Counted from the first letter of the stretch, positions 1 through 41,879 are shown. The stretch is DNA of 41,879 bases from an uncultured Acidimicrobiaceae bacterium (GCA_903845085.1 CAIMWD010000020.1:1-41879); one strand, 5' to 3'. Numbers and translations are program-made. The notes: generated by a model from the sequence alone, not told the origin.

Positions 1-29
1 ACATGACGTGATTAAAGCCGCTCGAGTAA

Positions 30-872
30 TCAGAAACGCATGAAACTACTGAGATTCTGGCCCCAGGAGGGGTTCGAACATAGTCCCATTACCTCCACCA
101 GGAGACCGTTACTAAAACTAATGTCCTGAAGAAGACCACCATGGTCGGCGCTACGGCTGGCCTTGGTGGTCTTCTTTTGTGGCGCTTGTCGCGCCGACAC
201 GGCCCTTTTCAGTTCCCCTCCGAGCAACGTGTCGAATGGTTCACGGAGCTCGGCCTCAAGGCGAACGTCGCCGAATCCTTCATCATCTTGGATCACCAGC
301 ACCTTCGAGAAGAACGCCTGATTGAACATTCGCTTGATGTGCTCAGGAGCATCTCAGTACGCGGCTCCGCAGTCCACAGTCAGGTCCAGTGCCAGTTGCA
401 GGTTGCGTTCGATGTCTTCGTACTCCGTGCTCGTCGCTTCGAGCTGTGCAGCGATTTTCTGCAAGGCACGACTGATGCGCTCTTGCTCGCGCCCGAGAAG
501 ATCGAGTGGGATCGCTCCGGCGTAGTGGGCCTCCAAGAGCTTCTGGCGCTCACGCTCGAGCTTTTCTTGCTCACGCTTGAGGTCCGCCTGTTCGCTCTCC
601 ACCTGCTTGCGACTCGTGCGGAACTCCTCACGGATCATCGTCTCGACGCTCAGGCGGAAGCTCGAATCAAGTTGCATCCGGTGGTAGTAGTCCTCGAGCT
701 TCTTCTCAACTTCGTAGATCAAGACCGCCCGGAGATTGCATACGGTGCGCTTGGAGTGACGGCCCGCGCAGTAGTAGTACGGGTACTTCATGCCGGTCGC
801 CGAAGTGGAGTGCTGGACCAAGAGTCGCTCACCGCACTGGCCGCAGGGTTGGCATCTCCTCGTGGAACTCAC
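30..872 (-). pseudogene. Remnant of a large serine recombinase (C-terminal part, nonsense-interrupted)
   Basis: Reading on the minus strand, codons from about 872 encode a recombinase zinc-ribbon: CGQCG, then YPYYYCAGRHSKRTVC. A long charged coiled coil rich in E, R, K and Q follows. The frame hits TGA at 354-356 and continues in the same frame with DAPEHIKRMFNQAFF, the usual post-coiled-coil segment of large serine recombinases, to a TGA at 30-32. One base change, probably CGA (Arg) to TGA, therefore splits the gene. The N-terminal resolvase domain with its catalytic serine is absent: upstream of the ribbon the frame stops at TAG 915-917 and the katG end lies nearby. TGA is a normal stop elsewhere in the window, so recoding is unlikely. 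It is a decayed trace of a mobile element that lay to the left. No att site could be defined. Confidence 0.85.
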
Positions 873-931
873 AGTGTCCTGCGCCGAGCGCGAGCGCCTG
901 GCGCGGTATCTGATCTACCCGGGTCAGAGAG

Positions 932-967
932 AGCCCCACCTCTCAGTGGCAACCAAGAGGTGGGGCT
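932..967 (-). terminator. Hairpin downstream of katG, candidate terminator
   Basis: A perfect 12-bp inverted repeat (agccccacctct at 932-943 and agaggtggggct at 956-967) encloses a 12-base loop. It lies 35 bases beyond the katG stop. No T-run follows on the minus strand, so this may be a factor-assisted terminator or an mRNA 3' end stabiliser. Confidence 0.55.
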
Positions 968-1001
968 TCAGCCAACTTGTGCGATCCGCACGAGTGTCTG
1001 T

Positions 1002-3747
<2,746 letters not shown>

Positions 3748-3768
3748 GGGAGGAGCGTACCTCCGTAT

Positions 3769-3795
3769 TTGGAATAAGTCAAAACTTGGAATTAA
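3769..3795 (-). promoter_or_regulatory. AT-rich direct repeat upstream of furA, candidate operator
   Basis: Two copies of ttggaat (3769-3775 and 3786-3792, plus strand) with a 17-bp period lie in the only AT-rich patch between the divergent furA and recC genes. The location just upstream of the furA start fits autoregulation. It does not match a canonical 7-1-7 Fur or PerR palindrome, so the assignment is tentative. Confidence 0.3.
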
Positions 3796-3893
3796 TCGAT
3801 ATTTGTGGTCGATCGGCGTACCACCCAGTTCGGTCCGCTGCATACGCGGCGTCAGAGTTCCCATCGTTATGGTCGATCGTCACACCTGACGGA

Positions 3894-3899
3894 TAAGTT
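3894..3899 (+). promoter_or_regulatory. Candidate -10 box for leaderless recC
   Basis: TAAGTT lies 6 bases before the GTG start of recC, and no Shine-Dalgarno sequence is visible. This spacing would put transcription initiation at or next to the start codon. No good -35 element is seen. Confidence 0.3.
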
Positions 3900-3905
3900 G
3901 GGCGC

Positions 3906-6900
3906 GTGCTTAAGCTCTATGAGTCCTCCCGTTTGGAGCTGCTTATCGAGCCGCTGCTCTCAATTGTGCGAGAGCCACCAGCGGATGCATTTTCTCCCGA
4001 GTGGATCGCGGTGCCAAACGCGGGGATGCAGCGTTGGCTGCGCCTCGAGCTCGCGCGTCACCTCGGTGCGAATGGTGGCAATGAGGACGGGGTTACCGCG
4101 AATATTCAATGGGAGTATCCCGGCTCACTCCGCGCCATTTTGCTGGCCAGTGCGACTACGGATGATCCCCTGCGCGGCGATCCCTGGTCGATCGATCGGT
4201 TGGTGTGGCGTATCCTCAAAGTGCTCCAAGAGGAGAACATCGCCCAAAGGTGTCCAGATCTCCCGCTACTCCCTGAGGGAATGACGCGATATCAACGAGC
4301 GCGCCATCTTGCTGACCTCTACGATCGCTACGACCTACATTCGCCAGAGATGGTGAGGGCATGGACCTCAGGTGAAGATGTTGGGCCTGATGGCGAGAAA
4401 TTATCCACAGATGAGCGTTGGCAGGCGCAGCTGTTTCGCATTGTCCATAGCGAGATCGGTGAACCGTGCCCCGCAGAGCGACTTCCCGAGCTATTTGCGC
4501 GAGTGCGCGAGGGATCCCTCGGGCTCGCACTTCCACAGCGACTGGAGATCTTTGGTCTCTCGACGCTTCCCGGGGGCTCCTCCTTCTTGGAGCTCGCGGA
4601 GGTGGTTGCTACCCAGCACAATCTCTCACTCTTCTTTTTAGATCCCTCACCGACGGCACAAAGGAGGGTTCGTACGCATGCACCAAAGCGATTCGCGGGA
4701 ACGCGGCTCCTGCGTCGCGACGACATCTCTCACAGCTATGTCGAGCATCCCTTAGTCCGTTCATGGTCGCAACCTGCGCGAGAGCGGGCACTTCTCCTCG
4801 GCGAACTTGAGCACACGCCGAAGTACTTCGAAGCTTTGGATGAGCGACCACCGAGGCATCTTCTTGCGGCTTTGCAGGAGGCGATCCTCCGTGACCGTCC
4901 CGCAGAGAGTGGCGTCACTCCGGATGCTGCAGACGGGTCCCTGAATGTTCACGTCTGTCACGGCATTGCACGCCAGGCAGAGGTAATGCGCGACGCAATC
5001 TTGCATCGGCTACAAGATGACCCGACGCTGAGTGAAGAGGAGATCATTATCCTCTGTCCCGACCTTGCGACCGCACTCCCTGCAATTGAACTGGCTTTCG
5101 GTCCCTCTGCGCCCGCCTCCCCAGGCGAAGAGACGGATGCAACTCACCAGGCTGTGGCCGCTGGACGAACTGTCAATTTAAGTCGCATGGTCGCTCCGTT
5201 CCGCTATCAGATCGCCGATCGCTCGCTGCAGATGACTAATCCGCTATTGGAGGCGCTTGTCGCACTTTTGCAGCTGCTCTCTGGTCGTGGGACGGCCTCA
5301 GAGGTAAGTCAGTTCCTCTCGCTTGAGCCGGTTCGACAGAGGTGGGAATTGGGCGAAGAGGATCTTGACACCATCGATCGATGGATGCGCGAGGCGCGCG
5401 TGCGATGGGGACTGACGTCCGAACACCGACGTGATCGGGAACCGCTCTTGGTGGGCTCGCGCAATACGTGGGCCGAGATGGTCGATCGCCTTCTTGCAGG
5501 AGTGGTGATCAGTTCCACGCCGGGATCGCTCATGGTTGATGAGGTTGCACCTATCGCCGTCGATGGTGATGAGATCGACCTCGCAGCGGCAGTGGCAGGA
5601 GTACTCGCTCTCCTCGAGAGGCTGCGCCGAGAGGCGAAGAGCGAAAGGTCGATTTCGCAGTGGTGTGACTTCGTGAAGGGCGCTACGGCGCAGCTCTTCC
5701 TGGCATCTCCCAATGCAACGTGGCAGCAAGAGCGGCTTAATGAGATGTTGCTTCAGCTCATGGAGAGTCAGGTGGACCAAGACAGCACACCCGCGACGAT
5801 CGGGCTAGCTGATCTACGGCGCGTCATCGAGGAGCGAATACGGGCAATTGTGGGGCGAGCAGATTTCTTCAGGGGGGGGATCACCGTAACGTCATTGGTG
5901 CCGCTCAGTTGGGTGCCCTTCCGGGTTGTTGGCATCCTTGGGCTCGATGAGGGTGCCCTAGCCACTTCGAGCTCCATCGGCGATGACCTCCTTGCACGTG
6001 AGGCGCATATTGGCGATCGGGACACTCGGGCTGAGGTCAGACAGGCGCTTCTGGAGTCGCTTTTAAATGCAGAGGACGCAGTGATCATCACTCGCAATGG
6101 CCGTGATGAACGGACCAATGCCGAGGTCTTTCCCGCGACGGTCTATATCGAACTGCGCGATGCAATTGTCGCGCTCATGGGACCACAGGGTTCCGCACTC
6201 TTTACAAGATGGGTGCAACACATCCATCCATACCAGTCGTTTGATCGCGCGAACTTTGTCGCCGATGAGCGTAGTGGTGCGCCCGCGTGGAGCTTTGATT
6301 TCGAGGCGCTGCTAGCTGGCGACCTCGGTGCGCCCGCCAAGACCAAAGCGATTGCGGATGCTCCTCTCCTCTCCCCTCCAGCAGACCTCTTGCCGGTACC
6401 TCTCGGGAGGTTGCAGCAATTCCTCACGCGTCCGGTTCGTACCTTTCTCACAGATCGTCTCGGCGTTGCGTCACACTTTGCAGAGTCACCCCACGATGAT
6501 GTGCTCTCGATAGAGATCGATCCGCTCGACCGATCTACGGTGGGACGCCGACTCCTCGAGATTGTGCGATCGGGACACTCGCTCGAAGAGGCGCTACGGA
6601 GCGAGGCGCAACGTGGCATCGTTCCGCTGGGCCGCGTCGGCGAGATCGGGTTGCGCCAAATCGCGGAAGAGATAGAACTTTTTATCGAGGCCGAAGCAGC
6701 GCTCGCCATCAACAGTGCACGAGAGCTGTCGATCGCAAGCGAATTCACCACAGAGATCGCGGGGGTGCTCTCTGTGTGTAACTACCTCGACCCCAAAACC
6801 TCGCAGGCGTTGCAGGGGACACTGTCAGTCGATTTTCAGCGTGCAAAATCGACGCTTGCGCTCACGGGTGCGTTATCGGTTGCCCTCCTCACTATTGGCC

Positions 6901-7376
6901 AACCGGAGGTTCAATGGACTGCATCCTCGCTGCGGCGGGGGAGATCAAAGAGTGGTCTACCTGATGTTCCTGAATGGCAGCGAATCTCTGTCCGTGGTGA
7001 AGACCTGGCATCGCGTGCGAAAAATTCCCGCCAGATATTGCAACACCTGCTGACGCTCTATCGGTGGGGAATGTGTCAAGCACTCCCACTCTTCCCCGAC
7101 CTTTCCGCCGCTCTTGCCCAAGGCGAGGGCAAGAGCGGAGACTGGATCATTGACCGCTCCTATGGAGATGGGCTCGATGATGCAACGTTGTTCGCCTTTG
7201 GAGAGCTGAGCTTTAGCGAACTCCTCGCCCTGCCGCTAAGGGGCGACGAACCGCAAGAGGTTCGCACGCTCCTCCTGAAGAACGAACCTGTTCTTGCAAG
7301 GCGCAATTCACGCGTCGTCGCATGGGCACGACAGCTATGGAATCCGATTACGGAGCTCGTCCATGTCGTCAACTGA
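3906..7376 (+). CDS. recC: Exodeoxyribonuclease V subunit gamma, RecC
   Basis: RecC subunit of the RecBCD helicase-nuclease that resects double-strand ends and recognises Chi. At 1156 residues the length is typical of RecC. The N-terminus (LYESSRLELLIEPLL, then FSPEWIAVPNAGMQRWLRLELA) is the characteristic RecC opening, in which the helicase fold has lost its ATPase motifs. The middle (QAEVMRDAILHRL, EEEIIILCPD, LPAIELAFG) and the late LPVPLGRLQQFLTRPVRTFL segment are also typical. It is the first gene of recC-recB-recD and overlaps recB by 14 bases. The start is GTG 3906 with no clear ribosome binding site. RecBCD is found in some actinobacteria such as mycobacteria, whereas many others rely on AdnAB. 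Confidence 0.95.
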   Translation: MLKLYESSRLELLIEPLLSIVREPPADAFSPEWIAVPNAGMQRWLRLELARHLGANGGNEDGVTANIQWEYPGSLRAILLASATTDDPLRGDPWSIDRLVWRILKVLQEENIAQRCPDLPLLPEGMTRYQRARHLADLYDRYDLHSPEMVRAWTSGEDVGPDGEKLSTDERWQAQLFRIVHSEIGEPCPAERLPELFARVREGSLGLALPQRLEIFGLSTLPGGSSFLELAEVVATQHNLSLFFLDPSPTAQRRVRTHAPKRFAGTRLLRRDDISHSYVEHPLVRSWSQPARERALLLGELEHTPKYFEALDERPPRHLLAALQEAILRDRPAESGVTPDAADGSLNVHVCHGIARQAEVMRDAILHRLQDDPTLSEEEIIILCPDLATALPAIELAFGPSAPASPGEETDATHQAVAAGRTVNLSRMVAPFRYQIADRSLQMTNPLLEALVALLQLLSGRGTASEVSQFLSLEPVRQRWELGEEDLDTIDRWMREARVRWGLTSEHRRDREPLLVGSRNTWAEMVDRLLAGVVISSTPGSLMVDEVAPIAVDGDEIDLAAAVAGVLALLERLRREAKSERSISQWCDFVKGATAQLFLASPNATWQQERLNEMLLQLMESQVDQDSTPATIGLADLRRVIEERIRAIVGRADFFRGGITVTSLVPLSWVPFRVVGILGLDEGALATSSSIGDDLLAREAHIGDRDTRAEVRQALLESLLNAEDAVIITRNGRDERTNAEVFPATVYIELRDAIVALMGPQGSALFTRWVQHIHPYQSFDRANFVADERSGAPAWSFDFEALLAGDLGAPAKTKAIADAPLLSPPADLLPVPLGRLQQFLTRPVRTFLTDRLGVASHFAESPHDDVLSIEIDPLDRSTVGRRLLEIVRSGHSLEEALRSEAQRGIVPLGRVGEIGLRQIAEEIELFIEAEAALAINSARELSIASEFTTEIAGVLSVCNYLDPKTSQALQGTLSVDFQRAKSTLALTGALSVALLTIGQPEVQWTASSLRRGRSKSGLPDVPEWQRISVRGEDLASRAKNSRQILQHLLTLYRWGMCQALPLFPDLSAALAQGEGKSGDWIIDRSYGDGLDDATLFAFGELSFSELLALPLRGDEPQEVRTLLLKNEPVLARRNSRVVAWARQLWNPITELVHVVN

Positions 7377-10300
7377 GGCGCCAACTTCGCTCGATTGGAC
7401 AGAGTACATACGCTCACGGGGCCTCCCTCGCGGACGAGTCCTTATTGAGGCGAGTGCAGGCACAGGGAAGACGCACACCCTGGCGGCACTAGCGACACTC
7501 TTTCTTGCACTGGGCGACGCTGATGGAGAGCAGGTACGCATCGATGAACTCCTCCTTGTCACCTTCTCTCGGGCCGCTGCTGGTGAGCTTCGCGCCCGTG
7601 TACGCGAACGACTCCAGACGGTGGCTGCTGCTCTCGAAGGTTCAGAGAGTGCAGCCGCATCACCATCGCACGAAGATTTTGTCGTTGAGTATCTGCGTGG
7701 AGACCATGTTGATGAGATTCTCGCGCGCATCTATCGAGCGATTGACGAATTTGATCGAGCGCCGATCACCACAATTCATGGTTTTGCACAGCAAATACGA
7801 ACTTCACTTGGCTCTCGACTCCCCGGTGATCCCGCTGCGCAGTTGGTAGAAGACACACGAGAACTCGTCGCCGAGGTGGTGGGTGATCTCCTGTCGGTGG
7901 AGTCGCTTCGCCGCCTTGGGGTCGTGGAGAGTGAGCCGTTCCCCACGGTTAGGGAGATCACCGACGCATCGGTCGCGCTTCTCAACCATCCTGGGATGCA
8001 AACGGTGGAGATCCCTTTCGCTCTAGGGACCGATGGTGCGAGATTGCAGAGGGCGGCATTGATCACTGCGGTCTGCGAGGAGGTGGAACGTCGCCGTCGC
8101 CGCACAGGGACGGTGGGATTTGGTGACCTACTGACCCAGCTCCACTCTGCGATCGCACTCCACCCAGAGCTATCGGGCCAGTTGCAGCGGCGTTTTCGCG
8201 TGGTATTGATCGATGAATTTCAAGATACTGATGTGCAGCAGTGGGAGATCTTCAACCGTCTTTTTGGTGTTCGCTCCGATGGTGGAGCTCTGCTCCTCGT
8301 TGGTGATCCGAAGCAGGCAATTTACGGCTTTCGCGGTGGCGATATCTACGCCTATCTTCGCGCGCGCGATGCAGTTGAGGAGGAAGGTTCATCCCAACTG
8401 TGGAGTCTGTCGCACAATTACCGCTCCGACGGCGCACTCCTCGCCGCGCTAAATGCGCTCCTCGAGGGCTCGACATTTGGGAGTGATCGAATTCATTACG
8501 TGCCCGTATCGGCACCCCTAAAAAATGCGGGCTCTCGGATCGAATGGAGCGACGGTCTCCGCAGAGGTGCGCTTGAGGTTCGCCTAGAGCTCAGCGGTTC
8601 ATTAGCTGAGGATCGGGATGAGGCGATCGCTAATGACCTTGCCGTACAGGTGCGCGATCATCTTGAGAGGTTGCTCGTGCCCGATGATGACGGGAATTTA
8701 CGCGAGCTTCTTCCCTCGGACATCTGTGTTCTTGTCACGGCGCACGCGCATGCTCTTCCGATACAGCGAGCCCTTGGCGCACTGAAAATTCCTGCGGTCA
8801 CACTCCGACAGTCAAATGTGATGACGACCACAGCAGGTCGCCAGTGGCGCGATCTTTTCTACGCTCTTGCGCGACCCTCCGATCCGGCGAGAGCGCGACG
8901 GGCTGCGCTTGGTTGGTTCTTTCCCGATACCGCGGTGTCGCTCACTGAGGGTGCGGAGCAGCGTCTCGGCGAGGTACAGGAGCAGCTAGCTCGTTGGTCA
9001 CAACTTCTCCTCAGTGCAGGACTCAGCGAGACGATGCGCCGTATTCGTATCGAGAGCGGTGTCGTCGCTCGGGTCCTTGGTGCGCTCGATGGTGAGCGCA
9101 ACGCCACCGACCTGATTCAGATCGCTGGAGTATTTCAACGTCGCTCCCCCCACTCACATCCCAGTGCAACAGCTTTGGTCGCGCTCTACGACGAACTCAC
9201 CAATGAAAGAGATGATGAAGAGGGGCCGAAGATCCTTGCCCGTCAGATCGAGACGGAGGCACGGGCGGTGAAGATAATGACGGTGCATGCCGCGAAAGGT
9301 TTGGAGTTTCCCGTCGTCTTTATACCCCGGTTCTTCGCTCATCGTGCCAATAGTTCCGGCGTAAAGACCGTCGTCGAGGTCGATCCCACCCATGCTGACT
9401 ATGGAGTCGCAAAACTCCTTGTCGGGAAGTTTGATGGTAGGAATAGGTCGGCCGAGGACGACCGGCTTGCTGCCCTGGAACAGGCACAGGAGTTAGGAGA
9501 GCGCCAACGCGATCTCTACGTGGCGCTGACGCGTGCTCGACATCGTTTAGTGGTCTGGTGGGCGCCTGAACTCGCAAGGTCGAAGTCACTTTTGAGCCCG
9601 CTCTCCCGCCTCCTCTTCCACCGTGAGTCCGGGGTGCTTGCTCCTCATCACTCCACGGTCCCGGCGACCATTCCATCCGATGTGCCAGAGTTTCTGCGCA
9701 ACAACCTTCTACCGGCCAAGAGTGACGCAATGATCGACCTCGTTGATCTCTCGAACTACACCCCAGTCTTCACACCCTGGAAGAGTCCAAGTGACCCCGA
9801 TGGCATCGATCTCGCCGCGGCAGTGATCACACGCACGCCTCCCCGTCTCTATCGCAGGTGGTCATTTAGTGCGATGACCGAGGGCGTTCATGAGGGCACT
9901 GGCGTGAGAGTGAATGATCCGCTTGATGAATCGATGGGCGACCAAGGAGCGGCTGACGAATTGGTGCCCTGCGAGGAGGGGCGCGACCCTCTCGAAAGTG
10001 GGAGCGTTGCCTCCGACCTCCTGTTGGGAGATCTCCCGGGAGGAACAATCTTTGGCACCTTTGTGCACAAGATATTGGAGGAGATCGACTTCACGGCAGG
10101 CGATCTGGCAGGAGCGATCGCCGTAGGTATCGATCGCCGACTTCCCTATCTGTCACTGGAGCTCTCTCGAGATGAATTAATCGAGGGTCTTCTCCAAGTA
10201 CTCGCCGCGCCACTCGGTGAGCTCTGCTGTGGGCGTTCCCTCCAGAGTTTCTCTCCAAGCGATCGCCTAAATGAATTGTCATTTGAACTGAATTTTGCCG

Positions 10301-10839
10301 CGGCTACCCCTCTGCTTAATGTGCGCGATATCGGTACGGTCATGCTGCGGCACCTGGACAGTGAGGAGACACCCGTTGGACTCCTCGAATGGGCATCGGC
10401 ACTCGATGGGGGGCGCTATGACATTCCGCTTGTCGGCCATCTCACTGGCGAGATCGATCTTGTGTTGCGGGTACGAGGCGATGCCAGCAAGAGCGAACCT
10501 CGCTACGTCATCTGCGATTACAAGACCAACCGACTTGCTCCCCTGGGTCAGGTCCCTCGTGCGATTCACTATGTTCCCGAGCGACTTCTGCGAGAGATGT
10601 GCGATGCCGATTATCTCCTGCAGGCCCTCCTCTACTCTGTAGCGCTCCATCGGTATCTCCGCGCACGCCAGCGGAATTATCAACCCGAGCTTCATCTCGG
10701 TGGCATCGCCTATCTCTTTGTCCGCGGCATGTCCGGTGAGCAAACCGTCACGGACGATGGTGTGGGCGTCTTCTCGTGGAGGCCACCTGCCGCACTTATC
10801 ATCGAGCTGAGCGATCTCTTCGCCGGGATGCGGCCATGA
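7363..10839 (+). CDS. recB: Exodeoxyribonuclease V subunit beta, RecB
   Basis: Superfamily 1A helicase plus nuclease subunit of RecBCD, 1158 residues. Helicase motifs are visible in order: Walker A EASAGTGKTH (29-38), Walker B VLIDEFQDTD (Asp284, Glu285), LLVGDPKQAIYGFRGGD, LSHNYRS, TVHAAKGLEFPVVF (from 640) and LYVALTRARHRL. The C-terminal RecB nuclease domain keeps its metal-binding residues in GEIDLV (Asp1032) and CDYKTN (Asp1052, Lys1054), followed by the YLLQALLYSVALHRYL helix. Both activities therefore look intact. The ATG at 7363 overlaps the end of recC by 14 bases and has GGAG 8 bases upstream, implying translational coupling. The stop overlaps the recD start as ATGA. Confidence 0.97.
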   Translation: MSSTEAPTSLDWTEYIRSRGLPRGRVLIEASAGTGKTHTLAALATLFLALGDADGEQVRIDELLLVTFSRAAAGELRARVRERLQTVAAALEGSESAAASPSHEDFVVEYLRGDHVDEILARIYRAIDEFDRAPITTIHGFAQQIRTSLGSRLPGDPAAQLVEDTRELVAEVVGDLLSVESLRRLGVVESEPFPTVREITDASVALLNHPGMQTVEIPFALGTDGARLQRAALITAVCEEVERRRRRTGTVGFGDLLTQLHSAIALHPELSGQLQRRFRVVLIDEFQDTDVQQWEIFNRLFGVRSDGGALLLVGDPKQAIYGFRGGDIYAYLRARDAVEEEGSSQLWSLSHNYRSDGALLAALNALLEGSTFGSDRIHYVPVSAPLKNAGSRIEWSDGLRRGALEVRLELSGSLAEDRDEAIANDLAVQVRDHLERLLVPDDDGNLRELLPSDICVLVTAHAHALPIQRALGALKIPAVTLRQSNVMTTTAGRQWRDLFYALARPSDPARARRAALGWFFPDTAVSLTEGAEQRLGEVQEQLARWSQLLLSAGLSETMRRIRIESGVVARVLGALDGERNATDLIQIAGVFQRRSPHSHPSATALVALYDELTNERDDEEGPKILARQIETEARAVKIMTVHAAKGLEFPVVFIPRFFAHRANSSGVKTVVEVDPTHADYGVAKLLVGKFDGRNRSAEDDRLAALEQAQELGERQRDLYVALTRARHRLVVWWAPELARSKSLLSPLSRLLFHRESGVLAPHHSTVPATIPSDVPEFLRNNLLPAKSDAMIDLVDLSNYTPVFTPWKSPSDPDGIDLAAAVITRTPPRLYRRWSFSAMTEGVHEGTGVRVNDPLDESMGDQGAADELVPCEEGRDPLESGSVASDLLLGDLPGGTIFGTFVHKILEEIDFTAGDLAGAIAVGIDRRLPYLSLELSRDELIEGLLQVLAAPLGELCCGRSLQSFSPSDRLNELSFELNFAAATPLLNVRDIGTVMLRHLDSEETPVGLLEWASALDGGRYDIPLVGHLTGEIDLVLRVRGDASKSEPRYVICDYKTNRLAPLGQVPRAIHYVPERLLREMCDADYLLQALLYSVALHRYLRARQRNYQPELHLGGIAYLFVRGMSGEQTVTDDGVGVFSWRPPAALIIELSDLFAGMRP

Positions 10840-12626
10840 CCCGTAAAAATGTGGTCCCTGAATTCATCGGCGCCGAGGATGTTCTTCTCCCTTTTCTCAC
10901 CGCGCACGTTCTCAGCGCTGGTGATGCCGTAATTGCGCTTGGTATCGCTCGGCGCATCGGCGAACACAACCCTGTCGCCCTTTTGGGCCTTGCCTGCGCC
11001 TGTGCTGCAGTCCGTCTTGGACATGTCTGCGTCCCAGTTCGTCATCCCTCGTTGGTCTTCGAGGAGCTTGCGAATATGCCAGGGGAGCTCGAACTGTGGC
11101 CGACACCAGAGGAGTGGGATCGCGCGCTCGTCGACAGTCCCACGGTGCGCACCGATCGAGCGTCGCAGGGAGAACTTCTTCGGCCGCTGGTCTATGACGC
11201 CGAGCGTCTCTATCTCGAGCGCTTCTGGAGCTACGAGGTGCGTCTCGCCGAGCGTCTACTGGATCGTGCAGAGCAGGTCAGTACTCTCGCTATCGCTGCC
11301 TCGGAACGCGAGCGTGTGCTCAACCAACTTTTCCCAATTGATGACGAGCCGCTTCAGCGCGCGGGTGTCGAGCGCGCACTCACAGGTCAACTAGCAATAC
11401 TCATCGGTGGACCAGGTACCGGGAAGACGCACACTATCGCCCGTCTTATGGCGGCACTCAACCAGCTCAGCGCACCGGGCGCAGTATCCATTGCGCTGGC
11501 GGCACCTACGGGGAAGGCTGCACAGCGTATGAGCGCCGCCATTGGAAGCGAGCTCGGCATCTCCGCTGAGGATCACCATCACGCGGTCACATTGCACTCC
11601 TTGCTCGGTTATCGGCCGGGAGGAGGATTTCGCCATGACGCCCGGAATCCCCTCCGCCATGACGTTGTCATTGTGGATGAGGTGTCGATGGTCTCGTTGC
11701 CACTCATGTACCAGCTGGTTGAGGCGATGCGGCCTGGGGCGACGCTCGTCTTAGTCGGTGATCCCTATCAGCTCGCGAGTGTCGAAGCGGGCGCTGTACT
11801 TGAGGCGCTGGTTACTGGTGAGGCTGGGCGACCCTCCGCACTCGCTGAGGTGACGACGCAACTCGCTGTCCCGCATCGTTTCAGCGAACATTCAGCGAGT
11901 GCCCTTCTCTCCGCAGCGGTGCGACGCGGTGCGGCAGATGAGGTCCTTGCCCTTCTTGATGATCCAAATTTTGAGGGCGCCAAATTAATTGAGCCGGAAA
12001 ACGATCGCGAGATCATGGAATTGGTGAGACAACGGATCGAGGATGCAGTTGCCGTTGTCAACGCAGTACGACTCGGTGACATCGAGGATGCATTTACCCG
12101 TCTGACGCGGTTAAAGGTGCTCTGTGGTTCGCACCATCAACAGTACGGAAGCAACTGGTGGACAACGGAGATCGAGCGGGGTCTTGAGGAGCGTGGGCTG
12201 CTGCGTCGGTCTTTGCGCGGTTTCTACCTTGGACGCCCTCTCTTGGTGACACGCAATGATCCGATAAATCGGCTTTTCAACGGTGACCCAGGGGTGGTCA
12301 TCGATCGAGGCGAGCATGCAGTAATTGCGAGTACCAACGGGATGCGTACCCTTTCGATCTCGCAACTCTCCGAGGTTGACAGCTGGTGGGCCATGACCGT
12401 ACACAAAAGTCAGGGATCTGAGTTCGCAGAGGTTATCGTGACGCTGCCAACGGCGCCGAGCCCGCTGTTAACTCGCGAATTGCTCTACACCGCGGTTACC
12501 CGTGCGCGAGAAGATCTTGTCATCGTTGCCTCACGTGCAGCGATTGAGGCCGCAGTTACAAACCCAAGTGCACGATCCTCGGGGCTCGCTGCACGTCTGA
12601 CTCACGGTGTTGTTGGCCGCCGATAG
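10836..12626 (+). CDS. recD: Exodeoxyribonuclease V subunit alpha, RecD
   Basis: Superfamily 1B 5'-to-3' helicase subunit of RecBCD, 596 residues. The motifs seen are Walker A GGPGTGKTH (Lys197), motif Ia AAPTGKAAQRM, Walker B VIVDEVSMVS, motif III LVGDPYQLASVEAG, motif V WAMTVHKSQGSEF and motif VI LLYTAVTRAREDLVI. The weakly conserved N-terminal 160 residues correspond to the domain that contacts RecC. The start codon ATG 10836 overlaps the recB stop as ATGA, so the three subunits are made from one coupled operon. With all motifs of recB and recD present, the complex should be functional. Confidence 0.96.
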   Translation: MTRKNVVPEFIGAEDVLLPFLTAHVLSAGDAVIALGIARRIGEHNPVALLGLACACAAVRLGHVCVPVRHPSLVFEELANMPGELELWPTPEEWDRALVDSPTVRTDRASQGELLRPLVYDAERLYLERFWSYEVRLAERLLDRAEQVSTLAIAASERERVLNQLFPIDDEPLQRAGVERALTGQLAILIGGPGTGKTHTIARLMAALNQLSAPGAVSIALAAPTGKAAQRMSAAIGSELGISAEDHHHAVTLHSLLGYRPGGGFRHDARNPLRHDVVIVDEVSMVSLPLMYQLVEAMRPGATLVLVGDPYQLASVEAGAVLEALVTGEAGRPSALAEVTTQLAVPHRFSEHSASALLSAAVRRGAADEVLALLDDPNFEGAKLIEPENDREIMELVRQRIEDAVAVVNAVRLGDIEDAFTRLTRLKVLCGSHHQQYGSNWWTTEIERGLEERGLLRRSLRGFYLGRPLLVTRNDPINRLFNGDPGVVIDRGEHAVIASTNGMRTLSISQLSEVDSWWAMTVHKSQGSEFAEVIVTLPTAPSPLLTRELLYTAVTRAREDLVIVASRAAIEAAVTNPSARSSGLAARLTHGVVGRR

Positions 12627-12656
12627 CTCAAAGAGGCGCTGTTGTTGAATTACCGG

Positions 12657-12866
12657 ATGGTCAGTGAGATGTGCCAGTGCAACGACGAGGGCGAGCACAC
12701 GATCACCTCACCACAGCTGGCGCGGGTGGCGATCACCCTGAGGGATCCAACGACACCCACGCGAAACGAGGCGGTCGAACTTCCGCAGCCAGAACCAGGG
12801 AAGGTGGGACATCCCTTGCCGCCAATCGTGTGGCGTTGCGAGATCAAGGAGAGGAGATGGATCTGA
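12657..12866 (+). CDS. Small hypothetical protein (69 aa)
   Basis: I do not recognise this protein. The frame from ATG 12657 (alternative TTG 12642, with AGAGG a few bases before it) keeps a strong bias for G or C at third codon positions, like its neighbours, which supports coding. The product begins MVSEMCQCNDEGEHTI and ends PPIVWRCEIKERRWI. It has three cysteines, is proline-rich in the middle, and has no membrane segment or signal peptide. It sits 30 bases after recD and 19 bases before another tiny ORF, so it could be the last gene of the rec operon or the first of the prpD group. Chance openness cannot be excluded. Confidence 0.4.
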   Translation: MVSEMCQCNDEGEHTITSPQLARVAITLRDPTTPTRNEAVELPQPEPGKVGHPLPPIVWRCEIKERRWI

Positions 12867-12885
12867 GCTTGCGTTGGAGCTCTCC

Positions 12886-12981
12886 ATGTCTCAACTCACC
12901 TCGGCCCTCGCTGTGGTGCGATCCGGATCGGAACCGGAGGAGGCGCAGTTGCTAGCCTTGACCGGTGGCGTGGGTGGATGA
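12886..12981 (+). CDS. Very small ORF (31 aa), faint acyl-CoA carboxylase epsilon-like motif
   Basis: ATG 12886 has GGAG 7 bases upstream, and the stop TGA (12979-12981) overlaps an ATG at 12978 that opens the frame of the next gene, a typical coupled arrangement. The peptide is acidic after residue 15, and LAVVRSGSEPEEAQLLAL resembles the short VxxGxPxxEExAAL pattern of actinobacterial AccE subunits. No accA or accD gene is in the window, so the resemblance may be accidental. It could also be a leader peptide coupling translation of the MmgE/PrpD gene. Confidence 0.35.
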   Translation: MSQLTSALAVVRSGSEPEEAQLLALTGGVGG

Positions 12982-13031
12982 CGGCGCGCCGTAGGGACGG
13001 GGATGATGATGAGAAAAAGGGTGCTCGCCCG

Positions 13032-14372
13032 ATGAGCACGACACCGCTCGCGAGCTTTGCGGAGCGGCTCGTGGAGCTCTCGCAAAGCTCGCTTCCCGAA
13101 GCGGTCGTTCATGAGACGAGACGGACTTTCATGAATGTGCTCGGAACGGCGATCGGCGCAAGTCGCTCAAGCGAACTTGATGCACTATTGCGTACGGGGG
13201 TCGCTCTGGGTGGCACCGAACTCGCGGTCCTCGGCCGTCACGAGCGCGTCGACCGCTACTATGCGGCACTCGCGCTTGGATTTGCTGCACACTTCGATGA
13301 TTTCGATGACACTCATCTCGTAACGGTGATCCATCCAGGTGCCGCAACGATGGCAGCGATCTATCCCATTGCACTCTGCGAGGAGAGCCCGGCAGATCAG
13401 GTGCTCATGGCAATGGCACTGGGAGTGGAGGCGCAGCTGCGAGTGGGGCTCGCGATGACGCCCTCGCACTACGACCTTGGCTGGCACATCACGGGAACCT
13501 GCGGCGTCATCGGTGCCGCGGTCGCCGCTGGAGTGCTCTTTGAGTTAGATGCTGACCAGCTCGGCGCCGCAATGGCGATCGCTGCAGGAATGACCGTCGG
13601 TCAGCGCGAGGCCTTTGGGACGCCAATCAAGCCATTTCACGCGGGCAAAGCTGCAGCCAATGGTCTACTGGCTGCATCGCTCGCTCGCGCAGGACTCATC
13701 GCCGACACTGGCCTTCTCACCGACGATGGTGGCTACTTCTCCGTGTTGTCAAAGGAGTGGTCTACGCAGTGGCTTGACCCAGCAGATCTTGGCGACCGTT
13801 GGACGGTTCTCGACAACACCTACAAGCCCTTTCCCTGTGGAATTGTCGCGCATCCGGCGATCGAGGCGGCAACACTTTTACACCCTGTACTTCATGGACG
13901 CACCGACGAGGAGATCGTTGAGGTGCGTGTCGCCTGTAATCCCCTCGTGGTGGAGCTGATGGGACGGAGCTCCGCCTCGACGGGATTGGAGGCGCGATTC
14001 TGCGCAATCCATGGGGTCACCGTCGGTCTTCTCTGCGGTCGCGGGGGCCTGCATGAGTTCTCTGATGAGATGTCAGTGGATCCGAGAGTGGTGGCAGTAC
14101 GTGATCGGACACGTCTCTATCCCGATGAGTCGATTGGGCGTCAGGGAGCGACCGTGACCGTCGTATTCGCTGATGGCGCGCAGATAAGCGAGACCGTGGT
14201 TGCTGCCTCCGGTTCGATGGAGCGACCGCTCACCGATGAGCAACTCACGGACAAATTCGAGTCGCTCGTCGCGCCGATCCTTGGCAACCGAGCCGGGCTT
14301 TTGGCGAGTTATGCGATGGAACTTGGCGACCGTACAATTGCCGAGATCGACGCGGTGGTGGTGGGACGGTGA
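13032..14372 (+). CDS. MmgE/PrpD family protein (full length)
   Basis: Member of the MmgE/PrpD fold, which includes 2-methylcitrate dehydratase, cis-aconitate decarboxylase and iminodisuccinate epimerase. The 446-residue product has the family length. The helical N-terminal domain carries HFDDFDDTH and VIHPGAATMAA (about 90-115), the signature active-site region, then GWHITGTCGVIGAAVAAG and GTPIKPFHAGKAAANG. The second domain holds TYKPFPCGIVAHPAIEA. The substrate cannot be deduced: no methylcitrate synthase or methylisocitrate lyase gene is nearby. The start at 13032 (MSTTPLASFAERL) matches the conserved N-terminus. The in-frame ATG 12978 would add an 18-residue charged leader and overlaps the preceding small ORF. 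The stop overlaps the next start as GTGA. Confidence 0.9.
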   Translation: MSTTPLASFAERLVELSQSSLPEAVVHETRRTFMNVLGTAIGASRSSELDALLRTGVALGGTELAVLGRHERVDRYYAALALGFAAHFDDFDDTHLVTVIHPGAATMAAIYPIALCEESPADQVLMAMALGVEAQLRVGLAMTPSHYDLGWHITGTCGVIGAAVAAGVLFELDADQLGAAMAIAAGMTVGQREAFGTPIKPFHAGKAAANGLLAASLARAGLIADTGLLTDDGGYFSVLSKEWSTQWLDPADLGDRWTVLDNTYKPFPCGIVAHPAIEAATLLHPVLHGRTDEEIVEVRVACNPLVVELMGRSSASTGLEARFCAIHGVTVGLLCGRGGLHEFSDEMSVDPRVVAVRDRTRLYPDESIGRQGATVTVVFADGAQISETVVAASGSMERPLTDEQLTDKFESLVAPILGNRAGLLASYAMELGDRTIAEIDAVVVGR

Positions 14373-15235
14373 TCGACCTCAGCGAGGAACTCACCACCCG
14401 GCTTATCGATCTCTCAACGGTCACGCTCCCCGAGCGAGCAATGGCGCACGCGCAACAGCTCTGTGATGTCGTGTTGACTCGGGCCCTTCTGCATAGGGAT
14501 GATCCACTGGTCGGGATGCTCGGCGCTGTTTTTGATGAGGTCACCCCTCGCCGGGCAACGCCCTCAGCGATCGGTCCAACCGATCTCGGGGCATTTGCTA
14601 CCTCGCTCGCTGCTGGAGCGCTGGTCGACGTCTCCACGGAGGAGATCAGTGAGCGCATCTCGATTGTTGCAGCTGTTGCTGCACTTACCACTGCACAGCT
14701 CCGGCCGACTATGGGCCTCACCCTCCTCCGCGCGGTAGCGCTCGGTGCGGCGGCAGGCGAGCATCTGGCGAGCGCTCTCGGGCCCGATCACCAGGAGCGC
14801 GGTTGGGACGTAATTGGAAGTGCTGGACGTCTCGCAGCCGGAGTGGCAGCTGGAGTGGTACTGGGTCTGAACGCTGCGCAGCTGCGCGCCGCCTTTGGCT
14901 TCACCAGCACGACCGCAGGTGGTCTCTCTATCGCGGGGGCGCAGCTCGGGATGCTTACCGGTGCACTCGCAGCGCGAGACGGTGTTGAGGCCGCTCTCCT
15001 TGCCCATGAGGGTCTAATCGGTCCGCCGCTCCCCCTTGAGGGACGGCGGGGACTGTTTGCTCTCGTCGCACCAGAGGGTGATCCAGAGGCGCTACTCGCC
15101 GCAATAGGTCACTCCTGGGTCGAGTCTTCCGCAGGCACGCCGCAACGATTTCATGAGGCAGTTGCGACGCTCGCCACGGGAGAGGTGGATCCGCTGATGC
15201 GGCTGTTTGCGGCGGAGCTCGCCGCGGAGCGGTAG
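14369..15235 (+). CDS. Shortened MmgE/PrpD paralogue lacking the active-site signature
   Basis: The 288-residue product is alignable by eye with the N-terminal helical domain of the preceding gene: GWDVIGSAGRLAAGVAAGV here matches GWHITGTCGVIGAAVAAGV there, and LNAAQLRAAFGFTSTTAGG matches the following helix. The FDDTH and HPG active-site segment is missing, and so is the whole second domain with the PFPCGIVAHPAIEA motif. It is therefore probably catalytically inactive. It starts at GTG 14369, overlapping the stop of the full-length gene by 4 bases, so the two are translationally coupled and may form a heterodimer. The frame is clean and GC3-rich, arguing for a maintained gene. An alternative view is a duplication in decay. 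Confidence 0.75.
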   Translation: MIDLSEELTTRLIDLSTVTLPERAMAHAQQLCDVVLTRALLHRDDPLVGMLGAVFDEVTPRRATPSAIGPTDLGAFATSLAAGALVDVSTEEISERISIVAAVAALTTAQLRPTMGLTLLRAVALGAAAGEHLASALGPDHQERGWDVIGSAGRLAAGVAAGVVLGLNAAQLRAAFGFTSTTAGGLSIAGAQLGMLTGALAARDGVEAALLAHEGLIGPPLPLEGRRGLFALVAPEGDPEALLAAIGHSWVESSAGTPQRFHEAVATLATGEVDPLMRLFAAELAAER

Positions 15236-16375
15236 ATGTTGACTTTGCGCACGATCGCGCCAAGGAGCCATGGGGTATGGCGGTGGCCGTTTGCTCTCGC
15301 CGTGCTGTTGATGATGGTCATGAATGGAACTGTCGCCGAGGCGGCGACGCATCTCACTCCTGCCCCGACGGTTACATCAACGGCACTGCCGCCAGCGACG
15401 GTCGCGGCAACTTATTCGGCGACACTGCTCGCGAGCGGTGGTACCGCACCCTATAACTGGTCGCTTGCCTCCGGCGCGGTGCCACTCGGTCTCGTCCTCT
15501 CATCGAGCGGAACGCTCATCGGTATCCCAGCTCTCGCAGCGACGAACACAGTCTCGGTGCGTGTGACCGACGCGCTCGGTGCTGCCTCCGTTGCCACAGT
15601 GACGCTGTTGGTGCACCCGGCTCCCGCTCCGCCAGAGCTCGTCTCCGTTGTAACGGCAGCTGGCCAACTGGTGCAGGAGGAGGCGTCGAGTCAGGCGATC
15701 TCACAGTCGACACTCCCCGCGGCTCCGATCGTGGCGGCGGCCGACGTAGCGAACGGCCATGGCGGCTGGGTCGTGAACTCGCGCGGTGTGGTGTCAGGGT
15801 TCGGAGGTGCGCAGTCGCTGGGAGGTTTGAGCACCCGACGCGCCCGGTCGGGGGTGATCGGAATCGCTGCAAACCTCACGGGTTCCGGTTATTGGATCGC
15901 AACCGCCGATGGATATGTGGGTGGATTTGGTTCGGTGCATGCATCAGGCACTCTGCGAGGGCTGCATCACTCCGATGCCGTTGTGGCGATCGCTGCGGCT
16001 GCGCACGGTGGTTACTACCTGCTGCAACGCAACGGTGTCGTTACTGGCTTTGGTGGTGCTCGTGCGCTCGGTTCTCTGCACGCGCGACGAGAGCACGTTG
16101 TCCCCGTCGCGATATCGGCGACACCCTCGGGTAGCGGTTATTGGATCGCCACCGCAAGCGGCGCCATCTTTCGCTTCGGCGTGGCACGGAGGTGGCACCT
16201 TGCCGGTGAAGCGGTGAGTGGCACCGTGGTTGCCATGGCGCGGGCGAGTAATGGCACGGGCTTCTATCTCCTCACCGATTCGGGTGCCATCTTCCCCTTT
16301 GGCGCGGTGAGCCACCTCGCGCCGATGGTGCTCCCCGTCGGCGACCACGCAGTCGCAATCGCGGCAGCGGTCTGA
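15236..16375 (+). CDS. Secreted Ig-like and GYW..DG..FG repeat protein
   Basis: Probably exported: an N-terminal basic stretch and hydrophobic helix (about 16-31) precede a likely signal peptidase site near AEA-A (residues 34-37). Residues about 52-127 look like a putative Ig/cadherin-like domain (APYNWSLASGAVPLGL, then LSSSGTLIGIP). From residue 177 there are five repeats of about 41 residues, each with an aromatic G-Y/W core and a G.....FG end: GGWVVNSRGVVSGFG, GYWIATADGYVGGFG, GYYLLQRNGVVTGFG, GYWIATASGAIFRFG, GFYLLTDSGAIFPFG. This points to a beta-propeller-like surface or extracellular protein. Such repeats are common in secreted actinobacterial proteins of unknown role. The ATG follows the previous stop directly, with GGAG 7 bases upstream, so it seems to belong to the same transcript. 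Confidence 0.75.
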   Translation: MLTLRTIAPRSHGVWRWPFALAVLLMMVMNGTVAEAATHLTPAPTVTSTALPPATVAATYSATLLASGGTAPYNWSLASGAVPLGLVLSSSGTLIGIPALAATNTVSVRVTDALGAASVATVTLLVHPAPAPPELVSVVTAAGQLVQEEASSQAISQSTLPAAPIVAAADVANGHGGWVVNSRGVVSGFGGAQSLGGLSTRRARSGVIGIAANLTGSGYWIATADGYVGGFGSVHASGTLRGLHHSDAVVAIAAAAHGGYYLLQRNGVVTGFGGARALGSLHARREHVVPVAISATPSGSGYWIATASGAIFRFGVARRWHLAGEAVSGTVVAMARASNGTGFYLLTDSGAIFPFGAVSHLAPMVLPVGDHAVAIAAAV

Positions 16376-16392
16376 GAGACTTTGGGTGTCAA

Positions 16393-16411
16393 CTCCGCAT
16401 CTCCTGCGGAG
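16393..16411 (+). terminator. Small hairpin between convergent genes
   Basis: Inverted repeat ctccgc (16393-16398) and gcggag (16406-16411) with a 7-base loop, 17 bases after the secreted-protein stop and facing the PHP gene. The stem is short and no T-run follows, so terminator function is uncertain. Confidence 0.3.
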
Positions 16412-16459
16412 CATTGTTCTCGTCTGGGCTCGCGCTCGTGCGCGTTGCACGCGGCTGCG

Positions 16460-17308
16460 TTATCGCCCGGTCGAGGAAGCTCTTTCCATGAGTTCGCTCA
16501 GCACCTCGTCGGGAACGAGAAGATCCCCGGTGCCCACACCGATGGAGATATCTGGCTTGTAGCTCCCATGAAAGTCGGAGCCTCCGGTCGGTACGAGTCC
16601 ATTGCGTCGTGCGAGAGCAGCGAGTTGCTCGCGAAGTTCGGGGCTATACCGACCGTAGTAACTCTCTAATCCAACGAGCCCTACCTTCGCCCACTCTTCG
16701 ACCTGAGCCTCCAGTTCATAACGTTCGAGGCCGAGGCTGTAGGGATGTGCAACCGCATTGACGCCTCCCGATCGTGTGGTGAGTGCGATCACCGTCTCGA
16801 TGGTGACACGAGATTTAGGGATATACGCAGGACGGCCGGTGCCAAGCAATCGATCGAAGGCCTCGTCGATGGATTTCACCACACCTCGATCGACAAGTAC
16901 TGCGGCAACATGCGGCCGTCCGATACCCCGTCCGCCGGCCCGTTCCGCGACCTCCTCGAGGGTGATCGGGATACCGAGTTCGTTGAGACGGGTGATCAAT
17001 CGCTCATTTCGCATGGCGCGGTCCTCTTGCAGTCGGATGAGCTCCTCTTGGAGTGCACCGGGACCATCAACGACGAAGTAGCAGAGCACGTGCAGCGAGG
17101 AGTTCTGGTAGAGACAGGAGACCTCACAGCCTGAGACGAGCGTGATCCCGAGCTCATTGGCACGTCGCGCCGCTTCGGGGAGCCCCTCAAGCCCATCGTG
17201 ATCGGTGAGGGCGATGGCGGTCAGCCCTGCTGCCGCAGCCAATTCAATGACTCGGGTGGGTGACTCTGAGCCATCGGAGAAGTTCGAGTGGCTGTGGAGG
17301 TCGATCAC
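16460..17308 (-). CDS. PHP domain metal-dependent phosphoesterase (TrpH/RNase AM type)
   Basis: A 282-residue PHP-fold hydrolase. The metal ligands are readable in order: DLHSHSNFSDGS at the N-terminus, LTDHDGLEG (about 36-44), SGCEVSC, AVAHPYSLG and GGSDFHGS near the C-terminus. This architecture is that of the family known as 3',5'-nucleoside bisphosphate phosphatase / RNase AM, which trims pAp or 5' ends of RNA. The start is GTG 17308 with only a weak ribosome binding site. The gene is transcribed away from purF, sharing a 121-bp intergenic region. A role in nucleotide recycling fits the neighbour, but that is inference. Confidence 0.85.
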   Translation of the reverse strand: MIDLHSHSNFSDGSESPTRVIELAAAAGLTAIALTDHDGLEGLPEAARRANELGITLVSGCEVSCLYQNSSLHVLCYFVVDGPGALQEELIRLQEDRAMRNERLITRLNELGIPITLEEVAERAGGRGIGRPHVAAVLVDRGVVKSIDEAFDRLLGTGRPAYIPKSRVTIETVIALTTRSGGVNAVAHPYSLGLERYELEAQVEEWAKVGLVGLESYYGRYSPELREQLAALARRNGLVPTGGSDFHGSYKPDISIGVGTGDLLVPDEVLSELMERASSTGR

Positions 17309-17429
17309 ACTCTGAGTCTACCGAGCAGCGGTGTCAGCTCCTCGGGAGGTGAGCAAAGTGGAGAAATATGGCTGTTTATCGCGAAGAAATACGAATGGCC
17401 GATGACCGATCGGTGGCAGAATGGATTAA

Positions 17430-18860
17430 GTGAAAGAGGCCTGCGGGGTATTTGGGATCTACGCCCCTGGCGTCGATGTTGCGCACCTCGTCTTTGATGG
17501 GCTCTTTGCACTGCAGCACCGTGGTCAAGAGTCTGCCGGAATGGCCGTCAGCGACGGCACGGAGATCGTCGTCTCGAAGGAGATGGGCCTTGTTACCTCG
17601 GCCTTTGATGGGCGCAAGCTCGCGGCGCTCACCGGCCATCTCGCGCTAGGACACGTGCGTTATTCGACCGGTGGAGCGAGCACCTGGCAGAACGCACAGC
17701 CGGTCTATCGAAGTGTTGGTGATCAGGGTTTTGCGCTGGGTCACAATGGCAACCTCACCAACGTTGCGGAGCTAGAGGCAGAGCAGAACATGCTGCCCGG
17801 GATCTCAAGCTCCGATAGCGATCTCGTCGCGGAGCTCCTCGCACTCACCATCGCCGGCGAAGGCGAGCTCGCCTCTACCAACGCGTTGGAGGAGGCATTG
17901 CGTGTCGTCCTTCCACGGTTATGGGGCGCCTACTCCTTTGGTCTGATCGATACGCAGCATCTCATTGCAGTTCGCGATCCCAATGGCTTCCGTCCGCTCT
18001 GTCTTGGCAGACTCGAGCCATCGGAGACTTCGCCCGGCGGATGGGTCATCGCCTCAGAGAGCCCCGCGCTTGACATCGTGGGCGCCTCCTTTGTGCGTGA
18101 GCTTGAGCCAGGTGAGATGGTCATCATCGATGACAGCGGACCTCGGTCGGTCTTCCCCTTTCCCGAGTCGCGGATCGACCCTCGGTTGTGTGTCTTTGAG
18201 TTCGTTTACTTCGCCCGACCTGATACCAAGCTCTTTGGCAAGGAGATTCACGCAGCGCGTCATCGCATGGGCCAGCAGCTGGCTGCGGAGTCGATGGTGG
18301 ATGCGGACATCGTGCTCGGCGTACCCGACTCGGGTGTTCCTGCGGCGGAGGGGTTTGCCGAGGCGAGTGGCATCCCGTTCGGGCAGGGACTGGTCAAGAA
18401 CCGCTATATCGGCCGTACTTTTATCGCCCCAACACACCAAGCACGTGTCGATGCGGTTCGTCGCAAGTTAAATCCGCTCCGAGAATCGGTAGAGGGTAAA
18501 CGTCTCGTCGTTGTCGATGATTCGGTGGTGCGTGGCACCACAACCGGTCAGATCGTACGGATGCTCAAAGAGGCCGGCGCACTTGAGGTGCACCTTCGGA
18601 TCTCCTCACCACCGTTTGCGTGGCCCTGTTTTTATGGGATCGATACCCCCTCACGGGATGAGCTCCTTGCGGCACGCATGGATGCCTCGGAGATGGCTGA
18701 ATTTCTCGGTGCAGATTCGGTCGCCTTCTTGAGTCTCGAGGGCCTCGCAAAGGCGATCGATGCGGATGGAGCAGGTTTCTGTAGCGCCTGTCTTACCGGC
18801 TCTTACCCCACGCCAGTTCCCGTCAAAATCTCCTCCGATCGCATCCTCGCGACCTCCTAG
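17430..18860 (+). CDS. purF: Amidophosphoribosyltransferase PurF
   Basis: Catalyses the first committed step of de novo purine synthesis: PRPP plus glutamine to phosphoribosylamine. The 476-residue product begins MKEACGVFGIY, so a 4-residue propeptide precedes the catalytic Cys5 of the class II glutaminase domain. LQHRGQESAGM, GHVRYSTGG and GHNGNLTN follow. The phosphoribosyltransferase part has the PRPP motif VVVDDSVVRGTT. Cysteines in RLCVFEFVYFARPD, AWPCFYG and GFCSACLTGSYP correspond to the [4Fe-4S] ligands of the Bacillus-type enzyme. The start is GTG 17430, fixed by the position of the catalytic Cys. No ribosome binding site is evident. The usual partner purM is not seen downstream. A 10-bp palindrome (accgatcggt, 17405-17414) lies just upstream. 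Confidence 0.96.
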   Translation: MKEACGVFGIYAPGVDVAHLVFDGLFALQHRGQESAGMAVSDGTEIVVSKEMGLVTSAFDGRKLAALTGHLALGHVRYSTGGASTWQNAQPVYRSVGDQGFALGHNGNLTNVAELEAEQNMLPGISSSDSDLVAELLALTIAGEGELASTNALEEALRVVLPRLWGAYSFGLIDTQHLIAVRDPNGFRPLCLGRLEPSETSPGGWVIASESPALDIVGASFVRELEPGEMVIIDDSGPRSVFPFPESRIDPRLCVFEFVYFARPDTKLFGKEIHAARHRMGQQLAAESMVDADIVLGVPDSGVPAAEGFAEASGIPFGQGLVKNRYIGRTFIAPTHQARVDAVRRKLNPLRESVEGKRLVVVDDSVVRGTTTGQIVRMLKEAGALEVHLRISSPPFAWPCFYGIDTPSRDELLAARMDASEMAEFLGADSVAFLSLEGLAKAIDADGAGFCSACLTGSYPTPVPVKISSDRILATS

Positions 18861-18930
18861 GACCTATCTTAAGAGGGACATACTGCATGGGCTCGAGGAA
18901 CTGATGCCTGTGGGGCACGAGGAGACGATG

Positions 18931-19653
18931 ATGACAGGGGACGCAGCTTCGAACGCGGCGATCTGGCAGTCCGATGAGGGCGCACGTGCCTATCTCTCCA
19001 AACAGGAGGCACGTGAGGCAAAACGGCGTGCGCAGTGGCGCCTCATGGGCGAACTCCTGCCCTACGCCGATGACGTGGCCTTCACCCTTTTAGACATCGG
19101 CGCCGGCTCTGGCCCTAATGCACGGGCGATCCTTGATCTCTTTCCCAATGCCACGGCGATCCTCGCCGACTTCTCCCCGGCGATGATGTCCGAGGGTCTT
19201 ACGGCGATGGCTCCCTATGAGGGTCGCTATCGCTACATCACCTTTGATATGACCAGTGGTGAGTGGCCGAGCGAGGTTCCGACCGATCTCGGAGCCGTTG
19301 TTACCTCACAGTGCGTCCATCACATCGATGATTCGGCGAAGGAGCGACTCTTTGCCGGGATCTATGCGCACCTTCGTCCCGGTGGCTGGTATCTCAATTT
19401 TGATCCGATCAACGCTGGCGACCCCCTAGTCGATGCAGCGTGGCAACGTGCCAATGAGCGGCAGGACCCAGCCACCGCTGCGAGTGAGCGCAATCGAACT
19501 CCGGAGGAGGAGCACCGCCACGCAAACCACGTGCGATACATGATTCCGCTTGCACCTCAGTTGGACTATCTCGCCAAAGCCGGATTCGCCGCGATCGACA
19601 TCTACTGGAAGCACCTCGATTACGTCGTCTACGGCGGCGCAAAACCGCAGTAG
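18931..19653 (+). CDS. Class I SAM-dependent methyltransferase
   Basis: A 240-residue Rossmann-type methyltransferase. Motif I is LLDIGAGSGPNARAI (53-67), followed by an acidic residue at the end of the next strand (AILADFSPAMM) and the post-motif VVTSQCVHHIDD. LRPGGWYLNFD is the typical strand-5 region. The C-terminal YLAKAGFAAIDIYWKHLDYVVYGG closes the fold. The methyl acceptor cannot be told from sequence. ATG 18931 is preferred because GGAG stands 7 bases upstream. ATG 18928 and ATG 18904 are alternatives in the same frame. The gene starts 70 bases after purF and may be co-transcribed with it. Confidence 0.8.
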   Translation: MTGDAASNAAIWQSDEGARAYLSKQEAREAKRRAQWRLMGELLPYADDVAFTLLDIGAGSGPNARAILDLFPNATAILADFSPAMMSEGLTAMAPYEGRYRYITFDMTSGEWPSEVPTDLGAVVTSQCVHHIDDSAKERLFAGIYAHLRPGGWYLNFDPINAGDPLVDAAWQRANERQDPATAASERNRTPEEEHRHANHVRYMIPLAPQLDYLAKAGFAAIDIYWKHLDYVVYGGAKPQ

Positions 19654-19663
19654 CAGCCGCGTG

Positions 19664-19708
19664 TTGATCTCGTGACGCGGAGAGATCAAGACACCGCTAC
19701 CCGCGGTG
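19664..19708 (+). terminator. Two adjacent hairpins after the methyltransferase gene
   Basis: First hairpin: ttgatctc (19664-19671) with gagatcaa (19682-19689), 10-base loop. Second: caccgc (19692-19697) with gcggtg (19703-19708), 5-base loop. They lie between the convergent methyltransferase and tRNA transcripts. No T-run follows on the plus strand, so this is a tentative terminator. Confidence 0.35.
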
Positions 19709-19744
19709 AGCGTTGGATCGCTTCCGTGAGAACCAGCGATCAGC

Positions 19745-19754
19745 AAAAAAAAAA
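19745..19754 (-). terminator. T-run ending the tRNA-Phe transcript
   Basis: Ten consecutive A residues on the plus strand (U-tract on the transcript) begin 2 bases after the encoded CCA of tRNA-Phe. The tRNA acceptor/T-arm stem or the precursor could act as the preceding hairpin. Confidence 0.45.
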
Positions 19755-19756
19755 TC

Positions 19757-19832
19757 TGGTGGTCGAGACCGGCGTCGATCCGGTGACCTCACGCTTTTCA
19801 GGCGCGCGCTCTGCCAACTGAGCTACTCGACC
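19757..19832 (-). tRNA. tRNA-Phe (GAA)
   Basis: The minus strand folds into a full cloverleaf: acceptor GGTCGAG/CTCGACC, D-stem GCTC/GAGC, anticodon stem CGCGC/GCGTG with loop CTGAAAA (anticodon GAA), variable AGGTC, T-stem ACCGG/CCGGT, discriminator A, and an encoded CCA (19757-19759). The T-loop reads ATCGACG instead of the usual TTCRANY, so position 54 is A and position 60 is G, while T55, C56 and A58 are kept. It is second in a tandem pair after tRNA-Asp, 37 bases apart. Confidence 0.95.
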
Positions 19833-19869
19833 AGGCTGTCCACAACTCCGGGGGAGTAGGAGGACGAGC

Positions 19870-19947
19870 TGGCGGACCTGACGAGATTTGAACTCGCGAC
19901 CTCCGCCTTGACAGGGCGGCGTGCACTCCAGGCTGCACCACAGGTCC
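19870..19947 (-). tRNA. tRNA-Asp (GTC)
   Basis: Cloverleaf on the minus strand: acceptor GGACCTG/CAGGTCC, D-stem GTGC/GCAC, anticodon stem CCGCC/GGCGG with loop CTGTCAA (anticodon GTC), variable AGGTC, T-stem GCGAG/CTCGT with loop TTCAAAT, discriminator G and encoded CCA (19870-19872). It is the first tRNA of the Asp-Phe pair, which presumably forms one precursor. Confidence 0.96.
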
Positions 19948-19956
19948 GTGTACTGC

Positions 19957-19972
19957 GGTGCCAAAAGGCACC
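19957..19972 (-). other. Hairpin in the leader of the tRNA-Asp/Phe precursor
   Basis: Perfect 6-bp stem (ggtgcc/ggcacc) with a 4-base loop, starting 10 bases before the 5' end of tRNA-Asp on the minus strand. It could shape 5' processing of the precursor or be chance. A TAGGAT -10-like box lies further upstream on the minus strand near 20010, without a clear -35. Confidence 0.3.
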
Positions 19973-20108
19973 TCCACCGTCAGATCGCTCTGGCAGCGGA
20001 GTTCCATCCTAGGTCATGCGGTTGGGGTTGGTATTACACCGATGGCGGGGAAGATCTTCGCCGGATCGGCGGGAGAAGCCCACTATGGTGAGCTAGGTGA
20101 GGGGTCCC

Positions 20109-20666
20109 ATGTGGCTAATCGCAGGATTGTTGCTCGGCGCGACCGTACTCTCGTTCCTCACGAGCTTTCACACACAGCTCCACGGTCACCTTGCAACGCT
20201 CTTTTTCGGTGTCATCGCCGGTGGCTGGCTGATCGATATGGCGGTCAGGGGTGAGGCCTCCGCGGAGCTTTGGCTCCTCTTTGGAGCCGATCTCTCACTT
20301 GCTGTCGGCACCGGCACACTCGCCTACCGGGGCATTATCGCGCCGGCCGCCTCGGTTCTCTCGCCCAACTCGCTCCTTGTCGGTGCCACGGGAATCGCCT
20401 TGAGCGATCTCTCACCCTCGGGCACGGTCCGCGTGAGCGGCGAACAGTGGTCTGCAGATTCACTCGCTGGCGACATCGCTCGCGGTATGGCGATCACGGT
20501 GATGAGCCTGCGGGGAATCCGGCTTGAGGTGGTGCCAGAGGTCGTCGGTGCACTTCCCGACGGTCTCTTTGAGTTGGATGGGCGATCGGGGGCGCCGGAA
20601 CTCTCCGCGCTCCCTTCATCGGGTGAGGCAGATGCCGGCATGAGATGGTTAACGACCCCGCGGTAG
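20109..20666 (+). CDS. NfeD-like membrane protein
   Basis: A 185-residue protein with two or three hydrophobic segments in the first 75 residues (WLIAGLLLGATVLSFL, HLATLFFGVIAGGWLI and a third around LWLLFGADLSLAVG). The C-terminal part has the short beta-barrel pattern of NfeD proteins: LVGATGIALSDLSPSGTVRV, then GEQWSADS and ITVMSLRGIRLEV. NfeD proteins usually pair with a stomatin-like partner or carry a ClpP-like serine protease domain; neither is present here. ATG 20109 is preferred, with AGGGG just upstream. GTG 20097 is an in-frame alternative. The gap 20667-20882 downstream holds no convincing gene or terminator. Confidence 0.7.
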   Translation: MWLIAGLLLGATVLSFLTSFHTQLHGHLATLFFGVIAGGWLIDMAVRGEASAELWLLFGADLSLAVGTGTLAYRGIIAPAASVLSPNSLLVGATGIALSDLSPSGTVRVSGEQWSADSLAGDIARGMAITVMSLRGIRLEVVPEVVGALPDGLFELDGRSGAPELSALPSSGEADAGMRWLTTPR

Positions 20667-20882
20667 CGGTAGTTGAGGATGCAGGAGGGCGATGCATCGT
20701 AGATCGTGCGAAAAAGCCAGTAAAACCGCGAGAAACCGGGAGAGTATCCCCAAGAATTGTGGTGGAGATAGGCCGCACCGTCTCTCGCTAGATATCGGAT
20801 TCGCTCCCCGAGAGCAGGATTCCGCAATCACGGTAGTCGCGTGAGATATTGGTTTGACGAGGGGAACTATGGGAGATCCATG

Positions 20883-21857
20883 ATGAGTGCACTGCCAAAG
20901 GTATTTATCGCGCGACCACCGGAGGGTGACGCGCTCGACCGGCTGCGTCCTTATGCGGAGGTGGTGGTCTGGGGAGAGGATCGACCCGCATCGAGGGAGG
21001 AGTTGATCGCACATGCCCATGACGCAGTGGGTGTCCTCACCTCCGTCGCTGATCGTATCGACGAGGCGGTACTCGATGCCTGCCCCAATCTGCGCGTGGT
21101 CTCGAATATGGCCGTTGGCTATGACAACTTTGATGTGGCTCGATTGACCCAACGTGGCATCGCTGCCGGCAACACACCGGGCGTCTTAACCGACGCAACC
21201 GCGGACATCGCCATGGCGCTCATCCTCGCCTCAACGCGTCGCATAGTGGAGGGGCACAACGCGCTTCTTGCGGGTGAGTGGACAAGTTGGAACGCCTCAT
21301 TCATGCTCGGCTTTGAGATCTCCGGTGCAACACTTGGCCTCATCGGCACCGGTCGTATTGGACTCGCGGTGGCGCGCCGTGCGCAGGCGTTCTCGATGCG
21401 GGTGCTCGCGACCTCACGTACACGCCGAGCAGAGCCGGGAATTGAATACGTCGAACTCGATCAGCTGCTTAGCGAGAGTGATGTAGTTTCCGTGCATGTC
21501 GCATTGAATGAACAGACGCGGGGAATGGTCGGCGAGCGAGAGATCGGTCTCATGAAGCCGACATCCTTTCTCGTCAATACCGCGCGAGGCGCAATCGTCG
21601 ATCAACGGGCGCTCGCTACGGCGCTAAATCGTGGTGCAATCGCCGGTGCCGGTATTGATGTCTACTGCGAGGAGCCAGTTGCGCTCGACGATCCGATTGT
21701 GCAGGCACCCAACGTCGTGCTCCTGCCCCATATTGGGTCGGCGACGACGAAGACGCGACGGGCGATGGCTGATCTCGCTGTCGACAATCTGATCGCCGGC
21801 CTTGCCGGTCGCCCGCTGGTGCACTGCATCAATCCCGAGGTCTACAACCAGCGCTAA
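20883..21857 (+). CDS. D-2-hydroxyacid dehydrogenase (glyoxylate/hydroxypyruvate reductase type)
   Basis: NAD(P)-dependent reductase of 2-oxoacids, 324 residues, a usual family length. The nucleotide-binding motif is LGLIGTGRIGLAVARRA (from 151). The catalytic triad is visible as Arg235 in NTARGAIVD, Glu264 in DVYCEEP and His283 in LLPHIGSATTKTR. The substrate domain contains MAVGYDNFDVARLTQRGIAAGN. This pattern is closest to glyoxylate or hydroxypyruvate reductases, rather than phosphoglycerate dehydrogenases with extra ACT domains. The exact substrate is not decidable. ATG 20883 has GGGAG 8 bases upstream. ATG 20880 is possible. It appears to be transcribed alone. Confidence 0.88.
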   Translation: MSALPKVFIARPPEGDALDRLRPYAEVVVWGEDRPASREELIAHAHDAVGVLTSVADRIDEAVLDACPNLRVVSNMAVGYDNFDVARLTQRGIAAGNTPGVLTDATADIAMALILASTRRIVEGHNALLAGEWTSWNASFMLGFEISGATLGLIGTGRIGLAVARRAQAFSMRVLATSRTRRAEPGIEYVELDQLLSESDVVSVHVALNEQTRGMVGEREIGLMKPTSFLVNTARGAIVDQRALATALNRGAIAGAGIDVYCEEPVALDDPIVQAPNVVLLPHIGSATTKTRRAMADLAVDNLIAGLAGRPLVHCINPEVYNQR

Positions 21858-21985
21858 GCCCTGCAGACGAGCTCGTCCCGTGGCACAGAGGTGTCCTGCT
21901 CCAGCGGTTGTGCTACCGAAATACATTCAGAAATATCACAGTAAACCTTCGATTAACTCACAGACAACGCACATAGTTTGCCCTC

Positions 21986-23431
21986 ATGACAACTTCGCTT
22001 GCTTCGCCTGCGACCGTGCTCACCGCCGCCGCCCCTACGCCAGCTGCACGCTGGTCACGTTGGAGAAGAGGGGAGGTTGTGACCGCGTATCTCGCCTTTG
22101 CGATCTTTGCTGTCTTGGTGCTGGCGAAATCCACGGCCATGTTGGAGCCGGATGACTTTGCCTACCGCGCATCGATCGTTGCGCTAAGCCATGGTCAGAT
22201 CCTGCTGACAAATACGCAGTATCTCGCAATAAGCCACGGGCTTGCCGCATCGGGTGGTCAGGGAATCATGCAGTGGCATCACACCGCTGCGGGCATGTGG
22301 ATCAGTGAGAAGAATCCCGGATATCCCTTCTTTGCCGTGATCTTCTACCTGATAGGACTTCTCCGAGTCGCGCCGCTCTTCTACGGTGCGATCGCGGCCC
22401 TTGGCCTCTATCACGGTGCTCGAGCCTGGCTCGGACGTTGGGCGGGGGCGCTAGCGGTCTCGCTCTTCCTCTTCTCTGGTGCTGCATTGGTCTTTGCATG
22501 GCGCGCCACTATGCCCACCTTCACCGATGCATCGCTCATCGCCGCCGCGGCCGGCGGTCTTCTCTGGGTAGTGCTTTCACCGCAGCAAAGCACGCGCCGG
22601 CGCGCAGCGGTAGGCCTGCTCTCCTTCGCTGCCTTGGAGGGAGCAACTTTTATCCGATACACCGATGTCGTCGAGCTCATTGTTGCGGTCGTGGTGGTTT
22701 CGCTCGTCCGTAAGCGTGCCCAGCTGTCATGGCTGCTACTCGGTCTGTGGGCGTCGAGCATCCTTTTATTTGCTGGTCTCATCCTTGGCTTTGACCGCTA
22801 CGCCTACGGGCATGCCACTGCGACTGGCTACTCTGCTGGCGAGATCACCTTCTCCACCGCGAGCTTTTGGACCAATCTGACGAAGATGCCCCGTCAGCTT
22901 ACGATCGCAATGCCGATCTGGATCCTGGCCGCGATCGCGATCATTGTGATGATCGTTCGGTCGATGAAGGCGCTGCGAGACGCGCACGCAACGCAGCGGA
23001 TCGTTCGTTCCCGAGACCTCGGGGTGGGTCTCGCGCTTCTCGCGGGCTGGGCTGCGCTTTGGGGGCTGTATCTCAACTACACCTGGACAGTCGGTCAGCT
23101 CACCGGAGGTCACGGTGCGAACACGGTCCACGTGGTGCGTTTCTATCTACCGGTGCTCGGCCTCATCGCACTTTTGGCCACCTGGCTGCTCCGGCGCCTC
23201 ACACCACCGCTCTCGCTCGCGCTGATCATCGGCCTCTTTGTTGCGGGGGTGCTCTCCTTTCAAGCGATGTCGACTGGATCTGTGGGCGGTCCCGGTGGTG
23301 GATTAAACGGCCCGCCTGGCAGCGGTCCGGGAATTATTGGCCCGGCACCTCAGGGTGTGGCGCCATCCGGCGTGGCGCTACGGACCGGGAGTACCCCGCA
23401 GACCGTGATGACGAAGAGCAGCGCGGGCTAA
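21986..23431 (+). CDS. Multi-pass membrane protein, GT-C glycosyltransferase-like
   Basis: A 481-residue integral membrane protein with about ten hydrophobic segments. After the first membrane helix (VVTAYLAFAIFAVLVLA, about 31-47) an acidic EPDD (54-57) lies at the start of the first outer loop. That is where GT-C glycosyltransferases of the GT39/ArnT type carry their catalytic acid. The loop with WISEKNPGYPFF is also reminiscent of that family. The last 60 residues are a Gly/Pro-rich, probably disordered tail (GGPGGGLNGPPGSGPG). It most likely uses a polyprenyl-phosphate sugar to modify a cell-envelope acceptor, but donor and acceptor are unknown. No Shine-Dalgarno is visible before ATG 21986. 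CATAGT 9 bases upstream could make it leaderless. Confidence 0.65.
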   Translation: MTTSLASPATVLTAAAPTPAARWSRWRRGEVVTAYLAFAIFAVLVLAKSTAMLEPDDFAYRASIVALSHGQILLTNTQYLAISHGLAASGGQGIMQWHHTAAGMWISEKNPGYPFFAVIFYLIGLLRVAPLFYGAIAALGLYHGARAWLGRWAGALAVSLFLFSGAALVFAWRATMPTFTDASLIAAAAGGLLWVVLSPQQSTRRRAAVGLLSFAALEGATFIRYTDVVELIVAVVVVSLVRKRAQLSWLLLGLWASSILLFAGLILGFDRYAYGHATATGYSAGEITFSTASFWTNLTKMPRQLTIAMPIWILAAIAIIVMIVRSMKALRDAHATQRIVRSRDLGVGLALLAGWAALWGLYLNYTWTVGQLTGGHGANTVHVVRFYLPVLGLIALLATWLLRRLTPPLSLALIIGLFVAGVLSFQAMSTGSVGGPGGGLNGPPGSGPGIIGPAPQGVAPSGVALRTGSTPQTVMTKSSAG

Positions 23432-23508
23432 GCACGGTACCGGTGAGATGAAGTAACCAGCGGTTGGAGATCTTCGTACGGCTTCATCGCTCGACGGAGG
23501 CTCCAGAT

Positions 23509-23946
23509 TTACGACTCGAGCGGTACGGTCAACATCCATCGAATGCTGAATCTGTCGAGAACGACTCCCCAGTAGTAGCCCCAGGGCATCTCTGCCATCT
23601 CCGCCATCTCGCTGCCACCCTCACTGAGCGCCAAAAAGAGTCGGTCAGCCTCTTCGCGACTGTCGCACTCCAGGTTGATCGTGGTGTTGTTACCAACTCG
23701 CAGATCATGCCCCATGGAGGCCAACATATCTGTGCCCATAATGATGTGGCCACCGAGAATTGGAAGCTCAACGTGCATCACCTTGGTGAGCTCCTCATCG
23801 GTAACCGTCGGTGGCAATACCTCAGAGGGGAGGTCACCGAAACGCTGAATGGGTCCGAGAACTTCCGTGCCAAAGACCCCCGCATATTGCGTAAAGGCCT
23901 CCTCGGTAGAACCTAAAAAATTGAGGTAGGTGCTGGTACGTGCCAT
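23509..23946 (-). CDS. VOC family protein, PhnB-like
   Basis: A 145-residue protein of the glyoxalase/bleomycin-resistance/dioxygenase superfamily, PhnB-like branch. It shows TYLNFLGSTEEAFTQYAGVFG at the N-terminus, VMHVELPILGGHIIMGTD in the middle and the hallmark PWGYYWGVVLDRFSIRWM at the end. PhnB-like proteins are single-domain metal-fold proteins whose substrate is mostly unknown. Despite the name they are not required for phosphonate use. The gene is convergent with the upstream membrane protein gene and divergent from the DNA methyltransferase gene. Confidence 0.85.
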   Translation of the reverse strand: MARTSTYLNFLGSTEEAFTQYAGVFGTEVLGPIQRFGDLPSEVLPPTVTDEELTKVMHVELPILGGHIIMGTDMLASMGHDLRVGNNTTINLECDSREEADRLFLALSEGGSEMAEMAEMPWGYYWGVVLDRFSIRWMLTVPLES

Positions 23947-24076
23947 TCGCCACCGTATCGCAGCGGCGCGGGTAGGTGAAGGGCCAAAGCGAACAGGTGC
24001 AGAGGCTGAATTAGGTTTAGCGAGATGGAGGAGACCATCGTCATCTTGAGCATGATTTCAACGGCGAGTGGAACCC

Positions 24077-25144
24077 ATGATTAAGTACCTCGGCTCTAAG
24101 CGCCGGCTCATCACGGAGATCACCACCGCGATCGCCTCCTTCCCCAGCGCAACGAGTGTCACGGATCTCTTCTCGGGGACCTCTCGCGTCGGGCATGCGC
24201 TGAAACGAGCGGGCTATCAGGTGTTTGCCAATGATCACAACAGCTACGCGGCCACCCTCGCCCGATGTTATGTGCAGTGTGACCGCGAGCGGTGGGAGCG
24301 TGATGCGACCGAACTGATTGCTCGATACAACGCGATCTCCGGTGCTCCTGGTTTTGTAACAGAGAGCTACGCAATCGCATCGCGTTACTTTCAAGAGCGC
24401 AATGCGATGCGCATCGACGCCATCCGTGAGGCGATCGCAGAGGACCAGCTTCCAATGGAGCTCGAGGCGATTCTTTTAGTCGCGCTGATGGAAGCGGCCG
24501 ATCGCGTCGATTCCACAACCGGGGTGCAGATGGCATACCTCAAACAGTGGTCCAAGCGCTCGTACAACGATTTGGTTCTTCGCCTGCCAGAGCTGCTCCC
24601 ACAGGCCGTCCATGGTCCGGGTTATGCCTCACAGCTCGAAGCTATCGAGGCAGCTGCGCAGCTGCATGCAGACGTCACCTACCTCGACCCGCCCTACAAC
24701 CAGCACTCCTATCTTGGGAACTATCACATCTGGGAATCGCTGGTCCGTTGGGATCGGCCCGAGCTCTATGGGATCGCGAACAAGCGGGTAGACGTACGTG
24801 AGCGAAAGAGTCCCTTCAACTCAAAACGCGCCTTCGCCGACGCATTTCGCTTGCTTCTGAGCTCGCTCACCTCGCCAGCAATGGTGATTTCCTTCAGCAA
24901 CGAGGGTTTTCTAGAACGCGAGGAGATGGAGGAGATGCTTCGCTCGCTCTATGGCGGGTGCGCACGGGTGCGCACTCTGGTTCACGACTATCCGCGCTAC
25001 GTCGGTGCGCAGATCGGGATTCACAATCCACAGGGTGAGCGAGTTGGCAAGGTGAGTCATCTCCGCAATAACGAGTACCTCTTTCTCGTGGCTCAGCCGG
25101 ACTATCCATCCATCGCTCTCGCCGAGGAGATCGTGCTTACCTAG
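24077..25144 (+). CDS. D12-class adenine-specific DNA methyltransferase
   Basis: N6-adenine DNA methyltransferase of 355 residues. It starts MIKYLGSKRRL, as Dam/D12 enzymes do. The SAM-binding motif is DLFSGTSRVGHALK (30-43), followed by FANDHNSYAATLAR. The catalytic motif is DPPY (204-207) in TYLDPPYNQHSY. No restriction endonuclease gene lies beside it, so it is an orphan within this window and could have an epigenetic or protective role, or be left over from a restriction-modification system. The GTG at 24068 would add three residues; ATG 24077 fits the family start better. The recognition sequence cannot be predicted. Confidence 0.88.
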   Translation: MIKYLGSKRRLITEITTAIASFPSATSVTDLFSGTSRVGHALKRAGYQVFANDHNSYAATLARCYVQCDRERWERDATELIARYNAISGAPGFVTESYAIASRYFQERNAMRIDAIREAIAEDQLPMELEAILLVALMEAADRVDSTTGVQMAYLKQWSKRSYNDLVLRLPELLPQAVHGPGYASQLEAIEAAAQLHADVTYLDPPYNQHSYLGNYHIWESLVRWDRPELYGIANKRVDVRERKSPFNSKRAFADAFRLLLSSLTSPAMVISFSNEGFLEREEMEEMLRSLYGGCARVRTLVHDYPRYVGAQIGIHNPQGERVGKVSHLRNNEYLFLVAQPDYPSIALAEEIVLT

Positions 25145-25213
25145 GGGACGCGCGATGGTGAGATGCACTGCTCCTCGCGGCTGAACCTCCCCGGTCGCCG
25201 AAAGCAAAACACC

Positions 25214-25219
25214 TACACT
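25214..25219 (+). promoter_or_regulatory. Candidate -10 box for a leaderless gene
   Basis: TACACT lies 9 bases before ATG 25229, and no Shine-Dalgarno sequence is seen between them. This is the layout of actinobacterial leaderless transcripts. The -35 region is unconvincing. Confidence 0.35.
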
Positions 25220-25228
25220 CGACTCAAG

Positions 25229-26506
25229 ATGCAATCCTTTCACCCGCGAGGTGCGCGCGATGATCGTTCTGGAGTCGCGACGAGCGGTTCGATCGTTTCT
25301 CCCGCTACCTCGTGGATTCTGCCACTTGTGTCAGGGCTCGGTGCGCTTGGTCTCGCGATCTTTCTCGCGGTGCAAAAGTTTGAGGTTGACATGGCGGTCT
25401 ATCTCATGGGTGGCCGTCACGCGTTCAGTGCCTTGCTCTATCGGGTAGAGGTTCCGCGTCGCCCCTACCTTGTCTTTACCTATCCGCCCTTTGCGGCGAT
25501 CCTCTTCGCACCTCTGGCGGATGTCGTCTCGCGCACTACAGCGCAGGTGCTGTGGGCGATCGTCAACATCGCCGCCCTCTTCGGCTTAATTCACCTTTCG
25601 CTCCGGCTGGCGCGTCCCCATTTGGATAGGTTGGAGCGGCGACGTTGGAGTATGGTCCTCCTCCTCCCCACGCTTCTCCTAAATCCAGTTCTCCTCACCG
25701 TGGGTCTTGGCCAGGTCGACCTTGTTCTCTGCCTTGCGGTGCTCTTTGACCTCTGCTCACCCCGTCAGATCGGGCGCGTGACGGTTCCACTTGGTCTGAT
25801 AATTGGTGTCGCCGCATCGATCAAATTGACGCCGCTCCTCTTCATCCCCTATCTGTTGATGACCGGAAGGCGGCGAGGTGCGCTCACCGCAGGTGTGAGC
25901 TTTATCCTCTGCACCACGATCGCCTTCGTGTTAACGCCACGAGCGTCGTGGATTTATTGGAGATTTGATGTCCGAGTGGCCAAGCGGGCAGGCGCGCTCT
26001 TTGATGTCAGTGATCAGAACCTACGGAGCCTGCTCTCTCGGTTTCTCCACGAACCGGTGCCAGGCAATATCCTCTGGCCTCTCGTGCTCGTCATCGCGGT
26101 CGGTGGACTGTTGCTCGCGGCCAGGGCACACCGGTCCTATTCGCCGCTCTTTGGCGTAATTGTCTGCGCCAACACCGAGTTATTGGTCTCGCCAATCACC
26201 TGGACCCACCACCTCGTCTGGATAGTGCCCGCTCTTCTCTGGCTGGGGCTCAGCGCTGATGCTCCACGTCACGGAGCGCTCATCGCACTTGCGTTGGCGC
26301 TGGTGTTTTGGAGCGCGCCGATCTGGCGCGTCCCCACCTCATATATTCCACGCGCTGATCCGATAGAGCTCCATGAACACGGATGGCAGCTCATTGCCGG
26401 AAACGCCTTTGCACTCATTCTCGTGCTCACGCTGGTCGCGACGGCGATCCTTCTCGGCCGGCGGGCCTCACGCTTGTCACGCAGATCGATAGCACCGAGC
26501 CGGTAA
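25229..26506 (+). CDS. GT87-like polyprenol-phosphate-mannose dependent mannosyltransferase
   Basis: A 425-residue multi-pass membrane protein with about ten hydrophobic segments. After the first helix (PLVSGLGALGLAIFLA) the sequence VDMAVYLMGGRH contains the D..VY motif typical of GT87 enzymes such as PimE. YLVFTYPPFAAILFAPL and the later ELLVSPITWTHHLVWIVPALL are also characteristic. Family members transfer mannose from polyprenyl-phosphate to glycolipids or lipoglycans on the outer face of the membrane. The acceptor here is unknown. ATG 25229 is selected because the homology starts just after it. An open frame continues upstream to 25163 without recognisable content. Confidence 0.78.
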   Translation: MQSFHPRGARDDRSGVATSGSIVSPATSWILPLVSGLGALGLAIFLAVQKFEVDMAVYLMGGRHAFSALLYRVEVPRRPYLVFTYPPFAAILFAPLADVVSRTTAQVLWAIVNIAALFGLIHLSLRLARPHLDRLERRRWSMVLLLPTLLLNPVLLTVGLGQVDLVLCLAVLFDLCSPRQIGRVTVPLGLIIGVAASIKLTPLLFIPYLLMTGRRRGALTAGVSFILCTTIAFVLTPRASWIYWRFDVRVAKRAGALFDVSDQNLRSLLSRFLHEPVPGNILWPLVLVIAVGGLLLAARAHRSYSPLFGVIVCANTELLVSPITWTHHLVWIVPALLWLGLSADAPRHGALIALALALVFWSAPIWRVPTSYIPRADPIELHEHGWQLIAGNAFALILVLTLVATAILLGRRASRLSRRSIAPSR

Positions 26507-26583
26507 CGAGTCGCCGACTTTGTAGGTCGCGGGAGGAGCGGTCATGGCGACAGAGATCTCTCAGTGGGACACAGATCAAAAAG

Positions 26584-26656
26584 CACCCCCAACGGGATTC
26601 GAACCCGTGTTTCCGCCGTGAAAGGGCGGCGTCCTCGGCCGCTGGACGATGGGGGC
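26584..26656 (-). tRNA. tRNA-Glu (TTC)
   Basis: Cloverleaf on the minus strand: acceptor GCCCCCA/TGGGGGT (first pair G-U), D-stem GTCC/GGAC, anticodon stem CCGCC/GGCGG with loop CTTTCAC (anticodon TTC), T-stem ACGGG/CCCGT with loop TTCGAAT, discriminator G. The 3' CCA is not encoded: CTTTTT follows directly and may also serve as the termination U-tract. The two other tRNAs of the window do encode CCA. The 103 bases between this tRNA and the S51-like gene hold no recognisable gene. Confidence 0.96.
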
Positions 26657-26759
26657 CACTGCGGTGCAGGCTGGCAACTCTACCAGCGGTGTCACTCCAA
26701 CTCTCTCCGAGGCAGGCGAGATCGCTCCAGCGCTTGCATCCCCTTTGGGATATCTGGCG

Positions 26760-28049
26760 CTAGCTGATCGACCAGTTTGTTCCCTCGGGAGCATCTTTGA
26801 GTTCGATGCCGAGCGCAATCAATTGGTCACGGATCGCATCGGCATCACTAAATCGTCGTTCGGCTCGAGCGCTCTGGCGAAGCGCGATCAGTATCTCCAT
26901 GAAGGGCGCGAGACGCTCCCTTGGATCGCGCATTCCCTCGACCGCCGCTGCACCAAATTCTGCGATCATTGCGCGGAGTGCGGCGCGAGCGCGGAGAAGG
27001 TCATCCTGACCTGGGGAGTCGGTCGACCATTCATGGAAGGACTGTTCTAGATCGAGGATCACCGAGGTTGCCTCCGGTGAATCACCCCCTGCGAGAGCAA
27101 GGTGAAACGACTGCTCGGCGCCCTGGACGAGATCGAGGAGAAGCGCGGTCGCCTCCGGAGGCGTCGCACCTCCGCCTGAGGGTGTTCCTGCGTTGACGTT
27201 GTGCGTTGAGGTGCGCGAGTGGGAGCTGGGACGAGTTCCCGCAAGAAGATCAGCGATTGCGATCCTTTCTCCAGAGTTATAGATCGTGGAGTCGCCATTT
27301 TTACGGATAGTGATGGTGCCAATGCCACCCATCGTTGCGGTCATCTCGTCAAGGTCAAGGGTGCAGGAGGAGTGCTCATCGATGCCGAAGACGAAGGCCT
27401 GGTCGGGCATCATCTCCTCCATCATGTGGAGACGTCGCTCTCCGAGATAACAGAATCGAGTGTCGTGTGTTCCGCCCTCTGCATTGTTGTAGTGCGGGAT
27501 CACCGCCGCATGAATGCCAAAGAGCGAGAGGAGATCGAGTCCCTCGAGCCAGTAGGGATCCATGCCTACCTTGTAGATCTCATAGACCGGAACGGTCAAC
27601 GCGCCAAGGGTCAGTGCCGCAGCGCTCGCGAAGGTCACGGCGCCTCCGGTAGAGATCTTCTCCGAAAGAAGCTGCGGAACGATCGTCTCCTGCCACTGTC
27701 GCAGCGCGTAAGAGGGACTACCGGGACCCGAAAAGACGTACCGGGATCGGCGGATGTTGGTCGTGAGTGCCTCGGAGAGAAAGCGCGGCTCCGCCTGTGT
27801 GGGGTCATCTGGGTCGATGCCGCTCGCGTTGGTAATCGTGGTGGAAAGACTCTCGCGAAAGTAGAGCTGCACCCGCTGCGTGAGCTCGTTCGCATTCTCT
27901 TGAAAACCGAAGGGAGTGTCGAGCAACACCGAGGGAACGGGGCGTGCGCCGAGCCGTTCGAGGATCTCGCGGTGCACCTTCACCATGGTCGGTGAGGTCT
28001 CACCGGAGCCCATCAGTGTCAGTAGTCGCGGTAGCGCCTCATCCGTCAT
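26760..28049 (-). CDS. Peptidase S51 / class I GATase-like protein fused to a CysRS-type C-terminal tail
   Basis: The 429-residue product has two parts. The N-terminal 270 residues resemble the S51 (cyanophycinase / dipeptidase E) alpha/beta fold: LLTLMGSGETSPTM at the start, YVFSGPGSPSYAL, TFASAAALTLGALTVP (likely nucleophile serine) and VIPHYNNAEGGTHDTRF. The last 45 residues, EILIALRQSARAERRF and DAIRDQLIALGIELKDAPEG, closely match the extreme C-terminus of cysteinyl-tRNA synthetase (pattern ADAIRDxLxxLGIxLxDxPxGTxW). A linker rich in S, T and G joins the parts. No synthetase catalytic core (HIGH/KMSKS) is present. The start overlaps the DUF2017 stop by 11 bases and has GGAGG 6 bases upstream. 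Function is unknown; a tRNA- or cysteine-related amidase role is only a guess. Confidence 0.72.
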   Translation of the reverse strand: MTDEALPRLLTLMGSGETSPTMVKVHREILERLGARPVPSVLLDTPFGFQENANELTQRVQLYFRESLSTTITNASGIDPDDPTQAEPRFLSEALTTNIRRSRYVFSGPGSPSYALRQWQETIVPQLLSEKISTGGAVTFASAAALTLGALTVPVYEIYKVGMDPYWLEGLDLLSLFGIHAAVIPHYNNAEGGTHDTRFCYLGERRLHMMEEMMPDQAFVFGIDEHSSCTLDLDEMTATMGGIGTITIRKNGDSTIYNSGERIAIADLLAGTRPSSHSRTSTHNVNAGTPSGGGATPPEATALLLDLVQGAEQSFHLALAGGDSPEATSVILDLEQSFHEWSTDSPGQDDLLRARAALRAMIAEFGAAAVEGMRDPRERLAPFMEILIALRQSARAERRFSDADAIRDQLIALGIELKDAPEGTNWSIS

Positions 28050-28641
28050 GATCTACCTCCGGCATCGGTGTTCCGTCCCAACGCAGGCCGCCGAGTGGCT
28101 CTCCCCATGGATCCCCTGGAAGCTCCACCTGATTATCTGGAATCGGGTCAGGGAGCTCTTCGGCGAGCACCGAGATAATCGCCTCTTGGAGATAGGAGAG
28201 AAAGTGGTAACAGATCCACTCGCTATAGAGGGGATCGTCCGGCGCGACGTCGTGCTCATCCTCGGTAATGCCGAGCAGTGAGCCGAACATGAGTCGCAGG
28301 CTCGATATCGCCCCAAGCCACCGTTCGAGCTCGCTCATATCAAGATGTTGTGCAGTGGCAGAGTTACGAAGCACCAAGAGCGACTCGCGATGGTGGTCGA
28401 GAAGATCACGGCGCATTAGTCGGGTGTAGGCGTCATCGGCTGAGGCGTCGGTTGGATAGGCGGGCGGAAAGAGGCGTCGCAGCGTCTCGGGCACGATCGC
28501 CTCGGGATTCACCACTTTGTCGAGCTCATCTAACATCCGCTGAGGAAGAGCGGCCAGCAGCTCACGCGCGTTTTCAGGAAGGTGAATGTCGTAGCCACCG
28601 GAGGCAACTGCGGTGATGGGACGATCCTCAGCGAGACTCAT
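28039..28641 (-). CDS. DUF2017 family protein
   Basis: A 200-residue protein of unknown function. The pattern [35 protein letters not shown] and [24 protein letters not shown] is that of the actinobacterial DUF2017 family, which is encoded next to clpS in many members including mycobacteria. Start ATG 28641 overlaps the clpS stop as ATGA, with GGAG 9 bases upstream, so translation is coupled to clpS. The conserved linkage suggests a link to the N-degron/Clp pathway, but no activity is known to me. Confidence 0.82.
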
Positions 28642-28961
28642 CCAGATTGCTCCATCGTCGCCCAAAGGCCATGGCGATGTAGCCGGGCGACATCGAGCTC
28701 TGCTCGCTCGCGCGACCCGGTTGCGACGACGGCACGTCCCTTGTGGTGCACATCCAACATGAGTTTTGTCGCCTTCTCCTTTGAGTAGCCGAAGAGCTTT
28801 TGCAGTACGAAGGTGACGTAGCTCATGAGGTTTATGGGGTCGTTCCAGACGATCACGAGCCAGGGGCGGTCAAAGGAGACATGCTCCTCCGCACGGGCGA
28901 CGTCGATGACCTCTGGCGATGCCTCGATTGTCGAGGCGCGGGATATATGCACGTCTCTCAT
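28638..28961 (-). CDS. clpS: ATP-dependent Clp protease adaptor ClpS
   Basis: A 107-residue adaptor that delivers N-degron substrates to ClpAP/ClpCP. The core [44 protein letters not shown] and [19 protein letters not shown] contains the conserved VxxxND(P) segment, the MxxVH helix and the hydrophobic residues that form the N-end binding pocket. The first 30 residues are the flexible N-terminal extension that in other ClpS proteins engages the Clp unfoldase. ATG 28961 overlaps the stop of ctaA as ATGA, an unusual neighbour for clpS. Confidence 0.95.
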
Positions 28962-29923
28962 CCCTGTCCAACCCGGTGTGCCTCTGCCATCGGGGCATCG
29001 ACGCTGTGCTCATTGATGCTCTGTGGTGTTCGTAGGTGGAGGTAAAACCAGATCATGGTGCACCAGAGGGTGGTGACTCCGGCAAGGTGGAGCTCCACCA
29101 CGATCGCGGAATCATGGAGAAAGTACTGCGTATAACCAAGGACTCCCTGAAGTGCCATCAGTTCGAAGAGCCATCGGGCTCGTCGTTCGATCGCAAAGGG
29201 CGGTTTGGCGTAGTGAATCGCAAACAGTGAGGCAAGGGTGAGGCCAATGAGAAAGAGCGCGACATCGGCATGGAGCTCTGCGATGTCATGGAAGGCGATG
29301 GGAATACGTCGCGTGCCGGGAGCGCCGGCGTGGGGGCCAGATCCAGAGACCACGGAGCCGATCGACACAAGGAGGGTCAGTACTCCGAGGAGGAGACGGT
29401 AAAGCCAGATGAGCGTCGGATCAAGCACAAAGGTGCTGCCGCGAGGTCCGTAGATGGCGCGGAAGGCGAGTATGAGCGCGTCAGCCAACACGACGAAGGT
29501 GAGGACGAAGTGCACTGAAACCAGATAGGGATTGAGTTTTGTCAAAACCACGATGCCACCGAGAACGATCTGAGCGATCAGACCGAGTACGAGACCAAAG
29601 CTGAGCCAGGTCAGATCGCGTCGTCGCTCGCGAAGGCAGAGTGCAAAGAGATAGGCGAGGATCGAGATCACGCTTACCGCAGCGGTAATGCAACGGTTCC
29701 CAAACTCAATGAGTGGGTGATAGGAGAGTGCAGAGGTGAATTGGTGTTGGTAGCAGCTAGGCCAGTCCGGGCAACCGAGGCCCGAGCCGGTCAGGCGCAC
29801 GGCGCCTCCGGTGAGGACTAAAAGTGCGTAACAACCGGCAGCGGCGACGGCGACGAGGATAAAAATCCTCTGACTGATCTCTGGCTTACGCACGATTTCC
29901 CCATCGTAGGGCGCGAGGCTCAT
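28958..29923 (-). CDS. ctaA: Haem A synthase, CtaA/COX15
   Basis: Membrane haem O hydroxylase that makes haem A for aa3-type terminal oxidases. The 321-residue protein shows about eight hydrophobic helices. [21 protein letters not shown] carries the conserved cysteine pair of the first outer loop. Candidate haem-ligand histidines sit in [28 protein letters not shown] and [16 protein letters not shown](T) stands about 7 bases before ATG 29923. It follows the ABC permease by 46 bases. ATPase, permease and ctaA in a row are also found in mycobacteria, where the ABC pair lies upstream of a CtaA homologue. Confidence 0.92.
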
Positions 29924-29969
29924 GGGGTGTCACCTTGGCTGATCGCGCGTCGACTTTATTGCCACATAC

Positions 29970-30692
29970 TCAGTCGAAGGAGAAGTAGCGGGCCGCGAAA
30001 GCTGGCGCCACGAAGGCCCAGATAGCGAGTGTGATCCAGCCCGATAGCGGTGCCTGACCTCCGGAGAGGAGGGGGTGAAGAATATTGGTCAACGCTCCTG
30101 CGGGAAGGTAACGGGCGACGTTCGCAAAACTCCCTAACTTGCTGAGCGGGAAGACGATGCCACCGATCATGAGCAGGATGACATAGAGGCCATTGACCAA
30201 AGCGAGCGTCGCCTCGGCGCGGAGCGTCCCCGCAAGCGTGAGGCCGATCCCACCGAAGGCGATTGAGGCAAGCGCGAGCGCACCGATTCCCGCAAAGATG
30301 CTCATGCCCGGGTGCCACCCAAGGATCAGCGCCACACCACCAAGAAGAATGACCTGCACAATCTCAATTTCGATGATGGACAAGATCTTGGCCACGATGA
30401 GTGCACGTCGGCCGAGTGGCGTCATCCCAATACGACGGAGCACTCCGTAGCTGCGTTCAAATCCTGTCGAGATACCGAGGCTCACCATCGAACTCGACAT
30501 GATCGCCAGTGCAAGGATCCCCGGTGCGACGAAGGCGATGCCGTGGATTCGCCCCGTCGAGATGATCGAGACCTTACTGGTGAAGAGCAGGAGCAGAAGC
30601 GGGATGCCGAAAGTGACGAGAAGCGACTCTCCCCGTTCCAGCGTCATCCGAAGCTCCGCTGCTGCCTGTGATCGAATCGCACGGAGTCTCAT
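29970..30692 (-). CDS. ABC-2 type transporter permease
   Basis: A 240-residue membrane subunit with six hydrophobic segments. The layout is that of ABC-2 permeases: an N-terminal amphipathic region (AAAELRMTLERGESLLVTFGIPLLLLL), LGISTGFERSYGVLRRIGMTPLGRRALIVAKIL (the typical linker with RxxGxTP), and the late YLPAGALTNILHPLLSGG. The start overlaps the stop of the ATPase gene as ATGA. The substrate is unknown; the link to ctaA suggests a role in cytochrome or haem biogenesis, or export of a related compound. Confidence 0.88.
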   Translation of the reverse strand: MRLRAIRSQAAAELRMTLERGESLLVTFGIPLLLLLFTSKVSIISTGRIHGIAFVAPGILALAIMSSSMVSLGISTGFERSYGVLRRIGMTPLGRRALIVAKILSIIEIEIVQVILLGGVALILGWHPGMSIFAGIGALALASIAFGGIGLTLAGTLRAEATLALVNGLYVILLMIGGIVFPLSKLGSFANVARYLPAGALTNILHPLLSGGQAPLSGWITLAIWAFVAPAFAARYFSFD

Positions 30693-31660
30693 CGAGACCT
30701 CCTTCGACCCCGTGAACCCCGGCCCGTCTCACTTCGCGAGTTCGGCTCCTCCTCAGTCGCAGTCAGCGCAAGGAAGATCTCCTCGAGCGACTGTCCGCCA
30801 GAGGAGAGAGAGGAGAGATCGTGATGGTGCAGTGAGAGCCAGTGACAGATCTGCTCGATCGATCCGTTGAGATCTGCGACGGGGATGCGATAGCGAAGAT
30901 GACCCTCCTCGACAACAGTTAGGCCAAGATCACCGGCCATCTCGTCGATGGCGATTGGCGTATCGGTGGAGAGGTGAATGACGCGGTCCTTTCCACGAAG
31001 CTCGTCGAGGGTGCCGCTTGCGACCACCTCGCCGTCGGCGATAATCACCACACGGTCGGCGAGTCGCTCCGCCTCCTCCAGCTCGTGCGTGGTGAGTACG
31101 ACGGCAACACCATCCTCCCGGAGTTGGGAGATAATGGCACGAACCATGAGGCGCCCGCTGGGGTCGATGCCTGCAGTGGGTTCGTCGAGAAAAACTACCC
31201 GGGGTCGCCCAACGAGGGAGAGTGCGAGGGAGAGTCGTTGGCGCTCACCGCCGGAGAGGCGACGCGCTGGGGTGCGACCGACTTCGACGAGACCCACGGT
31301 CTCCAAGAGCTCGCCGGGGGATCGGGGGTTCTCGTAGTAGTCAGCAAAGAGCCGGAGCGCACGCTCAGGGGAGAGCTGTGGGTAGGTGCCAGAACCCTGC
31401 AACATGACGCCTACGGAGGCGATGAGACGCTTATGATCGTCGACCGGATCGAGGCCAAGGACGCGCACGGTGCCCCTAGTCGGACGGCGAAAGCCCTCCG
31501 TGGTCTCGATGGTGGAGGTCTTGCCGGCGCCGTTGGGACCCAGAAGGGCAACGATCTCACCGGCACCTACGGAGAACGAGACGTCGCGCACGGCCTCCTT
31601 TGCGCCAAAATGCACTGCGAGATTCTCGACTTCAATTGCCGGCATGGTGGGTTCTGGCAT
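30689..31660 (-). CDS. ABC transporter ATP-binding protein
   Basis: A 323-residue ATPase. All motifs are intact: Walker A LLGPNGAGKTS, Q-loop VGVMLQGSGTYP, signature RLSGGERQRLSL, Walker B VVFLDEPTAGIDP, H-loop VLTTHELEEAE. The C-terminal 90 residues are the regulatory extension typical of DrrA/CcmA-like exporters paired with ABC-2 permeases. The open frame continues far upstream in an alternative reading of regX3, but the homology starts at ATG 31660 or ATG 31645; neither has a Shine-Dalgarno. The T-run of a hairpin terminator ends just 5 bases before ATG 31660, so the transcript must start very close or arise by read-through. Confidence 0.9.
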   Translation of the reverse strand: MPEPTMPAIEVENLAVHFGAKEAVRDVSFSVGAGEIVALLGPNGAGKTSTIETTEGFRRPTRGTVRVLGLDPVDDHKRLIASVGVMLQGSGTYPQLSPERALRLFADYYENPRSPGELLETVGLVEVGRTPARRLSGGERQRLSLALSLVGRPRVVFLDEPTAGIDPSGRLMVRAIISQLREDGVAVVLTTHELEEAERLADRVVIIADGEVVASGTLDELRGKDRVIHLSTDTPIAIDEMAGDLGLTVVEEGHLRYRIPVADLNGSIEQICHWLSLHHHDLSSLSSGGQSLEEIFLALTATEEEPNSRSETGRGSRGRRRSR

Positions 31661-31665
31661 GGGTG

Positions 31666-31690
31666 AAAAAAACGGCGCGCTAGTGCGCGC
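31666..31690 (-). terminator. Rho-independent terminator overlapping the end of regX3
   Basis: On the minus strand the stem GCGCGC / GCGCGC (31685-31690 and 31675-31680) with loop ACTA is followed by CG and seven T residues (31672-31666). The stem includes the last codons and the TAG stop (31680-31682) of regX3. This is a canonical intrinsic terminator placed inside the coding end, directly before the next ATG. Confidence 0.85.
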
Positions 31691-32450
31691 GAGGGGATTC
31701 GAACCGGTAACCCAGTCCGCGGATCGTCGTGATAAGTACGGGATTCGCCGGGTCACTCTCGACGCGAGAACGCAGGCGTTTGATATGTACATCAAGTGTC
31801 TTCGTATCACCGACGTAGTCGTAACCCCATACGCGCTCGATGAGGCGTTCACGAGTGACAACGCGACCGGCGTTTGAGATAAGGAGCAGAAGGAGCTCAA
31901 ACTCCTTCAGGGGAAGTCGGATCTCCACACCTCGCACGATGCACTCATGTCGCTCAGGATCCAGGCGGACGTCGCCGACGGTGATTGCCTCGCTCTCCGT
32001 ACCCTCGTTGAGCTCCTCCTCGATCTGGAGGGAGCGGAGGCGCTCCTCCTCCGCGAGCGAGCTACGCCGCAATACCGCACGGATCCTCGAGATCAATTCG
32101 CGGAGACGATAGGGCTTCGCAACGTAGTCATCAGCACCGATCTCTAGGCCCACAACCGTGTCGATCTCGGTTGACTTTGCGGTGACCATGATGATGGGTA
32201 CCGCAGATTTTGCGCGGATCGAGCGGCAGACATCAAGGCCAGTCAATTTGGGAAGCATGACGTCGAGAAGGACGATGTCAAAGTCACCATCGTGAAAGAG
32301 TTCCAGTGCCTCAGCCCCATCCCGAGCGATGGTGACCTTGAAATTCTCTCGCTCAAGTCCGACCGCTAGCGCATCGATGAAGGACTCTTCATCCTCGGCG
32401 ATGAGGACCCGGACGATCTCTTCTGTGGTCACCACTTCTAGGCTAGTCAC
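31680..32450 (-). CDS. regX3: Response regulator RegX3 (OmpR/PhoB family)
   Basis: A 256-residue regulator. The receiver domain has IAEDEES, the phospho-acceptor Asp63 in VLLDVMLP, the conserved Thr/Ser in MVTAKS and Lys in VAKPY. A winged-helix DNA-binding domain follows: LPLKEFELLLLLISNAGRVVTRERLIERVWGYDYVGDTKTLDVHIKRLRSRVE, ending GLGYRFE. An acidic linker of about 25 residues between the domains is longer than usual. It lies 20 bases after the histidine kinase gene. By position next to SenX3 and near pst genes it is the likely phosphate regulator. The start GTG 32450 or GTG 32432 is uncertain. Confidence 0.9.
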   Translation of the reverse strand: MTSLEVVTTEEIVRVLIAEDEESFIDALAVGLERENFKVTIARDGAEALELFHDGDFDIVLLDVMLPKLTGLDVCRSIRAKSAVPIIMVTAKSTEIDTVVGLEIGADDYVAKPYRLRELISRIRAVLRRSSLAEEERLRSLQIEEELNEGTESEAITVGDVRLDPERHECIVRGVEIRLPLKEFELLLLLISNAGRVVTRERLIERVWGYDYVGDTKTLDVHIKRLRSRVESDPANPVLITTIRGLGYRFESPRAH

Positions 32451-32470
32451 ACCCCAGTCACCCGACGTTC

Positions 32471-33730
32471 TCAGCCGACCTCGCCGCCCGCCTGCAGCGG
32501 GAGATGCAGTAGGAAGGTCGTTCCCTCACCCTCACGAGAATCGACTTCGACGTACCCTTGATGGTTCTGTGCGACATGGCGCACGATAGAGAGGCCAAGT
32601 CCTGTCCCGCCGGTGGCACGGCTTCGACCAGGATCGACGCGGTAGAAACGCTCGAAGATGCGCTCGAGATCGCGGGTCGGAATTCCGACGCCAGCGTCTT
32701 TTACGGAGATCACCACGTCATCTCCCACCACGGACGCACTGACGTGAACCTTCTTATCCGGATAGGAGAACTTCACCGCGTTATCTATCAGGTTAAATAC
32801 TGCGGAGGTCAGCTGCCGGCGATCACCGAGCACGGCAACTGGAGGGTTGGGTTCATTGAGTTCAATGCCGACGCTGCGCTGGTCTGCCGCCTCGCGAACT
32901 CGCTCGGTCGCCTCCGCAAGTACCAGGTTGATCAGGACCGGTTCGCGTGGTGGTGTCGATTCCGATTCGATCCGGGTCAGGTCGAGAAGATCATCGATGA
33001 CGCGCGAGATGCGAAATGCCTCCATGTGAATGCGTTCGGCAAGCCGACGCGAGACCGCCGGCTCTGTCTCGTCAAGCAGTGTCTCTGCAAGAAGCCCCAG
33101 TGCACCCATCGGTGTCTTCATCTCGTGACTGACATTGGCGATAAAGTCGCGCCGCACCTCTTCAAGGCGCCGACGCTCTGAGACGTCCTCAATCACCGCT
33201 GCCACGCCAAGATTTCGCTGGCCATTGTCGATGCTCTTGGTGCTCACGATGAGCGTGCGTCGAGGCGGGCCATAGAGCTCCAAGGTGCGCTCTCCCTCGC
33301 TGCCAAATGTGGTGGAGGCGATGAGCTCATTGACCGCTTGGATAGCGAGAGCATCGCCATGACGGTTGCTCATAAGTTCAATCGCCCGTGCATTTCGAAA
33401 GACATGGTCACCATGTTCATCACAGACAATTACGGCCTGCGGAAGGGTGTCGAGTGCCTTGCGTAGACGAATGGCATCAGAACTTGCATTGGTGACGGCC
33501 TCCGAGGCGCGCTCAGTGGTCTGCTCCAGATAGGTAAGCGCCTCCTCTATATCGTCCGGCTCCTCCGCGAGACTGTCGCCGCCGAGCCGCGAGCCGAGCG
33601 CAATGAGTCGTTGACGAAGGGCATCCGCTCCACGCCGCGAGCCGAAGACATAGGCACCGATCACCGCAAGAAGTGCAACTCCGATACAGATCAGGAGAAC
33701 AGAGAGCGGGATGTGCAGGTCGTGAGACAT
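32471..33730 (-). CDS. senX3: Sensor histidine kinase SenX3-like
   Basis: A 419-residue membrane kinase. It has one N-terminal membrane helix (PLSVLLICIGVALLAVIGAYVFG) after a very short outer stretch, a coiled-coil linker with LTYLEQTTERASEAV, and a PAS domain (about 92-185). The H-box is FIANVSHEMKTPMGALG (His202). The ATPase domain has N-box LIDNAVKFS, G1 KDAGVGI, F-box FERFYRV and G2 GTGLGLSIV. The missing large sensor loop is typical of SenX3/PhoR kinases, which sense phosphate through the Pst transporter and PhoU. The paired pst genes lie about 5 kb away on the other strand, and no phoU is seen in the window. Confidence 0.9.
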   Translation of the reverse strand: MSHDLHIPLSVLLICIGVALLAVIGAYVFGSRRGADALRQRLIALGSRLGGDSLAEEPDDIEEALTYLEQTTERASEAVTNASSDAIRLRKALDTLPQAVIVCDEHGDHVFRNARAIELMSNRHGDALAIQAVNELIASTTFGSEGERTLELYGPPRRTLIVSTKSIDNGQRNLGVAAVIEDVSERRRLEEVRRDFIANVSHEMKTPMGALGLLAETLLDETEPAVSRRLAERIHMEAFRISRVIDDLLDLTRIESESTPPREPVLINLVLAEATERVREAADQRSVGIELNEPNPPVAVLGDRRQLTSAVFNLIDNAVKFSYPDKKVHVSASVVGDDVVISVKDAGVGIPTRDLERIFERFYRVDPGRSRATGGTGLGLSIVRHVAQNHQGYVEVDSREGEGTTFLLHLPLQAGGEVG

Positions 33731-33772
33731 TCCATAAGCATGTCAGCTCACCGGAGGAGCTACCGAAATGGA

Positions 33773-33789
33773 GCGGGTTTTTGACCCGC
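33773..33789 (+). other. Hairpin between senX3 and the secretion-like cluster
   Basis: Stem gcgggt/acccgc (33773-33778 and 33784-33789) with a 5-base loop lies in the divergent region between senX3 and the small membrane protein gene. It stands about 5 bases before a -35-like hexamer, so it could be an operator rather than a terminator. Confidence 0.3.
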
Positions 33790-33793
33790 CCTC

Positions 33794-33822
33794 TTGTCGT
33801 GGTCGCTCTCTCTGCCTAGGAT
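33794..33822 (+). promoter_or_regulatory. Sigma-70-like promoter for the secretion-like cluster
   Basis: TTGTCG (33794-33799), a 17-bp spacer and TAGGAT (33817-33822) form a reasonable housekeeping promoter. Transcription would start near 33829 and give a leader of about 100 bases before the GTG at 33928. Confidence 0.5.
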
Positions 33823-33927
33823 CTCCACGCGCCTGCAAAGACTGCTGTAAGGCGCACCTATCTTGTCGACACTCTCGACCTCTTTCCGCTGCTGCCGTCC
33901 TCTTCGGCACCTTCACTGGAGGTAACT

Positions 33928-34242
33928 GTGTCTTCGATCTACGTGCTATTGCCGCCCTTTCAGTCTTCGGGGCCCGGGCTCAGTCCAAATGCTGCGGGGC
34001 TGCCAGGAAGCGCCACCTTGCAGTCGCTGATCAATGGACTTGCGTGGTGGGCGCTCCTCGCTGCACTCGCAGGTCTGGTGATTGGGGCAGCAACCTGGGC
34101 TCTTGGGTCTCACTCAAACAATTACCAACACGCGTCAACGGGACGTCGGGCAGTTCTGGTCTCTGGCGGCGCCGCGCTGCTTATCGGCGCAGCACCGACG
34201 ATCTTGAACTTCCTCTTCTCTACCGGCCAGTCCTTACATTGA
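33928..34242 (+). CDS. Small two-helix membrane protein, pilin/VirB2-like
   Basis: A 104-residue protein that starts at GTG 33928, with a very good GGAGGT 5 bases upstream. A proline/glycine-rich N-terminus is followed by two hydrophobic helices (ALLAALAGLVIGAATWALG and AVLVSGGAALLIGAAPTILNFLF) joined by a short polar loop (SHSNNYQHASTGRR). This size and topology are those of VirB2/TrbC-type pilins and of small membrane proteins encoded before TrbL-like genes in actinobacterial conjugation loci. Sequence identity to a named family is not certain. It is the first gene of a four-gene cluster with spacings of 8 bases or overlaps. Confidence 0.65.
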   Translation: MSSIYVLLPPFQSSGPGLSPNAAGLPGSATLQSLINGLAWWALLAALAGLVIGAATWALGSHSNNYQHASTGRRAVLVSGGAALLIGAAPTILNFLFSTGQSLH

Positions 34243-34250
34243 GCGCCCCG

Positions 34251-35435
34251 ATGGTCGTTGACCGCCTGCCATATGGCTTCGTCCTTCGCCCAACGACGGG
34301 GATCGGCTCCCTATTTGGATTGAGCGTTCATGGCCTAATGAACGGACTCTTTTCGATCTTTGGCGCGTGGACCGTCAATGGAACGAGGGCACTCCTCACT
34401 GCATTCTCGGTTGTTTTAAATGACACCTCCGGAGTGACATTTGGAACAGGATTTCACACGCTCTATCTCGTTGTGCGCGGTTTTGGCGCGCAGATCGGAG
34501 TGGCGCTTTTGCTAATTGTCACACTGCAAGCGCTCCTGCAGCAAGACCTCGGCCTTCTCACACGGGTGATCTTTGTTCGACTTCCCGCGGCGTTTTTGCT
34601 CTCGGGCGTCGCTGTAGAGGTGGTCGCCGGGCTGCTCGTCGTTAGCGATTCACTCTCTCGCTCGCTTCTGGCGACGGGTCGACAGAGCATCACCTCATTT
34701 CTCTCCGCCCTAGATGGAGTATTTACTGCAGGCTCCATTCTCTCGCCAGCAACAACCGGATTCGAGGGACTCCTTCTCGCTATCGCCCTTGGATTTGTAG
34801 TCTTTCTCTGCTGGCTCGAGCTGGTACTTCGTTCCGCAGCGATCACCATCGTGACGCTCTTCTTGCCGCTCGCATTTGCCGGCGTCATCTGGCCGGCAAC
34901 GCAACAGTGGCTGCGGCGCCTCGCAGAGACGTTGTTCGTATTGATCATCTCCAAAGTCATCATCGCAGGGATCTACGCCCTTGCGCTGGTGAGTTTTGGA
35001 CATGCGACAGGTGCGGCGATGTTGGTGAATGCGATTGCGATCTTCCTCCTCTGTGCGTGGGCTCCCTTCACGCTGTTGCATCTCGTGCCGATCGCGGAGG
35101 GCAGTGCGATGACTCATCTCTCTGGCCTCTCGCAGCGCGCAGCACAGGGAGCGCAGCGAACCGCCAAGAGGGTCGTTCCGATGGCAGCAGATGCGGTTCT
35201 ACCTGAGCCACAGCCAAGTGTTGATGAGGGTGACGATCTCGATTGGGCACCGGTTGATCCAAATGAGATCCTCACCGTTGATCCCGAAGATCGAGAGACA
35301 TTTGCCTTTTTGGAACCATTCGTTCGGGTTCGCGATGAGGAACAGCGCCCACGCGACGCCGATGGCTCACCGCTGCGATTACCGCCCTCGGTCGAGCGCT
35401 ATGGGCCCGGGGAGGAGAGCAACCATGACAGATAA
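34251..35435 (+). CDS. TrbL/VirB6-like multi-pass membrane protein
   Basis: A 394-residue protein with six to eight hydrophobic segments over residues 60-290 (for example IGVALLLIVTLQALL, AAFLLSGVAVEVVAGLLVV and AITIVTLFLPLAFAGVIW). The motif of a long loop followed by ATQQWLRRLAETLFVLIISKVIIAGIYALAL is what TrbL/VirB6 channel proteins and their actinobacterial counterparts show. The last 100 residues are soluble and acidic (VDEGDDLDWAPVDPNE), probably a cytoplasmic tail. An upstream-extended frame reading to 33768 is only the shadow of the previous gene. TTG 34239 overlaps the previous stop and is an alternative start. The end overlaps the next gene by 11 bases. Confidence 0.72.
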   Translation: MVVDRLPYGFVLRPTTGIGSLFGLSVHGLMNGLFSIFGAWTVNGTRALLTAFSVVLNDTSGVTFGTGFHTLYLVVRGFGAQIGVALLLIVTLQALLQQDLGLLTRVIFVRLPAAFLLSGVAVEVVAGLLVVSDSLSRSLLATGRQSITSFLSALDGVFTAGSILSPATTGFEGLLLAIALGFVVFLCWLELVLRSAAITIVTLFLPLAFAGVIWPATQQWLRRLAETLFVLIISKVIIAGIYALALVSFGHATGAAMLVNAIAIFLLCAWAPFTLLHLVPIAEGSAMTHLSGLSQRAAQGAQRTAKRVVPMAADAVLPEPQPSVDEGDDLDWAPVDPNEILTVDPEDRETFAFLEPFVRVRDEEQRPRDADGSPLRLPPSVERYGPGEESNHDR

Positions 35436-36864
35436 CCGGCGCCACTATTGGTTCGGACCGCGCGATGATCGGGCGCTTCTCGCCGCGCTCGGTCCGCTGC
35501 AACTGGGCGTGATTGGCGCTTCATTGGTGCTTGGCGTCATCGCGCTCCATCTCTTTGCACCACCGGTGGGACTCGAATCGGCTGCTGGTCTCGGCGTGAT
35601 GGGGATGACCCTCTCACTCGGGCGCATCGAAGGGAGGTCGTTGGTGGAGTGGGTCGTGGAGCTCTCGCGGTTCTCACATGCTGGTGTTGTCGGCGAGCGT
35701 CGGATGCTCTATCGGATCCGGACCGGCCTGCGCACCTCACCATCGCCGGCGAAATTCGCGTCGACCGAGTTCGTAGAGGTCACTCACGGCGGTCGATCAA
35801 TAGGAGTGATACTTGATCAACGGAAGCGGATGGTCTCCGGAGTCATCGACGTTGCCGGGACCTCGCTTTCACTCCTCGATAACCAAGAGCGCGAGCGTCT
35901 TTCGATGGCGTGGTCCTCAGTGCTCGCGGCGAGTGCGACGGATCGAAGGACGGTGCGTCTGAAATGGATACATGAGACGGCGCCCGATATCGCGATGAAA
36001 ACTCGCGCATCGGTCATCACCAATATGGCAGGGGTGGCGGACCTGCGCCGCCGCGAGGCGATGGATGCCTATCTCTCGCTGATCGACCAGGTGGGGGGTG
36101 AGCGTCTCGTTACCGAACAGCTCCTGGTCGTGAGTCTTCCCCTCCACTCGCGCTGGCAACCGAGCAACGCGCGCGTCGATCGCACTCCGGTGCCTGAGGG
36201 CCCGTTTCATGATCTTATTGTGCAGCTCGATCTCCTGATGCGGCGACTACATGATGCGGGAATTCCTCCCCGCGGGCCGCTCACACGGGCGCAACTTGAA
36301 GGCGTTACCCAACGACGCTTTCTGCTCACCGGTGTGGCGCAGCGTCGGACTGGGTTGTGGCCTGGCGCAATGGAGGAGCGATGGGAGAGCCTGCGCACCG
36401 ACGAACTCTGGCATGCGACCTTTTGGATTGCGGAGTGGCCTCGAGCCGTGGTCACCTCCGGATTTTTGTTACCACTGCTCAGCGAATCACGGGTCCGCCG
36501 AACGGTCGCGCTCGCCATGTCGCCACTCGCGGTAGATCGCGCGGTCCACCGTGCCGAGCAGCGTCGAACCTCGGCGACAGCGGATGCACAGCTACGCGGT
36601 CGCTATGGGTTTGCACTGAGCTCGCGGCGGCGAGCACAGCACGAAGCGATGACGCGACGAGAGGAGGAGCTCTCGGTCGGTCACCGAGGCTTTGAGTTCT
36701 CCGGATATATCACGGTGTCGGCTGGCTCCCCGCAGGAGCTGGCGGAGGCCTGCGACCAGATAGAACAGTGCGCCTCGGTATGTCACCTCGAGCTCCGGCG
36801 ACTCTATGGAGTCCAGCGTCGCGCCTTCGCCTTTGGGCTCTTAAATGCGCTGGGGTGTCAGTGA
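35425..36864 (+). CDS. SCO6880-family protein (PrgI-like N-terminus, VirB4 N-domain-like body)
   Basis: A 479-residue protein. Two hydrophobic helices near the N-terminus (PLQLGVIGASLVLGVIALHLFA and SAAGLGVMGMTLSLG) have the PrgI-like topology. The long soluble part has no Walker motif and resembles SCO6880-like proteins of actinobacterial conjugation loci, with VSGVIDVAGTSLSLLDNQERERLSMAWSSVLA near 165-195. I read it as the equivalent of the N-terminal, non-ATPase domain of VirB4/TraC, anchored to the membrane. GGAGG lies about 10 bases before ATG 35425. The stop overlaps the start of the ATPase gene as GTGA, consistent with a fixed complex. Confidence 0.7.
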   Translation: MTDNRRHYWFGPRDDRALLAALGPLQLGVIGASLVLGVIALHLFAPPVGLESAAGLGVMGMTLSLGRIEGRSLVEWVVELSRFSHAGVVGERRMLYRIRTGLRTSPSPAKFASTEFVEVTHGGRSIGVILDQRKRMVSGVIDVAGTSLSLLDNQERERLSMAWSSVLAASATDRRTVRLKWIHETAPDIAMKTRASVITNMAGVADLRRREAMDAYLSLIDQVGGERLVTEQLLVVSLPLHSRWQPSNARVDRTPVPEGPFHDLIVQLDLLMRRLHDAGIPPRGPLTRAQLEGVTQRRFLLTGVAQRRTGLWPGAMEERWESLRTDELWHATFWIAEWPRAVVTSGFLLPLLSESRVRRTVALAMSPLAVDRAVHRAEQRRTSATADAQLRGRYGFALSSRRRAQHEAMTRREEELSVGHRGFEFSGYITVSAGSPQELAEACDQIEQCASVCHLELRRLYGVQRRAFAFGLLNALGCQ

Positions 36865-38135
36865 AGATCCCCGTCCACGAGGCAACCTCACTCCAGCTCG
36901 GTGCGACTTTTCCCTTCGTGACTGGCCCAAAATTGCCGACGCGGCATCTGCTCATCGGCAGAGAGCGATCCGGCGACGATTTCTGCTACGACCCCTTTGC
37001 GCTTTATCAGAGTGGATATCTCACCAATCCAAATATGGTTGTGATGGGGCAGGTGGGGCGGGGAAAGAGTGCATTTGTAAAGAGCTTTCTCTTTCGCAAT
37101 TTTGCCTTGGGCCGACGCATCATTGTGATTGATCCCAAGGGAGAGTACAGCGCCTTGGCCGCACAGATCGGCGCTCGGCGCGTGGTGGTCGCTCCGAATT
37201 CCCCTACCCCAGTGAACCCACTCGGTGATGTCGGTTCGCATGCGACGGGCGAGGAACGAGCGCAGCTCGTTCATCGAAATCTGGCAGTTATCGCTGCACT
37301 TGCGCTTCGACGCGCACTTCGCCCGGAGGAAGAGGTTGCACTGGCCCTTGCACTCAACCGTCTCCTCCAAGGCCGAAGGATGGTTACCCTTCGCGAGGTC
37401 ATCGAGTCACTGCGCGTCCCCACTCTCGACGACGCGAATTCGCTGCATCTAGAACCCGCTGAACTTGCGGAGATCGGCGCTGCCACTGCATATTCTTTCC
37501 AGCGTCTCCTCGGTGGACAATTTGGCACCCTGTTTCACGGCGATGGCGCGCGCATCGCACCTTTTCCCTATCGCTCGCTCGTCTTGGATGTCTCCGCCTT
37601 TTATCGTTCGGATGCGCTCTCGCTTGTGCTTGTAGCGCTGCTCGGTTCCCTCGAGACGCAGCTTCGAGCTGAAGGGGGGATGACGTTATTAGTTGTGGAT
37701 GAGGCGTGGGCCGTTGTCGATGATCCGGTGACCTCCGGATTTCTCCGTGCATTTTTTAAGCTCGCCCGCAGCTTTGGGTTGGCCAATCTTCTGGTCGTCC
37801 ATCGACCCTCTGACCTTGGCGTGCGTCGTAGTGGACTCGGTGCCGCAGATGCGTCAATCGGCGAGGGCCTCGTAGCCGATTGCGAGTCCGCGGTGATCTA
37901 CGCACTGGCACGACCGGAGGCGCGACGAGCACAGCACCTCTTTGGGCTGTCATCGCGAGAGACAGAACTCCTTGCTGGATTAGGTCGCGGAGTTGCTCTG
38001 TGGCGTGTCGGTGAATCACGTTTTCTCGTTCGCCATGAACTCAGCGCCGTGGAGGCAGAGATCATCGACACCGACCAGGCGATGCGCCGTTCGCGCGATG
38101 AGGCGAACCGCGCAGGTCCACGAGAGACGCGATAG
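36861..38135 (+). CDS. VirB4/TraC-type secretion ATPase
   Basis: A 424-residue P-loop ATPase of the VirB4/HerA group. It shows FCYDPFALYQSGYLTNPNM, Walker A GQVGRGKS (63-70), FALGRRIIVIDPKGEY, Walker B LLVVDEAW (276-283), and late LFGLSSRETELLAGLGRGVALWRV, all of which match the ATPase half of VirB4-like proteins. The N-terminal domain of a full VirB4 (about 300 residues) is missing and appears to be supplied by the preceding protein. The start is GTG 36861. No relaxase, VirD4 coupling protein or VirB11 follows: the next gene is on the opposite strand, ending 10 bases away. It should power assembly or transport by the membrane proteins encoded upstream. Confidence 0.85.
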   Translation: MKIPVHEATSLQLGATFPFVTGPKLPTRHLLIGRERSGDDFCYDPFALYQSGYLTNPNMVVMGQVGRGKSAFVKSFLFRNFALGRRIIVIDPKGEYSALAAQIGARRVVVAPNSPTPVNPLGDVGSHATGEERAQLVHRNLAVIAALALRRALRPEEEVALALALNRLLQGRRMVTLREVIESLRVPTLDDANSLHLEPAELAEIGAATAYSFQRLLGGQFGTLFHGDGARIAPFPYRSLVLDVSAFYRSDALSLVLVALLGSLETQLRAEGGMTLLVVDEAWAVVDDPVTSGFLRAFFKLARSFGLANLLVVHRPSDLGVRRSGLGAADASIGEGLVADCESAVIYALARPEARRAQHLFGLSSRETELLAGLGRGVALWRVGESRFLVRHELSAVEAEIIDTDQAMRRSRDEANRAGPRETR

Positions 38136-38145
38136 GAGGAATTAC

Positions 38146-38589
38146 CTAATTGGTCGGTGCCGATCGCTCGTGCGCGATCTCTGAGGGGAGCCCGGCAGCA
38201 ACCGCTAGACCAACAACAACGGCGCCCGAGGTGGCTGCGAGGATGCCCCAGCGCCAAAACTTCGGCAGGTGAGAGAAGTCTCGGAGGGTAACGGAGGCAT
38301 CGACAAGGTCGGCGCCGGCGCCCAAAAGTAGGAGCTGACGAAGGCGTTTAGGGTCGCGCTCGAGCAGGGTACCGAGTCCTATCGTGATGTCGCGCCCGCC
38401 GAGTGCACGCGCCAAGAGACGCACTGACCCCCGTCTCGCCTCGTCGTCGCCGACCCAGGGTGCCACCGGAAGGCGAGGAGCGAGGATGGCGACGATTCCG
38501 AGTCCGGTACGCGCCACACCGAGGAGGCGTGCGATCGTGGATGCGCCAGCGCCAACACGTCCACAATTGCGTGGGGGATGAATGTTCAT
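38146..38589 (-). CDS. Small membrane protein, DUF4267-like
   Basis: A 147-residue protein with three or four hydrophobic segments (LLGVARTGLGIVAILAP, LLLLGAGADLVDASVTL, GILAATSGAVVVGLAVAAG). A conserved-looking RxLGxxxxxxG start and LLARALGGRDITIGLGTLLE in the middle recall small actinobacterial membrane proteins of the DUF4267 type. Function is unknown. The gene is convergent with the secretion ATPase gene and divergent from pstB. No Shine-Dalgarno precedes ATG 38589, but a perfect TAGAAT lies 7 bases upstream, so the message is probably leaderless. Confidence 0.65.
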   Translation of the reverse strand: MNIHPPRNCGRVGAGASTIARLLGVARTGLGIVAILAPRLPVAPWVGDDEARRGSVRLLARALGGRDITIGLGTLLERDPKRLRQLLLLGAGADLVDASVTLRDFSHLPKFWRWGILAATSGAVVVGLAVAAGLPSEIAHERSAPTN

Positions 38590-38596
38590 CCCTTAA

Positions 38597-38602
38597 ATTC
38601 TA
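38597..38602 (-). promoter_or_regulatory. -10 box of a probably leaderless gene
   Basis: TAGAAT on the minus strand lies 7 bases before ATG 38589, the spacing expected when transcription starts at the start codon. No clear -35 hexamer is seen at the usual distance. Confidence 0.5.
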
Positions 38603-38649
38603 GGACGCACGCGCGCTGACACTTACATTCGAGGAGGCGGTAACCGTGA

Positions 38650-38695
38650 AAAGCCACTCCGACGTGCAAGTTAAAGCCACTCCGACGTGCAAGTT
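38650..38695. repeat. Two exact 23-bp tandem repeats upstream of the pst operon
   Basis: The unit aaagccactccgacgtgc plus aagtt occurs twice without mismatch (38650-38672 and 38673-38695), followed by the first four bases of a third copy. It lies between the divergent small membrane protein gene and pstB, directly before the PHO-box-like array. Its 23-bp period is close to two helical turns, so it could present the same face to a bound protein, or be a recent slippage duplication. Confidence 0.85.
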
Positions 38696-38701
38696 AAAGA
38701 A

Positions 38702-38734
38702 GGTTTCACGTTGAAGTCACCTTCTGTTCATCTC
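38702..38734 (+). promoter_or_regulatory. PHO-box-like array of three 11-bp direct repeats
   Basis: Three consecutive 11-base units, ggtttcacgtt, gaagtcacctt and ctgttcatctc, share a central TCA at the same place, followed by C or T. The 11-bp period and the GTTCACC-like core match the known binding pattern of PhoP of Streptomyces and RegX3 of mycobacteria. The array ends about 30 bases before the -10 box of pstB, so a bound dimer would lie beside the -35 region, as for an activator. RegX3 encoded in this window is the natural candidate. Confidence 0.65.
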
Positions 38735-38763
38735 TTCGATGATTAGCGTTTAGCTGCTCCCCG

Positions 38764-38769
38764 TACGGT
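38764..38769 (+). promoter_or_regulatory. Candidate -10 box of pstB
   Basis: TACGGT lies 6 bases before GTG 38776. There is no Shine-Dalgarno, so the transcript is probably leaderless. No consensus -35 is seen at the right distance, which suits an activator-dependent promoter with the PHO-box-like repeats upstream. Confidence 0.4.
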
Positions 38770-38775
38770 AGCTAT

Positions 38776-39624
38776 GTGACTACAACACCCCCGAAGGAGC
38801 AGACCACGGTGAGTGACCGCCTTGGTGAGCCCTCGAACACGCCGCTGAGCTCAACGGACAATGTAATGAGCGCACGCGATGTCTCGCTTGGATTCGGAGC
38901 GACCACCGTGATGCAGGACATCACCGTCAACTTCCCCCGCGGTTCGATCAATGCACTCGTGGGTCCCTCAGGTTCTGGAAAGACAACCTTTCTTCGATCG
39001 ATGAATCGCTTGAATGACAAGGTGCCAGGGTTTTGGCTCCGGGGCGAGGTGTGCCTCGATGGACACGACCTCAATGGTTCCGACGTCGACCCACTCATTT
39101 TGCGACGCAAGGTCGGTATGGTCTTCCAGCGTCCCAACCCCTTTCCCATGTCGATCATGGACAATGTGGTCGCGGGGGTTCGCGCACACAAGATGGCGAA
39201 GCGCTCCGAACTCCGTGATATCGCAGAGACTCGCCTCGCAGAGGTCGGGCTTTGGAGCCACATCTCCGATCGCCTCGATGATTCCCCCTTCCGGCTTTCG
39301 GGAGGTCAGCAACAGCTTCTTTGCCTCGCGCGCGCCCTTGCTGTGGAGCCCGAGGTCCTCCTCCTAGACGAGCCGACCTCCTCACTCGACCCGCGTTCGA
39401 CCGAGGCGGTTGAGGAGCTCGTTCGCCGGCTGACGCCTGAGCTCACAGTGATCATCGTGACGCACAACCTTGATCAGGCGCGCCGACTCTCGGACAACAC
39501 GATCTTCTTCTATGAGGGTCAACTCATGGAGACCGGTCCTACGCCACAGCTCTTCGATGCTCCCCAACGCCTTGAGACCCAGCGTTATCTCGGCGGGGCA
39601 GTCACCGTGAACGGAGACAACTAG
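38776..39624 (+). CDS. pstB: Phosphate ABC transporter ATP-binding protein PstB
   Basis: ATPase of the high-affinity phosphate importer, 282 residues. It shows Walker A ALVGPSGSGKTTFLRSMNRL (the NRL extension is typical of PstB), Q-loop VFQRPNPFPMSIMDNV, signature LSGGQQQLLCLARAL, Walker B VLLLDEPTSSLDP and the H-loop VTHNLDQARR. The first 30 residues are a variable leader; a later ATG (residue 31) at 38866 would begin just before the ABC core, but GTG 38776 has a well-spaced -10 box. In most bacteria pstB comes last after pstSCA. Here it is the first gene, followed by pstS and pstC. Confidence 0.93.
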   Translation: MTTTPPKEQTTVSDRLGEPSNTPLSSTDNVMSARDVSLGFGATTVMQDITVNFPRGSINALVGPSGSGKTTFLRSMNRLNDKVPGFWLRGEVCLDGHDLNGSDVDPLILRRKVGMVFQRPNPFPMSIMDNVVAGVRAHKMAKRSELRDIAETRLAEVGLWSHISDRLDDSPFRLSGGQQQLLCLARALAVEPEVLLLDEPTSSLDPRSTEAVEELVRRLTPELTVIIVTHNLDQARRLSDNTIFFYEGQLMETGPTPQLFDAPQRLETQRYLGGAVTVNGDN

Positions 39625-39749
39625 ACGGGTCGGCTCTTCGATTCCTCTTGAGGTCATCCGCAGTAAAGGCACCACCGATAGATCGAATTACCCCCAACCC
39701 AAAACGCCCATCTGGGCATAACACCTGAAAAGAAGGAGCATCCATTTCA

Positions 39750-40931
39750 ATGAATGCACAATCACCCTTGGAGTCGTCGTTTATGGCACGACTTCGTCGT
39801 ATCAGCATGGCCACCGCCGCCGGCGCCCTTGCGATCTCTGCACTGTCGATTTCGGCAGCGACCGCACAGACAAAGACCGCTCACAAGACTCCAACGCTGA
39901 GCTCGCTTGAGAAGCAGCTCAAGGCATTGGAAGTTCCTGCGAGTTCTTCGACACCATTGTCCGAGGCTGGATCCTCCCTCTTCTACCCACTCGCAGCCGA
40001 ATGGGCACAGAAGTTCCCCTATGCGTCTACCATTCCTGTCACCGCCGCTGCTGGTGGCTCTGGTGCAGGAGTAAGTGGTGCGATCGCGGGCACGACCAAC
40101 ATCGGCGCCTCTGACCCATACCTGCCGGCCTCTGACACCACCGTGGTCAACATTCCAGAGGTTGTCTCTGCGCAGATGGTGAACTACAACATCCCGGGAC
40201 TTTCCACCAAGATTCACTTGAAGTTGAACGCCACGGTTTTGAACCAGATCTATGAGGGAACTATTACCAACTGGGATTCCCCTGCAATCACCGCCTTGAA
40301 CAAGGGTGTGAAGATCCCCTCAACTCCGATCGTGGTAATCCACCGCTCGGATTCAAGTGGTGACACCTTCCTCTTCTCTACCTACCTCAATGCGGGTTAC
40401 AAGCAGAGCTTCCTGCGTACTGCTACCTCGGGTGGACCTCAGAACCTCGTCAACTGGCCTTCAGTTCCAGGCGAGCTGGCGGAGAAGGGCAACACCGGAA
40501 TGTTGCAGGTCTGTGCAACCACCCCTGGTTGTGTCGCCTACATCGGTGTGAGCTACCTCAACTCGGCCGTCACCTCCTCGAATCTCGGTGAGGCACAGCT
40601 CCAGAATGCGAGCGGAAAGTACCTGCTCCCCGTCGCCTCGACGATCAACGCTGAGGTCGCCGGAATGAAGGCAATGCCCGCAAGTGGTGCCGTCAACTTG
40701 ATCTTCCTTCCGAAGGTCGCAAATGGCTACCCGATCGTGAACTTCGAGTACGCCATCGTGCAGCGCGCGCAGTCCTCGGCGACCGTTGCCAAGGCGATTC
40801 AGTCCTTCCTCGCTTGGGGCATGGACCCAACCGGTGGTGCAAGTGCCGCGAACCTCTCGTTCGTTCACTTCCAGCCGCTGCCGGCGAATGCGCTTGCCGT
40901 AGCCGTCAACCTCCTCAAGTCGATTAGCTAA
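39750..40931 (+). CDS. pstS: Phosphate-binding protein PstS
   Basis: Extracytoplasmic phosphate-binding component, 393 residues. The N-terminus has basic residues and a hydrophobic helix (MATAAGALAISALSISAA) with a likely signal peptidase I site near ATA-Q (residues 37-40). There is no lipobox cysteine, unlike most PstS of Gram-positive bacteria. Phosphate-contact segments are visible: EAGSSLFYPLA, GGSGAGVSGAIAGTTNIGASD, IVVIHRSDSSGDTFLFSTYL. Two cysteines in VCATTPGCVAYIG may form a disulphide. AAGGAG is 11 bases before ATG 39750, a rather long spacing. A short imperfect palindrome (gcccatctgggc, 39706-39717) lies upstream. The gene starts 125 bases after pstB and may have its own promoter. 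Confidence 0.93.
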   Translation: MNAQSPLESSFMARLRRISMATAAGALAISALSISAATAQTKTAHKTPTLSSLEKQLKALEVPASSSTPLSEAGSSLFYPLAAEWAQKFPYASTIPVTAAAGGSGAGVSGAIAGTTNIGASDPYLPASDTTVVNIPEVVSAQMVNYNIPGLSTKIHLKLNATVLNQIYEGTITNWDSPAITALNKGVKIPSTPIVVIHRSDSSGDTFLFSTYLNAGYKQSFLRTATSGGPQNLVNWPSVPGELAEKGNTGMLQVCATTPGCVAYIGVSYLNSAVTSSNLGEAQLQNASGKYLLPVASTINAEVAGMKAMPASGAVNLIFLPKVANGYPIVNFEYAIVQRAQSSATVAKAIQSFLAWGMDPTGGASAANLSFVHFQPLPANALAVAVNLLKSIS

Positions 40932-40986
40932 ACGACTTGAACGGAGTGCCGTCGATCCTCTCGCCTCGTGGCGATGACCGTTAGCG

Positions 40987-41016
40987 CAGTGGCCGGGACG
41001 CGAGTCCCGGCCACTG
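40987..41016 (+). other. Long GNRA-capped hairpin between pstS and pstC
   Basis: A perfect 13-bp stem (cagtggccgggac and gtcccggccactg) is closed by the tetraloop GCGA, a stable GNRA loop. It lies 55 bases after the pstS stop and 112 bases before pstC. No U-tract follows. Such structures commonly protect the upstream message and attenuate the downstream one, which would raise PstS over the permease subunits. Confidence 0.8.
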
Positions 41017-41128
41017 GTACGCCATTCGGGCGCCGCGCTCTCCGTGAGATACGCGACACTGATACACGAGATCCAGCGCCCTTCACTCTCCATGTTGGGC
41101 GGATCGTTTTAATAATTAGGGAAGTCGG

Positions 41129-41879
41129 ATGAGCATGCATAACGTCGAGGTAACCACCTCGATCTCCTCTCAGAAGACTGGGCTGCGAAAGCTCGCCCAG
41201 CGCGCGATTGTCTATCTGTCGACCGCGACCGCGGTGGTCCCCTTCCTTGGATTGCTCGCGATGGTGGTCATCCTCCTCGTCGAGGCGATCCCTGCCGTGC
41301 GCTACAACGGCTTCTCGTTCTTCACCTCCTCACTATGGTCACCGGGCAACTTCTATGGCACCCCGATACATGATCACGGCGTAGCCCATCTCCCCGGGGC
41401 TCACTTTGGCGCCTGGACCCTTATCGCAGGGACCCTCGAGTCCTCGTTGATTGCGATCATCGTTGGTCTTCCCATCGCGATCGGTGCCGCGGTTCTGCTC
41501 GTCGAGAAGCTCCACCACCGCCTCGCTGCAGGTATAGGTCTCTGTCTGGAGATTCTCGCGGGAGTTCCCAGCGCCGTGATCGGACTCTGGGGCATTATCA
41601 GTTTTGGCCCCTTTCTTGCAAAGCACGTCTATCCGATCCTTGAGAAGATGCCGAATGTTCCCGTGTTGAATTTTTTTCACGGATCCACGGGAACGGTGAG
41701 TGCGACCGGTCAGGGTCTTTTGACCGGCGGACTTGTATTGGCGGCGATGATCATTCCTTTGATCGCCTCGACCGCGCGTGACCTACTTCGCCAGGTTCCC
41801 ACCCTGACTAAAGAGGGCGCAGAGGCATTGGGGCTCACCTCAACGGAGTCCTTTATGACCGTGCAGGCTCGGTGGGCTC
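41129..41879 (+). CDS. pstC: Phosphate ABC transporter permease PstC (partial, cut by window end)
   Basis: The first 250 residues of an inner-membrane permease. ATG 41129 has AGGGA upstream. The N-terminus has a membrane helix (VVPFLGLLAMVVILLVEAIPAV), then FFTSSLWSPGNFYG, the FGAWTLIAGTLESSLIAIIVGLPIAIGAAVLL region and LEILAGVPSAVIGLWGII, all typical of PstC. The EGAEALGLTSTES segment near the end is the EAA loop that contacts the PstB ATPase. The reading frame is open to the last base, and pstA is expected downstream. Confidence 0.93.
   Translation, partial: MSMHNVEVTTSISSQKTGLRKLAQRAIVYLSTATAVVPFLGLLAMVVILLVEAIPAVRYNGFSFFTSSLWSPGNFYGTPIHDHGVAHLPGAHFGAWTLIAGTLESSLIAIIVGLPIAIGAAVLLVEKLHHRLAAGIGLCLEILAGVPSAVIGLWGIISFGPFLAKHVYPILEKMPNVPVLNFFHGSTGTVSATGQGLLTGGLVLAAMIIPLIASTARDLLRQVPTLTKEGAEALGLTSTESFMTVQARWA

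Follow-up and report, generated by a model that had tools for sequence, protein, structure and literature searches.

A conjugation-derived machine resident at two chromosomal loci in Acidimicrobiia, with a possible role in the export of host DNA

The window analysed here, a stretch of 41,879 bp taken as a whole, is one entire contig (C20) of the 1.75-Mb genome of an uncultured Acidimicrobiaceae bacterium, which is assembled in 137 contigs with an estimated completeness of 96.5%. Between positions 33928 and 38135, it contains four plus-strand open frames that overlap tightly (by 4, 11 and 4 bases). These encode a DUF6112 family protein (33928..34242, 104 aa, PF19607), which is a two-helix, VirB2/TrbC pilin-like membrane protein; a TrbL/VirB6-like polytopic channel protein (about 34239..35435, starting either with TTG at 34239 or with ATG at 34251); an SCO6880 family protein (35425..36864, 479 aa, NF042935); and a VirB4 ATPase half (36861..38135, 424 aa) with intact Walker A and B motifs. 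On one side lie the minus-strand genes for the phosphate sensor kinase SenX3 (32471..33730) and the response regulator RegX3 (31680..32450), both recognized by synteny with relatives, in which the SenX3 adjoining the operon is 59-82% identical. The divergent region between senX3 and the DUF6112 gene (33731..33927) presumably holds the operon promoter; inspection of this intergenic sequence identified no motif. On the other side, a minus-strand gene for a DUF4267-like membrane protein (38146..38589; PF14087, below the cut-off) directly follows virB4 and precedes the plus-strand phosphate transporter genes, likewise assigned by synteny: pstB for the ATPase (38776..39624), pstS for the phosphate-binding protein (39750..40931) and a pstC/A permease gene truncated by the contig end (41129..41878). 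A sequence-only reading of the window had described four tightly packed genes of type IV secretion system (T4SS) type, flanked by chromosomal senX3-regX3 and pst and with no mobile genes beside them. The coordinates, overlaps and profile matches agree with this description, as do the flanks, and no integrase or replication gene was found among the frames of the window.

The DUF6112 protein was identified by a profile search (PF19607, E=1e-12) and an alignment of 22 sequences, and several orthologues match the TrbC/VirB2 and T4SS_pilin models, the best at 4e-6. The TrbL-like protein of the window has no Pfam match itself, while 9 of its 21 orthologues match PF19597 (TrbL_4) and the SCO6881 family gives a weak match to it. 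Its AlphaFold model (pLDDT 77) has TrwI/VirB6 of R388 as the top Foldseek match, with a probability of 1.0 and an E value of only 4e-3, and the gene supplies the VirB6/TrbL channel component of a conjugation-type T4SS. The SCO6880 protein matches NF042935 over the cut-off (E=2e-55), and its AlphaFold model (pLDDT 74) matches TrwK/VirB4 with a Foldseek E value of 7e-10; all 14 PDB matches with E<=0.001 are R388 structures containing TrwK/VirB4. Since no other structures were matched at this threshold, SCO6880 is taken to consist of a transmembrane pair followed by a VirB4 N-terminal domain. On this evidence VirB4 is split between two genes, SCO6880 and the VirB4 ATPase, which are not two unrelated proteins, and the N-terminal transmembrane pair would, by its position, be VirB3/PrgI-like. 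The ATPase itself matches PF01935, PF19044 and AAA_10 over the cut-off and is 37-50% identical to its syntenic orthologues. A GTG at 36768 is too early to be its start; relatives begin with MKIPxHEA, hence the start at 36861. Walker A is kept in 42/42 VirB4 sequences and in all VirD4b sequences, and Walker B in nearly all of both, so that the operon includes the VirB4 ATPase with Walker motifs that a conjugation-type T4SS has. The identities proposed earlier for the four proteins are upheld by profiles in all cases and by Foldseek for TrbL and SCO6880. A working reading is thereby supplied for two families, with SCO6880 as half of a split VirB4 and DUF6112 as a VirB2-like subunit.

The sequence-only reading also reported that a relaxase and VirD4 are lacking. 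This is true of the window alone: both are encoded on another contig of the genome (C15, 7,190 bp), and most relatives have them too. This contig, referred to as locus B (the window operon being locus A), carries genes for HU (-), VirD4b (+), MobF (-), PafBC (-) and TypA (+), with virD4b and mobF convergent and adjacent, and has neither an integrase nor a replication gene. No other VirD4 (TraG-D_C) and no other TrwC-domain relaxase were detected in the genome. VirD4b matches PF02534 and PF12696, and the VirD4 component of a conjugation-type T4SS is thus present outside the window. The relaxase matches NF041492 over the cut-off, relaxases of the group match solved TrwC/TraI structures at E 1e-55, and Y14 (Tyr14), H185, H196 and H198 are invariant in 24/24 sequences. 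The protein accordingly has the HUH histidines and catalytic N-terminal tyrosine of a MobF (TrwC) relaxase. Its C-terminal helicase was not found, the TrwC domain standing alone in this protein and in those of two relatives, whereas AAA_30 is retained in the relaxase of one other relative (G055). The C-terminal tail of the relaxase (G-L/I-G/S-R and similar) was considered as an export signal; it recurs, but is too loose to be claimed as such. The tail also resembles those of VirD4b, partly perhaps because the two genes overlap tail to tail.

Neither a VirB8-like protein nor a VirB1-like cell-wall hydrolase is encoded at locus A or B of this genome. These roles may be filled by other host proteins or may be dispensable; mycoplasma ICEs have neither VirB8 nor VirB1, though mycoplasma cells are wall-less (PMC12857230). 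A search for a conserved oriT hairpin upstream of the relaxase genes revealed none recurring among relatives, and an 8-bp inverted repeat before the relaxase gene of this genome (shuffle p about 0.03) was rejected as an oriT, being absent from relatives.

The arrangement in relatives, most of which are draft genomes, was read by tblastn. Locus A has regX3-senX3 on one strand and DUF6112-trbL-SCO6880-virB4-virD4a on the other, followed by pst in many members, while locus B has the order HU, virD4b, mobF, pafBC and often typA. DUF6112 lies at most 3 kb from SenX3 in 35/39 genomes. In most relatives a second VirD4 gene, virD4a, forms the fifth gene of the operon, between virB4 and the DUF4267-like gene (at most 3 kb from virB4 in 38/48 genomes); it is missing only in the genus of the window (G000, G001, G002), where the DUF4267-like gene directly follows virB4. 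The mobF gene adjoins pafBC in 30/36 genomes, and several of the remaining cases lie at the edge of a contig. In G002 the contig stops before the locus B relaxase could be read. Of the 35 genomes of the family, nearly all have both loci at the same two places; VirB4 was detected in 31 of them, VirD4b-type proteins in about 33 and TrwC-domain proteins in 34, several of the misses reflecting fragmented genomes. Thus, the operon is kept together and the relaxase and virD4b genes reside at a second fixed locus. Beyond this family, further families of the order carry the machine, and the same two-locus arrangement is found in family f23. Families f27 and f29 have locus A and VirD4b, with no MobF detected beside the latter, and in the closed genome G072 (f27) the distance from locus A to VirD4b is about 400 kb. 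Across the class, 17 of 198 sampled genomes had VirD4b, and these belong to families f1, f16, f23, f27 and f29. Where the machine is missing (families f3, f7 and f28), pst mostly adjoins senX3-regX3 with no such operon between them, which indicates that the operon interrupts a phosphate gene neighbourhood that is conserved in other respects. Some relatives also have additional T4SS copies and long TrwC relaxases, which look like ordinary co-resident mobile elements.

The phylogenies of both loci follow those of their neighbours. The VirB4+SCO6880+TrbL tree shares 21/30 splits with the SenX3+RegX3 tree (mirror r=0.90; three of the conflicts have strong support), the reference here not being a full species tree; the VirD4b+MobF tree shares 19/26 splits with that of PafBC (r=0.85, no strongly supported conflict); and the trees of loci A and B agree with each other at r=0.90. 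Against SenX3+RegX3 and PafBC, mirror r spans 0.85-0.93. In close pairs, dN/dS is 0.02-0.33 for every component, the PafBC value for the pair G005/G023 having been left out as a bad fragment pair. Taken together, synteny, congruent trees, low dN/dS and invariant catalytic residues show vertical inheritance under purifying selection rather than a remnant. The conjugation-derived machine is therefore almost certainly resident, as the sequence-only reading had supposed for locus A, which keeps its gene order and follows the phylogeny of its neighbours throughout the family.

With respect to regulation, 14 genomes have GGTAGG at a distance of 38-40 bases upstream of the relaxase start. The full motif, GGTAGG-N18-23-TANNNT-start, resembles a leaderless promoter. 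Within 2.1 Mb searched, considering frames of at least 80 aa, the full motif gave sixteen matches, ten of them before mobF, five before pafBC and one before another gene; a search for further regulon members in 355 kb of a relative (G018) found no occurrence of the motif. PafBC is the mycobacterial activator of the DNA-damage response (PMC5656591, PMC6789036, PMC11804915), and the motif of mobF and pafBC is unlike the mycobacterial consensus given in PMC5656591. Judging from the common motif, the relaxase and pafBC genes are likely to be co-regulated with the damage response, and relaxase expression is probably tied to PafBC. Before the locus A operon, GGTAGG occurs at no fixed place. This operon adjoins senX3-regX3 throughout the clade and pst in many members, a link to phosphate that is one of position only; the sole regulatory hint found, the motif common to mobF and pafBC, points to DNA damage.

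The machine coincides with the absence of the competence channel ComEC. PF03772 was detected in 0/35 genomes of the family and, as a control, in 10/14 other genomes. Within the same order of the class sample, ComEC was found in 0/17 genomes with VirD4b vs 33/34 without it (Fisher p=1.2e-12). However, the tested carriers (f1, f23, f27, f29) form one clade in the SenX3+RegX3 tree (87.5/94), and the contrast therefore counts as about one evolutionary transition. The absence has been kept in all sampled descendants of the carrier clade, while its sister families possess ComEC. Further genomes of the class in which the machine does not occur are also devoid of ComEC.

On balance, loci A and B are the two halves of a domesticated, vertically inherited conjugation system that probably exports host DNA. 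Locus A would form the membrane translocator from DUF6112, as a pilin-like subunit, TrbL, SCO6880 and VirB4, with VirD4a added in most relatives. The MobF relaxase would nick chromosomal DNA at an oriT and stay bound to the strand, and VirD4b, together with VirD4a where kept, would feed the relaxase-DNA complex into the VirB4/SCO6880-TrbL (VirB6) channel. Host DNA would then be exported, presumably directly into a neighbouring cell, and such export may be the main route of DNA exchange in the group, in place of ComEC-dependent transformation. DNA is quite probably the substrate, whereas transfer from cell to cell is only slightly favoured over plain release. The most likely function would thus be the passage of host DNA into other cells, linked to DNA damage. 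Counting against this reading are the oriT that was not found, the absence of a VirB8-like or hydrolase gene from the loci, the families f27 and f29 with no MobF detected beside VirD4b, the ComEC contrast in so far as it amounts to about one transition, and the developmental phenotype of the homologous Streptomyces cmd operon (PMC2782261).

Several other explanations have to be weighed. A decaying or scattered integrative conjugative element would account for genes split over two loci, a degenerate helicase part of the relaxase, the loss of VirD4a in the genus of the window and the presence, in several relatives, of genuinely mobile copies whose TrwC relaxases are long. According to the sequence-only reading, a remnant would be indicated by relaxase, virD4 and integrase genes nearby or by a patchy distribution; the genome does have the relaxase and virD4, but no integrase lies near either locus and the distribution is not patchy. 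Instead of contiguous transfer genes accompanied by integrase or replication genes, there are two loci, each set among housekeeping genes at the same sites over many genera and several families, near-universal in the family and with congruent trees. As selection is also evident from dN/dS and invariant catalytic residues, and the closest plasmid VirB4 is only 34% identical, a remnant was rejected and a decaying element in general is very improbable. An anti-phage role was likewise discarded, PADLOC having given only weak generic ATPase matches (mad8, HerA).

The main rival to export is a resident T4SS-like machine that serves development, the cell surface or protein export, its relaxase processing DNA inside the cell for repair or segregation. 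In Streptomyces, the chromosomal genes cmdB/C/D, which are similar to SCO6878/6880/6881, are required for sporulation and segregation to proceed normally but have no part in plasmid transfer (PMC2782261), and this requirement is what keeps a role other than transfer in contention; the distance between cmd-like loci and pst is about 13 kb in Streptomyces-like genomes, and patescibacterial T4SSs are resident and mostly have no relaxase (PMC12102498). Here, however, the translocator has been retained together with a MobF relaxase, whose active site is invariant, and the VirD4 that belongs to this relaxase; as a rule, both are absent from cmd and from Patescibacteria, which leaves this alternative a serious but minority prospect. 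Release of DNA into the medium in the manner of the gonococcal GGI, as public DNA, biofilm matrix or a phosphate store, would draw on a relaxase, VirD4 and VirB4 that suffice in type for ssDNA secretion, and phosphate control would fit the position between senX3-regX3 and pst. A GGI-style benefit requires competent recipients, yet ComEC is missing in the whole family, and the sole motif found links to pafBC and not to Pho; release is accordingly considered unlikely. An import machine comparable to archaeal Ced as described, or to H. pylori ComB, is attractive inasmuch as the VirB2/VirB6/VirB4 set equals CedA1/CedA/CedB (PMC9905601) and another uptake route is needed where ComEC is missing. The conserved relaxase and two VirD4 proteins are nevertheless donor-side parts, and Ced has no known relaxase (PMC9905601), so that import appears distinctly unlikely.

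Conjugation machinery is regarded as belonging to plasmids and integrative elements. A chromosomally fixed machine with a relaxase and a DNA pump may provide these bacteria with a built-in means of handing their own DNA to other cells. It may be suggested, tentatively and with more doubt than confidence, that the clade replaced natural transformation by damage-responsive, relaxase-driven chromosomal conjugation in which all donor parts are core, as a bacterial counterpart of Ced. A bacterial clade with relaxase, coupling protein and channel among its core genes and with no ComEC would allow a direct test of whether bacteria can have sexual machinery of their own, how such machinery is regulated and what takes the place of transformation once it is lost. 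The findings also offer a starting point for explaining the cmd operon of Streptomyces. Domestication of conjugation for cellular DNA exchange has been claimed for archaea only (PMC9905601), Acidimicrobidae have been reported to be devoid of AICEs (PMC3218068), and no account of such a system in Acidimicrobiia was found in the part of the open-access literature that was searched.

The closest known parallel to the proposed function, Ced/Ted of Crenarchaeota, is likewise chromosome-fixed conjugation machinery with a minimal VirB2-, VirB6- and VirB4-like set (PMC9905601, PMC11868833), and a chromosomal, vertically inherited set of this kind is present here; Ced is moreover induced by DNA damage (PMC9905601, PMC11868833). 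The archaeal systems are importers by description and have no known relaxase, whereas the present system is bacterial and has a conserved relaxase and VirD4. Streptomyces cmdABCDEF (SCO4126-4131) and SCO6878-6881 share homologous VirB4, SCO6880 and SCO6881/TrbL genes with locus A (PMC2782261), and cmd is also chromosomal and resident. The spacing of about 13 kb between cmd and pst that is seen in Streptomyces-like genomes hints at a possible common ancestral locus. In contrast to the present system, cmd affects sporulation and segregation, has no described MobF partner and left the transfer of a plasmid unchanged when the operon was lost (PMC2782261). The T4SS of Patescibacteria is similarly a resident monoderm system with VirB2-like pilins and a VirD4 that is usually encoded far from virB4 (PMC12102498), although it lacks a relaxase in most cases, includes VirB1 and VirB8 and is linked to epibiotic life (PMC12102498). 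Locus B resembles the MobF/TrwC and VirD4 of the R388 and F plasmids in its HUH domain, catalytic tyrosine and adjacent coupling protein, and differs in that it mostly has no recognizable helicase domain, lies apart from the translocator genes and is not carried by an element. Gonococcal GGI, mycobacterial distributive transfer, mycoplasma chromosomal transfer and Thermus transjugation differ in that GGI and mycoplasma ICEs are elements, mycobacterial transfer involves type VII secretion and Thermus donation depends on recipient competence; in all of them, chromosomal DNA is the cargo (PMC12857230, PMC3706393, PMC6819513, PMC5365140), as proposed for the machine described here.

The C-terminal regions of the relaxases (DNA stretches L125-L158) are highly variable, and in many of them the last residues form a short tail resembling G-(L/I)-(G/S)-R, which is a possible translocation signal; the relaxase of the window's own genome has no such tail. 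In this protein, encoded at locus B (contig C15, L025:1-7190), the tandem tyrosines usually found near the N-terminus are reduced to the first one (Y14), position 15 being occupied by leucine, and an insertion of 30-odd residues lies close to the N-terminus.

Several extra long TrwC relaxases, reaching up to approximately 1,300 aa, as well as second T4SS copies, were observed in four genomes of the window's family (G005, G022, G023 and G030). These are apparently true mobile elements of a related type that occur alongside the resident system. Another genome of the family, G014, contains locus B with both VirD4b and MobF; neither VirB4 nor SenX3 was matched in it at the thresholds used, even though the genome is 94% complete, so that locus A either falls into a gap of the assembly or has genuinely been lost.

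On the pst side of locus A, a perfect tandem repeat with a 23-bp unit in 2.2 copies (window 38650-38699, AAAGCCACTCCGACGTGCAAGTT) is located immediately upstream of pstB and could constitute a duplicated regulator site. In Streptomyces-like genomes (L185/L205, L186/L208 and L187/L209), the cmd-type VirB4/SCO6880/TrbL operon, which is followed by a VirD4-like match, lies approximately 13 kb from pstSCAB, perhaps an ancient neighbourhood common to the phylum.

Several orthologues of DUF6112 (window gene 33928-34242; 22-sequence alignment A4) matched TrbC/VirB2 pilin models, in contrast to the statement of a 2025 review that Gram-positive T4SSs, except those of Patescibacteria, lack VirB2 (PMC12857230).
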